Origin: Geobacter sp. FeAm09 | GTDB taxonomy: Bacteria > Desulfobacterota > Desulfuromonadia > Geobacterales > Pseudopelobacteraceae | Reading direction: 5' to 3' | NCBI RefSeq assembly: GCF_008330225.1 | Contig: NZ_CP042466.1 | Location: forward strand, 2,350,001 to 2,414,000 | DNA: 64,000 bases | Part shown: piece by piece, positions 1 to 64,000 of the stretch | Numbering within the stretch: the first letter of the stretch is position 1 | Layout: each line of letters opens with the position of its first letter | Made by a program: the position numbers and the translations under genes | The notes under the pieces: model-generated | The model's database searches: none | Told to the model about the DNA's origin: nothing | Seen by the model: the letters and a program-made list of their open reading frames with translations, nothing else

Positions 1-497
1 TGCAGTTCCAGGTTGCCGGGGCCCACCGGCACCGCCAGGGCACCGAAACGTTCGCAGGCCTGCTGAAAACCGATACCGGCGGTCCAGAGGCCGTAGCCCA
101 CCGCAATCTGCACCCGGTCCTGACGCGTTAGGCCGGCCAGTTCGTAGCAGCGGGCAAACATGGTCTGCCAGTCTTCCACATCCTTGCGGGTATAGCAGAG
201 AACCTTACGTTTGCCGGTGGTGCCGGACGAGGCGTGGATGCGCACCAGGTCGCTGAAATCGGCGGCGCGCAGGGCAAAGGGATAGCCGGCGGCCAGGTCG
301 TCCGCCGTGGTGAAGGGGAGACGGCGCAGGTCGTCCAGGCTGGTGATGCCGTCCGGCCCGATCCCGGCGGCCGAGAGACGTTCATGGTAGAAGGCGGAAT
401 GTTCGAAGGCGTGCCGCACCGTCCATTGCAGGCCGCGCAGTTGGTGGGCAGGGAGTTCTTCGCCGGTGGCGATCTTCGGGGGAAAATGAATCAACAT
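1..497 (-). CDS. paaK: Phenylacetate-CoA ligase (PaaK family), N-terminal part
   Basis: The 3' end runs off the left edge; about 165 N-terminal residues are visible, beginning MLIHFPPKIATGEELPAHQL. Residues 89-96 read ASSGTTGK, the phosphate-binding loop of the adenylate-forming superfamily in the form used by PaaK enzymes. The family activates phenylacetate or related aryl acids to the CoA thioester with ATP. It lies 42 bp downstream of iorB in the same direction. Indolepyruvate oxidoreductase makes aryl-acetyl-CoA and PaaK links the free acid to the same pool, so the three genes probably form one aryl-acid unit. The exact substrate cannot be read from this fragment. Confidence 0.9.
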   Translation of the reverse strand, partial: MLIHFPPKIATGEELPAHQLRGLQWTVRHAFEHSAFYHERLSAAGIGPDGITSLDDLRRLPFTTADDLAAGYPFALRAADFSDLVRIHASSGTTGKRKVLCYTRKDVEDWQTMFARCYELAGLTRQDRVQIAVGYGLWTAGIGFQQACERFGALAVPVGPGNLEL

Positions 498-539
498 GGC
501 AGGTATCGACTCCGAGAATAGTCTATGACACGCTTGGTA

Positions 540-1061
540 TCAGGCTGCGCCGCTTCCGGCGCCAAGGGCCGCCAGGGCCCCCTCCAGCACGGCGGGTTTT
601 GCGTGCAACTTCCGCCGAATGGCTCTATCCAACTCATCAATCGTACAAAAAAGACGCCCGGTGGCCAGGGCGCGGCCGAGAACGATCAGGTTGACCGCCT
701 GGGGATTGCCCAACCGCAAGGCAATGGCATCGGCATCGATGGTCGCAGCTTCGGCCAGGGAGTCAGAAGCTCCGGCGTTGGCCGCAATCCAGCCGTCCGG
801 CCGCAGAAACGGGCGATGGAGCGGCACATTCCCCGGCTTGAGGGCGATCAGGCCGTCGGCCTGCCCCGGACGCACCAGGGGACTGGAGAAATCGCCCACC
901 TTGAGATGGGAGATGACGATGCCGCCCCGCTGGGCCATGCCGTGGGTCTCGGAGGTCAACACCGGCAGCCCCATGGCAATGGCCGTCTCCGCCAGAAGCC
1001 GGGTGATGAAGAGAATCCCCTGCCCCCCCACCCCGGAGATGATCAGTTGTTGTGAGATCAT
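540..1061 (-). CDS. iorB: Indolepyruvate:ferredoxin oxidoreductase, beta subunit
   Basis: 173 residues from the ATG at 1061 (MISQQLIISGVGGQG). The glycine-rich SGVGGQG stretch at residues 9-15 is typical of the gamma-type domain of 2-oxoacid:ferredoxin oxidoreductases. With IorA it oxidatively decarboxylates arylpyruvates to aryl-acetyl-CoA and reduces ferredoxin in the cytoplasm. The start overlaps the iorA stop as ATGA, which implies translational coupling. A longer frame reaching 1112 exists, but it would run back into iorA, so the shorter start is preferred. Confidence 0.93.
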   Translation of the reverse strand: MISQQLIISGVGGQGILFITRLLAETAIAMGLPVLTSETHGMAQRGGIVISHLKVGDFSSPLVRPGQADGLIALKPGNVPLHRPFLRPDGWIAANAGASDSLAEAATIDADAIALRLGNPQAVNLIVLGRALATGRLFCTIDELDRAIRRKLHAKPAVLEGALAALGAGSGAA

Positions 1062-2890
1062 GGCCGTCCCCCTTCCCTGCGGATCGCTTTCACCGGGCAG
1101 ACCGCCAGGCACACCCCGCAGCCGCTGCAGATCATGACGTCAACCACCACCTTGCGGCTGGCCTCATCGTAGACCAGGGCCGGGCACTCGAACTGGGCGG
1201 TGCAGTACCGGCATCCGGTGCAGGCGGCATCGACAACCGCCTGGGGACGCTTGGCGTGCCGCGCGCTTTTGTCCACCAGGCACGGGCTCTTGGCGATCAC
1301 CACCGCCACCCCCCGATCACGGGAAAAGACCAGCGCCTCCTTGACCAGGGCGGTGAAGGCCGGCAGATCCAGCGGGTCGGCGCTGCGGCAGAATTCCACG
1401 CCGCAGCCGGCCACAATCGCGGCGATGTCCACCGCTTGGCCTGCGGGGGTGCCGTGGGCCGGGGTCGGCTGGTTGCCGGTCATGGCAGTGGTGCTGTTGT
1501 CCAGGATCACCAGGACGAAGCGGGCGCCCTGCACCACGGCGTCGATCAGGGGGGGGATGCCGGCATGGAAAAAGGTGGAGTCGCCGATGGTGGCCACGAT
1601 GTCGCGCGGTTGACCGGTCACCCGGTAGGAGTGATAGAATCCGGCAGCCTGGCCGATGGCGGCCCCCATGCACAGGACCGTGTCCACGCCGCCCAGATTG
1701 ACCCCCAGGGTATAACAGCCGATGTCACTGGGGTAGATCCCCGTGGGGGCGGCTTCCTTGATGGCATAAAAGCTGGCCCGGTGCGGACACCCGGGGCAGA
1801 GGGTCGGGCGTTTGCCCGCCGCCGGAACCGCTTCGGGCAGCTCCGGCAGCGGCCTGCCGGCAAACCGGCTCAGAAGCCGTTCGATCATCTCGGGCAGCAG
1901 CTCTCCCGCCTCGGGAACGAAACCGGAGAGCTTGCCCTGCACCTGCCGGTAGTCGCGAAGCTGCATCTCCATCACCCCGGCGGTTTCCTCCAGCACCAGC
2001 ACCTCGTTGTAGGCGGTGCGAATCTCCTCCACAAAGGCACTGTGCAACGGATAGGGCTGAACCACCTGGTAGAAGGCGAATGAATCCCAGAGGCCGGAAG
2101 CAGTGGCCACCTCCCGCGCATGGGCGGCCGATACGCCGGAAGCGACTACGGCGCGACGGGTTCCGGTGGGGCGATTCAGGCAACGGGGCGCGGTCGCCCC
2201 ATGGGCGGCGAGCCGTGACAGGGTTTCGTTGAGCTTGACGTGCAACTCGTAACGGAATTTGGGAGTGGCTGCCCAGCGCTTGGGGTCTTTGCGGAAATCG
2301 GCCTTCCGCTGCAGATCCTGAACGGGGCGGGGAGCGATGTCCTGGCAGGCGTGGCAGACCCGGGTGGTGGGGCGCAGCATGACCGGCACCCCGAACTCCT
2401 CGGACAGTTGGAAGGCCAGGCCGGCCAACTCCCGGGCCTCGGCCGGGGAAGAGGGGTCCAGGACCGGGACCTTGGCCTGCATGGCCATGAGGCGGGAGTC
2501 CTGCTCGGTCTGGGAGGAATGGGGACCGGGGTCGTCGGCGCTGATCACCACGAAACCGCCCACCGTACCCAGGTAGGCAGCGCTCATCAACGGATCGGAG
2601 GCGACGTTCAGCCCCACCTGCTTCATGGCGGTGGCGGCGCGCAGCCCGCTCTGGCTGGCGGCATAGGCGATCTCGAAGGCCACCTTTTCGTTGACCGCCC
2701 ACTCCACGTGCATGTTCGCCCCCTCGGCCCGGCGCCAGGTGTCGATGGCGGAAAGGATCTCGGAGGCGGGCGTTCCCGGGTAGGAAGCCGCCACCACGCA
2801 GCCGCTCTCCACCAGGCCGCGGGCCATGGCCTCGTTTCCCTGCATCAATATCGGTTCTTGTTCCTGCAATGGCCTCTCCTCTGCTTCCAT
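1058..2890 (-). CDS. iorA: Indolepyruvate:ferredoxin oxidoreductase, alpha subunit
   Basis: About 610 residues; the catalytic subunit that binds thiamine diphosphate. The N-terminal pyruvate-oxidoreductase-like domain contains ASYPGTPASEIL. The C-terminal half has CPGCPHRASF and the TPP/Mg region GDSTFFHAGIPPLIDAV. The end carries two cysteine clusters, CTGCRYCTAQFEC and CSGCGVCLAVC, which should bind two 4Fe-4S centres that pass electrons to ferredoxin. The start is uncertain: the ATG at 2890 (MEAEERPL) is used here, but the ATG at 2845 (MQGNEAMARG) is possible and the frame stays open to 2938. iorB follows with an ATGA overlap and paaK after that. Confidence 0.93.
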   Translation of the reverse strand: MEAEERPLQEQEPILMQGNEAMARGLVESGCVVAASYPGTPASEILSAIDTWRRAEGANMHVEWAVNEKVAFEIAYAASQSGLRAATAMKQVGLNVASDPLMSAAYLGTVGGFVVISADDPGPHSSQTEQDSRLMAMQAKVPVLDPSSPAEARELAGLAFQLSEEFGVPVMLRPTTRVCHACQDIAPRPVQDLQRKADFRKDPKRWAATPKFRYELHVKLNETLSRLAAHGATAPRCLNRPTGTRRAVVASGVSAAHAREVATASGLWDSFAFYQVVQPYPLHSAFVEEIRTAYNEVLVLEETAGVMEMQLRDYRQVQGKLSGFVPEAGELLPEMIERLLSRFAGRPLPELPEAVPAAGKRPTLCPGCPHRASFYAIKEAAPTGIYPSDIGCYTLGVNLGGVDTVLCMGAAIGQAAGFYHSYRVTGQPRDIVATIGDSTFFHAGIPPLIDAVVQGARFVLVILDNSTTAMTGNQPTPAHGTPAGQAVDIAAIVAGCGVEFCRSADPLDLPAFTALVKEALVFSRDRGVAVVIAKSPCLVDKSARHAKRPQAVVDAACTGCRYCTAQFECPALVYDEASRKVVVDVMICSGCGVCLAVCPVKAIRREGGRP

Positions 2891-2959
2891 AACGTGCAAA
2901 GTGCCTATTCTGGTAACCCGGCACCGCTTTGTCAACACAAAAGCGGAACGGTCAAACGC

Positions 2960-2986
2960 AAACGGCGGCCTTTGGGGCCGCCGTTT
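2960..2986 (-). terminator. Intrinsic terminator after pyk
   Basis: A perfect 11-bp inverted repeat (AAACGGCGGCC, 2960-2970, with 2976-2986) and a 5-nt loop lies 40 bp past the pyk stop. On the minus strand it is followed by a T-rich stretch (TTTGCGTTT). It separates pyk from iorA. Confidence 0.8.
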
Positions 2987-3025
2987 CGATCTGCTCTTTT
3001 ATAGTAGATATGCACTAAGTAGATG

Positions 3026-4474
3026 TCAGTAAATCTCGAAGAACTCGCCAGTCCCCAGCTTGTGCACCTTCATCAGGTTGGTGGAACCACGCGCCTCCAC
3101 CGGCAGCCCCATGATGATGACGATAATGTCCCCCTTGCGGTAACCGGCCGCCAACATGCTGCGTTCCACCGCCATGATCTGCTGGTGCATGTCCGCCATG
3201 CTGCCGATGCCGGTGGCGCTGACCCCCCAGTAGATGGAGAGCCGCCGCTGGATCTCCGGCGATGCGGTATAGGCGATGATCGGGATATGGGGGCGAAAAT
3301 GGGAGATAAGCGCCGCCGTGCTGCCCGACTGGGTAAAGACGGCGATGGTCTTGGCACCCAGGCTCGTGGCCGCCCGGCAGGCGGATTCGGCCACCGCCTG
3401 GGCGATGCTGGGCGTTGACAGGCTTCGGTCCACGGTGCTCCAGAAATCGGCGCTCTCCACATCCTGCGCAATGCGGACCATGGTTTCCACCGCCTCGACC
3501 GGGTAATCGCCGGAGGCGGTTTCGGCGGAAAGCATGACCGCGTCGGTTCCGTCCACAATGGCGTTGGCCACGTCGGAGGTCTCGGCCCTGGTGGGGCGGG
3601 GGTTGCGGATCATGGATTCCAGCATCTGGGTGGCGGTGATGACCGGTTTGCCCGCCTCGTTGCAGGCATGAATGATCTTTTTCTGGAAGACCGGCACCTT
3701 TTCGGCCTCGATCTCCACCCCCAGATCGCCGCGGGCCACCATGACGGCATCCGTGGCCTGGAGGATCTTCTTGAAATTCTGCAACGCCTCGGGCTTTTCT
3801 ATCTTGGCCACCACCGGCGTATTTTTCCCCTTCTGGTAGATGATACGCTTGATCTGCTCCACATCCTCGGCGGTGCGCACGAAGGAGAGCGCCACGAAAT
3901 CCACCTCGGCGTCGAGGGCGAAGTCCAGGTCGGCCAGGTCCTTCTCGGTCAGGGAGGGGGCGGAGACATTCACACCCGGCAGGTTGATGCCCTTGTTGTT
4001 CTTCAGCACGCCGCCGGTTACCACCGTGCAGCGGACCCGCTCCCCATCGACGGCCACCACCTTCAGTTCCATCAGGCCGTCGTCCAGGAGGATGCGCGAT
4101 CCGGGATGAACGTCCGAGGGAAGGGAACGGTAGATCGTGGGTATGAGGCCGTCCCGGCCGAGGATATCCTCGGTGGTGATGACCACCTCCTGCCCCTTAG
4201 TCAGGGTCATGGCGTCGTTCGCCATCTTGCCGGTCCTGATCTTGGGCCCCTGCAGGTCGGCCAGAATGCCGATCTGGCGCCCCGCCGTCCCGGAAGCCTG
4301 CCTGATGGTGTGGATCAACTCCAGCTTCTGGGCGTTGTCGCCGTGGGAAAAATTGAGGCGAAAGATATCCACCCCGGCCGACATGAGCCGGGCCACCATG
4401 TCGGGTGACGAACTGGCCGGACCGAGGGTGGCTACGATCTTGGTTTTGTGTGCTGCAACAACGGTTCTTGGCAT
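3026..4474 (-). CDS. pyk: Pyruvate kinase
   Basis: 482 residues, full family length. The barrel starts with KTKIVATLGPASSS and RLNFSHGD. The metal and phosphate motifs ARGDLGVEIE and TATQMLESM are followed by the conserved MLSAETASGDYP. The C-terminal allosteric domain is complete. The enzyme makes pyruvate and ATP from phosphoenolpyruvate and ADP in the cytoplasm. The ATG at 4474 has a good Shine-Dalgarno (AAGGAG) about 6 nt upstream. It lies 43 bp downstream of the aconitase gene; a short GC hairpin at 4493-4507 sits between them and has no T-run, so the two may be partly co-transcribed. Confidence 0.96.
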   Translation of the reverse strand: MPRTVVAAHKTKIVATLGPASSSPDMVARLMSAGVDIFRLNFSHGDNAQKLELIHTIRQASGTAGRQIGILADLQGPKIRTGKMANDAMTLTKGQEVVITTEDILGRDGLIPTIYRSLPSDVHPGSRILLDDGLMELKVVAVDGERVRCTVVTGGVLKNNKGINLPGVNVSAPSLTEKDLADLDFALDAEVDFVALSFVRTAEDVEQIKRIIYQKGKNTPVVAKIEKPEALQNFKKILQATDAVMVARGDLGVEIEAEKVPVFQKKIIHACNEAGKPVITATQMLESMIRNPRPTRAETSDVANAIVDGTDAVMLSAETASGDYPVEAVETMVRIAQDVESADFWSTVDRSLSTPSIAQAVAESACRAATSLGAKTIAVFTQSGSTAALISHFRPHIPIIAYTASPEIQRRLSIYWGVSATGIGSMADMHQQIMAVERSMLAAGYRKGDIIVIIMGLPVEARGSTNLMKVHKLGTGEFFEIY

Positions 4475-4517
4475 TCATGCTCCTTCTGTGGAGCGCCCGG
4501 TTCCGGGCGCCGTGATA

Positions 4518-6464
4518 CTAGCTATGGTTTGTGTGTCTCACGTGGTTCAAGGTTCCTCCGGCCAGCAACTCCCTGCGCTGCCGCTCGGAGATGTTCAACC
4601 GCATCGTGATCCGTTTGTCTCCCACCTGGACCGGCACCTCCTCGGCGCCGCTCTCCACCAGGCGGCGCAGGTCCGAAAAGGAGATCCGGTCCCCCTGCTT
4701 CACCAGGTCGTAATCGGCCGGGTTCTTGAAGGTCAGCGGCAGGATGCCGAAGTTGACCAGGTTGGCCTTGTGGATGCGGGCAAAGCTCTTGGCCAGTTTG
4801 GCGCGGATTCCCAGGTAGCGCGGCGCAAGGGCCGCATGCTCCCGGGACGACCCCTGGCCGTAGTTCTCTCCCGCCACGACCACCCCGTTGCCGGCCGCTT
4901 TTGCCCGGGCCGGAAACTCCGCATCGACCTGTTCGAAGACGTGTTCTGCTATGGCCGGGATATTGCTGCGCAGCGGCAGCACCTTGTTGCCCGCCGGCAT
5001 GATGTGGTCGGTGCTGACATTATCCTCCAGCTTGATGATCACCTCTGCCTGCAGCGTATCCGGCAGCGCCTCGAATTCCGGGAACGGCACGATGTTCGGC
5101 CCGGTCTTGATCTCCACGGCGGCGGTATCCTCCAGGGGGAAGATGATGCCGGAATCGTCCAGCAGGTACGTTGCGGGATTCTGCACCGCCGGGTAGGCCT
5201 TGATGGCCCCCAGCTTGCGCGGGTCGGTGATCACGCCGTAAATGCCGGCTGCGGCGGCGGTCTCCGGGGAGCAGAGGTAGACCTTGTCCCCCTTGGTGCC
5301 GCTCCTGCCCGGGAAGTTGCGCGGGAAGGTGCGCAGCGAAACCTGGTCGGTGCCCGGTGCCTGCCCCATGCCGATACACCCCAGACAGCCGGACTGGTGG
5401 ATGTTCGCCCCGGCCATGAGCAACGTCACCACCCCCCCCTGGTCAGCCACGTTTTCCAGCACCTGACGGCTTCCCGGGTTGATGTGGAACGACACCTGGG
5501 GCGCGATGCGCTGCCCCTCCAGAATGCGGCAGACGGTCATCAGGTCGCGGAACGAGGAGTTGACCGAACTCCCCACCAACACCTGATCGACCTTGACCCC
5601 CTCCACCTCCCGCACCGCCACCACGTTGTCCGGCGAGGACGGGCAGGCGATGAGCGGTTCCAGTGCCGACAGGTCGATCTCGTCGTATTCGTCGTAGGCC
5701 GCTCCCTCGTCCGCCGCCAGGGGTTGCCAGCCGTCCCCCCTCCCCTGAGAGGCCAGGAACTCCCGCGTCCGTTCGTCCGAGGGGAAGATGGAGGAGGTGG
5801 CGCCCAGTTCCGCCCCCATGTTGCCGATGGTGGCGCGATCGGTGGCCGAAAGCGTGGCCACGCCGGGGCCGTAGTATTCGATGATCTTGCCCACCCCGCC
5901 CTTGACCGTATGGCGGCGCAGCATCTCCAGGATGACGTCCTTGCCGGAGACCCAGTCGGGCAGACGCCCCACCAGCTTGATCCCCATCACCTTGGGGCAG
6001 GGAAGATAAAAGGGATGGCCGGCCATGGCCAGGGCCACGTCCAGACCGCCGGCCCCGATGGCCAGCACCGAGATGCCGGCACCCGTGGGGGAGTGGGAAT
6101 CGGCCCCCAGGAGCGTGATGCCCGGCACGCCGAAGCGCTCCAGATGTACTTGGTGGGAAACGCCGTTGCCCGGCTTGGACAGGTGTACGCCGTATTTCAT
6201 GGCCGCGCTGGTCAGAAAGGCGTGGTCGTCGGCGTTTTTATAATCGGTTTGCAGCAGGTTGTGATCGATGTACTGGGCGGCCAGCCCGACCTTGACCCGC
6301 GGCAGTCCCATGGCGATGAATTCCAGCATGGCCATGGTGCCGGTGGCGTCCTGCAGAAGCGTATGGTCGATACGGATGGCAATCTCCCGGCCGGGGACCA
6401 GTTCCCCCTCCACCAGATGACGTTCGAGTATTTTGGTTGTAAGGTTCTTTGCCATGGTCATCAT
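4518..6464 (-). CDS. Aconitate hydratase (Aquifex-type)
   Basis: About 645 residues, shorter than the roughly 890-residue AcnA type and matching the Aquifex-type aconitases common in Geobacter relatives. Landmarks are LGADSHSPTGAGISVLAIGAGG, GCLGCIGMGQAPG (cluster cysteines) and GENYGQGSSREHAALAPRYLG in the swivel domain. It interconverts citrate and isocitrate in the TCA cycle. Three in-frame ATG codons lie at 6464, 6461 and 6455 behind AAGGAAGGGG; the best-spaced start is 6461 or 6455. It is followed by pyk and preceded by lpdA and sucB, a TCA-cycle neighbourhood. Confidence 0.93.
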   Translation of the reverse strand: MMTMAKNLTTKILERHLVEGELVPGREIAIRIDHTLLQDATGTMAMLEFIAMGLPRVKVGLAAQYIDHNLLQTDYKNADDHAFLTSAAMKYGVHLSKPGNGVSHQVHLERFGVPGITLLGADSHSPTGAGISVLAIGAGGLDVALAMAGHPFYLPCPKVMGIKLVGRLPDWVSGKDVILEMLRRHTVKGGVGKIIEYYGPGVATLSATDRATIGNMGAELGATSSIFPSDERTREFLASQGRGDGWQPLAADEGAAYDEYDEIDLSALEPLIACPSSPDNVVAVREVEGVKVDQVLVGSSVNSSFRDLMTVCRILEGQRIAPQVSFHINPGSRQVLENVADQGGVVTLLMAGANIHQSGCLGCIGMGQAPGTDQVSLRTFPRNFPGRSGTKGDKVYLCSPETAAAAGIYGVITDPRKLGAIKAYPAVQNPATYLLDDSGIIFPLEDTAAVEIKTGPNIVPFPEFEALPDTLQAEVIIKLEDNVSTDHIMPAGNKVLPLRSNIPAIAEHVFEQVDAEFPARAKAAGNGVVVAGENYGQGSSREHAALAPRYLGIRAKLAKSFARIHKANLVNFGILPLTFKNPADYDLVKQGDRISFSDLRRLVESGAEEVPVQVGDKRITMRLNISERQRRELLAGGTLNHVRHTNHS

Positions 6465-6493
6465 CCCCTTCCTTGATAGCTCATGCTGTCATT

Positions 6494-6499
6494 ATTATA
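6494..6499 (-). promoter_or_regulatory. Probable -10 box upstream of aconitase
   Basis: On the minus strand the sequence reads GGGTATAATAATG about 30 bp before the aconitase start, a perfect TATAAT. The -35 is poor (TTCCGG at 16 bp), so an activator may be needed. A 10-bp inverted repeat (TGTCCGGAAG at 6530-6539, complement at 6637-6646) lies upstream. Nothing else recognisable lies between here and lpdA. Confidence 0.5.
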
Positions 6500-6749
6500 C
6501 CCTGAATCCGTGATGCCGGAATGCCGCAGTGTCCGGAAGAGCCGGGGCCTGCCCGCCACCCATGCCGTAACACGTCACTCACCTTGTCGGTCCTCTGGCG
6601 GGTTATTGCCATCTTCTTAAAGGCAAAGGCTGAGGCCTTCCGGACAAACGGAGGCATGGAGGCATCGCGGATTCAGGTATATGCCAAACCACATCGGAGG
6701 TTGCGTGCCGTTTACATTGCCCTATCCCTGTGGGATAATCAGCTTTCAC

Positions 6750-8210
6750 TCAGGCGTGGATCGCTTCCTTGTGCACATCCAGGGCAGCCTCCCGCACGGC
6801 CTCGGGCAGGGTCGGGTGGGCGTGGCAGATCAGGGCGATATCCCGGGCCGTGCCGCCGAAACTCATGATGGCGGCCGCCTCGGCAATCAGGTCCGAGGCC
6901 CGCGGGCCGACGATGTGTACCCCCAGAACCCGGTCCGTATCCTCATGGGCCAGGATCTTGACGAACCCTTCCGTTTCGTCCATGCAGCGCGCCCGGCCAA
7001 GGGCGGCAAAGTTGAACCGGCCGCTCCGGTAGGGGGTGCCGGCCTCCTTGAGCTGCTCCTCGGTCTTGCCCACCGTCGCCCCTTCGGGCCAGGTATAGAC
7101 TACGCCGGGGATATACTCGTACTCCACCACCGCGACCTTGCCCGCCATGCGTTCCACGCAGGCCACCCCCTCTTCCGAGGCCTTGTGGGCCAGCATGGGG
7201 CCCGGTACCAGGTCGCCGATGGCATAGACGCCCGGCACGGAGGTCTGGTAATCCCCGTCCACCGCCACCCTCCCCTTCTCGTCAAGCCGCACCCCCACCC
7301 CTTCCAGGTTGAGGCCGGCCGTCAGGGGGCGGCGGCCCACGGCCACCAGCAGGCGGTCGCAATCGATCTCTTCGCTGCCGGTACCGGCGTTGTACTGGAC
7401 AATGGCCTTGCTGCCGATGCGGCGCACCCCGGTGATACGCGTCCCCAGCTTGAACTGGATCCCCTGTTTGCGCAGGGAGCGGTAGAGGGTATCCCCCGCC
7501 TGGCGGTCCATGACCGGCACGATCTGGGGCATCATCTCAATCACCGTCACCTGCGCCCCCAGGCGGCGCCACACCGACCCAAGCTCCAGGCCGATGAAGC
7601 TCCCGCCGGCCACCACCAGGTGCTGGGGAAGTTCGTCGAAACAGAGCGCCTCCCGGGCAGTGACCACCACCTGCCCGTCATAGGGGATGCCGGGGAGCAT
7701 GGCGGCCTCGCTGCCGGTTGCCAGCAGTACCCGGGGCGCCTGGAGTTTCACGCTCGTCGCCCCGTCCGGCAGCAGGCTCTGCTGACCGGCGGGCGCCGGC
7801 GCCTCGGCAAGCGCCACCTCCACCTCGTGGCGGCCAAGGGAGTTGCGCCCCGCCAGCCTGCCCGCGCCGTGAATCCACTCGATCTCGTTCTTCTTGAAGA
7901 GATAGGCGATACCGTCGGTGTTCTTTTTGACCACGTCGTCCTTACGGCGCATCATGGCTTCCAGATTGAGCTGGGGCGGGGCGATATCGATGCCGTGCAC
8001 GGCAAAGCGATCCCGCGCCACGGCGAAAAACTCGCTGGAGTCCAAAAGAGCCTTGCTGGGGATGCACCCCTCGTTCAGACAGACGCCGCCCAAGGCGTCG
8101 CGCTTTTCGACGACGGCGACCTTCATCCCCAGTTGCGCGGCGCGGATGGCGGCCACATAGCCGCCCGGTCCGGCGCCGATAACGATAAGATCGAACAGAT
8201 GATCGGACAT
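6750..8210 (-). CDS. lpdA: Dihydrolipoyl dehydrogenase (E3)
   Basis: 486 residues. FAD-binding GAGPGG lies at residues 12-17 and the redox disulfide CLNEGCIPSK at residues 44-53. The C-terminal HAHPTLPEAV holds the catalytic His of the dimer interface. It reoxidises dihydrolipoamide on the 2-oxoacid dehydrogenase E2 and glycine-cleavage H proteins, making NADH. The start at 8210 (MSDHLFDLIVIG) is chosen because GGAGGA lies 8 nt upstream; a frame to 8237 is open. A segment around residues 140-155 (APAPAGQQSLLPDGA) is an insertion compared with compact E3 proteins. sucB is upstream, across the 177-bp repeat element. Confidence 0.95.
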   Translation of the reverse strand: MSDHLFDLIVIGAGPGGYVAAIRAAQLGMKVAVVEKRDALGGVCLNEGCIPSKALLDSSEFFAVARDRFAVHGIDIAPPQLNLEAMMRRKDDVVKKNTDGIAYLFKKNEIEWIHGAGRLAGRNSLGRHEVEVALAEAPAPAGQQSLLPDGATSVKLQAPRVLLATGSEAAMLPGIPYDGQVVVTAREALCFDELPQHLVVAGGSFIGLELGSVWRRLGAQVTVIEMMPQIVPVMDRQAGDTLYRSLRKQGIQFKLGTRITGVRRIGSKAIVQYNAGTGSEEIDCDRLLVAVGRRPLTAGLNLEGVGVRLDEKGRVAVDGDYQTSVPGVYAIGDLVPGPMLAHKASEEGVACVERMAGKVAVVEYEYIPGVVYTWPEGATVGKTEEQLKEAGTPYRSGRFNFAALGRARCMDETEGFVKILAHEDTDRVLGVHIVGPRASDLIAEAAAIMSFGGTARDIALICHAHPTLPEAVREAALDVHKEAIHA

Positions 8211-8238
8211 TGCAGATTCCTCCCAATGGACTATCAAC

Positions 8239-8415
8239 AGGCTGTTGAAAAACTCAGGTTGTTCAAAAATAGTCAGATCGTCGCACCCGGAGAAGGCTCT
8301 GCGGAGGCGTAGCAGGCCTACTCCGCCGAAGCCGCTTTGGCTGCGAAGGCCGGGCGCTACGCCGCACGAAAGGGCGTTCGAGGACGAAGGCCTGATGGCT
8401 GTTTTTCAACAACCT
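8239..8415. repeat. 177-bp element with inverted ends (MITE/REP-like)
   Basis: The ends AGGCTGTTGAAAAAC (8239-8253) and GTTTTTCAACAACCT (8401-8415) are inverted copies with one mismatch. A second partial copy of the end (AGGTTGTTCAAAAAT) lies just inside the left end. The interior is GC-rich and rich in short palindromes (GGCCT, GAAGCCGCTTTGGCT) and has no convincing ORF. It fills the whole sucB-lpdA gap. Elements with this type of end are, from general knowledge, scattered in Geobacter genomes; only this copy is visible here. Confidence 0.7.
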
Positions 8416-8426
8416 CCTAAGGCGCC

Positions 8427-9731
<1,305 letters not shown>

Positions 9732-10057
9732 GAGCAAAACTCCTTAGAAAAGGTTTCATCACCGTTTCATGAGAACGGACAGTGTTTCATTCTAGCGCAT
9801 TTTTCCCGATACGCCAGCAAAAACAAAGGGCGGCCATGCTGCGGCCGCCCCTTCGAAACCGGGTATTCCAGAAAAAACATTTGTCACGGAGCAACAGGGA
9901 TACGGGGGCTTTGAGGCAGCAAAATCAGCACATTGCCTCATCAGGGAGTTTCATGGTGATTCTCCGTTTCGGCGAATGTTCCAGGCAAAAAAAACTCCGG
10001 GTTTTTCTTCGTGGCTCTATTGTCCGACTGCCGATTTCCGGGTTGCTGCGCTCAGGA
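9732..10057. other. Intergenic region sucB-znuA-like
   Basis: This 326-bp gap holds no convincing gene. It contains the terminator of the metal-binding lipoprotein gene (9828-9850) and, on the sucB side, the sucB ribosome binding site. A weak 7-bp inverted repeat (TGAGGCA, 9912-9918 and 9934-9940) is also visible. A sucB promoter must lie here, but no clear -35/-10 pair was found. Confidence 0.5.
9828..9850 (-). terminator. Intrinsic terminator after the ZnuA-like gene
   Basis: GGGCGGCC (9828-9835) pairs with 9843-9850 around a 7-nt loop. Read on the minus strand, the stem is followed by TTTGTTTTTGC, a standard rho-independent terminator. Confidence 0.8.
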
Positions 10058-11014
10058 CTACCTGCATTCCAGGCCGGTCCTGAGGTTTGCCAGATTGCTC
10101 CTCATGAGGGCGAGAAAGGTCACGCCATGTTCGAAATCGCTTTTGCTGATGTTGTGGGCGCCGTGCAGCAGCAGGACCGAAACGCCGTTCTCCCGGGCGA
10201 TCACCTCGGACACGCGCGGCGAGAGCAACTCCTCGCTGAAGACGTACTTCAGCCCCGTGGCCCTGACCTGCTTGACCAGCGCCATCAGCCGGGCCGGGGT
10301 CGGTTCGGCATCGGCGTTGACGGCGGACGCGGATTCGTACCGGAGGCCGTAGCGGTTGGCGAGATAACCGAAGGCATAGTGGCCGCCATGGAGAAAGGCC
10401 TTCTTGCCGCAGGAGGACAACCCGGCCCGGTAGTCGGCGTCGAGTTTTTTCAGCTCCGCCGTGTAGGCGCCGGCATTGGCCCGGTAATACCCTGCGTTGG
10501 CCGGGTCCTTGGCCACCATGCCGGCCGCGATGTTGGCCACCATGATCCGGGCGTTGCCGAAGTCGAGCCAGATATGGGGATCCATGCCGCCGGCGTGGTG
10601 GTCCCCTTCGTGGCCATGCTCCTCCTGCTCCGCGTCAAGACCGGCCTTGAGGAACGTGACCCCGGTACTGGCATCCACCAGGGTAACGGTACCGCTATCG
10701 AGCCCCTTGACGAAGCTTACCGCCCACGGTTCCATGTACGGATTGGTGAAGACGAACAGATCCGCCTTTGCCGTGCGCAGCGCATCCTCGGGCTTCGGCT
10801 CGAAGCTGTGGGCCTCCACGCCGGGCGGCAGGAGCAGCCTGACATCGACCTTATCGCCGCCGATGGCCCGGACGAAGTCGTAGAGCGGGAACAGGGTGGT
10901 CACGACCACCAGCTTCCTGGGGCCGGCTGCGGGCGTTGGGGCATTCCGTTTCTGACAGGCCCCGGCAAATATCAGGCACGCCAGCAGTGAAGCTGCGATG
11001 AGTACAGGTTTCAT
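10058..11014 (-). CDS. Zinc/manganese ABC transporter substrate-binding lipoprotein (ZnuA-like)
   Basis: 318 residues. A lipoprotein signal peptide (MKPVLIAASLLACLIFAGAC) gives an acylated Cys near residue 20. Metal ligands expected for the cluster A-I fold are seen at GVEAHSFEP and GGMDPHIWLDF. A charged His-rich loop (EEHGHEGDHHAGG) is typical of zinc rather than manganese binders, and a later ligand is at GGHYAFGYL. GAGGAG lies 7 nt before the ATG. No permease or ATPase gene is adjacent, so its transporter partner is elsewhere or it works as a stand-alone metal scavenger. A Fur/Zur-like palindrome overlaps its probable promoter. Confidence 0.85.
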   Translation of the reverse strand: MKPVLIAASLLACLIFAGACQKRNAPTPAAGPRKLVVVTTLFPLYDFVRAIGGDKVDVRLLLPPGVEAHSFEPKPEDALRTAKADLFVFTNPYMEPWAVSFVKGLDSGTVTLVDASTGVTFLKAGLDAEQEEHGHEGDHHAGGMDPHIWLDFGNARIMVANIAAGMVAKDPANAGYYRANAGAYTAELKKLDADYRAGLSSCGKKAFLHGGHYAFGYLANRYGLRYESASAVNADAEPTPARLMALVKQVRATGLKYVFSEELLSPRVSEVIARENGVSVLLLHGAHNISKSDFEHGVTFLALMRSNLANLRTGLECR

Positions 11015-11079
11015 GTCGATCTCCTCGGGGACAAGTCGGATATACCGGTTCTGTACAGTACGCCGTGCGGAACCGTATA

Positions 11080-11108
11080 AATAGAAATTATTTTCACTTG
11101 GTTGTCAA
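11080..11108 (-). promoter_or_regulatory. Promoter with overlapping Fur/Zur-like palindrome
   Basis: On the minus strand TTGACA (11103-11108), a 17-bp spacer and TCTATT (11080-11085) form a sigma-70 promoter about 65 bp upstream of the ZnuA-like gene. The AT-rich near-palindrome TAGAAAT-T-ATTTTCA (11082-11096) overlaps the spacer and -10 and has the 7-1-7 form of Fur-family operators. Metal repression is inferred from this and from the gene's function. Confidence 0.55.
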
Positions 11109-11185
11109 GCAGACTCTTGGGCCGGGGGCATTTAAGGGGCTGGCTGGGGGATGCGGGCGAGAGCTGGGCTGAAGCGGTTCCGGCA

Positions 11186-11229
11186 ATAAATGGGCCGGGC
11201 GTTCCGTTGGGAACACCCGGCCCATTTAT
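11186..11229 (-). terminator. Strong hairpin after nifS (terminator)
   Basis: A roughly 20-bp stem (ATAAATGGGCCGGGCGTTCC starting at 11186, partner ending at 11229) with a GTTG loop and one G-U pair. It lies 45-85 bp beyond the nifS stop. The tail is only moderately T-rich (TTTATTG) because T's are inside the stem. It could stop transcription in both directions. Confidence 0.7.
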
Positions 11230-11272
11230 CGATAGTACCCATGACATTTACGGGAAAAACCGTTGCGACTCG

Positions 11273-12445
11273 TCACTGTTCTTTGAGGAACTCCCTGCCG
11301 AAGGGGGACATCTTGCGCAGATTGGCGATGACGGGCGGCAGTTCGCGGATGACCGTGTCGATCTCCGCTTCCGTGGTGTAGCGCGACAGGGAGAAACGGA
11401 TCGAACCGTGGGCGCAGGTGAAGGGCACCCCCATGGCCCGCAGCACGTGGGACGGTTCCAGGGAGCCGGAGGTGCAGGCGCTGCCGGACGAGGCACAGAT
11501 CCCCAGCTCGTTGAGCAGCAGCAGGATCGCTTCCCCCTCCACGAACTCAAAGGCGATGTTCAGGGTATTGGGCAGGCGCTCGGCCGCGCCGCCGTTGATG
11601 CGGGCATGGGGGATGCGGGCCATGAGTTCGCTCTGCAGGCGGTCGCGCAGGGCCTTGACCTGGGTATTCTCGATTGCCATGTTCTCGCCGGCCAGTTCGC
11701 AGGCCTTGCCCAGGGCGATGATGGCGGCGGCGTTCTCCGTGCCGGCGCGGCGGCTCTTCTCCTGGTGTCCCCCCACCATGAAGGGGCGGAACGGGGTGCC
11801 GCGGCGCAGGTAGAGCACGCCGATCCCCTTGGGTGCATGCAGCTTGTGGCCGGAAAGCGACAGCATGTCGATCTTCGAGGCCGCCAGGTTGATCGGCACC
11901 TTGCCCACGGCCTGGACGGCGTCCGTGTGGAAGAGCGCCCCCTTCGCCTTGGCAATGGCCGCAGCCTCCTCGATGGGGAAAATCACGCCGGTCTCGTTGT
12001 TGGCGTACATCAGGGACACGATGGCGGTGTCGGCGTCCACGGCGGCCTTCAACTCCGCCATATCCAGTTGCCCCTCGCTGTCCACGCCGATCTCGGTCAC
12101 CCGGTACCCCTTCTGGGTCAGGTTGCGGCACTGGGTCAGCACGGCCGGATGCTCCACCCGGGAGGTAATCACGTGGCGTTTTTCCGGAAATACCTCCAGG
12201 GCCGAGCGAATGGCGGCGTTGTCGCTCTCGGTGCCGCAGGCGGTGAAGATGATCTCGTCCGGCGAGGCACCCAAAAGGGCCGCTACACGCTTACGGGCCT
12301 CATCCACCTTCTGCTGCACCTGGCCGCCGAAGAAATGCATGGAACTGGGGTTGCCGTACAATTCGCAGAAATAGGGGCGCATCTCCTCGAAGACCGCTTC
12401 GTCCACTTTGGTGGTGGCGTTGTTGTCCAGGTAGATCTCTTTCAT
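11273..12445 (-). CDS. nifS: Cysteine desulfurase NifS
   Basis: 390 residues (MKEIYLDNNATTKVDE). The PLP-binding lysine is in SLSGHKLHAPKG and the catalytic cysteine in ASSGSACTSG, the long-loop group I form of NifS/IscS. It takes sulfur from cysteine for Fe-S cluster assembly on NifU. GAGGAGG lies 7 nt upstream of the ATG at 12445, and the start overlaps the nifU stop as ATGA. The open frame runs back to 12871 inside nifU, but that extension is only nifU read in another frame. Confidence 0.95.
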   Translation of the reverse strand: MKEIYLDNNATTKVDEAVFEEMRPYFCELYGNPSSMHFFGGQVQQKVDEARKRVAALLGASPDEIIFTACGTESDNAAIRSALEVFPEKRHVITSRVEHPAVLTQCRNLTQKGYRVTEIGVDSEGQLDMAELKAAVDADTAIVSLMYANNETGVIFPIEEAAAIAKAKGALFHTDAVQAVGKVPINLAASKIDMLSLSGHKLHAPKGIGVLYLRRGTPFRPFMVGGHQEKSRRAGTENAAAIIALGKACELAGENMAIENTQVKALRDRLQSELMARIPHARINGGAAERLPNTLNIAFEFVEGEAILLLLNELGICASSGSACTSGSLEPSHVLRAMGVPFTCAHGSIRFSLSRYTTEAEIDTVIRELPPVIANLRKMSPFGREFLKEQ

Positions 12446-13317
12446 GCCGCGACCTCCTCGACCACGATGTCCTCCGCCACCAGGTCGCGCAGTTTCTGCT
12501 CGACCACGCGGGAAGTGTAGCCGGAGGAGGCGCAGCCTGCACACGCCTTGCGGAAGGCCACCTGCACCTTGGGACCGTCGATGTCGATCAGTTCCAGGTC
12601 GCCGCCGTCGGCCCACAACAGGGGCCGGATATCCCGCTCCAACACCTCCTGGATCATCTGCATCTTCTTCAGGTTGGAGAGTTTTTCCGGGCGCTTGCGC
12701 GGCTCTCCCGACTCCTGCTTGCCCATCACCTCGGCGATCAGCTCCTTGATCCGGGGGATGCAGCCGCCGCAGCCGCCGCCGGCCTTGGTAAAGTGGGTCA
12801 CCTGTTCGGCGGTGGTCAGCTTGTTGGTCTCGATCACCTTTTTCAGGAACACGTCGGTGATGCCGAAACATTTGCAGACGATGGTCCCCTCCTGGTCCGG
12901 GTAGGCCGGGCCGTGATCATGGTCGTGGTCGTGGGGCGCGACCTCGTGGCCGCGGTACTTGGCTATGGCGACCTCCAGCGCTTCCTGTCCCATCACCGAG
13001 CAGTGCATCTTCTCCTCCGGCAGTCCGCCCAGAAACTCGGCGATGTCCTGGTTGCTGATGGCCAGGGCCTCGTCCAGGGTCTTGCCCTTGACCATCTCGG
13101 TCAGGGCCGACGAGGAGGCGATGGCGCTGGCGCAGCCAAAGGTTTGGAACTTGGCGTCAACGATCTTGTCCTTGTTGTCGTCCAGCTTGAGATACAGCTT
13201 CAGGGCGTCGCCGCAGGCCAGGCTGCCCACTTCGCCGACGGCGTCCGCATCGGGTATGTCCCCCACGTTGCGGGGGTTCAGGAAGTGCTCTTTTACGGTT
13301 GGTGTATAGTCCCACAT
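12442..13317 (-). CDS. nifU: Fe-S scaffold protein NifU (three-domain)
   Basis: 291 residues from the ATG at 13317 (MWDYTPTVKEHF), with AAGGAG 8 nt upstream. The IscU-like domain has the three scaffold cysteines at SLACGDALK, FGCASAIASSS and MHCSVMG. A His/Asp-rich linker (HDHDHDHG) follows. The central BFD-like 2Fe-2S domain has CKC and CGGC. The C-terminal Nfu domain has the ACAGCASSG CxxC pair. It assembles clusters with sulfur from NifS, whose gene follows with an ATGA overlap. No nif structural genes are near, so this pair probably serves general Fe-S supply. Confidence 0.95.
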   Translation of the reverse strand: MWDYTPTVKEHFLNPRNVGDIPDADAVGEVGSLACGDALKLYLKLDDNKDKIVDAKFQTFGCASAIASSSALTEMVKGKTLDEALAISNQDIAEFLGGLPEEKMHCSVMGQEALEVAIAKYRGHEVAPHDHDHDHGPAYPDQEGTIVCKCFGITDVFLKKVIETNKLTTAEQVTHFTKAGGGCGGCIPRIKELIAEVMGKQESGEPRKRPEKLSNLKKMQMIQEVLERDIRPLLWADGGDLELIDIDGPKVQVAFRKACAGCASSGYTSRVVEQKLRDLVAEDIVVEEVAA

Positions 13318-13447
13318 GGTGTTGATCTCCTTGCCTTTAGTGAATGAATCGAATTGCACAACCTATGAACAGGGATGGGCAGCATGAAACGGTTCTCATC
13401 CATCATGGCCGATACCGTTGCATCCTGTCAACTGCCATCCCGAGCGT

Positions 13448-14863
13448 CTACCCCAGAATAAATTGCCGCCCGGCGGCCATTACCTCTTCCAACCGCGCTT
13501 CCGTGGCCGCCTCGCCGTAGAGGCGCACCACCGGTTCGGTGCCCGACTTGCGGAACAGCATCCAACTGCCATCCTCCAGCAGCAGCTTGGTCCCGTCGAT
13601 CCTGATCACCTCCTTGACCTTAACCCCGGCGACTTCTTCGGGAAGGGCCGTAATCTTGTCGGCATACTCCTCTTCAAGGCGCGGCGAAAGTTTGAGATTG
13701 TCGCGGCGGGTGATGAACCTCCCGACCTCGGCATACAGATCCTCCAGCAGTTCGCGGATGCTCTTGCCCTCGCGGGCCACCATCTCGGCCACCAGGAAGC
13801 ACGCCAGGATGCCGTCCTTTTCCGGCACATGCCCCTTGATGGTGAGCCCGGCGCTCTCCTCGCCGCCGATGATGATCTTGTCCTGGCTGATCAGCTCGCC
13901 GATATACTTGAAGCCGACCGGTGTTTCAAAGACCGGGACGCCGTGTTTGCGGGCAACGGCATCGACCAGGTGGGAGGTGGCCACGCTGCGGGCCACCCCA
14001 CCAGACAATCTACGCACTCGGATCAGGTAATTCAAGAGCAGGGCGATAATATAATTGGGCTCGATGAAAGAACCATCGCTGTCGAGAATGCCGAAACGGT
14101 CGGCGTCGCCGTCGGTGGCCAGCCCCAGGCGGATGGCCGGGTCGTTTCTGACCAGGGCGATGAAGTCGGGAATATGGCTTTCGGACGGCTCGGGCGGCTG
14201 GCCGCCGAAGCAGGGATCCAGGTGGTCATTCAGCATGACGTAGGGAATGCCGCGCCGTTTCAGCGGTTCGTCCAGGTATCCCCGGCCGGTGCCGTACAGG
14301 GGGTCGAGCGCCACCTTCCCGAGATGGGCAATGGCGTCGAAATCCACCTTTTCCTCCAGGGCCTGCAGATACGCCGGCCGCGGATCGATGCGTTCCAGAA
14401 GCCCCCGGTCTGAGGCTTCCTCCAGGGAGAGCGTCGCACCGCAGGGTGCGCCCGCCATCCGGTTGGCCCGCTGCTCGATGTCCTTTGTGGTTTCGGGGAG
14501 GGCGGGCCCGCCCCACGACGGCGAGAACTTGACGCCGTTATATTCGGGTGGATTGTGGCTGGCCGTGAAGTTGACGGCGCCGGCGGCATGGCGCCGCAGT
14601 ATCTCGAACGCAATGACCGGCGTGGGGGCATCCCGTTCGCACAGGCAGGCCTTGACGCCCGCACCCGCCAGCACCCGTGCGGCCTCACAGGCGAAGCGCT
14701 GCCCCATGAACCGGGTATCGCAGCCGACGATTACGCCCTTGTGCCCTTCCCCGGAAGCGATCAGATGGTCGGCTATGGCCCGGACAACCACCCTGACGTT
14801 GTCCATAATGAAGTCTTCGCAGAGGATGCCGCGCCACCCGGACGTTCCGAAAACGATTCCCAT
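13448..14863 (-). CDS. Phosphoglucomutase/phosphomannomutase family protein
   Basis: 471 residues from the ATG at 14863 (MGIVFGTSGWRG). The catalytic phosphoserine loop TASHNPPEYNG lies near residue 102 and the metal-binding DGDADRFG near residue 250. The sugar-binding GEESAG is seen, and the C-terminal phosphate-binding loop is RKSGTEPVVRLY. All four domains of the alpha-D-phosphohexomutase family are present. It interconverts 1- and 6-phosphates of glucose or mannose and could feed sugar nucleotides to the polysaccharide cluster in this window, but the sugar cannot be decided by eye. The frame extends to a TTG at 14881; the ATG has GAGGGGGG about 9 nt upstream. Confidence 0.9.
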   Translation of the reverse strand: MGIVFGTSGWRGILCEDFIMDNVRVVVRAIADHLIASGEGHKGVIVGCDTRFMGQRFACEAARVLAGAGVKACLCERDAPTPVIAFEILRRHAAGAVNFTASHNPPEYNGVKFSPSWGGPALPETTKDIEQRANRMAGAPCGATLSLEEASDRGLLERIDPRPAYLQALEEKVDFDAIAHLGKVALDPLYGTGRGYLDEPLKRRGIPYVMLNDHLDPCFGGQPPEPSESHIPDFIALVRNDPAIRLGLATDGDADRFGILDSDGSFIEPNYIIALLLNYLIRVRRLSGGVARSVATSHLVDAVARKHGVPVFETPVGFKYIGELISQDKIIIGGEESAGLTIKGHVPEKDGILACFLVAEMVAREGKSIRELLEDLYAEVGRFITRRDNLKLSPRLEEEYADKITALPEEVAGVKVKEVIRIDGTKLLLEDGSWMLFRKSGTEPVVRLYGEAATEARLEEVMAAGRQFILG

Positions 14864-14967
14864 GATGTGTTCCCCCCTCAAAACAAGACATCTTTTGTCG
14901 TTTTAAGGTAATACACCAAAGCCCGTCCGTCAAGTCAAAGAGGGCATAATTCCAAGGATTTTTCCTG

Positions 14968-14997
14968 TTGACTTTTTTCAGCCATACTTGCTACAGT
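14968..14997 (+). promoter_or_regulatory. Sigma-70 promoter of the PxxKW gene
   Basis: TTGACT (14968-14973), an 18-bp spacer and TACAGT (14992-14997) lie about 36 bp upstream of the PxxKW start. Confidence 0.6.
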
Positions 14998-15032
14998 TAT
15001 ATTTCAATTCAGAACATTTAGGAGGAAGAAGC

Positions 15033-15323
15033 ATGCAGTGTCAAACTGTACTTCCCGGTACCGAGTGTACCTTTTGGGGCAAACAGGGTTGCGTTTTCCC
15101 GGACGGCTCCTGCCAGGTTATCGTTGAAAATTGTGAAGGATGCGAGCGCATCGTGACCGGCTCCATTGGCCAGGTTTGCAGCGCCTATCCGGCTCCGGCC
15201 AAGAAATGGGCCAACGGCCTCTGCAACTTCGCCAGCCACGTCAAGGTGGAAATCAAGGTGGAGGAAACCAGGGTCAACCCGCTCAAGGCATCCAAAAAGG
15301 CATCCGGCGGCAAGAAGAAGTAA
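15033..15323 (+). CDS. PxxKW family cysteine-rich protein
   Basis: 96 residues from the ATG at 15033, which has AGGAGG 8 nt upstream. It contains six spaced cysteines (CQTVLPGTEC, QGCVFPDGSC, VENCEGCERI), a further CSAYPAP and a CNF near residue 66. The namesake PxxKW motif is at PAKKW. The tail is lysine-rich (KASKKASGGKKK). The family is known from delta-proteobacterial anaerobes and has no established function; the cysteine pattern suggests metal or Fe-S binding. It stands alone between its own promoter and terminator, as expected for a strongly expressed single gene. Confidence 0.85.
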   Translation: MQCQTVLPGTECTFWGKQGCVFPDGSCQVIVENCEGCERIVTGSIGQVCSAYPAPAKKWANGLCNFASHVKVEIKVEETRVNPLKASKKASGGKKK

Positions 15324-15357
15324 ACGCCGCATCTTTTCCTTTTCGTACCAGTACGGG

Positions 15358-15387
15358 AAAGGGGGAACCATGTTCCCCCTTTTTTTG
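15358..15387 (+). terminator. Intrinsic terminator after the PxxKW gene
   Basis: AAAGGGGGAAC pairs with GTTCCCCCTTT around a CAT loop, and seven T's follow. Confidence 0.9.
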
Positions 15388-15433
15388 TGTTCCGACATGC
15401 GTTTGCACTCGCTGCAACCATGGGAGGCCTGCC

Positions 15434-15883
15434 ATGCCCTTCGATACCCTGACCTGCCCGTCGTGTGGTGCCCCGGTCAAACAGTACCGCAATCCCTTCC
15501 CCACGGTGGATATCATCATCGAGATCCATGACCGCATCGTGCTGATCGAACGCAAAAACCCGCCCCATGGCTGGGCATTGCCGGGTGGATTCGTGGATTA
15601 CGGGGAATCGCTGGAGGATGCGGCGCGACGAGAGGCGCGGGAAGAAACGACGCTGGAGATCGGAGACCTGCGGTTATTGGGATGCTACTCGGACCCGTCG
15701 CGGGATGCGCGCATGCATACCATCTCGACGGTGTTCATGGCCCGGGGGAGCGGGACTCCCCGCGCCGCCGACGATGCTGCCGACCTGGCCCTGTTCACCC
15801 TTGAACAATTGCCCGCCCGGCTCTGTTTCGACCACGCCAGGATTCTGGCCGACTACGCCGCCGCTCTCCGCGCCGAGCGTTGA
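15434..15883 (+). CDS. Nudix hydrolase with N-terminal zinc-ribbon-like segment
   Basis: 149 residues from the ATG at 15434. The start is CPSCGAPV, half of a zinc-ribbon motif. The Nudix box reads GGFVDYGESLEDAARREAREE (split here as GGFVDYGES and LEDAARREAREE), matching Gx5Ex7REUxEE. The family hydrolyses nucleoside diphosphates linked to another group. The layout resembles ADP-ribose pyrophosphatase-like proteins, but the substrate is not clear. The frame stays open upstream to 15140 through the PxxKW gene; the ATG after GGGAGGCCTGCC is the natural start. It converges with mqnA; the 88-bp gap holds a small GC hairpin (15897-15910). Confidence 0.88.
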   Translation: MPFDTLTCPSCGAPVKQYRNPFPTVDIIIEIHDRIVLIERKNPPHGWALPGGFVDYGESLEDAARREAREETTLEIGDLRLLGCYSDPSRDARMHTISTVFMARGSGTPRAADDAADLALFTLEQLPARLCFDHARILADYAAALRAER

Positions 15884-15971
15884 GCGACATCGAACCGCCT
15901 CCCGGCGGCCCCCGGCAGAGCGATCATCGGGCAGTCCTTACAAGCCATCAACCATGAAAGCCGTTGCCGGT

Positions 15972-16793
15972 TTACTCGAAAAAATGCAGCTCGGGAGCCA
16001 CCGGGATCAGTCCCAGCTCCGCTGCGTACCGGTAGAACAGCCGTAACCCTTCCTGCTGTGCCTCCCCCATCTCATAGGAAATATTCTCCCGCCAGTAGGC
16101 AATGAGCCCCTCCCGCCCCATCCAGGAGGCTTCGGGCGAGATGGCGGCAATATGCTCCCGCTCCCGGTCGGCATAGGCCTTGGCCTGAACGAGCCGGTCG
16201 GCCAGCAGCCGCACCTCCCCATGGCGTGACTGTGCCGCGGAGCGGGTGCAGAACCAGAGGGCAAAAACGAACGGCAGCCCGGTCCATTCATACCAGAGCG
16301 ACCCCAGATCGTAGATACGCAACCCGGTTTCGGCCAGGGACGAGCGCAAGGCGGCATCGCCGATGAGCAGCATGGCCGACGCCGTGCGGAGCGCTTCGGC
16401 CAGCGGCATGGAGGAGACGGTGTACCGACAGGTGTGGCCGAAACGCTTGCCCATGAGAATCCTGAGCAGGTTGACCGATGTGGCCGACTCCGCGCTCAGC
16501 AGGATTTCCTGCCCCTCCAGTTCCTCGATGGGAACGCGGGAGAAGAGAAGTACGCTGGCAACCGGGCCGGCACTGCTGATGGAGAGGTCGGGCAGGATGA
16601 GGTAGCGCTCGGAATGGATGGCGTACTCGATGGAGGACGAGGGACAGACGTCGATCTTCTCCGCGGCAAGCAGGGCATTCAGATTGGCCGGGACGCCGCC
16701 GGTGAACCGGTAGCCATCGCACGGGAAATGCTCCTGCAAGGCATGGAACAGGGGGGTGACGTTTGCGTAGTCGATACGGCCAATGGAGAGCAT
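15972..16793 (-). CDS. mqnA: Chorismate dehydratase (futalosine menaquinone pathway)
   Basis: 273 residues from the ATG at 16793 (MLSIGRIDYANVTPLFHAL). The two-lobed periplasmic-binding-like fold is indicated by CPSSSIEYA, SESATSVNLL-like (LLSAESATSVNLL) and LIGDAALRS. The family removes water from chorismate to give 3-enolpyruvylbenzoate, the first step of the futalosine route to menaquinone. The start shares one base with the tolC-family stop (TGATG). Coupling with an outer-membrane efflux gene has no obvious functional reason. The shikimate operon nearby would supply chorismate. Confidence 0.88.
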   Translation of the reverse strand: MLSIGRIDYANVTPLFHALQEHFPCDGYRFTGGVPANLNALLAAEKIDVCPSSSIEYAIHSERYLILPDLSISSAGPVASVLLFSRVPIEELEGQEILLSAESATSVNLLRILMGKRFGHTCRYTVSSMPLAEALRTASAMLLIGDAALRSSLAETGLRIYDLGSLWYEWTGLPFVFALWFCTRSAAQSRHGEVRLLADRLVQAKAYADREREHIAAISPEASWMGREGLIAYWRENISYEMGEAQQEGLRLFYRYAAELGLIPVAPELHFFE

Positions 16794-18292
16794 CAGCGGG
16801 TCCCCCTGTAGAGTTTGTCCGCGTCGTCCTCCACAACGCGGATGCCCTGCCGCTCGAGCAGTTCCCCGGTCACCTGCCACAGGTGGGTAATGGCGTTGTC
16901 GTAGTTCACCACCGCCGTGATCTGGTTGTTCTTGGCCGCCACAAGGTCGTTTTCCACATCCAGCACGTCCTTGTTGGTGGCCAGGCCGACCTCTTTCTTG
17001 CGCAGGTAGGCCCGCAACCGTTCCTCGGCGTAGGCCCTGCCCCGTTCGGCCACGGCGATCTGCTTGTAGCTGCTGCTGATGCCGCGGATGGCGCTTTTGA
17101 CATCGTTGACGGCACCTTCCTCAAGGCTGCGGATCTGCACCGCGGTCTGTTCGGTCTTGAGACGGCTCTTGCGGTAATCGTTCTCGGCCGCGTTGTTGCC
17201 CAAGGGATAGGTAAAGGTCAGGCCGAGGCTCCAGGCCGGGTTGTCGGCGGCGGAGAGCGTCTCCAGGTTGCGGGGATAGGTGTGGTTGAGCCCGACCAGG
17301 GAACCGGAAGCGGAAAGGGAGAGGTCGGGCTTGACCTTGTTGCTGTAGACGCGGGTCTGGAGTTCGGCGATCTCCAGATTGCGCCGTTGCTCCTTGATGT
17401 CGGGACGGCTCAGGGCCAGCTTGAGCGCCGCATCCTCGTTCACCTCGTAGGGATCATGCCGGGGCGGGTCCACCGTGAGGATATCGCCGGCATCCTTTAT
17501 CTGCAGCAGGAGCCTCAGGACGTCAACCTCGTCGCTGACCGATTTTTCAACATCAATCAGTTCCTTTTCCCGGGAGTAGACGCCGAATTCGGCGTTGGTG
17601 ATCTCCATGGCGGGCAGGACGCCGGCAGCGACCTGGGCCTTGGTGTCGCTCAGGATCTTGCGCGCCAGTTCGAGCGAGGTCCTGGCGACCTGCAACTGCT
17701 CCCGCAGGCTGTAGAGCTTGAAGTATTCGTTCCGGACCTGGGTGACCGTGGTCAACAGGCGGGTATTGAAATGTTCGATGGAGGCGAACTTGGAGAGCCG
17801 CGAGACCGTGATGGCCACATCCGTGGTCTCCCGCCCGAAGTTCTTCAACAACGGCTGGGAGAGGCTGATCCCCAGGTTCGACTCCCAGTAGTTGCTCCGG
17901 GAGCCACTGGCATTGGTGCTGTTGAAGGCGTTCGTGAAGCCGGCCGTCACGGTTGCGCCGGTCCAGAAGAGCTGGCTCAGGGAGGCGTCGGCCTGAAAGG
18001 TGCGGCCATAACTGGAGCCGGAACTGCTGCCCGTGGCCGAGATCGTGGTCGAGGGGACGGTCGAATCGCTGTAGCCGGTCTGAAGGGTCAAAAGCGGATC
18101 GTAGATCGCCCTGTTGCGGTTGATATCCGCCTCGTACTGGGCCGGATTGTACAGTTCGGCCCGCACATCCAGGTTCTTCTCCACCGCCATGCGGATCGCC
18201 TCGCCAAGGGTCAGCGAAACCGTGGTATCGGCGGCCGCGGCGAGAGACGGCAGACAGATCAGCGCACATGCCAGCAAATGAGGTAAACGCAC
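16793..18292 (-). CDS. TolC-family outer membrane protein
   Basis: 499 residues from a GTG start, with AAGGA about 8 nt upstream. A signal peptide (VRLPHLLACALICLPSLAAAA) is followed by two outer-membrane-efflux repeats with long alpha-hairpins. Recognisable parts are LTLGEAIRMAVEKNLDV, SLSQPLLKNFGRE, EYFKLYSLREQL, FTYPLGNNAAENDYRKS and the C-terminal VNYDNAITHLWQVTG. It should form a trimeric channel across the outer membrane for type I secretion or drug efflux. No inner-membrane pump or adaptor is adjacent; mqnA follows with a one-base overlap. Confidence 0.9.
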   Translation of the reverse strand: MRLPHLLACALICLPSLAAAADTTVSLTLGEAIRMAVEKNLDVRAELYNPAQYEADINRNRAIYDPLLTLQTGYSDSTVPSTTISATGSSSGSSYGRTFQADASLSQLFWTGATVTAGFTNAFNSTNASGSRSNYWESNLGISLSQPLLKNFGRETTDVAITVSRLSKFASIEHFNTRLLTTVTQVRNEYFKLYSLREQLQVARTSLELARKILSDTKAQVAAGVLPAMEITNAEFGVYSREKELIDVEKSVSDEVDVLRLLLQIKDAGDILTVDPPRHDPYEVNEDAALKLALSRPDIKEQRRNLEIAELQTRVYSNKVKPDLSLSASGSLVGLNHTYPRNLETLSAADNPAWSLGLTFTYPLGNNAAENDYRKSRLKTEQTAVQIRSLEEGAVNDVKSAIRGISSSYKQIAVAERGRAYAEERLRAYLRKKEVGLATNKDVLDVENDLVAAKNNQITAVVNYDNAITHLWQVTGELLERQGIRVVEDDADKLYRGTR

Positions 18293-18315
18293 AGTCCGGT
18301 TCCTTTCAAAACGAG

Positions 18316-18343
18316 AGGGCGAGATAGCAATCTATCCCGCCCT
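18316..18343 (-). terminator. Terminator of the aroC-gcvH operon
   Basis: AGGGCGAGATAG pairs with CTATCCCGCCCT across one mismatch, with a CAAT loop. On the minus strand CTCGTTTTG follows. It lies 25 bp past the gcvH stop and just before the tolC-family start. Confidence 0.65.
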
Positions 18344-18367
18344 ATGTAACACATGTTCGACGAAAAA

Positions 18368-18754
18368 TTAATCCTTGTTTTCCGCGTAGTCGGCGTAATC
18401 GTCGGCCGACATGAGCCCCTTCAACTCGTCGTGGTCGCCGATGACAACCTCCAGCAGCCAACCGCCGTCATAGGGATCATCGTTCAGCAGGGCCGGGTTG
18501 TCCACGGCCTCATGGTTGACGTTGCGCACCGTTCCGCTGAAGGGGGCATAGATATCGGCCACGGTCTTGCGCGCCTCGATGGACCCGACGGAATCGTCCT
18601 GTTCCACGTCATCGCCCTCCTCCGGCAGTTCGACTCCGGAGATCGGTCCCAACTCTTCCTGGGCAAAATCGGTTATGCCGATTACGGCCGAATTGCCCTC
18701 GATCCTGACCCAGATATGTTCCTTTGAATACTTCAGTTCGTCAGGGTAGTCCAT
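18368..18754 (-). CDS. gcvH: Glycine cleavage system H-like protein (lipoyl carrier)
   Basis: 128 residues from the ATG at 18754 (MDYPDELKYSKEHIWVR). The lipoylated lysine sits in SIEARKTVADIYAP, and the fold continues through PYDGGWLLEV. GGAG lies 7 nt before the start. Canonical GcvH carries the aminomethyl group between glycine-cleavage P and T proteins, and H-like proteins also relay lipoyl groups. No gcvP or gcvT is next to it. Instead it follows accC by 4 bp as the last gene of the shikimate/acetyl-CoA carboxylase operon. That points to a role in lipoyl supply or coordination with fatty-acid synthesis, which is inference. Confidence 0.92.
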   Translation of the reverse strand: MDYPDELKYSKEHIWVRIEGNSAVIGITDFAQEELGPISGVELPEEGDDVEQDDSVGSIEARKTVADIYAPFSGTVRNVNHEAVDNPALLNDDPYDGGWLLEVVIGDHDELKGLMSADDYADYAENKD

Positions 18755-18758
18755 AGTG

Positions 18759-20099
18759 TCACTCCAGCACAATCCTTTCGAGGAAAGAGGTATCGATGTT
18801 TCCCTCGATGAAATCCTTGTTCGCCATAATCCGCTTGTGGAAGAAGATGGTGGTCTTGATTCCTTCGATGATATATTCGTCAAGGGCCCGCGACATGCGC
18901 CGGATGGCGTCTTCGCGCGTTTCGGCGTGGACGATCAGCTTGGCGATCATGGAGTCGTAGTACGGCACCACGGAGTATTGGTCATAGACGAAGGAATCCA
19001 CCCGCACCCCCAGCCCTCCCGGCGGATGGTAGGCCGTGATCTTGCCGGGACAGGGTGTGAATTTGAGCGGGTCCTCGGCGTTGATGCGGCACTCGATGGC
19101 ATGACCGCTGATCTTGATATCCTCCTGTTTGTACCGAAGGGGCACGCCGGCGGCGGAGAGGATCTGCTCCCGGACGATATCGACGCCGGTCACCATCTCG
19201 GTCACCGGGTGTTCGACCTGTACGCGGGTATTCATTTCCATGAAATAGAAATTGTTTTGCTTATCGACCAGGAACTCCACCGTCCCGACGCTGTTGTAGC
19301 CGACGGCGGCGGCGGCCTTGACGGCGGCGGTCCCCATGGCTTCGCGAATCTCGGGAGTGAGTACCGTCGAGGGCGCTTCCTCGATCAGCTTCTGATGGCG
19401 GCGCTGAATGGAGCAGTCACGCTCTCCCAAATGGATGACGTGACCGTGTTTGTCGGCCAGGATCTGAATCTCCACATGGCGCGGCCGTTCGCAGTATTTT
19501 TCGATGTACACCTCGGGATTGCCGAAACCGGCCTGGGCCTCGGCGCGAGCCGTGGCAAAGGCGTTGGACAGGGCTGCCTGGGAATGGACGATCTTCATCC
19601 CCCTCCCCCCGCCGCCGGCGGTTGCCTTGATGATCACCGGAAAACCGATCTTCTTGGCGATCTTGACCGCATCATCGACCGTTTTCACCCCTTCCTTGGT
19701 ACCGGGCAGGATCGGCACGCCGTGCTTGATAACCGCCTGGCGGGCACTGATCTTGTCGCCCATGATCCGCATGCTTTCGGGGCTGGGGCCGATGAACGTG
19801 ATGCCGCATTTCTCGCAGACTTCGGCAAAATTGGCGTTTTCGGAGAGAAATCCGTAGCCGGGATGGATCGCTTCGGCATCGGTCAGTTCTGCGGCGCTGA
19901 TGATGGCGTTGATATTGAGGTAGCTCTGCGCGCTGGACGCCGGGCCGATGCAGACGCTTTCGTCCGCCAGCTTCACATGGAGCGAGTTGCTGTCGGCCTG
20001 GGAATAGACCGCAACGGTCTTGATGCCCAGCTCTTTGCAGGCCCGGATCACGCGGATGGCGATCTCGCCACGATTGGCGATGAGAACTTTATGGAACAT
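18759..20099 (-). CDS. accC: Acetyl-CoA carboxylase, biotin carboxylase subunit
   Basis: 446 residues, the standard length. The N-terminal [19 protein letters not shown], the ATP-grasp glycine-rich loop [12 protein letters not shown], the [15 protein letters not shown] region and [14 protein letters not shown] are all intact. It carboxylates biotin on AccB with ATP and bicarbonate, the first half of malonyl-CoA formation. It lies 30 bp downstream of accB and 4 bp upstream of gcvH. Confidence 0.97.
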
Positions 20100-20129
20100 G
20101 GAGGTTAACCCCTTGAGCTGAAATAAGAT

Positions 20130-20603
20130 TTAGATTTTCTCGACGACAAACAACGCATCCCCGAATTCCACCGGCTGGGCGTTCTCTTTGCATATCTTGA
20201 CAATCTTGCAGCGGTACTCAGCCTCGATCTCGTTCATCAGCTTCATGGCTTCGACGATGCACAGGACCTGCCCCTTTTCAACGACCTGCCCAACCTCTGC
20301 GTAGGGAGCGGCATCAGGTGCGGGCGCCCGGTAGAAGGTCCCCACAATGGGTGAGTTGACGGTTTCCCCGGCTTCGGCAGGTGCGGCGGCAGGCGCAGCA
20401 GCAACGGGTGCGGCGGCAGCGGCAACGGGAGCCTGCTGCTGCGGGGCTGCATACGCCTGGGGAGCGGGTGCCGCGACGGTGACGTATTCGGTCTTGGGAC
20501 CGCGGCGGATGACGACCTTTTCATCGGAGTTGTCCATCTCGAACTCGGTAATATCCGTCTCGGTAATCATCTTTATCAGTACTTTCAGGTCTTTGATGTC
20601 CAT
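20130..20603 (-). CDS. accB: Biotin carboxyl carrier protein of acetyl-CoA carboxylase
   Basis: 157 residues from the ATG at 20603 (MDIKDLKVLIKMITE), with AAGGAG 7 nt upstream; a GTG one codon earlier is less likely. The N-terminal interaction region is followed by an Ala/Pro/Gln-rich flexible linker. The biotinyl domain carries the modified lysine in VEAMKLMNEIEA, and the protruding-thumb sequence TFYRAPAPDAAPY is typical of AccB. The gene order is peptidase-accB-accC; the efp gene often found in this position in other bacteria is missing. Confidence 0.96.
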   Translation of the reverse strand: MDIKDLKVLIKMITETDITEFEMDNSDEKVVIRRGPKTEYVTVAAPAPQAYAAPQQQAPVAAAAAPVAAAPAAAPAEAGETVNSPIVGTFYRAPAPDAAPYAEVGQVVEKGQVLCIVEAMKLMNEIEAEYRCKIVKICKENAQPVEFGDALFVVEKI

Positions 20604-20669
20604 CACGCTTCTCCTTTGAATACAGTTTCATGGTGCCGGGGAAATACGCCCCCCGGTAATATGGTGATA

Positions 20670-21755
20670 CTACAAAAGGTACAGATCCTTTGGCGTTCCG
20701 GTCAGCACCCGGCAACCGCCGGCAGTGACGGCGACCGTGTCCTCGATCCTGACGCCGCCGAAACCGGGGATATAAATCCCCGGCTCGATGGTGAAGACCA
20801 TCCCCTCGGCTGCGACGGCCTCGCTGCGGGGGGAGAGCACCGGCTTTTCATGGATCTCCAGGCCGACGCCATGCCCCAGCCCATGCCCGAAGTAGTCGCC
20901 GTAGCCGCATTCCCGTATGTACTCCCGCGCCACGGCATCCAGCTCCTTGCAGGGGATGCCGGGTTTGACCGCGGCTATGGCCATGTCGTGGGCGGTCCTG
21001 ACGATTTCGTGGATGGCCCGTTGCCGCTCGTCCAGATCGCCTATGGCCACGGTGACCGTCTCGTCGGAATAATAGCCGTCCTTGACGGCGCCGAAGTCGA
21101 TCGTTACCAACTCGCCGGCCTGGAGCGCCTTTCCGGAAGCGATACCATGGGGCATGGCGCCACGCACTCCCGAGGCGACGATAAAGTCGAAGGCCCTGCC
21201 GTCCGCACCGCGGCGGCGCATCTCCATTTCCAGCTCCAGGGCGACCTCGGCCTCTTTGACGCCCGGTTTCAGGAGCGGCCTGATCGCCATGAGGGCAGCG
21301 GACGAAAGGGCCGCCACCTCGGAAAGCCGCTGCAGTTCATCGGCATCCTTGCAGCAACGGATATCATCCAACTCGCCGCCGAGGGCCACCAGTTCGTGGC
21401 CGGCCAGGGCCGTGGACAACGATTTGAAAAACGCCACCGTGGTGTGGGCGGCCTCGAAGCCCATTCGCGAAAAACCGTGCTCTTTCACCAGGGCGGCGAT
21501 GGTCTCCAGCTTGGCGGTGAATTCCCGGACCTCCGCGTCCCACACCTCGCCGGATGCCTGGGTGGTGTAGCGCGAATCGCAAAGAAACCACCCCCGGTCC
21601 CGCGTCAGCAGCAGAGCACCTTCCGTCCCCGTGAAGCCGCACAGGTAACGGATGTTGTGCAGATTCGTGAACAGGATGCAATCCAGCGAATGATCTTCAA
21701 AGAGCCGAGCCAGATGCGAGCGCCTGTTTTTTAGCATAAATGAAACCACCATCAC
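20670..21755 (-). CDS. Xaa-Pro aminopeptidase (M24B family)
   Basis: About 355-361 residues. The N-terminal creatinase-like domain starts near MLKNRRSHLARLFED. The C-terminal pita-bread domain has the metal ligands in TIDFGAVKDGYYSDET, the histidine in GHGLGHGVGLEIHE, and the glutamates in FTIEPGIYIP and GVRIEDT. It removes N-terminal residues ahead of proline in cytoplasmic peptides. The start is unsure: GTG at 21755, ATG at 21752 or ATG at 21737, none with a clear Shine-Dalgarno. The last matches typical family N-termini. It belongs to the aroC-gcvH operon. Confidence 0.92.
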   Translation of the reverse strand: MMVVSFMLKNRRSHLARLFEDHSLDCILFTNLHNIRYLCGFTGTEGALLLTRDRGWFLCDSRYTTQASGEVWDAEVREFTAKLETIAALVKEHGFSRMGFEAAHTTVAFFKSLSTALAGHELVALGGELDDIRCCKDADELQRLSEVAALSSAALMAIRPLLKPGVKEAEVALELEMEMRRRGADGRAFDFIVASGVRGAMPHGIASGKALQAGELVTIDFGAVKDGYYSDETVTVAIGDLDERQRAIHEIVRTAHDMAIAAVKPGIPCKELDAVAREYIRECGYGDYFGHGLGHGVGLEIHEKPVLSPRSEAVAAEGMVFTIEPGIYIPGFGGVRIEDTVAVTAGGCRVLTGTPKDLYLL

Positions 21756-21821
21756 AAACAGTTTTTGAATAATCGGCAGCAGCTTTTGTCGATAGGGGGA
21801 CGAGGCGAAGAACCGGGCGGA

Positions 21822-22259
21822 CTAGGAGTTTTTACCATAACTAAACAGGGCGCGCAAGCCGAGCAGATAACTGTCGCGGCCAAAGCCGCAAATCTGCCCC
21901 ACCGCCAGTGCGGCGGTCAGGCTCCGCTGGCGGAACTCTTCGCGGCGATGGATGTTGGAAAGATGGACTTCCACAAAGGGAAGTCCCACCGCCGCCAGCG
22001 CGTCGCGAATGGCGACGCTGGTGTGGGTGTAGGCCGCCGGGTTGATGACGATGCCGTCGTAGCGCCCCGCGCACTCCTGAATGGCGTCGATCAGCGCCCC
22101 TTCCGAGTTCGACTGCATGAAGGCCACGGTGCACCCCAGTTCGGCGGCCAGGTGTTCAAGGGAAGCGTTTATCTCGTCCAGGGTCGTGGACCCATAGACC
22201 GCCGGCTCGCGGCGACCGAGCAGGTTGAGATTGGGACCATGCAGAACAAGGATTTTCAT
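21822..22259 (-). CDS. aroQ: 3-dehydroquinate dehydratase, type II
   Basis: 145 residues from the ATG at 22259 ([19 protein letters not shown]). The catalytic tyrosine is in the [11 protein letters not shown] loop, [10 protein letters not shown] holds the substrate-binding asparagine, and [14 protein letters not shown] carries the catalytic histidine. It dehydrates 3-dehydroquinate in the shikimate pathway. The start lies 2 bp after the roadblock-protein stop. The frame extends back to 22958 but only through neighbouring genes. Confidence 0.95.
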
Positions 22260-22261
22260 GG

Positions 22262-22624
22262 CTAGGCCAACTCCCGGGCCAGGTCGTAGGCCTTGAGGCG
22301 CAGCAGGTAGCGCCCCTTGCCGAAGTTGCCGTCCTTGGCCATGATCAGGACCGCAAACAGATCCTCGTTCAGGACGCGAAACGCCACCCGCGTCTGGTTG
22401 GTGGTGATGGCAACCTCCTCCATGGCGCCGGCCTTGACGAGTTCGGCGGCCCGCTTGATTTCCTTGAGAACCGTCGCATACTCCACCGCCAGGGATTGGA
22501 GATCGAATTCGGACTGGGGAACCATGATCTCGTCGATGGAGATGCCGTCGTAGGCCATGATCACCGCCGCCAGAGCGCCTTCGACGTTCCCGACGATATC
22601 TCGCAAGGTATCCCTTATCGACAT
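22262..22624 (-). CDS. Roadblock/LC7 domain protein (MglB-like)
   Basis: 120 residues, one Roadblock/LC7 domain: [23 protein letters not shown] at the start (first 20 residues shown in [20 protein letters not shown]), then a central helix with [18 protein letters not shown] and a last strand [15 protein letters not shown]. Such proteins dimerise and often act as GTPase-activating partners of small Ras-like GTPases such as MglA. No GTPase gene is visible in the window. AGGAGG lies 8 nt upstream of the start, which overlaps the preceding TPR gene by 10 bp, so the two are probably made together. Its place between aro genes is odd but looks like stable operon structure rather than insertion. Confidence 0.88.
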
Positions 22625-23592
22625 GCTTTGATCCTCCTGATGTTCTCAAGCCACCCCTCAAGGGTTTCAAGGGCATTGTCGGCCTCTCCCCGTGGCTTGA
22701 GGCCCGTATCGGCAACCGCAGCCGCCGCTGGAGGCGCATCGAAGCGCACCTCGTCGGAATCGCCGTACTCTGGGGACTCGACGTCGTCGGAAACCGCCGG
22801 GGCGTCACCTCCCCACGGCTCGGCCCCGCCCGCCCCGGCGGCCGAAAGTTCGGCGACCCGCGCCAGTGCGGCGCGATTCGCAGGGTCGTCGGCAAGGATG
22901 GTCTGATAGATGGCGAGCGCCTTTGCCACAAACCCCTGCTGAACGTAAAGCTCGGCAAGGGTCGTCGTGGAAAGCGGATCGTGGTGCGCGGCCGCGGCCG
23001 GTTCCGGCTCCGTTTCGCCGCCGGCGGGCAGCTCTTCTATCAGGTTGCTTTCATCCAACTCCAGGACTTCCAGGTCCTCGATGATCTCCTCTTCGGCGTC
23101 AAAGGGGACGAATGCGGAATCAGGATGCTCGGGCTGGGCAGCCGGGCTCGCGGCGGCTGGCGCGAATCCGCCGACGGCACGGCCGATGGCCTCCAGTTCG
23201 ATGCGGCATTCTTCGTCGTCGGGGTTCAGGTCCAGCACGGTGCTCAAGGCCCTGATGGCGGCGGGTTCGTTTCCCGAGCCGGCGTAAAGCCGCCCCAGCA
23301 GCTTCAGGGAATCCCTGTCCTCCGGCACCGCCGCAACGACCAGCTCCAACGCCGAACGGCACTCGTCCGTCAACCCCTTGTCATGGCAGGCCAGGGCCAG
23401 GGCGCGCTGGCCGGCGACATGCCCCGGATGCTTCGCCACCCCTTTCCGGGCGACATGGAGCGCATCGTCCGTCAGGCCGACCTTGAGGTAGATCTCCGCC
23501 AGTCGGGCAAAGCAGAAAGAATCGGGGTTTGCCGCAAGGCGCTCCTCGTATGCCTTGATCTCCGTCCAGAATGACCCGCTGTCCTGCTGCAT
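22615..23592 (-). CDS. TPR-repeat protein
   Basis: 325 residues from the ATG at 23592 ([20 protein letters not shown]). Three to four tetratricopeptide repeats occupy residues 10-130 ([39 protein letters not shown]). An acidic low-complexity stretch follows ([19 protein letters not shown]), then one more TPR ([19 protein letters not shown]) and an Ala-rich tail. No signal peptide is seen, so it is a cytoplasmic scaffold. It lies 2 bp after aroB and overlaps the roadblock gene by 10 bp. A TPR/Roadblock pair suggests a polarity or motility-type complex, which is inference. Confidence 0.88.
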
Positions 23593-23594
23593 GA

Positions 23595-24674
23595 TCACAC
23601 CCCCAGCCCGCTTAACGCAAGTAATTCTTCCGGTGAAAGTTGTGCAACGGTATACTTGCCGATCCCCTGATTGCAGATGAAGTTGATGGCCCCCGCCCGG
23701 CTCTTTTTGTCTTTGTGCAAGGCATCCAGCAGCCGCGCCCGCTCGACCGCCGGCGGCGTGACGGATAATCCGAGGCTGCCGAGAAGCGCCGTTATCCTGG
23801 CCACATCGCCATCGCCGCATTCCCCCCGCAGGGCGCAGATACGCGCCGCCAGCACCATGCCGATCGCCACCGCTTCGCCATGCACCAGGCTGCGGTAGCC
23901 GGCCTGGGTTTCCAGGGCATGCCCCAGCGTATGGCCGTAATTGAGCGCCTCGCGCAGGCCGGCCTCTTTTTCGTCAAGCTCGACCACCTGGGCCTTCAAT
24001 TCGCAACAGCGGCGGATAATCGCCATGAGACACGCACGCTCCATCGCCAAAAGCGCGTCCACGTGGTGCTCCAGATATTCGAAAAAAGGCCCGTCGATGG
24101 CGACGCCGTACTTGACGACCTCGGCAAGGCCGGCGCGATATTCACGTTGCGGCAGCGTCGTCAGGGTGTCCACGTCGATGAGCACCAACCGGGGCTGGTA
24201 AAAGGCGCCGATCAGGTTCTTGCCCTGGGGGTGGTCGATGGCGGTCTTGCCGCCGACGCTGCTGTCCACCTGGGCCAAGAGGGTCGTCGGCACCTGGACG
24301 AACGGTATGCCGCGCATGAACGTCGCCGCGGCGAAACCGGCCAGGTCGCCCACCACGCCGCCGCCGAGGGCGACTATGAACGATTTCCGGTCCATGCCCG
24401 CCGCGATCAGGGCGTCGTAGACACTACCCAGCGTGGCGGCATTCTTGAACTCTTCGCCATCGGGCATTTCGATCAGCGTGACCGGATAGCCGGCATCGGC
24501 CAGTGAGCGGCGTACCGTATCGCCGTACAGGGCATTCACCGTCGGATTCGTGATGATCGCCGCCCGGCCGGTCAGCCCCTGGGAGGAGCAGCTTTGCCCA
24601 AGCGTCGGCAGCGAGCCGCTTCCGATCCGGATGTCGTACCTGCTTTCCCCCAGGCTGACGGTCACTACGCTCAC
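23595..24674 (-). CDS. aroB: 3-dehydroquinate synthase
   Basis: 359 residues. The NAD-binding and active-site segments ALGGGVVGDLAGFAAATFMRG (shown in part: ALGGGVVGDLAGFAA), PTTLLAQVDSSVGGKTAID and NYGHTLGHALET are all present, with zinc ligands Glu, His and His. It converts DAHP to 3-dehydroquinate. It starts at a GTG that overlaps the aroK stop (GTGA). Confidence 0.96.
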   Translation of the reverse strand: MSVVTVSLGESRYDIRIGSGSLPTLGQSCSSQGLTGRAAIITNPTVNALYGDTVRRSLADAGYPVTLIEMPDGEEFKNAATLGSVYDALIAAGMDRKSFIVALGGGVVGDLAGFAAATFMRGIPFVQVPTTLLAQVDSSVGGKTAIDHPQGKNLIGAFYQPRLVLIDVDTLTTLPQREYRAGLAEVVKYGVAIDGPFFEYLEHHVDALLAMERACLMAIIRRCCELKAQVVELDEKEAGLREALNYGHTLGHALETQAGYRSLVHGEAVAIGMVLAARICALRGECGDGDVARITALLGSLGLSVTPPAVERARLLDALHKDKKSRAGAINFICNQGIGKYTVAQLSPEELLALSGLGV

Positions 24675-25189
24675 GCTGCCAAACCCCTTAAATACCCCAG
24701 AATCACTGCCGCCACATCTTCCACGGATTTCCCATCCGTGTCAATTCTAATATCGGCGTCGCCATAAAATTGTTCCCGCTGCTCCATGAGCAGCTTTGCG
24801 CGTTTTGCCGGGTCGTCGCCGGCATACAGCGGCCGGTCCCGGGCGCCGGAAAGACGCTCCATGATCAGCTCAAACGGGGCGGTCAGATTGACCACCACCC
24901 CGGATGCCCGCATCAGGGCACGGTTTGCCTCGGCAATGACCGCACCGCCGCCGGTGGCGATCACCGCCTTTCCCCGGCGCAGGGCTTGCTCCAGGCACGC
25001 ACTCTCCAGGACGCGGAAGGCCGCCTCCCCGTCCTTGGCAAAGATTTCGTTGATGGAGCGGCCCGCCAGGGCGACAACCTCGGCATCCAGATCGATGAAG
25101 GGGCACGCGAGCCTGGCGGCCAGCAGCCGCCCGACACTGCTTTTGCCCGCCCCCATGAAGCCGGTGAGGATGAGCGGCCGGTCAAGCAT
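24671..25189 (-). CDS. aroK: Shikimate kinase
   Basis: 172 residues from the ATG at 25189 ([20 protein letters not shown]). The Walker A loop is GFMGAGKS, the shikimate-binding aspartate is in FIDLDAEV, and ATGGGAV and RDRPLY (lid arginine) follow. It phosphorylates shikimate with ATP. It overlaps aroC by 8 bp and aroB by 4 bp. The frame is open back to 25366 inside aroC; that extension is not coding. Confidence 0.95.
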
Positions 25190-26369
25190 TGCGTATCTGC
25201 ACCCGATACCCCTCATAGTTGCGCCGGACCTCGGTGATGGAATCGCCGCCGAATTTTTCCAGGAAAGCATTGGCGATCTCGATGGCCACGACCGCCTCGG
25301 CCACCACCAGGGCCGCCGGCACGGCACAGGTGTCGGAGCGTTCCACCGCCGCCTCGTAGGGCTCATAGGTCTGCATATCCACGGAGCGGAGCGGTTTGTA
25401 GAGAGTCGGAATCGGCTTCATGGCCGCCCTGAGCACGATGGTTTCACCGTTGGACATGCCCCCCTCGATGCCGCCGGCGTTGTTGGTCGGGCGATAATAG
25501 GCGGTGGCGGCTCCCTGGCCGGGACGCTCCCCGTCCCGGAACAGTTCGTCGTGCACGCGGGACCCCGGACGGCGGGCGGCGTCGAAACCGATGCCCACCT
25601 CGACCCCCTTGATGGCCTGGATACTCATGAGCGCCATGGCCAGGCGGGCATCCAGCTTGCGATCCCACTGGACATGGCTGCCAAGGCCGGGAGGCACGCC
25701 GATGACCTGCACCTCCACCACCCCTCCCAGGGTATCGCCATCGGCCTTGGTGAAGTCGATCAGGCGCTTCATTTCCACCTCCGCTTCGCGGTCGCAGCAG
25801 AAGAGCTCCGACTGCGCGGCCACACCCCACAATTCCTCCAGCGGCCGGTCGGGCTGCTGCGCCGCGATCCCCCCCACCTCGGTCACGAATCCGCCGACCG
25901 TAATGCCGAACTCGCGCAGCAAGGCCTTCGCCACGGCGCCCACGGCAACGCGCACGGCCGTTTCGCGGGCGCTGGAGCGCTCCAGGATATTGCGCACATC
26001 ATCGTGTCCGTACTTCAGCGCCCCGGTCAGGTCGGCATGTCCGGGCCGGGGACGGGTCACCGCACCGCCCTCCTCCCGATGCTCCGCCAAGGGCGACATC
26101 TTCTCCTGCCAGTTTTCCCAGTCGCGGTTGCGCACCACCAGCGTCACCGGGGACCCTAGGGTTTCACCCCAGCGTACGCCCGACAGAATGGCAGCCGTAT
26201 CCGTTTCGATCTTCATCCGGTCGCCGCGGCCGTAACCTTGCTGGCGACGCGCCAAGTCCCGGTTGATGCCGTCGGCGGCAAGCCGGGCCCCGGCCGGAAG
26301 ACCTTCGATAATGGCCGTCAGTTGCGGCCCATGGGATTCTCCCGCGGTCAGGTAGCGGAACACACTCAC
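25182..26369 (-). CDS. aroC: Chorismate synthase
   Basis: 395 residues ([20 protein letters not shown]). The FMN-binding and active-site segments [40 protein letters not shown] and [17 protein letters not shown] are intact. It makes chorismate from EPSP using reduced FMN. The start is a GTG at 26369 with GGGAGG 7 nt upstream. It is the first gene of the ten-gene operon ending at gcvH. Confidence 0.96.
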
Positions 26370-26405
26370 AAAAAGCCTCCCGTGATTCTTTGAGAAATTG
26401 CGCCT

Positions 26406-26435
26406 AAATTAGCATTTAACCCCGGCAGACGGCAA
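26406..26435 (-). promoter_or_regulatory. Probable promoter of the aroC operon
   Basis: On the minus strand TTGCCG (26430-26435), an 18-bp spacer and TAATTT (26406-26411) lie about 37 bp upstream of the aroC start. The match to consensus is moderate. The remaining 200 bp up to the CAAX-protease gene hold nothing recognisable; a 75-residue open frame there has no family features. Confidence 0.4.
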
Positions 26436-26632
26436 GGCAAAACGCAATGCGCTCCCCATGGCGGCAGCGCTCTTGTGCCGAAAAAACACCGTTCACGTGA
26501 GGCGTGACCATCGGGGGGCCGGTGAAGGTCGTGGTGCGGGGCATTCTGGAGATAGACAGGGGATCGGGAAATGGGTGTAAAACTTTTCGACAAGCCCTCT
26601 CGTCATGCGGCTGGCGCAGACGAAAGCCGCTT

Positions 26633-27328
26633 TCACCAGAAATACCACGTGCCGCTGTAGATGACATAGATGGCAAGGGCAAGGTTGGTGACCGCATGGG
26701 AGAGGATGCACTGGGCCAGGCTTCGGGTCCGGTAGAGAAGGACATTGTAGATGGCCCCCGCCATCATCCCGGCAAAGACGAAATGGTGCTCGAAACCAAA
26801 CAGCAGGACCGTCGCCAGGAAGGAGCCCCAGGTAAAGCGGCCGAGGGGGACATCTGCGAAGTGCGTATCGATGATGTAGCGGATGAGGAACGAACGCCAG
26901 AAAAGTTCCTCCATGATCGGAACGACCAGGACGGCGCCGCCAACCCTGAAGGCCGTCATGGCAAGCTGGAGCCCCCTGCCCGGCAGCAGACCGGGGTCGA
27001 ACCCCTTTGGCGCTCCGGAAGCGCCCAGCGCCCAGTCCATGCGAATCCACAATGCGAACACCAAGAGCCCCACGCCACAGGCGGCAAGGGTAACGGGTAC
27101 GTTCGCCAGATCCTTGAGCGAAATTTCCGTGTATTCTTTCCGGTACCGGTAGAGCAGAACGGCCACGGTCAGGGCCTTTACCGGATAGAGATAGTAGAGG
27201 GAGGTTTCGGCGAGATGCACGACGCCTTTGTCTGCGCCCAGGCGCAGGAGTTCATCGAGGCCGATGAACGCCATGAATACGGCAAAAGGCAGGTAGCGGA
27301 CAAAGGCCGCGGTGCGCGGTAGGGTCAC
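26633..27328 (-). CDS. CAAX-protease-related membrane protein of the exosortase system
   Basis: 231 residues with about six to eight membrane segments. The CPBP/Abi protease motifs are visible: EELFWRSFLIR (EExxxR), FGFEHHFVFAGMMAG and CILSHAVTNLALA, with putative metal or catalytic Glu and His residues. A family of this kind (CAAX prenyl protease-related) is known to travel with PEP-CTERM/exosortase genes, and the neighbours here fit. Its role is unproven. The GTG start overlaps the prsR stop (GTGA), so it is coupled to prsK-prsR. Confidence 0.85.
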   Translation of the reverse strand: MTLPRTAAFVRYLPFAVFMAFIGLDELLRLGADKGVVHLAETSLYYLYPVKALTVAVLLYRYRKEYTEISLKDLANVPVTLAACGVGLLVFALWIRMDWALGASGAPKGFDPGLLPGRGLQLAMTAFRVGGAVLVVPIMEELFWRSFLIRYIIDTHFADVPLGRFTWGSFLATVLLFGFEHHFVFAGMMAGAIYNVLLYRTRSLAQCILSHAVTNLALAIYVIYSGTWYFW

Positions 27329-28728
27329 TGTTCGCCGAGCCCCGCTTCCCCTTTTCGGCCGCTGTCGATAAAATTATGTTTCTTCAACAGGTCATACAGG
27401 GTCGGCCTGCTGACCTCCAACTCCTCGGCGGCCTTCAGGATATTGCCGTGCTGGCGCTCGATGGCCGCCGAGATGACCTCCCGCTCCGCCCTGTCCCGGG
27501 CGTCCCTGAGAGACGTGACATCCCGGGGCGGTTCAGACTGGGCCGGCACACTGCTGTTGCAGCCGAGATCGGCCGGTTCGATGGCCGAGGAGTCGCTCAT
27601 GATGACCGCCCTTTGAACCCGGTTCCTCAGTTCGCGTACATTTCCCGGCCATTCATAGCCCTTGAGAAAATTTATGGCTGCCGCGCCAAAACGGCGGACC
27701 CTCTTCTTGTGTTCATCATTAAACAGCCGCAGGTAATAGTGGGCCAGCAGGAGGATATCGTCTCCCCGTTCCCGGAGCGGAGGCAGGGCAATCGTGATGA
27801 CGCCGATCCGGTAATAAAGGTCTTCCCTGAACTTTCCCTCGTTGATCGCTTTGGCAATATCCACGTTGGTGGCGCAAATCGTCCGGGCATCCACCTGGAT
27901 ATCCTCCCTGCCCCCGACCCGCTGTATGGTGCCTTCCTGAAGAAAGCGCAGCAGTTTGACCTGGAGGTTGACCGGGAGCTCGCCGATTTCATCCAGAAAA
28001 AGTGTCCCCTTATGGGCGTATTGGAGCTTCCCCTGGACCGTCGTGTGCGCGCCGGTGAAGGCCCCCTTTTCATGTCCGAAGAACTCGGACTCCAGCAGGT
28101 TTTCCGGGATCGCCCCGCAGTTGATCGGGATGAACGGGCCGCCCTTGCGGAGGCTCGCCTCCTGAATCGCGCGCGCAACCAACTCTTTTCCCGTACCGCT
28201 CTCCCCCGTTATCAGGACGGGCACATCGGACGACGCAACCTTTTTGATCGTGGTGTACACCATCTGCATTTCCGCGCATTGGCCGATGATGCCGCCGGCA
28301 ACCGTTGATTTCTGCTCCAGGGAACGCTGCAGGGTGCGATTCTGCTCTTCGATGTTGGCCAGGTGCAGGGCGCGGCCGATGATCACCTTGAGTTCGCTGA
28401 GCACCGGCGGTTTGGGGTAGAAATCGTAGGCTCCCATCTGAATGGCCTGCAAGGCGTTTTCCCGCTCGCTGTTGCCGGTCAGCATGATTATTTTGGCGTT
28501 CGGGTTGTGATCCAGCATCTCCGCGAGGCAACGAAATCCCTCTACGGAGGAATCCTCGTGGGGCGGGAGCCCCAGGTCGAGAATCACCACGCCCGGCTGA
28601 TGCTTCTTGAAGGCGGCAAGCCCCTGAGAGCCGTCACCGGCCAGCAGGATCTCGTACTCCTCGCCCAATCCCCACTTGAGCTGCTGGCGGATATCCGGGT
28701 TATCATCGACGATCAAGATATTTTCCAT
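27325..28728 (-). CDS. prsR: PEP-CTERM system sigma-54 response regulator PrsR
   Basis: 467 residues from the ATG at 28728 (MENILIVDDNPDIRQQLKWG), with AAGGA 7-8 nt upstream. A receiver domain (phospho-acceptor Asp in VVILDLGLPP, Lys in YPKPP) is followed by an AAA+ sigma-54 activator domain with GESGTGKELVARAIQ, GAFTGA and LFLDEIGELP. A Fis-type helix-turn-helix closes it (ILKAAEELEVSRPTLYDLLKK). It should activate RpoN promoters for PEP-CTERM and polysaccharide genes when phosphorylated by PrsK. One candidate -24/-12 target lies upstream of the PEP-CTERM gene at 31764. Confidence 0.93.
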   Translation of the reverse strand: MENILIVDDNPDIRQQLKWGLGEEYEILLAGDGSQGLAAFKKHQPGVVILDLGLPPHEDSSVEGFRCLAEMLDHNPNAKIIMLTGNSERENALQAIQMGAYDFYPKPPVLSELKVIIGRALHLANIEEQNRTLQRSLEQKSTVAGGIIGQCAEMQMVYTTIKKVASSDVPVLITGESGTGKELVARAIQEASLRKGGPFIPINCGAIPENLLESEFFGHEKGAFTGAHTTVQGKLQYAHKGTLFLDEIGELPVNLQVKLLRFLQEGTIQRVGGREDIQVDARTICATNVDIAKAINEGKFREDLYYRIGVITIALPPLRERGDDILLLAHYYLRLFNDEHKKRVRRFGAAAINFLKGYEWPGNVRELRNRVQRAVIMSDSSAIEPADLGCNSSVPAQSEPPRDVTSLRDARDRAEREVISAAIERQHGNILKAAEELEVSRPTLYDLLKKHNFIDSGRKGEAGLGEQ

Positions 28729-28741
28729 AGGCTGTTCCTTT

Positions 28742-30823
28742 TCACACGGAATCGACACGCCCCTCCGGCCTCATTTCTGTAGCCGCGGGAAACCACACCG
28801 TAAAAACCGAGCCGCTTCCTTCCAGACTGCTGACCTCGATCCTTCCACCGTGGCTCTCAACTATTTTGCGGCATTGATACAGGCCAATGCCAAGCCCCTG
28901 CTTCTTGGTTGTTTTAAAAGGCTTGAACAGTTTGGTGCGCAGGTAATGATCCGACATGCCGCACCCCTGATCGGAAATCCGTATGTAGGGCATTCCCTCC
29001 TTGTCGTCGATCTCGGCGTGTATCGGCTGTTCCCGATCCGACGCTTCCACGGCGTTGATCAGCAGGTTCATCACGACCTTCTGAATCTCTCCGCCATCCG
29101 CGATGACCTTTTCGTTATTGCCCGACACCGTGATTCTGCCACCCGCCACCAGGTGCGCGGTCCTGTCCACCAGTTCCAAAAGATCGACAGGATGCAGGTT
29201 CAACAGATTCTTGTCCCCCAAATTCTTCAACCTGCCGATCAAAACCCGCATCTTTTCCGCGGTATTGCCCAGCGATGTCAACATATCCTTCTGAAAATCA
29301 GGGTTTTGCATATACTTTGCGGCATTGTCGACGATGAGGGAAAGGGTTGCCACAAGGTTTTTCAGATCATGCACCACGAATGTGGCAACATTGCCGATAG
29401 CCTCCATTTCGCGCGCTTGTGCGATCTCGTCCGAAAGCCGTTGATGCAGTATGGCCTGGGAAGCCTGGCGGGCAATGGTTTTCATCAAATCGTAATCTTC
29501 GTAGATATAGACCTCATCCTGCTTGATCACCCGCCCCAAGGTGATGAACCCTTCGATACGTTCGCCGTCGAAGAGGGGGACAATGAAGGAGATATTGTTT
29601 TCGACGAAAAAACGCCCGTTCTCGTCAACGATTTCCGGGGCGGCATCCTTCACGTTAACAACCCAGGCCCGCTCCCCCATGAATCCGACCAGCGGGTTAT
29701 CCGGGGTGATCGTGACAGGCATCGGGTCCATTTCATAGTATGCCCGGGCACAGTACCCACCCTGTTCCTCTTCGTAAAGAAACAGGGTGGCTCCCTCGAT
29801 CCCGAAGATGTCGCAGTAGGCCGCAAGTATCCGCTGAAGAAGTTCCTCGCCCGACCGGGAGGTGGAAAGTTGTTCGGTAAAGCGGAGCCACTGGGTCCGA
29901 TAGTCGTGTTTGTTCTGATAGAAATTTTTATGCAGTACGACCTTGACCTCCCGCTTGACCCGCTCGGAGAGGAGCAGGATCAGCAGGGCGATGCCGGCCA
30001 GGAATGCGAGCGTGATGGTCATCGTGCGGGGGAAAGCGCCCCCGAGGTATTTCATCCCTTCGCCCAAAAGGCCGAGGGCGACCAGATAGACCCCCACGGC
30101 AAACAGGACAACCGATTTGAAGGCGACCTGGCGGGAAACCTGGATGCGCACGTTGCCGCGACGGCACACGAGCGAATAGGCCATGAGTGCAGCCGCGACC
30201 AGATACATGAAGGAGCGCAGCGGCAGGTAGTTCATATTCAGCGACCGGTAGAGCAAAGCCTGGCTGTAATAGAATATCTGCACCGCCAGTATGGTACCGA
30301 GGCCGATCAGTTCAAATTTGATCTTCCAGAGCGCCTCGGGGGAGGCGTTGGTAAGTGTAGCTTCAAAATTGACAAGTGCAACCACCAGACAGGCCATAAC
30401 CCCGATATAAAAGAAAAAACCGGCATTGCCAAGAAAGAGCAGCCGTTCGCCCGGGAAATCGGGGGCGTAAAAAAAGGCATTAAGAGGGAGCACCTGGGGC
30501 AGTACGGAAAACAGAAAGGTGGAAGCGATGGCCACCTTGAGCATCAGGCCGACCTTCCAGGGACCCGACCGGCGGGCAAAGGTGAGACTGCAGAGAATCC
30601 AGAACGGGGGGAGGAGTGATTCCGCTGTCAGTGCATATTTTTTCCAGAAAAAAGCATCTGCGGGCAGGGCAAGCGACAGCAGGTCGAACAGGTCCAGCAG
30701 GGCGGTGACGGTCAGGGCGGCAAAAAGAGACAGGCCGGCACGGGAGCGGTTATTATAAAGAACATACCCTCCGCCGGTCAGCAAGGTAATAATTGCTGCT
30801 GTTGAAACGATTACATTACCCAT
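28742..30823 (-). CDS. prsK: PEP-CTERM system sensor histidine kinase PrsK
   Basis: About 693 residues. The first 300 contain some eight membrane helices. A GAF-like domain follows at roughly 320-465 (GEELLQRILAAYCDIFGIEG). The kinase core has the phospho-acceptor His in FVVHDLKNLVATLSL, an N-box at NLLINAVEAS and G-boxes at SDQGCGMSD and GLGIGLYQC. It is a membrane sensor that phosphorylates PrsR; the signal is unknown. The ATG at 30823 (MGNVIVSTA) is chosen, three codons inside the open frame. The prsR start lies 13 bp past its stop. Confidence 0.93.
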   Translation of the reverse strand: MGNVIVSTAAIITLLTGGGYVLYNNRSRAGLSLFAALTVTALLDLFDLLSLALPADAFFWKKYALTAESLLPPFWILCSLTFARRSGPWKVGLMLKVAIASTFLFSVLPQVLPLNAFFYAPDFPGERLLFLGNAGFFFYIGVMACLVVALVNFEATLTNASPEALWKIKFELIGLGTILAVQIFYYSQALLYRSLNMNYLPLRSFMYLVAAALMAYSLVCRRGNVRIQVSRQVAFKSVVLFAVGVYLVALGLLGEGMKYLGGAFPRTMTITLAFLAGIALLILLLSERVKREVKVVLHKNFYQNKHDYRTQWLRFTEQLSTSRSGEELLQRILAAYCDIFGIEGATLFLYEEEQGGYCARAYYEMDPMPVTITPDNPLVGFMGERAWVVNVKDAAPEIVDENGRFFVENNISFIVPLFDGERIEGFITLGRVIKQDEVYIYEDYDLMKTIARQASQAILHQRLSDEIAQAREMEAIGNVATFVVHDLKNLVATLSLIVDNAAKYMQNPDFQKDMLTSLGNTAEKMRVLIGRLKNLGDKNLLNLHPVDLLELVDRTAHLVAGGRITVSGNNEKVIADGGEIQKVVMNLLINAVEASDREQPIHAEIDDKEGMPYIRISDQGCGMSDHYLRTKLFKPFKTTKKQGLGIGLYQCRKIVESHGGRIEVSSLEGSGSVFTVWFPAATEMRPEGRVDSV

Positions 30824-31007
30824 ATGAACCATATCAGTCGCACATCCATGTCAACGTACTCACCGTGTTTTCATGCCGCCTCGCATCCGTTCTTCTGCCT
30901 CAGACTTTACACAGTGATGTAGCACAAACAGGCCAAAATACCAACTCCCTTATACCACCGGCTACGCCGTTTCATCGCTGAAGATGGCAGTGCAAACCTT
31001 ACCGACA

Positions 31008-31042
31008 AAAAAGGCGATGCCTAGTATGAGCATCGCCTTTTT
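31008..31042. terminator. Bidirectional terminator
   Basis: AAAAAGGCGATGC (31008-31020) pairs with GCATCGCCTTTTT (31030-31042) around a 9-nt loop. It has A/T tails on both sides and lies 27 bp beyond the PEP-CTERM protein stop. The 180 bp from here to prsK contain only the prsK leader. Confidence 0.9.
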
Positions 31043-31068
31043 CTCAGGCTGGTGGATTGGGAAACAAC

Positions 31069-31764
31069 TTATGCCGATTTGCCCATCCGGCGCTTGCCGT
31101 AAACCACCAGGCAGAGTATGCCGGCACCGAAAAGAGCCATCGTGCCCGGTTCGGGAACGGGAACTTCCTGGTAAATGACGTCGTTGCCGCAGGTCACTTC
31201 GTAACCGATGATGTAGTTGGAGGTCAGCAGCAACAGGTCGGACAGGCTACTGAAATCAAACGAGATTGCCGTCGTACCCGCCGAATAGGTGACATAGCCC
31301 AGCAGCGAAGCCAGACTCGGCGTGGTCGCCAGCCCCACCGGAACGCCGGCGCGGTAGTAAGTGGCAGGCAAGCCGCCATCGGATGACATGGTATAGGCGG
31401 TCGTATCGTGCAGGGCGACGTTGATCGCATAAAGCCCAAGGGAGTAAGTGCCGTTCAAACTTGTGCCCAGCGCCCTGACGACGTAGTCCCAGGTTCCGTC
31501 GGCGCCGGCATCGATGAAGAGGTCGCCGGAAGCAATGTTGAAGTTGTAGCTGTTCAAATTGAAGGTAATGTTCAACAGCTTGCTGGTATCCATGGTCACG
31601 GTGGTGGACGCGATATCCGGGCTGCCATACGGATCCGCGCTATTATTGGAAGTTGCGGTCCACGTATCCCAGTTCAAACTTGTGTCGGTATATGTTGCTG
31701 CATGTGCGGCCTGGCCAATAGCCAACGATGCGATAAGAGCTAGAACGAGGGCGATCCGTTTCAT
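31069..31764 (-). CDS. PEP-CTERM sorting-domain protein
   Basis: 231 residues from the ATG at 31764, which has AAGGAG 7 nt upstream. The signal peptide MKRIALVLALIASLAIGQAA is followed by a Ser/Thr/Asn-rich beta-strand-rich exported domain with no known catalytic motif. The C-terminus is a textbook PEP-CTERM signal: VPEPGTMALFGAGI, a hydrophobic helix, then KRRMGK. It should be cleaved or anchored by the exosortase encoded at 33585 and sent to the outer surface. It is the only PEP-CTERM protein in the window and probably a main substrate. Confidence 0.9.
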   Translation of the reverse strand: MKRIALVLALIASLAIGQAAHAATYTDTSLNWDTWTATSNNSADPYGSPDIASTTVTMDTSKLLNITFNLNSYNFNIASGDLFIDAGADGTWDYVVRALGTSLNGTYSLGLYAINVALHDTTAYTMSSDGGLPATYYRAGVPVGLATTPSLASLLGYVTYSAGTTAISFDFSSLSDLLLLTSNYIIGYEVTCGNDVIYQEVPVPEPGTMALFGAGILCLVVYGKRRMGKSA

Positions 31765-31830
31765 GTCTGTTCTCCTTTTTATGAAGATGTCACTCTTAAT
31801 ATCTGCCTGAATTTTCAAATTGCTGAAGAA

Positions 31831-31849
31831 AATACAGATTTCATGCCAA
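31831..31849 (-). promoter_or_regulatory. Sigma-54 (-24/-12) promoter of the PEP-CTERM gene
   Basis: On the minus strand the sequence reads TTGGCATGAAATCTGTATT. The GG and GT doublets are spaced as in TGGCACG-N4-TTGC, with CTGT in place of TTGC. It lies about 70 bp upstream of the ATG. PrsR, a sigma-54 activator, is encoded 3 kb away, which makes this a likely target. Confidence 0.65.
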
Positions 31850-32260
31850 CACAACAAAATGCTGTTTTTACTACATTATATTTTTCGAACATCTATCGAA
31901 ACAGGCGTTTGTAAAGAAGATCGACAGAAAGGGAGAAGTGCACATTCCCTCGGGGGGAAATCATGGCTCCATGGTGTGATTGCCGGAAAGGTCTCTGTGG
32001 CGAGGCGCCGTTGCAAGGCGGGGGAATGGCACGGGGACAGGTGCCGGTGAAACGATTGGCGGTGCGGATGACGCCCCCGTGGGGGTATTCATCGTAGTCG
32101 GGGGGATTGGTGACCTTGGATGATTATGGAGCCCACGGCGGATTTCCGGTTCTCAGCCACCGCGCAGACCGGCCGACATTGACAGCCGTCACCACGGCAC
32201 AATCGTGAGGTGCGGCTGATCCCCGGAGAGCGGGAGGCCACCAGGGCCTCCCCAACGCTC
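31850..32260. other. Intergenic region, no gene recognised
   Basis: About 410 bp between the sigma-54 promoter and the UDP-sugar dehydrogenase stop. The part near 31860-31910 is AT-rich and may hold activator sites. From 31930 to 32230 it is GC-rich with short open frames that lack any family feature. At the dehydrogenase end there is a hairpin at 32232-32252. Confidence 0.5.
32232..32252 (-). terminator. Hairpin after the UDP-sugar dehydrogenase
   Basis: GGGAGGCC (32232-32239) pairs with GGCCTCCC (32245-32252) with a 5-nt loop, 9 bp past the dehydrogenase stop. No T-run follows, so termination is possible but not certain. Confidence 0.45.
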
Positions 32261-33547
32261 CTAGAGTCTCCAGACCCGGACTCCTGCTGCTGCCAGCGCC
32301 CGGTGATCGTACATCCCCTTTACGTCGATGAGCACCGGGTTCCTGCCCATGAGCCGGCACATATCCCCTGGCGTCCATTGCCGGTACTCCTGGTGGGCCA
32401 CCGCGGCCACAACGGCGACTGCCGGCTTGAGGTCGTCCGGGGCAGTCAGTTGGAGGCCGTACTCATGGGCCGCTTCACCGGCATCGGCAAGGGGGTCGCA
32501 GATCTGGACGCAGATTCCGTAATCCTGCAGTTCCCTGATGATGTCGATCACCTTGGAGTTGCGCAGATCCGGACAGTCCTCCTTGAAGGTGAGCCCCAAG
32601 ACCGTCACCACGCTCCCCAGAACGCTGTGGCCGGCGCGGATCATCTCCTTCACCGTCCGCTGGGCGATGAACTTTCCCATGCCGTCGTTGATCCTGCGCC
32701 CCGACAGGATTACCTGGGGAATATAGCCGATCTTTTCCGCCTTATGGGTCAGGTAGTACGGATCGACGCCGATGCAGTGCCCGCCGACCAGCCCCGGCCT
32801 GAACTTCAGAAAGTTCCACTTGGTGCCTGCCGCCTCCAGCACGTCGTTGGTGTCGATCCCCATGCGGTCGAAGATGAGTGCCAATTCGTTCATCAGGGCG
32901 ATATTGAGATCGCGCTGGGTGTTTTCGATGACCTTGGCCGCTTCCGCCACCTTGATGGAGGCGGCCCGGTGGACCCCTGCCGTCACCACCGAACCGTAAA
33001 CATTTGCGACAGTCTCAAGGGTAGCGGCATCCTGTCCGGAAACGATCTTCTTGATCCGGGTGAACGTGTGTTCCTTGTCTCCGGGGTTGATACGCTCGGG
33101 ACTGTAGCCCACCGTGAAATCGGCCCCGCAGCGGAGCCCGGAAGCCCGCTCCAGGACCGGCACGCACTCCTCCTCGGTCACCCCGGGATACACCGTCGAT
33201 TCATACACGACGATGTCGCCGCGCTTCAGCGCCTTGCCGACCGTTTCCGAAGCCCTGTAGAGCAGCGTGAGATCCGGCTGGTTGGCGTCATCCACCGGCG
33301 TCGGCACGGCAACGATATGAAAATCCGCCGAGGCAAGCTCGCCAATGGCGTCGGTAAAAAGAATATCCGCCGCCGCCAACTCGTCGCGCGAAACTTCGCC
33401 GGTTCTGTCATGCCCCTGCCGGAGTTCCCGTATGCGGGCCGGATTGATATCAAAGCCAACCGTCTTCCGTACCTTGCCGAAGGCCACCGCCACCGGCAGC
33501 CCAACGTAACCGAGCCCCACAACGGAAATGATGCGATCGCGTGTCAT
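32261..33547 (-). CDS. UDP-N-acetylhexosamine 6-dehydrogenase (TviB/WbpO type)
   Basis: 428 residues. The Rossmann start is IISVVGLGYVGLPVAVAFG, VAVPTPVDDANQPDL and VYESTVYPGVTEEE follow, and the catalytic cysteine is in GLVGGHCIGVDPYYLTHKA. The C-terminal domain has LGLTFKEDCPDLRNSKV. The GGHCIGVDPYYL context is that of UDP-GlcNAc or UDP-GalNAc dehydrogenases that make the uronic acid for Vi-like and O-antigen polymers. It should supply an acidic amino sugar to the exopolysaccharide built by the cluster at 45-64 kb. It follows the exosortase gene by 37 bp, in the same operon. Confidence 0.9.
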   Translation of the reverse strand: MTRDRIISVVGLGYVGLPVAVAFGKVRKTVGFDINPARIRELRQGHDRTGEVSRDELAAADILFTDAIGELASADFHIVAVPTPVDDANQPDLTLLYRASETVGKALKRGDIVVYESTVYPGVTEEECVPVLERASGLRCGADFTVGYSPERINPGDKEHTFTRIKKIVSGQDAATLETVANVYGSVVTAGVHRAASIKVAEAAKVIENTQRDLNIALMNELALIFDRMGIDTNDVLEAAGTKWNFLKFRPGLVGGHCIGVDPYYLTHKAEKIGYIPQVILSGRRINDGMGKFIAQRTVKEMIRAGHSVLGSVVTVLGLTFKEDCPDLRNSKVIDIIRELQDYGICVQICDPLADAGEAAHEYGLQLTAPDDLKPAVAVVAAVAHQEYRQWTPGDMCRLMGRNPVLIDVKGMYDHRALAAAGVRVWRL

Positions 33548-33584
33548 GATTTTTCAACTTCCTTTCCTGGATTGGCGGAATGAG

Positions 33585-35114
33585 TTACCGGGGAAGAAAC
33601 TCCTGGATCGTCGGTCCAATGTCGCGCACAAACTGTTCCCCGCGGGAAATCGCCGCTGCCTCATCATTTTCGAACGGCACGGAGACCCGGATGAACGAGG
33701 TGTCACGGCGCCGGTACAGCAATGAACCGGCCATTTCAGCCAGCTTGAGGGAAAATTCGTCATTCATCGAATGGCCCCGGGCCTGGAACCAATAGAGAAA
33801 CAGTTCCTTGTTTTCGCCTTTCTGGTAGATGCTCCGCACCAGCTTGATGCTCCCTCCGGCAGGAATATCCAGGGTGCCGCGCTTTGTGGATACTTCATAC
33901 CAGCCGCTTCCCGGCAGGCAATTCCGGGGAGAGTGTATCCCCCCGCTCTCCTTGCCGCCGCCATGAAAGCCGATGTAAAGCCCCACGACCCTGCCGTCGG
34001 CATCCGCGTACTGGCGGTAGGTATAATCCGTCGGCTTAAGCACGCTGAGAACGTCGGCGCTGAACTCGGCCTGCCCCGCCATCCGCCAGGCCTTCACCTG
34101 CGTCGGAAACTCGCTCAAGGGGCGGATTGGGGGCACCGAGACATCGCTATGAACGTTTATATAAAGCGCCACGCCCACCAGCAGGAGGAACACGGCATAA
34201 TAGCTTCGAAGACGAGGAGCGGGCGCCGGTTCGGCGACGGCGGCCGGGCCGGGCGGCCGACCGGCCGGTCCCTCGCCATTTTCCGGCCGCCCCTTTACCA
34301 GAGCCCCCACCGCCACCAGGAGCACAATCGCCAGCAGGAAGACCACCATTCCGGCGAATTCGTGGAAAAAACCTTCCGCCGCCTTTGCCCCCCACCATTG
34401 GGCCAGAATACCGGTAACGATGACCCGCAGAGCGTTTGTGGCAATGGCGACCGGCACCGCTGCGACGATGATGATCCACCGCCGGACATTCGACGTCTGC
34501 ACGAAAAAGGCGTAGGCGACCGCCAGCGCGAGCAGGGACATGAGCGAACGGATCCCGCTGCACGCGTCGGCCACCTCGAGGGTTGTGGTCGGAAACATGA
34601 TGATGTTCCCTTCCCGCAATACGGTGACGCCGACAAGGCGCAGGAATTCGACCGAAACCTTCGTGACGAAAAGCTTCAGCGGGAACGCCAGCATATCGTA
34701 GATAATGTAGGGGATCGGCACCATGAAGATCAGGTACCCCAGAGGCAAAGCCAGCCATTTCAGGATGTCCCGGCCAAACCAGAAAAGCACGAGCCCCGCC
34801 ACGATGATTATCAGGGAGGAGCGCATGGTAAAGTATTCCGTCGCCAGCCAGGCCACCAGCAGTTGCGCCCCCCCCAGGGCGAGCACCCCCAAGCCCCAGA
34901 CATTCGGGCTGACGTGCCGATCTTTGAAGCCGGGCCACCGTTGCCAGAGAAAATATCCGGCGATGAACGGGACGAGGAACCCGTGGGAATAGTTGTCGTC
35001 CCTGGCCCAGTCCCTGACCATGTCGGGCACGACCGAGTAATAGAGCCCCACAAGCAAAGGGAGGACGATCAGGAAATGCACCTTGTACTGTTTGCACGCT
35101 TCGGTAAATGTCAT
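33585..35114 (-). CDS. xrtA: Exosortase with fused EpsI domain (XrtA type)
   Basis: 509 residues. The N-terminal half has about eight membrane helices with the exosortase catalytic set: Cys in LEVADACSGIRSLM, Arg in IATNALRVIVTG and His in FFHEFAGMVVF. A Pro/Ala-rich linker (near residue 280) joins a C-terminal EpsI-like domain with GIHSPRNCLPGSGW. The fused form is that of the XrtA/EpsH group, which works with PEP-CTERM proteins and an exopolysaccharide operon. It recognises PEP-CTERM tails at the inner membrane and cleaves or transfers them. Its neighbours, from PrsK/PrsR to the EPS cluster, agree. The start lies 59 bp after the endonuclease-fold gene. Confidence 0.93.
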   Translation of the reverse strand: MTFTEACKQYKVHFLIVLPLLVGLYYSVVPDMVRDWARDDNYSHGFLVPFIAGYFLWQRWPGFKDRHVSPNVWGLGVLALGGAQLLVAWLATEYFTMRSSLIIIVAGLVLFWFGRDILKWLALPLGYLIFMVPIPYIIYDMLAFPLKLFVTKVSVEFLRLVGVTVLREGNIIMFPTTTLEVADACSGIRSLMSLLALAVAYAFFVQTSNVRRWIIIVAAVPVAIATNALRVIVTGILAQWWGAKAAEGFFHEFAGMVVFLLAIVLLVAVGALVKGRPENGEGPAGRPPGPAAVAEPAPAPRLRSYYAVFLLLVGVALYINVHSDVSVPPIRPLSEFPTQVKAWRMAGQAEFSADVLSVLKPTDYTYRQYADADGRVVGLYIGFHGGGKESGGIHSPRNCLPGSGWYEVSTKRGTLDIPAGGSIKLVRSIYQKGENKELFLYWFQARGHSMNDEFSLKLAEMAGSLLYRRRDTSFIRVSVPFENDEAAAISRGEQFVRDIGPTIQEFLPR

Positions 35115-35173
35115 ACCGCTGGTCTCCGATTATCGGCAGAAGCGCCCCCCTGCCAATCAGCACTGCTTTCAGG

Positions 35174-36196
35174 TCACCTGTGCCCGCCGATGTCCGCGAT
35201 CAACGGGAGATGGTCCGATCCCACATCGGGACCGGTTTCACAGACACGTATGCCCAGGCCGTTGCCGGCCAGTATGTGGTCGATACGGACGCCGACCTTT
35301 ATGCCGCGCATCGACGCAAACTCCGTCCTGCCGTATCCGGTCCCTTTTTCAGAGAAGGCATTGGCATAGCGCCCCCACACGTCGCGGTAGATCGTGCTGT
35401 CGGCAGGCATGTTGAAATCACCGGCGACGATGACGGGCAGCGGCGACTGGGCAACGGCCCGTTGCGCCTCCCGGGCAACGCGCTTCCGGTGCGCGGTTTC
35501 CTCGATGAGGAGCCCCTTACGGGATAGACTGAAAAGCGTGGTCCGGTCAAGTATTGTTTGCAGGCCGTAGCGTGGGCTGGGCAGATGGACCGTATTGAAG
35601 GCGACCTTGCCCCATGGGACCGTTATGACGCATTGGAGAAGACAGGTGCGCGGCCACTGGTGAGGAGGATGGAGAGCCTGCAGTGATCCGCTTTTTTGCA
35701 AAGGGTATCGCGCGAGGACAACCAGCTCCCCGTCCTGAACGCTCTGCCACTCCCGGGGCAAGGCGATCCTGAACTCGGGGGGGCACTCCTGCAAGGCAAC
35801 GATATCCGCCCCGCTGTCCCTGATAAGTGCGGAAAGCGCCGCAGCGTTGAAATCACCGGTCTGAACATTGCACGTGAGTACCCGGAGGACCGGTCCCGGC
35901 ACGCTTTTGGCCTGTGGCAGCGGCAGGCACAACCCCATCAGGGGGCCAAAGATAATGACAGCCGCCGCAAACAGCGGCATGAGACTACGCCTGTTCGCCC
36001 AGGCAGCCAACGGCACCATGACCATGAGCGGGAGGGAAACAAACCACCGCGGGCTGAACAGGAATACCGTAGCCGGCCACCACCGGTCGCCGCCGAGAAA
36101 GACGGCAAGCCATGTCGCCATGACGAACACGAGGTACCCCCAGGCAAGGCACGGCACCAGGCGACTGCGTGCAGCAACAGGCTTTATCCCTTGCAT
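35174..36196 (-). CDS. Membrane-anchored endonuclease/exonuclease/phosphatase-family protein
   Basis: 340 residues. Three hydrophobic helices occupy residues 10-95. A complete EEP fold follows with VLTCNVQTGDFN, IVALQECPPE, VAGDFNMPADST, RIDHILAG and GSDHLPLIADI, so the metal-binding Asn/Glu and catalytic Asp/His residues are intact. EEP enzymes cut phosphodiester bonds in DNA, sphingolipids or phosphoinositides. With the catalytic domain fixed at the membrane, a lipid or lipid-linked substrate is plausible but unproven. It is the first gene of the exosortase operon, reading away from the Crp-family gene. Confidence 0.85.
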   Translation of the reverse strand: MQGIKPVAARSRLVPCLAWGYLVFVMATWLAVFLGGDRWWPATVFLFSPRWFVSLPLMVMVPLAAWANRRSLMPLFAAAVIIFGPLMGLCLPLPQAKSVPGPVLRVLTCNVQTGDFNAAALSALIRDSGADIVALQECPPEFRIALPREWQSVQDGELVVLARYPLQKSGSLQALHPPHQWPRTCLLQCVITVPWGKVAFNTVHLPSPRYGLQTILDRTTLFSLSRKGLLIEETAHRKRVAREAQRAVAQSPLPVIVAGDFNMPADSTIYRDVWGRYANAFSEKGTGYGRTEFASMRGIKVGVRIDHILAGNGLGIRVCETGPDVGSDHLPLIADIGGHR

Positions 36197-36536
36197 GAAA
36201 GGCTGACGGGTATTGATTTTCCGTTTACCGGCCCCATTTATCCTCGCCCAGACGGTTGCACATTAAAATCGCAATTTTTCTGTATAATACAGAAGTCTTA
36301 GATTATTACAACAGATAGGATTCACGGAACAGTTGCCAAACGATGGAAAAATGATATTATTAGAGCGTCGTATTTTAGATTAGCTTAATTAAGTAGTAAA
36401 TGCATTTGCACATTTCCTCCCCCTTCCGGGGAGGAGAAGAACGTGCAAAAGCACGCGCCGACGAGAACGGCAAAAGCCCAAGGCCCCCGACATGCAAGCG
36501 AATGGTGATCCCCGAGACCATAGGCGAGGTTCCCAA
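36197..36536. other. Divergent regulatory region of the exosortase operon and crp-like gene
   Basis: This 340-bp gap holds the palindromic promoter at 36278-36294, a long AT-rich stretch (36295-36410) and a CTCC/GGAG hairpin (36415-36434). The leader before the crp-like gene is GC-rich. No gene is seen in it. Confidence 0.6.
36278..36311. promoter_or_regulatory. Palindromic divergent promoter/operator
   Basis: TTCTGTAT-A-ATACAGAA (36278-36294) is a perfect 8-1-8 palindrome. It contains an extended -10 for the plus strand (TGTATAAT, 36281-36288). It also contains a -10 for the minus strand (TATTAT, 36284-36289), with TTGTAA (36306-36311) at a 16-bp spacing. A protein bound to the palindrome would control both the Crp-like gene and the exosortase operon. 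Confidence 0.6.
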
Positions 36537-37247
36537 ATGATCTGGAAAACAAACCAACGGCAGAAGCCTGACGGCAACATAATCAAGAACATACCTTTTT
36601 TCTCGGGCCTTTCCCCGGAAGAGATAAACCTGATCGAAAGTCTTATCGTCAAAAAGCACTATGCAAAAAACCAGATCGTGCTTTTCGAAGAAGACACCGC
36701 CAAGTACATGTATATCGTCTACTCCGGCAAGGTGCGGGTCGTCAAGATCAATGAAGAAGGCAAGGAACAGATCATCAGCATCCACAAGAAGAACGACTTC
36801 TTCGGCGAGATGGCCCTGCTCGACGGCAAGACATCTCCGGCCACCGTCATTGCCTACGAGGATGCCATCATCGGGCTCCTGTCCAAGGAGGATTTCGAAC
36901 GCTTCGTCCTCAATAACGACGCCACCCGCCACAAGATAATCGGCCTATTGTGCGACCGGCTCCGCGATTCCTGGGCAATGATCAAGATATTGAGCTTCGA
37001 CAATGCCGAACACCGAGTGCTGGCGGTACTTGACAGGTTGCAGGACTTGTATGGGGTTATGGACGACCGGGGCACCATCATCAATGCGAAACTGACGCAC
37101 CAGCAGATCGCCAGCTATGCGTCAGTCGCACGGGAAACGGTAACGAGGATTTTGAACAAGCTGGAAAGGGATGCCATGATTCAGGCCCTGGACAACAAGT
37201 CGATTCTGTTGACCAAGGCATTCTATTTGCGGCCCAGAAGCGCCTGA
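36537..37247 (+). CDS. Crp/Fnr-family transcriptional regulator
   Basis: 236 residues from the ATG at 36537 (MIWKTNQRQKPDGNIIKNIP), with GAGG 8 nt upstream; an ATG at 36492 is possible but lacks a ribosome binding site. The cyclic-nucleotide-binding domain (residues 20-140) has FGEMALLDGKTSPATV. The C-terminal winged helix has THQQIASYASVARETVTRIL. The RETVxR pattern equals the Crp recognition helix that reads TGTGA half sites. No Fnr-type cysteine cluster is present, so a nucleotide ligand is likelier than Fe-S. A perfect TGTGA-N6-TCACA site lies 4.3 kb away upstream of the riboswitch-controlled gene. Confidence 0.92.
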   Translation: MIWKTNQRQKPDGNIIKNIPFFSGLSPEEINLIESLIVKKHYAKNQIVLFEEDTAKYMYIVYSGKVRVVKINEEGKEQIISIHKKNDFFGEMALLDGKTSPATVIAYEDAIIGLLSKEDFERFVLNNDATRHKIIGLLCDRLRDSWAMIKILSFDNAEHRVLAVLDRLQDLYGVMDDRGTIINAKLTHQQIASYASVARETVTRILNKLERDAMIQALDNKSILLTKAFYLRPRSA

Positions 37248-37758
37248 ACGGCAAGCGGCTACCTGAACGTTGCCCTTGCATACACACCATCCAGCCCCCC
37301 CCGCGGGCGGAAAAGAAATGTGCGCTGTAGTTGACGAAGCTGCTATTGGGCACATACCCCACCGGTACATCGCACTTGATCGTCAGGAACTCCCCCAACC
37401 CGTAACTGGATATGCTCGGATAACTGATGGTCAGTTTATGGGATGCGCTTGAGTACCTGACGCCGTTTTCATAATCCAGCGTCGAACCGGAAAATTGGCC
37501 GGACAGGTAGACAGCCGTGGAAAGCGGCACTTCCGGGTCACTGGCCGTTGTCTTGATGCTCGCCTCCTGCGGCAGGTATACCGTCAGATCAAAACCGGCA
37601 ATCTGGGCATTGGCGCTATAGGATGAGAAAACAAGCGTCGCTGTTTTCGTCGTGCTCCCGCCATCGCCGCTTCCCCCACTCCCGCCGCCACCACAGCCCG
37701 CCAGAAACATCATCTGAATACCGATCACGATGGAAGATATTATGTTGAGCGATTTCAC
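37081..37758 (-). pseudogene. Cohesin-like lipoprotein, frameshifted at a C8 tract
   Basis: Starts best at the GTG at 37758, with GGGAGG 5 nt upstream (an ATG at 37779 has none). The signal peptide ends in IQMMFLAGCGGGGSGG, a lipobox. Next is one cohesin-like beta-sandwich: AQIAGFDLTVYLPQEASI, SGQFSGSTLDYENG, SSYGLGEFLTIKCDVPVGY and FVNYSAHFFSARGGG. The frame then crosses a run of eight C (37295-37302, G on the coding strand) and continues 167 bp into the antisense of the Crp-family gene. One more G would give LDGVYARATFR and a stop at 37259-37261, just short of the crp stop. That is the expected end of a cohesin fold, so the present frame is broken or phase-switched. It lies downstream of a dockerin-like protein gene. 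Confidence 0.75.
37295..37302 (-). repeat. Homopolymer C8 (slippage site)
   Basis: Eight consecutive C on the plus strand inside the cohesin-like lipoprotein gene, at the exact point where the family-like sequence leaves frame. Confidence 0.8.
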
Positions 37759-37782
37759 GGTCCCTCCCGTAAAGTCCATAGA

Positions 37783-37815
37783 GAAGAGGGCGACTTTTGC
37801 AAAGCCGCCCTCTTC
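37783..37815 (-). terminator. Hairpin between the beta-helix gene and the lipoprotein gene
   Basis: GAAGAGGGCG (37783-37792) pairs with 37806-37815 around a 13-nt loop, 35 bp past the stop of the 1126-residue protein. There is no strong T-run, so it may be a leaky terminator or an RNA-stability stem that sets the ratio of the two products. Confidence 0.5.
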
Positions 37816-37850
37816 ATAACATCTGCCAATCTATTACATGCGTGTCTGAT

Positions 37851-40800
37851 TTACAAGATCGTCTTTCCAACTATCTTCGACATGATCACGATAACGTCTC
37901 CCGTGTTGATCGTACCATCCGGAACCGACTGGCCGTTGACCACGGGGGCGACATCCAGACTCGACAGTTGGGCTGACGTCGGGGTGACCTTGCCGCTGGC
38001 AATCCGCAGCGCCAGCAAGGCATCGCTGACCGTGTAGCTGGTGGTGGTCGTCGTCGCCAGGGTGATGGTTACGCTGCCGCTCCTGGCGGCCGAGACGTTG
38101 CCCGCGGCATCCTTGGCCCAGGCGTAGGCGGTCTTGCTGCCGGCGGCCGAGAAGGTGAACGAGGTCGGAACCGTGCTGCTCCACCCGGTGGCACTGGCCG
38201 ACGGGGCGGTGGCGCTCTCGGTTACCAGGTAGCCGGTCACGGCCACGTTATCGGTGGCGGCGAAGGAAGAGACGGCGACCGTCAGCGAGGTGGCAGTCGC
38301 CGGGATGCTGAAGGCCGAAACCGTCGGGGCGGTCGTATCCGCCAGGGTGATGGTTACGCTGCCGCTCTTGGCGGCCGAGACGTTGCCCGCGGCGTCCTTG
38401 GCCCAGGCGTAGGCGGTCTTGCTGCCGGCGGCCGAGAAGGTGAACGAGGCAGGGGCCTTGCTGCTCCACCCGGTGGCGCTGGCCGACGGGGCGGTGGCGC
38501 TCTCGGTCACCAGGTAGCCGGTCACGGCCACGTTGTCGGTGGCGGTGAAGGAAGAGACGGCGACCGTCAGCGAGGTGGCCGTCGCCGGGATACTGAAGGC
38601 CGAAACCGTCGGGGCGGTCGTGTCGGCCACGACGTTGTTCACTGTTACGGTTATGGTCGATGTGGCGGCGCTGTTGCCGGCGGCATCGTAGGCTTTTGCA
38701 TACAGGGAGTACGAGCCGTTCGCGTCTGCCGTCGTGTTCCAGCTGAAGCTGTAGGGCGAGCTGTTCACCGAAGCGCGCAAGGTACCGTTGACGTAGAAAT
38801 CGACTCTGCTGACGCCGACATTGTCGGAAGCAGTGGCGGTCACGGTGACGGTGCCACTGACCGTAGCATTGCTGGTGGGTGCCGTTAAAGCGGCAGTGGG
38901 AACGGTGGTGTCGGCGACCGCGTTGCTCACCGTTACGGCAACGCTTGTGGAGGTTCCCACATTGCCGGCCGCGTCATAGGCCTTGGCGGACAGCGTAGAG
39001 GAGCCGTTGCTTACGGAGGCGGTATTCCAGGTATAGCTGTAAGGTGAACTGGTCGTTGTCGTCAGGAGGGTGCCGTTTACATAGTATTCGACTTTGGCTA
39101 CGCCGACATTGTCGGACGTGTTTACCGTCACCGAGACATTACCGCTGACGGTGGCGCCGGCGGCAGGCGCCGTTATGGCAATCGCCGGAGCAGTCGTATC
39201 CGTTGTAGTGGTTCCCGTCCCCGATGCGGCCGAAATCGTAATCGACCCGCCGGTTCCCACAAGAGTATAGGTTCCGCTGCTGGTCACGGCATCCCACGAG
39301 CTTGCTGAGGTGTCAGGCGTTGTCGTGAACATATCCTGGCTCGTCGCCAGATTGTAAAGATCGTTGGTATGGGGCCGGTAGGTCACGGTTGTCGGCGTCG
39401 CCTTTCCCGTGGTGCCGCCGGCATTGTTCAATTCATAGTCATAAACATAGAGCGGAGCGGCGCCGGTGGCATCGGTGACCGTGGCGAGTTGCACGCCGAA
39501 ACTGGAAGTTGTGCCGGTATAAACGGTGGTGCGGATGTTGGGCAGCAGGTTGCTTCCGGTATCCTTGACCGTGCCAGACATCAGGCGGCCGAAGATGACG
39601 GCTTTGCCCCGGTATGCATTGCCGTTCGACAGGCTGTCGAAATTGAAGCCCAGATCGCTTTCCGCTGCGCCGTTCTGGTAGACGTTGGACAGGAGGAGGC
39701 CGGTGCTGATTTCGTAGTAGGTCCCATATCCGACGCCTATGGTGTGGTAGCGGCTGTAGCTGCCGGACTTGATGAACGTATTCCGGTACACCAGGGGGAA
39801 ACCGTCGGACGGGCCATAATCATCACCCAGCGCGAGGTTCAAAATGTTGCTTGTCACCGTGTTGCCATAAACGGCCAGGTTGGGATGAAAATCCGACCTG
39901 CGGGGTTGGCTGGGATCGGTGTAAAAATATCTGTTGTCGATGTTGGCGCAGATGGAGATGCCGATGGCCGAACCGGTTCCGTCGTTGTCCAAAGCGGTGA
40001 CCGTATTGTTGTAAATGCTGGCGCTATGCCCGCTCCACCTGAGCCCGAGCATTATCCCCTTGGCCATGGACCCCATGGTGACCGCCTGGCCGGTAGGCGA
40101 CCACGTGCCCTGAAAGTTGTAATTGCCGGTAGCGGTAATGGTATTGTCATGCACGGACAGATTGACAATGCCGGTGGTGCTGCGAATACCAACCGCCCAT
40201 ACGCCTGAATCCGACCACGTTGAAGCGCCCGGGTAAACGCCGCCGCTATATTCCACGCCGAGCCTTGTCACCTGGACATCGATAGTGTTGCCGTACACCT
40301 CGATATCGTGGTTGTAGCCATTGGGGTTGTTCACATCCTGGGGGACGTATGTTGCGTCAATCTCCGCGGGGTCGGTCACAAACCCTTTTGGCGTGGAGCT
40401 GCCGAGGGCGATCCCGACGGGCATCTCGCCTCTGCCGACGATAGTGTTATTGTAAATCTTGGAATTGGAGCTGATGCCGATGCCGACCGAATTGGTGCAT
40501 ATGCTGAGGATACTGATAGTGTTGCCGTAGACATTGCTCGTGTAACCGGCTTCGACACCCTTGTCACGCGTATTGATGATGGTGTTGTTTCTCACGGTCC
40601 CATACCATCCCCACAAATGGATGGCCGAGATGCCGGAATGACGGTCCGTCACCGTACCATAATTGTAGACATCCTCAACGGTGGAGTTTTCAACCGTCAC
40701 GTAATCGCCGCCCAGTTGGAAGCCCCCCACGTCCTGGCCGCCGTATTTTGCGTAAATGCCTGCTATTTGTGTTCTGTCAGCGCCTTTGTACTTGGTCGAT

Positions 40801-41231
40801 ATGGGGTTGTTGCCGAGCCCGTAGCTTCCCCCTGCCGACAGTGCCGTGCCCTGGATGATCTGGCCGTACGTGACGGCGATGTCATGGAGGTTGTACGCCG
40901 TCGTCTCGATGCCGTTGCCGGTGGACACCTGGTTGTAGGTGATCGTATGGCCATTCAGATTGATGACCACGTAGGGGGCCGTAATCTGGATTGCGGCACT
41001 GTCCGCGCTGATATCGCTGTCCAGGATGTATTCGGTATTGGCGGTGCCGGCGATATAGGGGGTGGTGAAATGCCCGCCGGTGATATGCACGGTATTGGTC
41101 ACGTACTGGCGGGCAGTTATGGTGGCGGTGTTGTTGCCGGTAGCGGCGAAGGATACGGAAACCAGCGAGAAGGCCAGAACAAGTGCCGGGAATAAAGAGT
41201 TGCGTACTTTCGAAACCAGTGTGTTGCTCAT
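37851..41231 (-). CDS. Secreted beta-helix / Ig-like / dockerin-like surface protein
   Basis: 1126 residues. A signal peptide (cut near SVSFAA, residue 29-30) leads to a right-handed parallel beta-helix at about 35-600, rich in N-N-T-I turn motifs (YGNTIDVQV, VRNNTIINT, IYNNTVTAL). Two Ig-like domains follow (650-845; each with DNVGVxxVxxYVNGTL). Two near-identical 95-residue repeats occupy 868-1058 (TDNVAVTGYLVTESATAPSA). The C-terminus (1064-1126) is dockerin-like: DALLALRIASGKVTP, then DGTINTGDVIVIMSKIVG. It should be exported and displayed, with adhesion or polysaccharide binding as the likely role; no catalytic residues were identified. Expression is controlled by a Crp site and two GEMM riboswitches. 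The first 600 residues are paralogous to the lipoprotein at 42997. Confidence 0.88.
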   Translation of the reverse strand: MSNTLVSKVRNSLFPALVLAFSLVSVSFAATGNNTATITARQYVTNTVHITGGHFTTPYIAGTANTEYILDSDISADSAAIQITAPYVVINLNGHTITYNQVSTGNGIETTAYNLHDIAVTYGQIIQGTALSAGGSYGLGNNPISTKYKGADRTQIAGIYAKYGGQDVGGFQLGGDYVTVENSTVEDVYNYGTVTDRHSGISAIHLWGWYGTVRNNTIINTRDKGVEAGYTSNVYGNTISILSICTNSVGIGISSNSKIYNNTIVGRGEMPVGIALGSSTPKGFVTDPAEIDATYVPQDVNNPNGYNHDIEVYGNTIDVQVTRLGVEYSGGVYPGASTWSDSGVWAVGIRSTTGIVNLSVHDNTITATGNYNFQGTWSPTGQAVTMGSMAKGIMLGLRWSGHSASIYNNTVTALDNDGTGSAIGISICANIDNRYFYTDPSQPRRSDFHPNLAVYGNTVTSNILNLALGDDYGPSDGFPLVYRNTFIKSGSYSRYHTIGVGYGTYYEISTGLLLSNVYQNGAAESDLGFNFDSLSNGNAYRGKAVIFGRLMSGTVKDTGSNLLPNIRTTVYTGTTSSFGVQLATVTDATGAAPLYVYDYELNNAGGTTGKATPTTVTYRPHTNDLYNLATSQDMFTTTPDTSASSWDAVTSSGTYTLVGTGGSITISAASGTGTTTTDTTAPAIAITAPAAGATVSGNVSVTVNTSDNVGVAKVEYYVNGTLLTTTTSSPYSYTWNTASVSNGSSTLSAKAYDAAGNVGTSTSVAVTVSNAVADTTVPTAALTAPTSNATVSGTVTVTATASDNVGVSRVDFYVNGTLRASVNSSPYSFSWNTTADANGSYSLYAKAYDAAGNSAATSTITVTVNNVVADTTAPTVSAFSIPATATSLTVAVSSFTATDNVAVTGYLVTESATAPSASATGWSSKAPASFTFSAAGSKTAYAWAKDAAGNVSAAKSGSVTITLADTTAPTVSAFSIPATATSLTVAVSSFAATDNVAVTGYLVTESATAPSASATGWSSTVPTSFTFSAAGSKTAYAWAKDAAGNVSAARSGSVTITLATTTTTSYTVSDALLALRIASGKVTPTSAQLSSLDVAPVVNGQSVPDGTINTGDVIVIMSKIVGKTIL
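38056..38625 (-). repeat. Two tandem 285-bp coding repeats
   Basis: Units 38056-38340 and 38341-38625 are nearly identical over 285 bp and encode two 95-residue domains of the beta-helix surface protein. The high DNA identity points to recent duplication or gene conversion. Confidence 0.85.
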
Positions 41232-41235
41232 TGCC

Positions 41236-41280
41236 CACCTCCCAGTGGCTTGCTAAAACAGGCCACCCCAATCGGAGGTG
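41236..41280 (-). promoter_or_regulatory. Stem that hides the ribosome binding site (expression platform)
   Basis: In the leader RNA CACCTCC (41280-41274) can pair with GGAGGTG (41242-41236), which is the Shine-Dalgarno lying 4 nt before the ATG at 41231. An internal stem GTGGC/GCCAC lies between. It directly follows the second aptamer and would let ligand binding control translation. Confidence 0.7.
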
Positions 41281-41290
41281 CGCACTGTTT

Positions 41291-41367
41291 CGTTGGCAGC
41301 CCGGCTATCCTTCATTCCCAAGGACCCGTGGCTTTGTGTCCCATGGTTACCCATGGTTTACCGTTTC
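41291..41367 (-). promoter_or_regulatory. Cyclic-di-GMP (GEMM-I) riboswitch aptamer 2
   Basis: The transcript has GGTAAACC, a GNRA-capped stem CCATGG-GTAA-CCATGG, GGGACACAAAGCCACGGGTC and the closing GGATAGCCGGGCTGCC. These match the GEMM-I core (GCAAACC, GNRA loop, GGGACGCAAAGCC, tetraloop receptor, GGTAGC-GGGTTACC). By hand alignment the position equal to G20 of Vc2 is G, which favours c-di-GMP over cGAMP. Confidence 0.88.
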
Positions 41368-41398
41368 TAAAACAGCTCTTTCTGCTTCCCTTCACTCC

Positions 41399-41434
41399 AA
41401 AAAAAAACAGGCCACCATTTCTGGTAGAGCCTGT
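41399..41434 (-). terminator. Intrinsic terminator between the two riboswitch aptamers
   Basis: ACAGGC (41434-41429) pairs with GCCTGT (41412-41407), with inner pairing CTACCA/TGGTG and a GAAA loop, followed by nine T's. It lies directly after aptamer 1 and is its likely expression platform. Confidence 0.88.
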
Positions 41435-41439
41435 TTTTT

Positions 41440-41516
41440 CGCCAACCCGGCCATCCTCATGCAGCAACAAGGACCCGTGGCTTTGTGTCCCCAGGTTACC
41501 CTGGGTTTACCTGTTC
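41440..41516 (-). promoter_or_regulatory. Cyclic-di-GMP (GEMM-I) riboswitch aptamer 1
   Basis: Same architecture as aptamer 2: GGTAAACC, stem CCCAGG-GTAA-CCTGGG, GGACACAAAGCCACGGGTCC and closing GATGGCCGGGTTGGCG. The stem base pairs differ between the two copies while the loops and joints are the same, which is covariation within the window and strong evidence for a conserved RNA. Confidence 0.88.
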
Positions 41517-41539
41517 GAAAACAGTCTAGCTATCTTTTG

Positions 41540-41587
41540 ATATAACCCTAGACCATTTGCGCCGGATGTGTTGTGATTTACGTCACA
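41540..41587 (-). promoter_or_regulatory. Perfect Crp palindrome with probable promoter
   Basis: TGTGATTTACGTCACA (41572-41587) is an exact TGTGA-N6-TCACA Crp site. About 30 bp downstream on the minus strand TTATAT (41540-41545) can serve as -10 with no good -35, as in activator-dependent promoters. The site centre would be at about -46. The transcript would enter aptamer 1 about 20 nt later. The whole region 41232-41605 is non-coding leader and promoter. Confidence 0.75.
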
Positions 41588-41605
41588 GGAAGTGACGATT
41601 CGGAT

Positions 41606-42961
41606 TCAGGAGAATGGATTTGGCAATTTGGAAATGCAGAAGCGATACTTTCCGGAACGCTCCGACTGAATGGAATCGACATACTCGATCTCGTACGCCA
41701 TGCGGCTTCCGAAACGCTCTGCCGCCAGCCTGTCGATGTCCGCAACGGTCCGTTCGGAGAAGAGAGCGCCCCTGACGATACGAAACACCAGGAAATCGAT
41801 TTTCTCCTGCACAATCTGCATCTGTTTGACGCCCGGCAGGTGCATGGCGAAATTTTCCGTGAGGGAGATGCCGGAGATGTAGTTGCCGTCAGGGGTGACG
41901 ACATAGTCGGCCACCCGGCCCTCCAACGACTCCATCACCGGGTAGGTACAGCCGCACGCGCATGTCGTCCCGTCGGACGGGATGCCGACATCGCCGACCT
42001 TGTAGCGGATGAACGGCATGCCGTAGTTGGTAAGATCGGTGACCACGATCGCCCCGGCTTCTCCCGGCTTCGCGGGCTTGCCGTCGCGTATGAACTCGAC
42101 GATCAGGGTATCGCCGTTCAGGTGCATGTTCCCTTCCGGGCACTCGCAGGCGATGAGGCTGACCTCCTCGCAGCCGTAGCGGTTGGTCACCCGGCAACCG
42201 AAGACCTTCTCTATGGTGGCGCGCTCGAAGTCGTGCAGTACCATGCAGGTGCTGATAATGCCGCGGGGGGTGATGGCGGGAAGCCCTTTCTGCTGGATAA
42301 ACCGTGCGAACAGAAAAAGCGAGTGGGCATGGCCGAAGAGAATGACCGGGGGCTTTCTCCGCAAAATGCGGTGATAGCGGAGCATCTCCCTTTCATCCAT
42401 TTTCAGCGTGTCGAGATATTCATAGCGCGTCAGCAGCACGTTCCGCAGGTACATGCGCCAGTTCGCCCGATTGTCCGGATTGCCCCAGATGGCGCCGACC
42501 CGCTCGCCCAGATCCCACCCGGCCCAACGGTCATAGGTGATGGTAACGGCCCGTTTCCATTGCGCGCTGTCCTCGTCGATGAAAAGATCGAGGGAAACCC
42601 CGGTGGAGCCGGATGTTTTGACCGGAATCAAGCGGTCAGGCGGAACAGTGCGGGCAACCATCCGCTCCTTGTTCGACCTGATGTCATCCTTGGTCAAGAG
42701 GGGAATCTGCGCGAATTGCTCCCAGGTCGCCGTTTCCGGCCGTTCCATGACAGAGGAAAGCCGTTCGCGGTAAAAATCCGTATGTGCGGCTGCATGGACG
42801 AGAAGCCTTCTCAACCGTTGCAACTGCTCGGCCTGTACCTCTTCCACGGGGCGTTGTTTGCTCCCCTCCAATGCCTTCAGATGCCTGAGATACGGAGTCC
42901 CCTCCTTGATTGCCCAGAGCGGAGCGATAACTTTTCTGACAAACAACCCGGACAAGCTCAT
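41606..42961 (-). CDS. CapK/PaaK-like adenylate-forming enzyme
   Basis: 451 residues. The adenylate loop is KTSGSTGVSLDL near residue 115, NRYGCEEVSLIACEC follows, and the C-terminal half has FIRYKVGDVG and SLEGRVADYVV. The cysteine-rich TTCACGCTYPV is often seen in this family. Relatives called CapK or exosortase-associated PaaK-like proteins occur in polysaccharide clusters and are thought to activate an acid for transfer to sugars. It is distinct from the PaaK at the left edge. GGAG lies 8 nt upstream of the ATG. It stands between two paralogous beta-helix genes. Confidence 0.88.
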   Translation of the reverse strand: MSLSGLFVRKVIAPLWAIKEGTPYLRHLKALEGSKQRPVEEVQAEQLQRLRRLLVHAAAHTDFYRERLSSVMERPETATWEQFAQIPLLTKDDIRSNKERMVARTVPPDRLIPVKTSGSTGVSLDLFIDEDSAQWKRAVTITYDRWAGWDLGERVGAIWGNPDNRANWRMYLRNVLLTRYEYLDTLKMDEREMLRYHRILRRKPPVILFGHAHSLFLFARFIQQKGLPAITPRGIISTCMVLHDFERATIEKVFGCRVTNRYGCEEVSLIACECPEGNMHLNGDTLIVEFIRDGKPAKPGEAGAIVVTDLTNYGMPFIRYKVGDVGIPSDGTTCACGCTYPVMESLEGRVADYVVTPDGNYISGISLTENFAMHLPGVKQMQIVQEKIDFLVFRIVRGALFSERTVADIDRLAAERFGSRMAYEIEYVDSIQSERSGKYRFCISKLPNPFS

Positions 42962-42996
42962 ATGAAAACTCCATTAATGACAAATTAATTACACGG

Positions 42997-45024
42997 CTAG
43001 TTCGCTATCGTCACCGATCCGCCCGCACCAGTCAAAACGAATGTCCCGCTGCTACTTACATGATCCCACGCGGCAGGCGAAGGATCAGCATTGGTCGTAA
43101 ACATGCTCCGCTTTGCCGCCGCATCGTAAAGGCTGACGGTATGGGGCCGGTATACCACTTTTACCGGCGCTGCCTTGCCACTGGTACCACCGGCATTATT
43201 CAGTTCATAGTCATACACGTAAAGGGGAGCGGCACCGGCAGAATCGCTGACCGATGTAAGCTGGACGCCAAAACTCGAAACAGCACCGGGATATACGGTT
43301 GTGCGGATATTGGGCAGCGGCCTGTTCCCGGCATCCTTAACCGTGCCTGCCATCAGGCGGCCGAAGATGATGGCCCTGCCCCTATAGGAGTTGCGGTCGG
43401 ACAGGGCATCGAAATTGAAGTTGAAATTGTTCTCCGCGGAGCCGTTCCGATAGCTGTTCGAAAGAAGAATCCCCGTGGCGTGATCGTAGCAGCCGTAGCC
43501 GGTACCGGATGTGACGTATGAGGCGAATTCGCCTGATTTGATGAAGGTATTCCGGTAAATCAGCGGAAAACCGTCGGCGGGGCCATACTCGTCGCACAGG
43601 GAAAGATTCATGCCGTTACTGGTGACCGTATTGCCATAGATTCTCAGGTCAGGGTGAAAATCGGGGCGCCGGGCAGCGCTGCGATCCGCATACCAGTACC
43701 GGTTGTCTATGTTGGCATCGACGGCTATTCCCACGGCATACCCCGTGCCGTCTTTATCGTTTGCCACAATCGTGTTGTTGCTGAAGGTGGCGCTGTGGTC
43801 ATTCCACCGAAGCCCCAGCATGAGGCCCCTGGCGCCGGCGCCCATTGTCACCGGCTCTCCGGTAGGCGACCATGTGCCGATAAAGTTCGCGTCACTATGA
43901 ACCGTAATGGTGTTGTCATGGGCGTTGAGATTGACTATGCCCGTCGTACTCCTTATGCCGACGGCATTGTCGCCCCGCACCCAGGTTGCCGGGCCAGGAT
44001 ATGCTCCGCCGGCATATTCGGTGCCCAGCCCCGTGACCCTGACATCGATGGTGTTGCCGTATATTTCCACATCGTGGACATAGCCATCCAGGTGCGCGGC
44101 ATCCATCGGCACATAGGTTGGATCGACCTCGGCAGGATCATTCGAGAAGCCCTTGGGCGTTGAGCTGCCGACTTCGATGCCTATCGGATGCTCGCCAACG
44201 CCTGTTATGGCGTTGTTTCTAATTGTGGAATTCGCTCCCACGCTTATACCGATGGAATTGGTACATATGCTCCTGATGCCAATAACATTGCCTTCAGCCA
44301 ACGTGCTGTAGTTCGAGGCTATGCCTTGTTGGCGTGTCGTGATGATGGTATTGTTTCTGATTGTGCTGAAACTTCCCCAGCATTTTATTGCGGCATTTCC
44401 CACATGGCGATCAATAACGGTCCCATAGCGGTACGTATCTTCGACGGTGCATTTTTCCACCGTCACATAGTCACCGCCCAAATGGAAACCGGCAACGTCT
44501 TTGCCGCCGTACTGCGCAGAGATGTCGGCGACCTGCAGCCTGGTCACGCCGCAGTACTTTGTCTGAATGGGGTTGTTGCCCAGTCCGTAGGCCGCACCGG
44601 AGGACTGTGCCCTCCCCTGAATTATCCGGCCATTGATTATCCCAACGTCGTGAAAATTATAATTGACGGTGCGTATGCCATCGCCCGGGGACACTTGGTT
44701 GTACCTGATGGTGTGCCCGTTCAGGTTGATGATGACATAGGAAGCGCCGATTACGATCGCGGTGCTGTCGGCGCTTATGTCAGCGTCCAGGATGTATTCG
44801 CAGTTTGGGGTGTTGGCAACATAGGGAGCGGTGAGGTGCCCGCCGGCAATATGCACCGTTCTGGTTACATATTGGCGGGCGGCAATCGTGGCTGCGTTGC
44901 TGCCGTAGGGGCTTGCACCGGCTCCGCCGTATCCCCCGCCACTGGCAAGTACCCCCTGCGAGGCCCTTCCGCCCGCGCACCCGCACATGCCTGCAAGCAG
45001 TGCCACAAGAATTATTTGCTTCAT
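42997..45024 (-). CDS. Beta-helix lipoprotein, paralogue of the riboswitch-controlled protein
   Basis: 675 residues from the ATG at 45024 (MKQIILVALLAGMCGCAGG), a lipoprotein signal with the acylated Cys near residue 16. The body is a right-handed beta-helix sharing long segments with the 1126-residue protein: SISADSTAIVI-like strands, INLNGHTIRYNQVSPGDGI, YGLGNNPIQTKY, VGIRSTTGIVNL, FIGTWSPTGEPVTMG, YVYDYELNNAGGT. It ends after the helix, without Ig, repeat or dockerin domains, so it is the membrane-anchored short form. It has no riboswitch and follows the flippase by 42 bp. A polysaccharide-binding or lyase/epimerase-like role is possible; no catalytic residues could be assigned. Confidence 0.87.
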   Translation of the reverse strand: MKQIILVALLAGMCGCAGGRASQGVLASGGGYGGAGASPYGSNAATIAARQYVTRTVHIAGGHLTAPYVANTPNCEYILDADISADSTAIVIGASYVIINLNGHTIRYNQVSPGDGIRTVNYNFHDVGIINGRIIQGRAQSSGAAYGLGNNPIQTKYCGVTRLQVADISAQYGGKDVAGFHLGGDYVTVEKCTVEDTYRYGTVIDRHVGNAAIKCWGSFSTIRNNTIITTRQQGIASNYSTLAEGNVIGIRSICTNSIGISVGANSTIRNNAITGVGEHPIGIEVGSSTPKGFSNDPAEVDPTYVPMDAAHLDGYVHDVEIYGNTIDVRVTGLGTEYAGGAYPGPATWVRGDNAVGIRSTTGIVNLNAHDNTITVHSDANFIGTWSPTGEPVTMGAGARGLMLGLRWNDHSATFSNNTIVANDKDGTGYAVGIAVDANIDNRYWYADRSAARRPDFHPDLRIYGNTVTSNGMNLSLCDEYGPADGFPLIYRNTFIKSGEFASYVTSGTGYGCYDHATGILLSNSYRNGSAENNFNFNFDALSDRNSYRGRAIIFGRLMAGTVKDAGNRPLPNIRTTVYPGAVSSFGVQLTSVSDSAGAAPLYVYDYELNNAGGTSGKAAPVKVVYRPHTVSLYDAAAKRSMFTTNADPSPAAWDHVSSSGTFVLTGAGGSVTIAN

Positions 45025-45066
45025 ACGGCCCCTTTCCCCGATGGCTATCGACCGCGTCACCTGCGG

Positions 45067-46608
45067 CTACACCCCTTGCGGCATTATGCTTCTGATGCGT
45101 TCCAACAGCTTTGCCTTCATGCCGTCATCCAGCGTAAAGCACCAGATGGCCGTGACGTAGATGCATCCTGCCAACAGAACCTGCGCCAGGAGGTTGGGGT
45201 AACTTTTCACCGGGTACAACAGGGTAAACGCCTGCATTACAATGAACAGCAGCAACAGGGGCAGTACCAGGTGCATCAATGTCTCTTTGAAATAGATCTG
45301 CAATGATATCTTCATGGCAGAGCAGGCAAGCAGAACCGTAACGATGTTGCCGACCACCATGACCATGGTCGTCCCCATGACGACCCCCGTAACCCCCCAT
45401 GCCGACGCCCCGCCAATCCCCACGGGGATGCTCAGTATCGACAGCACGAGCCAAATGACGGCATTTTTGCCATGTATCCCCTGGGCGACCAGTATCCGGC
45501 TGGCGTTGATGGCAAGCGAATCTGCCAGCAAACCAAGCAAGAGAAAATGCATGACCCCGCGGCCGGCGCTGGCATATTCCTGTCCGATCCAAATGGCCAG
45601 GAAAGACTCTCCGTAAAAGAAGATGGCCACAGGCATGGCCAGCGATACCACCTGCAGTGCCAAGGTAGTGCTGAACCATGACTTCAGCAGCTCATCACGA
45701 TCGTTTCTCCCGATGGAGGCTCCGAAATACGGGATCAACGGCAGTCCAAGCGCCTGTGAAACCCCCTTCGCATAGTCGATGAGACGGTTCGGCATTACGA
45801 AATAGACAATCTGCCCCAAGCCTATCACATTGCCGATTATCAGGGGAACACTCTGGTTTTGCAGGCGTGATGCGACCAGCATGGTGGCACTTTTGGCGCC
45901 AAACGTGAAAAGCTCGTGCAGCTTGCGCCAGGTAACTGCTCGGAAGGTCATCCTCGGAATACTGTTGTCGCACACAATTGCTGCAGAGAAAAACGCAAAT
46001 TGTATCAGGCAAAAGATCGGCTCCAGCAGGGCAAGCACTATCAGCCCGTTACCCGCGTAGCGCTGCAAAAGATAGAACGTCAACAACGCGCGCACTATAG
46101 TCAGTATTCCCCTGGCACTGTTGATCAGATAATGTCGCTGCAGGCCCATCAAAGTGGCGGTGAAAACCTGCAAAGGAAACATTATGCTTGCATCCAGGCC
46201 AAAGAGCAGAAAGACCGTGCTGAGATTTGCAATATCCTTTGTATCGTTGCCGGTGATGATTCGGGGGTAGTAGCCCAGCGCAGCAAACAACACCAGTGCC
46301 AGACCGCCGGCCACGATGAAAAAGGCAAATGCCGTGCTTATGGTTTGTTGCAGGTCGCTGCGATCCTGTTTGCCGTCGGCGACAGAGACGAATCGAATCA
46401 ATGCGGGACCGATGCCCAGGTCCAGCAGTCCCATATAGCCGATAACGCTCATAACCAGTTCCCACAAACCGTAATCGCGGTTGCCCAGTGCCCTGATGAG
46501 AACGGGGCTCATGATGAACGCAACGACAACGTTAATCAGGTAGAGCGTTGTTCCAGAAAACGAGTTGAGTATAAGTTTTTTTCTCACGGCTCCCTCAAAA
46601 AGGCTCAT
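45067..46608 (-). CDS. Polysaccharide flippase (Wzx/MATE-like, oligosaccharide translocase)
   Basis: 513 residues from the ATG at 46608 (MSLFEGAVRKKLILNSFSGT), with 12-14 membrane segments. The start of helix 1 (TTLYLINVVVAFIMSPVLIR) and GNRDYGLWELVMSVIGYMGL are typical of Wzx-type translocases. It should flip lipid-linked repeat units across the inner membrane for the polymerase encoded at 48661. The frame is open to 46794 through the upstream glycosyltransferase; that extension is not real. Confidence 0.9.
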   Translation of the reverse strand: MSLFEGAVRKKLILNSFSGTTLYLINVVVAFIMSPVLIRALGNRDYGLWELVMSVIGYMGLLDLGIGPALIRFVSVADGKQDRSDLQQTISTAFAFFIVAGGLALVLFAALGYYPRIITGNDTKDIANLSTVFLLFGLDASIMFPLQVFTATLMGLQRHYLINSARGILTIVRALLTFYLLQRYAGNGLIVLALLEPIFCLIQFAFFSAAIVCDNSIPRMTFRAVTWRKLHELFTFGAKSATMLVASRLQNQSVPLIIGNVIGLGQIVYFVMPNRLIDYAKGVSQALGLPLIPYFGASIGRNDRDELLKSWFSTTLALQVVSLAMPVAIFFYGESFLAIWIGQEYASAGRGVMHFLLLGLLADSLAINASRILVAQGIHGKNAVIWLVLSILSIPVGIGGASAWGVTGVVMGTTMVMVVGNIVTVLLACSAMKISLQIYFKETLMHLVLPLLLLFIVMQAFTLLYPVKSYPNLLAQVLLAGCIYVTAIWCFTLDDGMKAKLLERIRSIMPQGV

Positions 46609-46612
46609 TTGG

Positions 46613-47734
46613 CTAACGTATGCTGTCCAAGAGTTGAGCCAGCTGCTGTGCCGAAGCGCGGACATCGTACCGGGAACGGGCCAACGGGACGAAACGCTGG
46701 AACTCGTCCGTTCTTGGCTCATCAATACTTTTCCGGAGGGCATCGGCAAGAGCACCCACGTTTTCGGAAGCAAATACCATCGCCGGTGTATCATGGACCG
46801 TTTCCCGGAGCCCTATGCAGTCTGCGGCGACAAGAGGCGTGCCGGTGCAGAGCGCCTCCATGGCGAGAAGGCCGCTTGCCTCCCAGCGCGAGGGCATGAC
46901 GATGGCGTTGATCTGGGCATAAAGATGGCAAACTTCCGATTGAAACGGCAGGAAATGGAAGCAGGGTTCCAGGTCCAGTTCACGAATCTTTGCCCGGTAC
47001 TCCTTCAGGTAGTCTCCGGAGCCGACGGCGACGACCGCAAATTTCCGGCCATACTGCTGTTTTTTCAGCATGCGGACAGCTTCAACAAGTAAATCAAACC
47101 CCTTCTGCGGCATAAACCGCCCGAAAAAACCTAGCAAGAACGTTGCGTCATCGATCCCGAACTCGGCGCGCAGGTCGATCGGGCTTGCCGGCAGATGTTC
47201 GAGTGCCCCCAATTCAATGCCGTTGGGGATGACGATCGATCTTTGACCATTATGTGCCAACTCGGGGAACTGTTCATGCAGATGGCTGAGGATGTCGTTG
47301 CTTACGGCGTACAGCACCGTAATGCGGCCGATCATTTTTCGCAAAAGAAAGTGCTTCAGCCACCCCAGGCGCCCGGTAAGATATTTGGGTTCAAGGATGC
47401 CATGTATGGTGACGATCTGGGGAACACGAAAAAACAGGTTCGCCAGGGAAACAGCCACGGCAGAGATAAACCCCTGACTGAGGATCACGTCGTAGCGGTT
47501 TGTTCTCAATTCCCGAAACGCGGCACTGACAAGGCCCTTGGTGTCGGCTTCCCGAACAATAATCAAACGGGCGCGATACTCCTCCACGTCATTCGCGAGC
47601 GCGGCATCTTCATGGGTTTGGGATGCCAGGAGCGTCAAGCGGTAATGGGCCGGCAAGTAGCGGAAGAGGTAGCGCATATACGTTCTGATCCCCCCAAGGG
47701 GCCAGCGCGCAACGATCAACACATTCTTTTCCAT
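46613..47734 (-). CDS. Glycosyltransferase family 4
   Basis: 373 residues from the ATG at 47734 (MEKNVLIVARWPLGGIRTYM). GT-B fold: the donor-binding domain has FGRFMPQKGFDLLVEAV, the turn PSRWEASGLLAMEALCTGTP holds the EX7E motif, and IPNGIELG is in the linker. It adds a sugar to the lipid-linked repeat unit. AGGAAGGG lies 5 nt upstream. It overlaps the preceding gene by one base (TAATG) and ends 4 bp before the flippase start. Confidence 0.9.
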   Translation of the reverse strand: MEKNVLIVARWPLGGIRTYMRYLFRYLPAHYRLTLLASQTHEDAALANDVEEYRARLIIVREADTKGLVSAAFRELRTNRYDVILSQGFISAVAVSLANLFFRVPQIVTIHGILEPKYLTGRLGWLKHFLLRKMIGRITVLYAVSNDILSHLHEQFPELAHNGQRSIVIPNGIELGALEHLPASPIDLRAEFGIDDATFLLGFFGRFMPQKGFDLLVEAVRMLKKQQYGRKFAVVAVGSGDYLKEYRAKIRELDLEPCFHFLPFQSEVCHLYAQINAIVMPSRWEASGLLAMEALCTGTPLVAADCIGLRETVHDTPAMVFASENVGALADALRKSIDEPRTDEFQRFVPLARSRYDVRASAQQLAQLLDSIR

Positions 47735-48639
47735 TATCCCTTCCTCGAGAGCAGGATACATTTTGCGGCTCTGACCGGGTCGTACCAGCAGGACCGCACG
47801 AAGTGCCATATCGCCTTGTGATAAATCTTCGCCTGCAGGCAAAAGGCACCAAGACGGTAATGAATGACCGCAAGCCTTTTTCTGCGCACCCATGCAGGAT
47901 AAGGGTAGCGTTCCATGGCACTCTTTAACACAACCAGCGAGTCTTCCCACATTTTGCTACATTTTGTAATGCTTAACTGCTCAGGATGCTGCCGGTAATA
48001 CGTCAATTTCTCATTCAGGTAAAAGAAATCGGAGCGTTCCTTGATCCTCACCCACATGTCCTGGTCGGGAACAATCCCCACGGTAAATGGTCCTACTGCC
48101 TGCAACAGGCTTCTTCGCACCATCACCAGTGAGGGCGTACGGATATAACAATCCAGCAGGACATTTGCCAAGCGGTTGGTTTCACGGTGGTCCTCGGCAA
48201 ACAGCGGGTAGAGCGTCGTGTTATCCGGACCTATGACCTGGCCGTTCGTATAGACCAGTCCCACGTCCTGGTTCCGCTCCAATATCTCCACCTGCTTGCG
48301 CAGTTTGTCCGGGTGCCAGAGGTCATCGTTATCCAAAAAAGCGATATATTCCGACTCGGCATGCAGCAATCCCAGGTTCAAGGCCGCGGCCTGGCCGTGA
48401 TTCCCGTGGTCCTCGTGACGCAGAATCCTGATTCTGCCGGCATAGGCGTCGATGATTTCCGCGGAACGGTCCGTGGAGCCGTCATCAACGGCAATGATCG
48501 CATAATCGTCGTACCGTTGCGCCAGGGCGCTTTCAATTGTCTGGGCGACATAGCGTTCCTGATTATAGACGGCAATGATTACCGTCACCTTGGGAACTTT
48601 TACGGTTTTGTCGTTGCCTTCAGGGGCAGTACTTTTCAC
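47734..48639 (-). CDS. Glycosyltransferase family 2
   Basis: 301 residues from a GTG start. GT-A fold: VTVIIAVYNQERYVAQTI, the DXD-like VDDGSTD, FLDNDDLWHPDKL and VPDQDMW (general base region). The C-terminal part is helical and without membrane segments, so it acts on the cytoplasmic face. It ends inside the start codon of the next gene. Confidence 0.9.
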   Translation of the reverse strand: MKSTAPEGNDKTVKVPKVTVIIAVYNQERYVAQTIESALAQRYDDYAIIAVDDGSTDRSAEIIDAYAGRIRILRHEDHGNHGQAAALNLGLLHAESEYIAFLDNDDLWHPDKLRKQVEILERNQDVGLVYTNGQVIGPDNTTLYPLFAEDHRETNRLANVLLDCYIRTPSLVMVRRSLLQAVGPFTVGIVPDQDMWVRIKERSDFFYLNEKLTYYRQHPEQLSITKCSKMWEDSLVVLKSAMERYPYPAWVRRKRLAVIHYRLGAFCLQAKIYHKAIWHFVRSCWYDPVRAAKCILLSRKG

Positions 48640-48660
48640 AAGAGCCTTCCAGGTCGTTTT

Positions 48661-49947
48661 TTAGGACTCAACTCGGGGAAATGAGATTTTCACCAATATC
48701 CCGGACCAGGCAGCCAGCCAAAGCCAATGGGGGCGATAAAAATTATGGCCGCCGATGCCAAATATGAGCAACAACAGCAGGCAGGCGATGATTGCCCCTC
48801 CCAATAAATAGGAAAAGCCCGTATCCAAACCGGCCTCAAGCAAATGTGACCGAACCCGCGTGCAGCACCTGACTATTGAACCGAGCAAGCCAAGGAAAAC
48901 GATCGCCCCGAACAGGCCCAGCTCGGACAGTACTTCGCCGTACAGAATATGGGAGGCGGTCGGAGACTCGTGTCCGGCCTTATCGATCCGGTTCACCATC
49001 CTGTAGCCGATAAAGTTTTTCTCTCCGGCCCCCACGCCGGTCAGCGGCTCCCGGGCAAACATTTTCAAACTGACTTCAAACCCCTCAAGCCGTCCTTCGG
49101 CCGATTCATGCGCATTGGCCGGACCTGCGTCCTTATCCCAGAGGGTTCTGATCCGCTCCTGCTTTTCATCCGGCATGACGGTCCACAAAACGCAGACGGC
49201 CAACGCAGCGATTGCCAGGGCGACAATTTTCCTTTTCCCCTTTTGCGCAAGGCCGAGCAGTAAAACGGTGAACAGCAGGGCGACGGAAGAGGTGCGGGAC
49301 CCCGTCAGCACGACACACAGTACGGCCATGCCGAAATAGCAGTAATAGCTCCAACGATATGCCAGCTTCTTCTCGGTGCGCAGCAAGGCATAGACAAAGG
49401 GCAGCGAAAGCACCACGCTGCCGCCGAAGGAGTTCGGGTCGTTGTTCGTGCTGTCGACGCCGATCATGCGGTGGATGCCCATCCGGAAAAAATGGCGGCC
49501 GTTGTGGTACTCCCACAAAGAATGCAGGACATAGATGAACATGGCAAAAACGAAGCCCTTTACCAGCACCCGGAGCGAGTCTTCATCATCCACGGTCGCC
49601 AGCATCAGCATATAGAGGATGACCATCTTCCCATATTCGATCCCCTGGTCAACGGCATCCCCGGTCTTGAAAGCGAACGGGGACAGGATGAAGTGCAGGG
49701 CGAGAAGGCCGTAAATCCATTTATTGGTCGGCGATGCCACTATCTTGAAACGGTTGCTCAGAAACGCGACCAGTATCATGATGACGGCAAACGTGCGCTC
49801 TATGGGGAAGCCATGAAGAACCGAGATAGACTCCCAGGGCCGCTCGATATAGAGGAAGATGTAAAAACAGATCATCAACAGCACTAATGATGGCGAGGTG
49901 TCCGTATTGTTCGAATAGTTCTCGTATGTTGCTGCATCGTTTCCCAT
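48661..49947 (-). CDS. O-antigen ligase/polymerase (Wzy-like)
   Basis: 428 residues with about 11 membrane segments. The large periplasmic loop near residues 245-325 has REPLTGVGAGEKNF and SPTASHILYGEVLSELG, the Wzy_C pattern with the conserved RxxxGxG/H. It polymerises or ligates the flipped repeat units. Exosortase loci often carry a related ligase. It lies between glycosyltransferase genes, 21 bp before the GT2 start. Confidence 0.88.
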   Translation of the reverse strand: MGNDAATYENYSNNTDTSPSLVLLMICFYIFLYIERPWESISVLHGFPIERTFAVIMILVAFLSNRFKIVASPTNKWIYGLLALHFILSPFAFKTGDAVDQGIEYGKMVILYMLMLATVDDEDSLRVLVKGFVFAMFIYVLHSLWEYHNGRHFFRMGIHRMIGVDSTNNDPNSFGGSVVLSLPFVYALLRTEKKLAYRWSYYCYFGMAVLCVVLTGSRTSSVALLFTVLLLGLAQKGKRKIVALAIAALAVCVLWTVMPDEKQERIRTLWDKDAGPANAHESAEGRLEGFEVSLKMFAREPLTGVGAGEKNFIGYRMVNRIDKAGHESPTASHILYGEVLSELGLFGAIVFLGLLGSIVRCCTRVRSHLLEAGLDTGFSYLLGGAIIACLLLLLIFGIGGHNFYRPHWLWLAAWSGILVKISFPRVES

Positions 49948-50038
49948 AGGTCGGTACTCTCACTCACGTTTTTTGGCCGCGCCGGCCGCGGTTCAGGCCG
50001 TCAGGCACACAACGGGGCGCGCCCCCGGCAACAGGCCC

Positions 50039-51277
50039 CTAGTGCAGCAACGTTTCGATATGGTTGGCAATCCGCCAGGCACTTCTGCCGTCCCTCAGGT
50101 GCAACTCATTCCGCAGCACCTGCTCTGCCCCGAGCCGCAGGCGCTGCCGCACCGGCTCATCGAAGAGCAGCGTTGCGATCGCAGGCCGCAGTTCCTGTTC
50201 CGACGGCACGGATATCACGGCCTTAAAGCGATCATAGGACAAGTACCAGTCAATGGGCAGGTAGTTGACCAGACCGACCGGAAGGCCATAATCCATTGCC
50301 TCCAAACAGGTCGTAGACGCGATCGTCATGAAGGCATCGGCGGCGGTGAAACAATCGGCCAGGGGCCGGGTTCTGGTTATCTCGACAAGCGATTGCCCCT
50401 GTCCGGGCCGCAGCAGCCCCAGCCAGTGCGACTCGGGGAGGTCCCGCGGATGGAGTTTGACGAGCAGTTTGACGTTATCCATGGCGTCAACCGCTTCGAC
50501 CAGCCTGACGAACAGGCGCTCCTGGGCCTGCTGGGAACATTTCACCGGCTGGTTGCAATAAAGGAGCACCCTGTCCCTCGTGTCCCTGTCGTTGCCGCCG
50601 GAGCCCCCCGGTGCCGTTTTCCGGTCAAGGCGCGGTTGCCCGGTCACCAGAATGCGCGAATCATCAACCCCGTCCTGGAGCAAGATCTGGCGAAACATAT
50701 CCCCGGCGGCAAAGACCGTCGTCCCGCGGGAATGGGCATAGCCCTTGCGGAAAAAGGCCCCGAGGGAAAGTTTGTATGCAAATTTTGCACAGAGCTGATG
50801 AAGGATTTCGTTGCCCCCCTGTTCCTTAAGCTTGAGAAGAAACGGCAGCTTCCGGATCGAGGGACGAACGCTTTCCTGGATAAGAAACGCAGGCTTGTCA
50901 CAATCGCGAAAAAGCTCCATAACCATGCGATCGAACAGCGCCGCATCGTCGTTGCACGTGACCACCGCATCAGCCCCAAGAGGGGCCAGCCATCGCGAAA
51001 GTTCGGCGGCAAGCTTGCGATAGCTGCCGATAACAGGGAAGAATCGCTGGCTATCCGATTCGTAAAACGCCTCATAGCGCATGATCGGCATATGCTGCGC
51101 TGCCAAAAAAGGCTCGACCCGGTATTCTTCCTCGATAAGAGCATCCCGGGAAAGAAAGAGCGGCTTGTGGCCGCGGCATGCCAATTCCACCGCCACCGGC
51201 ACCTGGGTCGCGACGTGGGAGGGATTGCTGGGAACGAAGAGTATTGTTCTCCTATTTTTACCGTTGTCTGAACCCAT
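50039..51277 (-). CDS. GT-B glycosyltransferase-like / CDP-glycerol-type transferase
   Basis: 412 residues, no membrane segment. The N-terminal Rossmann start is RRTILFVPSNPSHVATQVPV. The C-terminal domain has RVLLYCNQPVKC, VKLHPRDLPESHW and the acceptor/donor turn ASTTCLEAMDYGLPV. The KLHPR motif is like that in CDP-glycerol glycerophosphotransferases and capsule Kdo transferases, so a glycosyl or polyol-phosphate transfer is likely. The donor is not clear. The 91-bp gap to the ligase gene has no feature. Confidence 0.75.
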   Translation of the reverse strand: MGSDNGKNRRTILFVPSNPSHVATQVPVAVELACRGHKPLFLSRDALIEEEYRVEPFLAAQHMPIMRYEAFYESDSQRFFPVIGSYRKLAAELSRWLAPLGADAVVTCNDDAALFDRMVMELFRDCDKPAFLIQESVRPSIRKLPFLLKLKEQGGNEILHQLCAKFAYKLSLGAFFRKGYAHSRGTTVFAAGDMFRQILLQDGVDDSRILVTGQPRLDRKTAPGGSGGNDRDTRDRVLLYCNQPVKCSQQAQERLFVRLVEAVDAMDNVKLLVKLHPRDLPESHWLGLLRPGQGQSLVEITRTRPLADCFTAADAFMTIASTTCLEAMDYGLPVGLVNYLPIDWYLSYDRFKAVISVPSEQELRPAIATLLFDEPVRQRLRLGAEQVLRNELHLRDGRSAWRIANHIETLLH

Positions 51278-51294
51278 ATCGATAATGTTGAGCC

Positions 51295-52466
51295 TTACTG
51301 CCTGTGCATGATGCGCTTGGCCAAGGATATGCTCCGTCCGAACGCGTTGTGGGCCGAAACCGCCAGCCTTACGAGACCGCCCGCATCGTTGCGGACCAGC
51401 AGCATGTCTGCCTGCTCCACGTGCCCCGTTGCAAAATGCCGCTTGTATTCATACTCCCCTTCCTGGAAATTCAACCGCTTCGGCGGACGATGGGTGTACA
51501 GATCTTCGAGCAGCAGGCAGAACATGGCCCTTCCGGGGGAGTACCCCGAAAAGTTCTGATCGAAACCGGTACGTGAGTAGTAGAACACATCGCCGAACTG
51601 AAAACCTCTCACAAAGGCGCATGGCCTTTCCCCGCATTTCAACAGGTAGCAGCGCAAGACCCCCTGGCCGGCGAACCGTTCATATCTCAGGCGTTCCTCG
51701 GGGCTGTTCACCATCTGCGGCCCCAGGGCGTGCTGCCACGACCGGGATGAGATCTGGGAGGCACCATCAAGGAACAGCGCCACATCTGCCGCATGTTCGA
51801 CACGGACAAGGCTGAGTTCGCCATTACCGCTGGTGCCGAGCAGCTTTATCTCTCTTTTCAGGTTGTATCGTGCTTTTTTGCTGAATTTCAGGAGGTACTC
51901 ATCAAATGACCGGTTCAAAGTCACGCTGTAGTGCCTGGCCCAATCCCTGTCGGGGATATAAAGACGGGCATGGCGCCGCACCTCCTCCGATTCATGCAGA
52001 ATGCTCCAGCACCGGCTGTTGACGGGGACCCCCGGTATGTAAATGGCGCTACGGTCGGGGAAGGCTCGAAAAAGGGATTTGGCGAACTCCACGTAGATTT
52101 CTTCACGGGGTACGAGGAGCGGCTCCCCCCCATCAGCCTGATGACCGGGATGGTGCACTGCGCCAGCGAACGGCTTTTGAGCATGAAACGCAGTGGATAG
52201 CTGGTTGCGAACGCCCCGGACATCCCGGCCAGTCTGCCGTCGCTGTCGTTGATGTGCACCATGACGGGGCGCTCGCCAAAACGCAGCCTGAGGATATGAT
52301 CCTTGAGGCTTGCATGGGCCGCATACTCCCACCATGCCGGCGATTGATAAAAGGCATAGAGATTTTCACTGGCCAGGGCCAGATCATTCCATTCCTGACG
52401 TAGTGCTGGCGTAGCGATGGCGATATCGGGCAGTTGCAGCTTGACTATCGTGGTTGTTACACCCAT
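51295..52466 (-). pseudogene. FemAB/GNAT-type protein of the exosortase system, frameshifted
   Basis: The N-terminal part begins at 52466 (MGVTTTIVKLQLPDIAIATP) and runs in one frame to LAQCTIPVIRLMGG. The C-terminal part resumes in another frame with EPLLVPREEIYVEFAKSLFR and continues to the stop at 51295. The switch is at a run of seven C (52125-52131, G on the coding strand); eight would join the two parts into 390 residues. The C-terminal half has the GNAT/FemAB-like fold (KFSKKARYNLKREIKLL, GRAMFCLLLEDLY, LNFQEGEYEYKRHFATG). FemAB-related proteins are regular members of PEP-CTERM polysaccharide loci and are thought to add amino acyl or acyl groups. The gene is either broken, phase-switched or mis-sequenced. 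Confidence 0.8.
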
Positions 52467-52528
52467 CGTATCTGGCCTTTGTCGCAATGATGGCAGGTGC
52501 CGGCTTCCGCTCGTGACCCCTCCCGGCC

Positions 52529-53083
52529 TTATTGCCGGGCATGATCCCGTATCTTGACGATCGTTGCCGGTACGCCGACGATCACGGCGTCAGGCTCTGT
52601 AAAAGACTTGTTCACAACGGAATTGGCACCGATATGAACGCCATCGGCGATCTGGATCTTGCCGAATATCTTCGCCCCGGCTTCTATGACAACATCGTTG
52701 CCAATAACGGGCACATTATCGGAACCGTTGTTTTCCCCAATGACGACGCCGACATTTATTCTGGCATTCGCCCCGATACGCGCATTGTCATGGATGACGA
52801 TGGTTCCGTAATGGGGAAGCTTCAGACCGGGGCCGACCGTGTTGGGAGGGATCGTAAATCCGAGTATCAGTTGATAGAGCTTGAGTTTGAAGCGCAAACA
52901 GAGGAGATAGTAGCGGGCAACCGCGCCGGTTGAGCAATTGCGATAGTATTCGACCTTTCTGAGCAGCCGCAAGAATGCCCACAGCGGATCGAGCACAAAG
53001 AGGCAGCATCTGGAATCCCGGCGCCCCATCGCCCGGCGGTCCGCGTCAAGGTACGCCGCATAGTCATCCCGCGAGTGAATCAT
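52529..53083 (-). CDS. Serine-acetyltransferase-like left-handed beta-helix acyltransferase
   Basis: 184 residues. After a helical N-terminus, hexapeptide repeats start at PPNTVGPGLKLPHYGTIVIH and continue through NARIGANARINVGVVIG and GNDVVIEAGAKIFGKIQIAD to GANSVVNKSFTEPDAVIVGVP. The catalytic His is in LPHYGTIVIHDN. The family acetylates serine or sugars with acetyl-CoA. In this cluster it probably acetylates the polysaccharide or a precursor. The start shares one base with the previous stop (TGATG). Confidence 0.87.
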   Translation of the reverse strand: MIHSRDDYAAYLDADRRAMGRRDSRCCLFVLDPLWAFLRLLRKVEYYRNCSTGAVARYYLLCLRFKLKLYQLILGFTIPPNTVGPGLKLPHYGTIVIHDNARIGANARINVGVVIGENNGSDNVPVIGNDVVIEAGAKIFGKIQIADGVHIGANSVVNKSFTEPDAVIVGVPATIVKIRDHARQ

Positions 53084-54201
53084 CAGGTGTTCCTCCCCGA
53101 ATACAACATTTCAAAAGAAGCGACCATGGACTCGCGCGAGAACATGCGCCTGGCCTTTTCCCGATTGGCGCCGCGGGCCGTTTCAAGGCGCTCGTGCGTT
53201 GCCGCCAGTTCCACAACACGTTCGGCAATGGCCTGTGCGTCGGCGACCGGCACGATGTAACCATTGACCCCCTCTTCTATCATTTCCCGGCACCCGCCGA
53301 CATCCGTGGAAATCACCGGCAGGCCGGAGGCGAAATATTCCACAATGGAATTGGAGAAACTTTCGGAGGTCGAAGAGAGGACCGCGGCATCGCATGCCGC
53401 CAATATCCGGGGGATATCCGTACGTTTGCCCAAAAAAAACGTTTTGTCGGCGATACCGGCCTCGGCGGCCATATTCTCGAGCTCTTTCCGCTGCTCGCCA
53501 TCGCCCGCGACGACAAATTGCACATCCGCCGCCCGTGAAGCGGCGATGGCGGCGGCACGCACAAAGGTGGCGACGCTTTTGACGGGTCTCAGATTGGCGA
53601 CGATGCCAACGACAAACGCATTCCGCTTCAGTCCCAGAGCATCCCGGATCTCGTTTTTCGTTTGTGCCGATACCGGCTGGAACAGGCCAAGCTCGGCACC
53701 ATTGTAGATTATCTTCATGCGTTCCATCGGAATGGCTTCTATCTCCGACGCCCACTTCGCCGTGGCATGGCAATTGGCCACAAAGTAGTGAACCCACCGG
53801 TTCAGCACCTTATAGAGCATGATTTTAACAGGCGTGTGCCAATACCCCTGATCGCGCCTTGAGGAAATAATGCGGGGAACCCCCGCAAGCCGGCCTGCGA
53901 TAATGCCAATGATATTCGATTCGACGAAATGAGTTTGAATGCAGTCGAACTTGTTCTTGCGCAGCGCCGCGACAAAACCGAGGAAGCGGCGATACGATGC
54001 CGGGCGGGCGAATGACTGGAAGTCGATCACCACCAACGGGCACAGATCAAACTCATGGTCAAGCCACGGGGACGAGCGCAGGACAAAAAGAGTCGGCTCA
54101 AACCGGGAACGGTCCAAATGCTTGATAAGCATCAGGAGCTGCTTTTCAGTCCCGGCGGTTGGGGATTCTATGGTATCGATGATGAAAGCGATCTTTTTCA
54201 T
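53083..54201 (-). CDS. Glycosyltransferase family 4
   Basis: 372 residues from the ATG at 54201 (MKKIAFIIDTIESPTAGTEK). GT-B fold: TAGTEKQLLMLIKHL binds the acceptor, GIVANLRPVKSVATFVRAA begins the donor domain, and STSESFSNSIVEYFASGLPV is the EX7E segment. It adds a sugar to the repeat unit. The frame is open to 54390 but that part overlaps the upstream gene. Confidence 0.9.
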   Translation of the reverse strand: MKKIAFIIDTIESPTAGTEKQLLMLIKHLDRSRFEPTLFVLRSSPWLDHEFDLCPLVVIDFQSFARPASYRRFLGFVAALRKNKFDCIQTHFVESNIIGIIAGRLAGVPRIISSRRDQGYWHTPVKIMLYKVLNRWVHYFVANCHATAKWASEIEAIPMERMKIIYNGAELGLFQPVSAQTKNEIRDALGLKRNAFVVGIVANLRPVKSVATFVRAAAIAASRAADVQFVVAGDGEQRKELENMAAEAGIADKTFFLGKRTDIPRILAACDAAVLSSTSESFSNSIVEYFASGLPVISTDVGGCREMIEEGVNGYIVPVADAQAIAERVVELAATHERLETARGANREKARRMFSRESMVASFEMLYSGRNT

Positions 54202-54266
54202 TGAACCGCGGCCCATGGCCCTATGCCCTTTTCTTTCGGTTATGCTTTTCCACTCGCGGTTTTCAC

Positions 54267-55325
54267 CTATGTCCCGAGAGAGTGCTTCACTTCGTCCCGC
54301 TCCCGGCTGACCGCCTGCCGCAAAAAGCCCCATCCCAGCCCAAAATGGACTGCAAAGAAAATCGGCGGCAGATACGCGAAATAGCGCCACCCGTTTCGGG
54401 CGGCAATGCGCAACGATTCCACCATGATGATCAGCAGGTAGATCCCGTAAAGGGTCCCCAGCACCGGCGTAACGGCATGGCGCCCTCCCCCGGAGAATCC
54501 CATCGTTCCCCCCGCGGCAAGCAGCAGCAACAGACCCGCCACAAAGGCTGCCGGGACAAGCTGGTTAAGGGTCACGGCCTCCGGATGTTTCCGGATGAAA
54601 CGCCAGCGCCCCCTGCCATAGCGGACCATCTGGCGCAGCAACCCTTTCAGGTCTTCACGCGGATAATAGCGCACCGTCAGCTTCGGGCTGGTGTATGTCT
54701 TCAAGCCGGCTTTCTCCACCCGATAGTTGAATTCGAGATCTTCACACGCGTCAAAGTTTTCATCCACCAACCCGACCCGCGGCAAAATCGCGCGGCGGTA
54801 GGCCGCCCCGTTGCTCACGGGGCTTGCAAAACCCTCGTATTCACCATAGATGAGCGAGTCCCCCCCATGGCCGATCCTTGACCCGCGCGCGAGGGCAACA
54901 GCCTGCTGGAACGGCGCCAAACCGGGAGGGTTAAGCGGTTGCGGCCGGCCAAGGCAGTCTGCGCCGCTTTTCTCGAAACACTCCCTGACGCTGGTGAAAA
55001 GATCGGCATCCGGGATGTGGCAGTGGCCGTCCACCACAAGAAAAATATCCCCCCTGCCGTTTTTGAAGCCAATATTGCGCCCGGCACTCGACCTGCGTCC
55101 CGGGTTGTCCATAAGGCGTATTTGCGGGCAGGAGCGGGCCAACTCGCCGACAATTGCCCGGGTGCCGTCATCGGACATGCCATCGGCAACGATGATTTCA
55201 TAACGGTCCGCCGGGTAGTCCTGGGCCAGCAGTTGTCCGAGCGTATCGCGGATGAAACGTGCCTCGTTGCGCACCGGCATGACTACCGTGAGAAACGGGA
55301 CAGCGGCATGCGTGCCCGTCAACAT
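54267..55325 (-). CDS. Membrane-bound glycosyltransferase family 2
   Basis: 352 residues. The GT-A domain has FLTVVMPVRNEARFIRDTL, ADGMSDDGT and the DXD-like VVDGHCHIPDADL, with the catalytic base region DENFDACEDLEFNYR. Three hydrophobic segments follow residue 255 (LVPAAFVAGLLLLLAAGG). This is the ExoA/succinoglycan-type layout, so it should work at the inner membrane on a lipid-linked acceptor. It overlaps the upstream gene by 7 bp. Confidence 0.9.
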   Translation of the reverse strand: MLTGTHAAVPFLTVVMPVRNEARFIRDTLGQLLAQDYPADRYEIIVADGMSDDGTRAIVGELARSCPQIRLMDNPGRRSSAGRNIGFKNGRGDIFLVVDGHCHIPDADLFTSVRECFEKSGADCLGRPQPLNPPGLAPFQQAVALARGSRIGHGGDSLIYGEYEGFASPVSNGAAYRRAILPRVGLVDENFDACEDLEFNYRVEKAGLKTYTSPKLTVRYYPREDLKGLLRQMVRYGRGRWRFIRKHPEAVTLNQLVPAAFVAGLLLLLAAGGTMGFSGGGRHAVTPVLGTLYGIYLLIIMVESLRIAARNGWRYFAYLPPIFFAVHFGLGWGFLRQAVSRERDEVKHSLGT

Positions 55326-56458
55326 GTACCGGCGATCCTGACATAGAGGTCTTCAAGCTTGCGGGCCTGGCTTGCGAAGTTAAAGGCCTCGTCGACAAGA
55401 GCCGCACCACGCCTGCCCATGTCTTTGGCCTCTTCCGGGTTGTCCAGCAGATGTTCCATTGCCTGCCGCAATGCGGCAACGTCTCCCGCCGGCACAAGCA
55501 CGCCGTTATAGCCGCCGCGGACAATCTCGGGAGTCCCGCCAACGGCCGTCGCTACGACCGGCAGGCCGGCTCCCGCCCCCTCCAGCACGGCAACCGGCAG
55601 CCCCTCCGTATGGGATGAAGAGACGAAAATATCCGCATCCGCAAGCAATGCCGGGACGTTGTCGCTGAACCCAGGGAGCAGGAACCGGCCTTGCAGCCCC
55701 GCAGCGGCAACCTGCCGTTCCAACTCCCGGCGGAGAATCCCCTCGCCCAGAACAATGAAATAAACCTTTTCCCGCTGCCGCACGATTGGCGCGGCAGCCT
55801 CGATAAACCCGGCAAAATTCTTTTCGGGGCTCAGGCGGCCGGCCGAGACGACCAGCACCGCGTCTTCCGGCAGCGCAAGGAGATCCCGGATGCTTTCCTT
55901 ATGCGGCCCTTTTTCAACAAAGACGGCGTTATGGACGACCGTAATGCGGTCACCGGGAATGCCCGCCGCGACAATCTGACGTTTATGCCCCTCGGAAACA
56001 GCGACGATGTTCTGGATCATCTTCATGACCTGCTTGTCGGCAAACTCGTAACAACGGATCTTTGCGCTTTCCCCGGTCCACCCATGGGAGTAGACGATCT
56101 GCGAAACGCCAAGGGCACCCGAAGACAGATACCCTATGATATTCGATTTATATCCGTGCGTTACCAGCAACTGCACGGAGTTGTCTCGAAGCAGCCGGCG
56201 TAATTGCGTAATGAGCCTGGGATGAAACGGAGAGCTGCTCCGCAGGCTCAATGTCCGGATGTTGTCGGCTTCCGCCGCCTGCAACAGACCATTGGGCCGG
56301 CCGTCGTTATCGAACGAACAGAGGATCGGCCGGAAACACTGCCGGTCAATTCTCCGCAAATGCTCCAGAATCTGTTTCTCCGGCCCGCCGACAAAATTGC
56401 TGGCCCGAAGGTGCATAACGACAATCGGATCAGGCACGCGCTCGCTCCCATACGGCAT
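55319..56458 (-). CDS. Glycosyltransferase family 4
   Basis: About 379 residues. The acceptor side is LRASNFVGGPEKQILEHL, the donor side SAGRLSPEKNFAGFIEAA, and the EX7E segment SSSHTEGLPVAVLEGAGAGL. The start at 56458 would overlap the next gene upstream by 29 bp; GTG at 56437 or ATG at 56416 are alternatives. Confidence 0.88.
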   Translation of the reverse strand: MPYGSERVPDPIVVMHLRASNFVGGPEKQILEHLRRIDRQCFRPILCSFDNDGRPNGLLQAAEADNIRTLSLRSSSPFHPRLITQLRRLLRDNSVQLLVTHGYKSNIIGYLSSGALGVSQIVYSHGWTGESAKIRCYEFADKQVMKMIQNIVAVSEGHKRQIVAAGIPGDRITVVHNAVFVEKGPHKESIRDLLALPEDAVLVVSAGRLSPEKNFAGFIEAAAPIVRQREKVYFIVLGEGILRRELERQVAAAGLQGRFLLPGFSDNVPALLADADIFVSSSHTEGLPVAVLEGAGAGLPVVATAVGGTPEIVRGGYNGVLVPAGDVAALRQAMEHLLDNPEEAKDMGRRGAALVDEAFNFASQARKLEDLYVRIAGTC

Positions 56459-57620
56459 CCATTACCCCGGCAATCGCATCCCAGGTGTAGGATTCAAGAA
56501 TCAGCGCCCGGCCGGCAGCGCCATATCCGGAGAAAACGGCAGAATTTTCAAGGGCCGTGCACGCCGCGTCCGCGAAATCCCGGGGGGTATCCCGCAGAAG
56601 AATATTTTTCCCCTCGGCAACGTCCAGCCCCTCTGCCCCGACTGTTGTGGAAAGAACCGTTTTTGCCATGGACATGGCTTCGAGAATTTTGAGGCGGGAA
56701 CCGCCACCGACCCGCAACGGCACCACATAGAGCATGCTGCGCGCTATGTATGGCCGCACATCATCGACAGTCCCCGTAACCGTCACCCCAGGGGTCCGTT
56801 CGGCAAGGGCAAGCAGCCACTGCGGGGGCTTGCGGCCGACCACGGCAAAGGTCGCGGCGGGGATGCGGCGCCTGATCTGCGGAAAGATCTCTTCGATGAA
56901 GTACGTGACCCCGTCCTGATTTGGGCGCCAGTCCATCGAGCCGGTAAATACCATGCTTCCCGGGCATATCGCGGACTGGGCAGGAGCGAAATAGCGCTCG
57001 TCCACGCCGTTGGGGACAACGGTCACCCGGCTGCAGCCGTAACGTTCCATAAATATGTCCCGGTCCGGAGCGGAAACGACCGACACCTGGGAATAGTTCA
57101 CGGCGGCACGCGCTTCGTAGCCCACCATTTTTCGCCACTGGAGGTAAATGTACAACTTTTTCAGCAGATTCGATTCAGCCTCGCAGTAGCGCTCCCATAT
57201 CTGCGCCTCGACGTTATGCGCCGAAAGGACCGACGGCAGCCTGCCGAGCAGGGTGCGGATATTCTCGGTATAGGGCATCCATTCGCAGTGGACAAGATCG
57301 AATCTCCCGGAAGCGACCAGGGACAAGGCCCTCTTTTCCAATGCCGCTGAATAATGGCGGTCCACAACGTACGGTTTCGGCGACAGCATATTGGCCAGGA
57401 GCGCCCGGTAAAAGCGGAATCCTTTCTGTTCGAGCACGGTGCTCGGCAGGGTGATCAGGGTGACGTTTGGGCAATCAGGCAAACAGTCCCCCCGGTCGCC
57501 GTAACAGAGGTAGGTTACCGAATGGCGTTTCTGGAGGCGCTGCAACAGGTTGTACGTCCTGATTTTTTTCCCGGTATCAAGCGGCCAGGGGACCTCTTCG
57601 TCAACGATCAGGACATTCAT
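56430..57620 (-). CDS. PEP-CTERM/EpsH1-associated sugar transferase (Stp1-like)
   Basis: 396 residues. The start MNVLIVDEEVPWPLDTGKKI is the hallmark of the sugar transferase family tied to exosortase loci. The middle has VLSAHNVEAQIWERY and VVPNGVDERYF, and the C-terminal domain has VVPLRVGGGSRLKILEAMSM. It acts on the repeat unit in the cytoplasm. The start overlaps the deacetylase stop as ATGA. Confidence 0.9.
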   Translation of the reverse strand: MNVLIVDEEVPWPLDTGKKIRTYNLLQRLQKRHSVTYLCYGDRGDCLPDCPNVTLITLPSTVLEQKGFRFYRALLANMLSPKPYVVDRHYSAALEKRALSLVASGRFDLVHCEWMPYTENIRTLLGRLPSVLSAHNVEAQIWERYCEAESNLLKKLYIYLQWRKMVGYEARAAVNYSQVSVVSAPDRDIFMERYGCSRVTVVPNGVDERYFAPAQSAICPGSMVFTGSMDWRPNQDGVTYFIEEIFPQIRRRIPAATFAVVGRKPPQWLLALAERTPGVTVTGTVDDVRPYIARSMLYVVPLRVGGGSRLKILEAMSMAKTVLSTTVGAEGLDVAEGKNILLRDTPRDFADAACTALENSAVFSGYGAAGRALILESYTWDAIAGVMDAVWERARA

Positions 57621-58504
57621 GACCTGGGGGCACCGAGGCCGGCATCACGCTGCGGGCGATTGGAACTGCCGGCGATCGCAGCCGTCATGGTGCCGAATTG
57701 GAGCTTGCCCAAGAGATGCCGCAGCTTCCCTTCGGTACGGTGCAGATTGAGATAATGCCGAAAACGCGACTTGAGCCCGGCTTTGATGCGGGGCTGTCCC
57801 GGATCGATCTCCCAGGGGTGAAAATAGAGCACCGCGGGCTGGTGCTCCTGATCATTGATCCTCGCAATACCCCGCCGGACCAACTCCGCCGGCAACAGCC
57901 GCAGATAGCCGCCACCGGCTATCGGCAGCCGATACTCCATGCTGCCACAGCGCACGGGATACGTGGTCAACGGGAACTCCGCCAGGCGCCCGGCATCCCG
58001 CTCCACCGCATAGGGGAAACGGGGGGCGTCCGGAATGCCGTAGGTATCGTGATAAACCGGGAAGACACTGCTGTCGAAGGAATAACCTTCGTCGAGCAGA
58101 ATATCGAAAGCCCAGAGAGATTGCTTCGTTATGGAATAACTGGGGGCGCGATAACCGCAGATTTCCGTGCCGCAGACGTCCTCAAGAATCTGCTTGGCGC
58201 GGCGTATATCCGACCTGAAGGCATCCGGTCCGATACGATACACCAGTTGGTGCCCATAGCCATGGCTGGCAATTTCATGCCCCTGGGCCTGAATCTCCCG
58301 GACCAGGTGCGGCACCCGTTCCGCAATCCAGCCCAGCACGAAAAATGTGGCCTTTACGCCGAACTCGTCGAGCATACCCAAAACCCGATGCGTATTATCC
58401 TCGACCCTCAAGGGGAAACTATCCCATTCCGCAAAGGCGATATGGCGGGCAAAAGCGTTCACCTGGAAATAGTCTTCCACATCTATGGTCAGGGCATTGA
58501 GCAT
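57617..58504 (-). CDS. Exosortase-system polysaccharide deacetylase
   Basis: 295 residues. NodB-type fold: the first metal Asp is in ALTIDVEDYFQ (residue 8-11) and metal histidines 81 and 85 in HEIASHGYGH. YRAPSYSIT follows, and late in the domain AVLYFHPWEID. The VEDYFQ form belongs to the DUF3473-type deacetylases seen in PEP-CTERM loci. No signal peptide is visible, so the site of action is unsure. It removes N- or O-acetyl groups from the polymer. It starts 2 bp after the beta-barrel gene. Confidence 0.92.
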   Translation of the reverse strand: MLNALTIDVEDYFQVNAFARHIAFAEWDSFPLRVEDNTHRVLGMLDEFGVKATFFVLGWIAERVPHLVREIQAQGHEIASHGYGHQLVYRIGPDAFRSDIRRAKQILEDVCGTEICGYRAPSYSITKQSLWAFDILLDEGYSFDSSVFPVYHDTYGIPDAPRFPYAVERDAGRLAEFPLTTYPVRCGSMEYRLPIAGGGYLRLLPAELVRRGIARINDQEHQPAVLYFHPWEIDPGQPRIKAGLKSRFRHYLNLHRTEGKLRHLLGKLQFGTMTAAIAGSSNRPQRDAGLGAPRS

Positions 58505-58506
58505 GG

Positions 58507-59763
58507 TCAGAAGATCTTTCTGATTTCCACAATTCCGCGGTTGATGTCCCGGGCATTCGTTGAGGAGTTGATGTCGTCACGGTTGGTCTCGTAGGAGTAG
58601 GTCAGGGTGAGCGTGATGTCGTGGTTAAAGGCGTACGCCAAACTGCCAGTAGCGATGAAATGGTAAGGATACTCCCCCCGCAAGCCGTTCTGGTAGTAGC
58701 GCTCCGCAGTCGCGTTAAGACTGGCGGTAAGGCTCTCTACGACCTCGTGGCGGCCATAACCGGAAAAGGAAAGTTTGCGCTGGTTGCGCGTATCCGTCTG
58801 GGTATTGACATACTCGGAATAGGAACTCGAAATCCCCACGGCCCCCCGCTGCAAAACCTTGTCGAGCTTGCCGCTGTAACTGGTTTCCTTTGTCGAAACG
58901 GCCAAGGGATCTTCCGTATTTTGCACATTGGTCTCAAGTGTCGCCACGGCGACCTCAAAGTCATGTGTGACGCCCGCGTGCCAGAACAAATAGTTTACGC
59001 TGTTGTAATGCCGGAAGTTTTGCCAGGTATTGCCAATCTGGCCGAAAACGAAGGACTTCTCGGCGTATTGATATTTGAAGCCGCCATAAACGTCGTGTTT
59101 GTCGAAATTAACCGGTACCGTTTCACTCCGGGTAAACGCATAGCCCAGTGTCAGGCTCAGCTTGGGCGTCAGTTCGTACGTCAGGTCGGCAAAGCCTCCA
59201 TGTTCATGCTTATCGATGCCGTCCGAATCCCAGTAACGGGTATCCGTATAGCGATAACCGGTTTTGAGCGTACTCTTTGCTCCCGGCCGCCACAGCAGGT
59301 AGGGGGAAACCATTGCGATATTCTGGTCGGTCTGGTTGACGAAAAGGCTGCTTTGCGTGGTTACGTCACGGGAAACATCGAGCGACACCCGACGGTACGT
59401 ATCGCTGACGTCGAGATAGAAGAAATTATCCACCAGCGCCATAGTCCCCTTCAGGTTGGCGTCGTGATTGTACTCGTCGTCACGGCTGTGCCGCGCATAG
59501 TTGCGATAGTCGAACGTGTACGCCACATCCCAGTTCCAGAAGGGGGTGAGATAATGAAGCGTGGCCCCCGGCTGAACGCGGGTAATGTAGTCGGTTCGCT
59601 TGCCGGAGGCGGATTCATAGATGTTGTCGTTTATCTCTCCGATTACCGCGAGAGACGGCTTGAAATCAAGTTCGGAAGCGCAGGCCTGCCCCGAAATCCC
59701 CGTGAAGAGACCTGTTGCGATCAGCGCACCTATCATTCCAGTCTGGCGGAAACGGTTCATCAT
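58507..59763 (-). CDS. Exosortase-associated outer-membrane beta-barrel protein
   Basis: 418 residues. The signal peptide ends near SGQACASE (residue 30). The rest is alternating amphipathic strands with aromatic ends (ATLHYLTPFWNWDVAYTFDY, GTWQNF-like turns), closing with IVEIRKIF, a C-terminal Phe as in outer-membrane proteins. A family of this kind (TIGR03016-like) is specific to PEP-CTERM/EPS loci and may form the outer-membrane path for the polymer. It overlaps the ATPase stop as ATGA. Confidence 0.87.
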   Translation of the reverse strand: MMNRFRQTGMIGALIATGLFTGISGQACASELDFKPSLAVIGEINDNIYESASGKRTDYITRVQPGATLHYLTPFWNWDVAYTFDYRNYARHSRDDEYNHDANLKGTMALVDNFFYLDVSDTYRRVSLDVSRDVTTQSSLFVNQTDQNIAMVSPYLLWRPGAKSTLKTGYRYTDTRYWDSDGIDKHEHGGFADLTYELTPKLSLTLGYAFTRSETVPVNFDKHDVYGGFKYQYAEKSFVFGQIGNTWQNFRHYNSVNYLFWHAGVTHDFEVAVATLETNVQNTEDPLAVSTKETSYSGKLDKVLQRGAVGISSSYSEYVNTQTDTRNQRKLSFSGYGRHEVVESLTASLNATAERYYQNGLRGEYPYHFIATGSLAYAFNHDITLTLTYSYETNRDDINSSTNARDINRGIVEIRKIF

Positions 59764-60947
59764 TTTCTCCTGGTAAAGGTATCGCCGCCGAAAACCCTGC
59801 GGACAAACCCCACGCTCGTGGGCTCGGGGGACATATCCTGGTCACTGTCGCCTTTATGGGACGGGGCGATTTCATCCAGTTTTCTGAGAAGGTTGAATAT
59901 CTGCGAATCGGCCTTGGTCATGTGCGAGGTAACGTTATTCTGGAGCTGGGTGAAGCGATCCTGAAATTCATTGATGACCGCCTGCGTCGGGGTGCCGTTT
60001 GCCCCTTCGAGCGTATCGAGCCGCCGGGCAATATCGCTCAACAGGGTACGCATATCCTTGTTCTCCGATGCCTGCGCGGCAGCTTCGGCATCGGCCGGTG
60101 CTCCTTCCCTGGGGGCAACGGCTCCGTTGGCCCAGAAATGGTTGTCGAAATCCAGGTCCCCGATAACTTCGCGCACCATTTCGACCGGTATCACCTTCAT
60201 TTCTTCGGCAAATGCCGAAAGCATCAGAAAATCGCAGATGATGTTGATCAAGCGCGGGATGCCCCTGCTGTAGCGGAAGATAATGTCCAGCGACTCGAAC
60301 GGGAACTCCACAGCCAGGGCATTCCCCGCGACCTCAAGGCGATGCATGATGTAGCGCTCGGTCTCCTGGCGGCTTAACGATTGCAAATGGCAGTTGATGC
60401 TGATCCGCTGCCGCAACTGACGTAGCTCGGGAGCGGACAGAATGGCCCGCAGCTCGGGCTGCCCGACCAAAATAATCTGCAGGAGCTTGCTGTCGGAGGT
60501 TTCCAGGTTGGAGAGCATCCTGACCTCTTCCAGAAGCTCCGGCGCAAGATTCTGCGCCTCATCGATAATCAGGATCGGCTGATTGCCGCGCGCATACTGG
60601 TCAACCAGAAAATCGTTCAGATCCCGGATCAGGGTAACCTTGTCCTTTCCCTGGGTCTGAAGGCCGAAATCATCATTAATCATGGCCAACAACTGCTCAG
60701 AGGTGACACGGGTGTTAAAGACCTTTGCCAGGACCAACTGTTCATAGCGTTTATTGAGCAGGTTTCGAATGATCGTGGTTTTGCCCGAGCCGACCTCTCC
60801 GGTGAGGAGAATGAACCCGGCCCGCTCCCTGATGCCGTAGTCAAGAAAGGTCAGCGCCTTCTTGTGCGACTTGCTCAGGTAGATGAAGCTCGGGTCGGGA
60901 ACCAGGTCGAATGGCTTCATGCGCAAATTGAAAAAGGTTTCGTACAT
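59760..60947 (-). CDS. Exosortase-associated AAA ATPase (ExeA-like)
   Basis: 395 residues from the ATG at 60947 (MYETFFNLRMKPFDLVPDPS), with CGGAG 6 nt upstream. Walker A GEVGSGKTT lies at residues 50-58 and Walker B LIIDEAQNL near 125; GQPELR is a sensor-like element. A C-terminal coiled region (ENKDMRTLLSDIARRLDTLE) follows. The family (TIGR03015-like) resembles the ATPase domain of ExeA and is a fixed member of XrtA loci, probably driving assembly or export of the polymer. The 17-bp gap to the kinase gene has no feature. Confidence 0.9.
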   Translation of the reverse strand: MYETFFNLRMKPFDLVPDPSFIYLSKSHKKALTFLDYGIRERAGFILLTGEVGSGKTTIIRNLLNKRYEQLVLAKVFNTRVTSEQLLAMINDDFGLQTQGKDKVTLIRDLNDFLVDQYARGNQPILIIDEAQNLAPELLEEVRMLSNLETSDSKLLQIILVGQPELRAILSAPELRQLRQRISINCHLQSLSRQETERYIMHRLEVAGNALAVEFPFESLDIIFRYSRGIPRLINIICDFLMLSAFAEEMKVIPVEMVREVIGDLDFDNHFWANGAVAPREGAPADAEAAAQASENKDMRTLLSDIARRLDTLEGANGTPTQAVINEFQDRFTQLQNNVTSHMTKADSQIFNLLRKLDEIAPSHKGDSDQDMSPEPTSVGFVRRVFGGDTFTRRK

Positions 60948-60963
60948 ACGCGCTCCGCTTTTG

Positions 60964-61830
60964 TTATGAAGCTTTGGGGGAATAGTCGCGATAATATGAG
61001 TAGCGCTCATCATGCCGGTCAAGCGTGGCGTCGTTATACACCAGGCCCAGCAGCTCGCACCCCTTGAGGGCTTCGACGGCTTCCTTGACGTTTTCCTGGG
61101 AGGCAAGCCGCTCTTTTACGACGAACAGGACCCCATCCATCAGATTGGCCAGGGAGCGGGTCTCCGCGAAGGGGAGAATGGGCGGCGTGTCGAAGATGAG
61201 ATACCGGTCGGGATAGCGGTACTTCATCTCTTCGATCAACTCTTTCATCTTCTGGGATGTGAAGAGTTCAACCGGGTTGCTGACGGCCCGGCCCGCCGGT
61301 ATCAGGGAGAGCTTGCCGATCCCGGTAGCCACGATCGCATCTCCGATGTCCAGACCTTCGAGAAGGACATCCGAGAGTCCCCGTTTGTTATTCATATTGA
61401 GGTAGCGCTGGACGGAAGGGCGGCGCAGGTCCGCATCCACCAGCAGGACGGTGTGATCGAACTCCTGGGCCAGGCTGATGGCCAGGTTGAGGGCGGTGAG
61501 CGTCTTCCCCTCGTGGGGCACCGCACTGGTCACCATAATGGTGTTCTTGAAAAAATCCTCGCCTTTGGTCATTTTCACCAGAACGGACTTCAGCTTCCGG
61601 TACTCTTCCGCCGTAGGCGAATGCGGGTCGTTCAGATTGACGAGATACGGGTTGTCTGATGTTATCGCAGGGGTGACGGACGGAGCCGGAGGGGGCTGAG
61701 ACGGGATGGCCTTGAAGACGTGTTTTTGCTGATGCCCTGCGGGAGCGGGAGCGGGAGCGGGAGCGGGAGCCACGCCCCCCCCTTCCCTAAGCTGTGCCGC
61801 CCTTTCCATGGCCTTTTCAATTCTGCTCAT
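60964..61830 (-). CDS. XrtA-associated BY-type tyrosine kinase
   Basis: 288 residues. A short Ala/Pro linker (residues 21-31) is coded by five GGGAGC repeats. Walker A is SAVPHEGKTL at 102-111, Walker A' is VLLVDADLRRP near 128-138, and Walker B is YLIFDTPPIL. The tail has the tyrosine cluster YSYYRDY used for autophosphorylation. It is the cytoplasmic partner of the chain-length protein encoded 47 bp upstream and sets polymer length through cycles of phosphorylation. Confidence 0.92.
   Translation of the reverse strand: MSRIEKAMERAAQLREGGGVAPAPAPAPAPAGHQQKHVFKAIPSQPPPAPSVTPAITSDNPYLVNLNDPHSPTAEEYRKLKSVLVKMTKGEDFFKNTIMVTSAVPHEGKTLTALNLAISLAQEFDHTVLLVDADLRRPSVQRYLNMNNKRGLSDVLLEGLDIGDAIVATGIGKLSLIPAGRAVSNPVELFTSQKMKELIEEMKYRYPDRYLIFDTPPILPFAETRSLANLMDGVLFVVKERLASQENVKEAVEALKGCELLGLVYNDATLDRHDERYSYYRDYSPKAS
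61741..61770 (-). repeat. (GGGAGC)5 hexanucleotide repeat
   Basis: Five perfect copies in the kinase gene, coding for alternating Ala-Pro. Unit gain or loss would change linker length without breaking the frame. Confidence 0.85.
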
Positions 61831-61877
61831 ATGTTAAGCCCTTTCATGATAAATCAGGTATATCGGCTCTATCCCTT

Positions 61878-63374
61878 TTACCGCAAATGCCCTTTGACGT
61901 CCTGGACAATGCTGGCCGGAGAAATGTAGCTCATCATCGTATCGACATAATTAAGCCCCAGCAGTTCCATGACCGGGAAACAGAGCAGGAAAAGGAAATA
62001 CACACCGCCGAGGGTGAACAGGCGCTTCGCGCGCTTGTGCTGTAAAGCGACCTCCTGCGGGTCCAGCATATGAGGGATGATCGCCAGGATCGGCACGCCA
62101 AAACCCTTGACCGAGCGTGCGTCTTTTACCGATGTGTCCATTTGCTCAAGCAGCAGCAGGATGCCGAAGCTGCCGGCCAAACCGCCGATGATCCCCATCA
62201 TCATGATGGCGAGGCGATTCGGGCTTATGGGCGCCGTGGGGAGGGTGGCCGGATCGACAATGCGGAATGTGGTCGATTTGTCCTGGACCTCCATCTGCTT
62301 CGAAACCTCGGACTGCCCGTGGCGCGCGAACAGTTGGTCGTAGATATTTTTCTGGTTGTTTCTCTCCAGTTCCAGCTTGTCGAGTTCAGCCCGTGCCGCG
62401 GGGATATTTCTGAGCAGCGCCTGATTCGAAGCGATATTGCGGCGCAGCCCATCCTCCGATGCCCTGATGGCCGCTATCTCCGAATCGACTTTTGCCAGTT
62501 CGTTGGAATCGAACGTCTGCCCGCCGCCCGCAGCCTTCATCTGCTCCTTGATGGACTCGATTTCGCCTTTTACCGTGAGTACCTCCGGGTAGCTATCGGT
62601 ATATTGGGCCTGAAGTTCGTGCAACTGTTTCTGCAGCGCCAGCAGTTTGGAGCGCAGCGGGTCGCTGGTCGTCTTCGTCACATGGCGCATCCCCTCCAAC
62701 TGCCGGCGTCTCAGTTCCAGGTCGATGAGTTTTTGCTGTGAAGCGTTGATATCCTGGTACAGTTTCCCCTCGTCGATGGAGATGGCCGTTCCCTTATCAC
62801 GCTTATAGGCGTTCACCTCATCTTGCGCCTTGTCCAGTTTCGCCTTGAACGTGGAGATCTGCTCGGAAAGGAACTTGGTGGCATCATAAGATTCGCCGCG
62901 TTTTGACGACGTATTTTCTTCTATATAGAGGCGGACCAGTGTGTTGACAAAATCCTGGGCAATTTTCGGATTGCTGTCCTTGTACGAGATTATGAACAGG
63001 TTCTTGTCTTTTACCTGGACATCGATATTCTTCTGGATTCTTTTCACCAGTTCTTCGCTGTCGGCGCCGCTCTTTGCCGCCAGGTTCATATCGGTGCTGT
63101 CGGCGACCTTGGCAAGCAACGTACGGCTGGTTATTGCATAGGTAAGCACCTTTATCGTGTCTTCCATGGACGGTGTAACCGTAAGCCCCTTGACGAGCTC
63201 ACTTATGACGTTTTTTTCAATGAAAACGGTACTCTTTGCCTCAAACTTCTTGGGAAGCACAAAGCTTACAATCGTCACTGCCGTCATAATCAACAGCGCC
63301 AGCACCACAAACAATTCTTTACGCCTGTTCAGAATTTGCAGGAATTTTTTATAATCAAGTTCCGAAGACTGCAT
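61878..63374 (-). CDS. Polysaccharide chain-length determinant (Wzz/PCP, XrtA system)
   Basis: 498 residues from the ATG at 63374 (MQSSELDYKKFLQILNRRKE), with GAGG 5 nt upstream. A membrane helix lies at 22-43, followed by a long periplasmic domain with coiled coils (about 165-360; LSEQISTFKAKLDKAQDEVN). The Pro-rich VDPATLPTAPISPNRLAI sits before a second helix. Unlike simple Wzz proteins it has an extra hydrophobic helix near 455-475. It fixes polymer length together with the BY-kinase. Confidence 0.92.
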   Translation of the reverse strand: MQSSELDYKKFLQILNRRKELFVVLALLIMTAVTIVSFVLPKKFEAKSTVFIEKNVISELVKGLTVTPSMEDTIKVLTYAITSRTLLAKVADSTDMNLAAKSGADSEELVKRIQKNIDVQVKDKNLFIISYKDSNPKIAQDFVNTLVRLYIEENTSSKRGESYDATKFLSEQISTFKAKLDKAQDEVNAYKRDKGTAISIDEGKLYQDINASQQKLIDLELRRRQLEGMRHVTKTTSDPLRSKLLALQKQLHELQAQYTDSYPEVLTVKGEIESIKEQMKAAGGGQTFDSNELAKVDSEIAAIRASEDGLRRNIASNQALLRNIPAARAELDKLELERNNQKNIYDQLFARHGQSEVSKQMEVQDKSTTFRIVDPATLPTAPISPNRLAIMMMGIIGGLAGSFGILLLLEQMDTSVKDARSVKGFGVPILAIIPHMLDPQEVALQHKRAKRLFTLGGVYFLFLLCFPVMELLGLNYVDTMMSYISPASIVQDVKGHLR

Positions 63375-63415
63375 ATGCACCTCACGAGCAAAGTTTTACG
63401 CGTACCGGCCGCCCA

Positions 63416-64000
63416 TCAAAAAAGGCTTTCCTTGACAAGGACGTAATCACCCGCCTCCAATACCAGATTCTGGGACAGATCCCCCTGTTTGAAAAGCTTT
63501 TTGGCCTTGACTTCCAGGGATCGCTCTTGTTGCCCGACCTTTCTTCTGATGACGATATCATCCTGATCCGCAAATTTCGTGAATCCTCCCGCTTCGAGTA
63601 TCGCCTCCATGACCCTCATGCCTTCCCGGTATTCGATGGCCTTGGGCGTATTGACGGCGCCGAGGATGTAGACATTCTTGTCCAAGAGGAGCGGGATGAA
63701 GAGCGAATCCCCGGATTCGAGCAGGATGTCGTTCTCCGACTCCCCCTTGATGAACAGCCGGTAGAAATCCTCTTTCACCCTTTTCCCGTTCCGCAGCAAA
63801 TATGCTCTCCTCAGATCGGCCGTCTTGACCTCGCCAAGCGTGCATAGCAACTGCAGGAGCGTCGTCCGCCTCTGGAGGTCATAGACCCCCGACTTGATTC
63901 CGCCGCCGTAAATATACACCTTGCTGTTGGTGATATCCTTCACGGTAACCGTGACAATCGGGTTCTTCACCAGTTCCTTGAGGCGCGTCCCCAGGGCCAC
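63416..64000 (-). CDS. Polysaccharide export protein (Wza-like, SLBB domain), C-terminal part
   Basis: The N-terminus lies beyond the right edge; 194 residues are visible. The end of the polysaccharide-export domain reads LVKNPIVTVTVKDI. Two SLBB-type beta-grasp repeats follow (KVYIYGGGIKSGVYDL; NVYILGAVNTPKAIEYREGM). The last segment LVLEAGDYVLVKESLF ends without a membrane helix. It should form the periplasmic/outer-membrane channel for the exopolysaccharide. The 41-bp gap to the chain-length gene has no feature. Confidence 0.92.
   Translation of the reverse strand: MALGTRLKELVKNPIVTVTVKDITNSKVYIYGGGIKSGVYDLQRRTTLLQLLCTLGEVKTADLRRAYLLRNGKRVKEDFYRLFIKGESENDILLESGDSLFIPLLLDKNVYILGAVNTPKAIEYREGMRVMEAILEAGGFTKFADQDDIVIRRKVGQQERSLEVKAKKLFKQGDLSQNLVLEAGDYVLVKESLF

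Follow-up and report, generated by a model that had tools for sequence, protein, structure and literature searches.

Dockerin-tailed proteins paired with single-cohesin lipoproteins: a candidate two-part surface anchor in Geobacter-like bacteria

How a large exported protein is held on the cell that secretes it is the question raised by a locus of Geobacter sp. FeAm09, from whose genome (4.10 Mb, one contig) we analysed a stretch of 64,000 nucleotides (positions 2350001-2414000, hereafter ‘the window’). Known solutions include PEP-CTERM/exosortase sorting, in which an enzyme-processed C-terminal signal fixes exoproteins at the surface, and the cohesin-dockerin anchoring of cellulosomes in Clostridium and Ruminococcus. 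A preliminary description of the window had proposed that a 1126-residue protein with a dockerin-like C-terminus is anchored by the product of the next gene, a lipoprotein with a single cohesin-like domain, in a locus that also harbors PEP-CTERM sorting. The analysis presented here leads us to regard the pair as probably a two-part, non-covalent surface anchor consisting of a dockerin protein and a cohesin lipoprotein. The features concerned are the following (window coordinates).

31069-31857, minus strand: PEP-CTERM protein (Pfam PEP-CTERM, E 2.3e-6, above the cut-off)
33585-35114, minus strand: exosortase with an EpsI-like C-terminal domain (NCBIfam 8TM_EpsH, E 1.2e-67, and EpsI_fam, E 1.4e-38, both above their cut-offs)
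36492-37247, plus strand: convergent Crp-family regulator (cNMP_binding, E 2.7e-25)
37259-37758, minus strand: cohesin-like lipoprotein gene, GTG start, frame broken in a G run
37295-37302, minus strand: run of eight G that shifts the lipoprotein frame (comparison with L056)
37300-37653, minus strand: predicted cohesin domain up to the frame break, 118 aa (AlphaFold and VIA-align)
37780-37850, minus strand: inter-gene stretch with a strong hairpin (fold z -3.2 here, -5.2 in the related locus L079)
37851-41231, minus strand: 1126-aa dockerin protein (open reading frame list; Pfam Big_7, E 4.2e-40)
37854-38039, minus strand: predicted dockerin domain, the last 62 aa of that protein (profile, AlphaFold and structure alignment)
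42997-45060, minus strand: 687-aa protein (head match to the 1126-aa protein; N-terminus by eye)

The peptides quoted in the preliminary description are present in the 1126-aa and lipoprotein reading frames, and its mention of PEP-CTERM sorting in the same locus agrees with the PEP-CTERM protein and exosortase found in the window.

The 1126-aa protein comprises a signal-peptide-like start, a head (residues ~32-667), an Ig-like stalk (~678-1058) and the C-terminal dockerin. Searches of Pfam, NCBIfam and the PDB with single sequences returned nothing convincing for either the dockerin or the cohesin-like domain, so that the identification rests on alignments and structure. An AlphaFold model of the C-terminal domain (pLDDT 87.8, alignment of 24 sequences) has the compact type I dockerin fold of two antiparallel loop-helix repeats, and upon VIA realignment to 89 candidate chains all 21 entries with Z ≥2 were dockerins or cohesin-dockerin complexes, the best being 2ccl_B (Z 7.2, 54 residues). 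The two 12-residue calcium loops typical of type I dockerins are absent from the window domain, in which the first EF-hand loop is lost and the second is lengthened to 20 residues; as modelled, the domain is a dockerin fold with variant loops. Pfam PF00404 (Dockerin_1) does not match the window member and gives weak matches in three of 11 family members (best E 4.2e-4, one of the three below the cut-off), while the dockerin profile is weakly linked by sequence to cellulosomal dockerins (2y3n_B, E 0.013; 5m2o_B, E 0.026). Foldseek alone, queried with the dockerin model, produced no match at E ≤0.001 (best E 0.14).

The lipoprotein domain was modelled as an all-beta structure lacking its last strand, with moderate confidence (pLDDT 72.8, pTM 0.68, 14 sequences), and the model displays the jelly-roll beta sandwich characteristic of cohesins. 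After VIA realignment, ranks 1-28 were all cohesins, led by 2xdh, a non-cellulosomal Archaeoglobus fulgidus cohesin (Z 8.4, 2.4 Å, 95 residues), and cohesins occupied 44 of the 50 rows shown, counting 3kcp_A and 4fl4_I, whose titles are silent and which we take to be cohesins. This realignment reorders Foldseek's own hits and is not an independent search; in Foldseek's ranking the first cohesin stood at rank 12 (E 0.066), after domains of pilins, adhesins and clathrin adaptors, and no match reached E ≤0.001. Z values for both domains are modest, a Z near 8 being the level that the alignment tool calls common, and it is the consistency of the aligned rows, rather than the Z values, that carries both predicted fold assignments. 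At the sequence level, Pfam Cohesin (PF00963) matched none of the eight lipoprotein domains scanned. The lipoprotein profile matched a profile of five Pfam-cohesin domains, which we selected from non-secretin proteins, with 65% probability over 101 columns; a broader selection of 26 Pfam cohesins, most of secretin-length origin (30 rows minus L143, L149, L156 and L157), gave no match (2.9%). Structure prediction had been named beforehand as the test on which the proposal could fail, and the dockerin-like C-terminus and the single cohesin-like domain claimed for the two neighbors were both borne out by it.

The lipoprotein reading frame is open from an ATG at 37779, and the GTG at 37758, which lies behind a Shine-Dalgarno-like GGGAGG (by eye), is the likelier start; the gap from the dockerin gene is then ~90 bases (70 if the ATG is used). 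The window protein has the signal peptide with lipobox cysteine expected of a bacterial lipoprotein (LAG-C, by eye; Cys codon 37693-37695). The end point of 37259 given in the preliminary description needs correction, as it is the stop of another frame, the frame shifting at 37295-37302; the frame as assembled enters the convergent crp-like gene and ends at 37081. In an intact lipoprotein from a same-genus relative (60% identical), the final residues resemble the window's other frame. The shift at the eight-G run thus leaves the assembled window lipoprotein without the proper end of its cohesin domain, and this copy may be non-functional; from the two sequences compared, the shift may reflect a mutation, slippage (phase variation) or a sequencing error. 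The inter-gene hairpin recurs in the related locus L079 with a changed stem; it was considered as a terminator and rejected, a terminator scan having found none.

What the two domains might do is indicated by the way in which they are combined with other parts. The same-genus relative L079, which also has a Crp-like gene at the matching place and an intact lipoprotein 60% identical to that of the window, shares the stalk and dockerin of the 1126-aa protein (57 of 62 dockerin residues identical), whereas its N-terminal part differs: the head has been exchanged, and stalk, dockerin and lipoprotein have been retained. Conversely, the 687-aa neighbor in the window has the same head as the 1126-aa protein (65% identity over 636 aa) with neither stalk nor dockerin, and possesses its own lipobox-like start (by eye). 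An exchanged head on a constant anchor, together with one head on two kinds of anchor, favors anchoring as the function of the dockerin-lipoprotein module.

The arrangement is not confined to this locus. The window dockerin stretch, used as a lone query, matched 12 other places in the genome (11 of them at E ≤1.2e-5, one at 0.028). The window lipoprotein, in a search blind to gene order, found three relatives (E ≤4.4e-4), each adjoining one of these dockerins; two more matches (E 0.3 and 0.7) were no better than chance. These two lone-sequence searches constitute the independent evidence in this genome: the profiles used subsequently were built from the same loci, several of them chosen by adjacency, so that neither profile E-values nor this genome's count can serve as such. 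The profiles recovered 12 strong dockerins, one weaker (E 1.2e-8, in a 221-aa protein, behind a cohesin-like domain) and one at chance level, as well as nine cohesin-like domains; a tenth lipoprotein, at 2.838 Mb, was identified by the lone-sequence match only (E 4.4e-4). For nine of the 12 strong dockerin genes, the next gene lies on the same strand and encodes a cohesin-like lipoprotein, the exceptions being those at 856k, 859k and 3030k, and among the 10 lipoproteins only that at 2560k has no preceding dockerin. In G000, pairs at 862-863 kb and 1673 kb have identical dockerins, near-identical lipoproteins and dockerin proteins of differing length, which suggests a recent duplication.

Across 58 genomes of the order, profile searches (E ≤0.001) detected the dockerin in 43 and the cohesin-like domain in 38. 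At least 73 of the 122 cohesin-like matches (28 genomes) follow a listed dockerin on its strand at a distance of 0-1.7 kb, a lower bound given that 150 of 213 dockerin matches were listed; among these listed dockerins, neither the reverse gene order nor an opposite-strand arrangement occurred. With the window's genome, the source of the profiles, set aside, at least 65 pairs remain, against 0.14 expected by chance. The pairing is not universal, as a listed dockerin is missing upstream of 49 of the 122 cohesin-like matches, and 77 of the 150 listed dockerins (of 213) lack such a lipoprotein. A scan of named genomes gave 24 loci, of which 14 carry the names Geobacter, Geomonas, Citrifermentans, Geomesophilobacter or Geobacteraceae; the lipoprotein lies within 0.9 kb downstream in 11 of the 24 and elsewhere in the locus in two more. 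In Halioglobus and Desulfobacterales loci the dockerin was matched by profile and no such lipoprotein was found within the extracted flanks. Pfam cohesins, many in proteins of about secretin length, are present in 50 of the 58 genomes.

To describe the module, 85 pairs were extracted by adjacency from 65 regions as well as from this genome and from the named loci. In all 85, the dockerin ends within five residues of the stop codon and is followed by one such cohesin domain per locus; 80 of the partners have a lipobox by rule, and the other five a Gly-Cys motif by eye. Most lipoproteins are either short, with the cohesin ~120-490 bases past the dockerin, or long, with an extra N-terminal domain (by eye) and the cohesin ~780-990 bases past it; in one further pair the distance is ~1300 bases. 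After removal of the doubtful L036 and three duplicates, pattern counts in the remaining 81 pairs showed the second dockerin loop to be lengthened in 79 (69 of them with 20 residues) and a canonical first loop in 39. Cohesin similarity follows dockerin similarity in these 81 pairs (Mantel r 0.53), more closely than when partners are shuffled within genomes (mean r 0.22; none of 5000 shuffles reached 0.53). When the upstream cargo is taken into account (73 of the 81 pairs, eight being dropped for short upstream sequence), the partial correlation with the cohesin is 0.47 for the dockerin given the cargo and 0.30 for the cargo given the dockerin, and among comparisons with unrelated upstream cargo the cohesin-dockerin correlation drops to 0.35.

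Linked inheritance contributes to this co-variation and is not fully removable from it. Indeed, a surface protein and a lipoprotein linked by descent, their domains never in contact, would by themselves yield both pairing and correlated similarity, and the cargo beside the dockerin shows a correlation with the cohesin as well (r 0.47). Nevertheless, we give co-inheritance as the whole explanation very little credence: dockerin and lipoprotein stay together in L079 while the head is exchanged, and two separate structure predictions arrive at the complementary partners of a binding pair that is already known. An export role fares only slightly better. The lipoprotein might meet the dockerin in the periplasm and pass the protein to a type II secretion system with a cohesin-ended secretin; this genome's secretin does end in a Pfam Cohesin domain (E 1.4e-12), and the breadth of Pfam cohesins in the order, many at about secretin length, would fit. 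Several genomes (e.g. G015, G035, G045 and G049), however, have a Pfam cohesin without this kind of dockerin, so that the domain must serve another role at least there, and one lipoprotein per cargo exceeds the need of a general helper, making this explanation quite improbable.

Dockerins and cohesin lipoproteins might alternatively be interchangeable within one cell, giving rise to a network of mixed composition at the surface or in the matrix, or to cell-cell links, rather than to private anchors. Three of the 12 dockerin genes, two of which adjoin a third that has a lipoprotein, lack one of their own, the genome encodes further cohesins and a cohesin-dockerin fusion, and cohesins and dockerins of methane-oxidising consortia are read as adhesion proteins in the available text of PMC10553843 and PMC9012536. 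We nonetheless consider such a network unlikely, since partner similarity within genomes follows adjacency, and the 85 extracted pairs have one such cohesin domain per locus, with which these lipoproteins alone could not cross-link.

The reading that we prefer remains that of a dedicated anchor, and the anchoring idea of the preliminary description thus gains support, at the level of sequence comparison, from gene pairing, partner co-variation, head exchange and the one ectodomain with two anchors. The 1126-aa protein, with its head, Ig-like stalk and C-terminal dockerin, would be exported through its signal peptide; the neighboring gene would supply a small lipoprotein in which a glycine-rich tether joins a lipidated cysteine to one cohesin domain. 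The dockerin is expected to bind the cohesin of its own neighbor gene, holding the secreted protein on a membrane, most likely at the outer face of the outer membrane, and the arrangement is repeated in the genome for other cargo (multicopper oxidases, Ig-type proteins). We infer this binding, its one-to-one specificity and the outer-surface location. In an elaboration to which we attach a low probability, these pairs would be split lipoproteins with private non-covalent lipid anchors, and the cohesin of the type II secretin would read the same dockerin tag during export and hand the cargo over; if so, it would explain how soluble outer-surface redox enzymes, e.g. dockerin-tailed multicopper oxidases, are retained on the cell.

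A Pfam scan of 19 dockerin-tailed proteins (the one at 863k being left out) revealed a varied cargo, including a subtilase, which sits in a cluster with one lipoprotein, proteins with fn3 and Ig domains, multicopper oxidases, NHL and RCC1 propellers and di-haem peroxidases. No catalytic glycoside hydrolase was found in these 19 proteins, the only related domains being accessory ones that take their names from such enzymes, Glucodextran_B and CHB_HEX_C_1. At least 11 open frames among the matches listed have both a Cu-oxidase_2 match and a dockerin, some of the oxidase matches being weak. OmpB of G. sulfurreducens is described in the available portion of PMC5566968 as a multicopper oxidase associated with the outer membrane. 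Were the proposed anchor real, the surface retention of OmpB-type multicopper proteins in Geobacter would become directly testable, many genomes of an order that contains metal-reducing bacteria would possess a modular surface anchoring for extracellular enzymes, and the many natural pairs, whose specificity may differ, would be useful in protein engineering.

The closest known systems are those based on cohesin and dockerin, here with one-cohesin lipoprotein anchors. As in cellulosomes, the predicted folds are cohesin and dockerin, the dockerin is C-terminal on secreted modular proteins, and the cohesin is part of a cell-bound protein. In contrast to cellulosomes, the anchor proteins of the extracted pairs have one cohesin rather than an array and are held by a lipid rather than by an SLH domain or sortase; most paired cargo has its own adjacent anchor gene and is redox, protease or adhesin-like; and the second dockerin loop mostly has 20 residues instead of 12, the first being non-canonical in about half. 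The multi-cohesin scaffoldin with cellulolytic enzymes that defines a cellulosome is not found here, the window lipoprotein having one cohesin. Cohesins and dockerins also occur in other organisms that do not degrade cellulose (A. fulgidus, ANME archaea and their sulfate-reducing partners). For the ANME archaea and partners, the available text of PMC10553843 and PMC9012536 mentions adjacent cohesin and dockerin domains and describes no recurrent pair of dockerin-protein and lipoprotein genes. Nor did the open-licence literature, including the accessible portions of PMC10553843, PMC9012536, PMC5566968 and PMC3495685, yield an account of such a pair from Geobacter-like bacteria. While cohesins and dockerins are thus already known, outside cellulosomes too, the recurrent pair with a one-cohesin lipoprotein and a stretched second loop looks like a new version of them. 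NCBIfam NF041540 (GC-type dockerin domain-anchored protein) is likewise named as a dockerin-anchored family, yet only one of 11 members matches it (E 0.032). PEP-CTERM sorting, in the same window, also relies on a C-terminal surface-fixing signal, but an enzyme-processed one, as opposed to a folded domain with a protein partner.

Other loci display further combinations of these domains. In L058 and L059, relatives of the window lipoprotein, stalk-type Ig-like repeats lie between lipobox and cohesin (by eye). L026 (177-6051; ~115.2-121.1 kb of this genome) has three consecutive genes that together look like a small scaffold chain: the first product (823 aa) ends in a dockerin-like sequence (by eye, no Pfam match), the second (723 aa) combines a Pfam Cohesin match (E 5.6e-13) with the variant dockerin, and the third is a cohesin-like lipoprotein. 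A 221-aa protein in L029 (4849-5511, minus strand) has a cohesin-like domain (by eye) with a canonical dockerin behind it (Dockerin_1, E 5.8e-7), and a 427-aa protein in L025 (7372-8655), with a Pfam Cohesin match (E 2.5e-5) and one dockerin-like loop near its end (by eye), adjoins a dockerin/lipoprotein pair. The type II/III secretin of L158 (7273-9861; ~1.4533-1.4559 Mb of this genome) is 862 aa long, begins with a lipobox-like sequence and ends in the Pfam Cohesin domain noted above (E 1.4e-12). Finally, L159 (1685-3031, minus strand) has two adjacent short lipoprotein-like reading frames with cohesin-like sequence, the second of which matches Pfam Cohesin.
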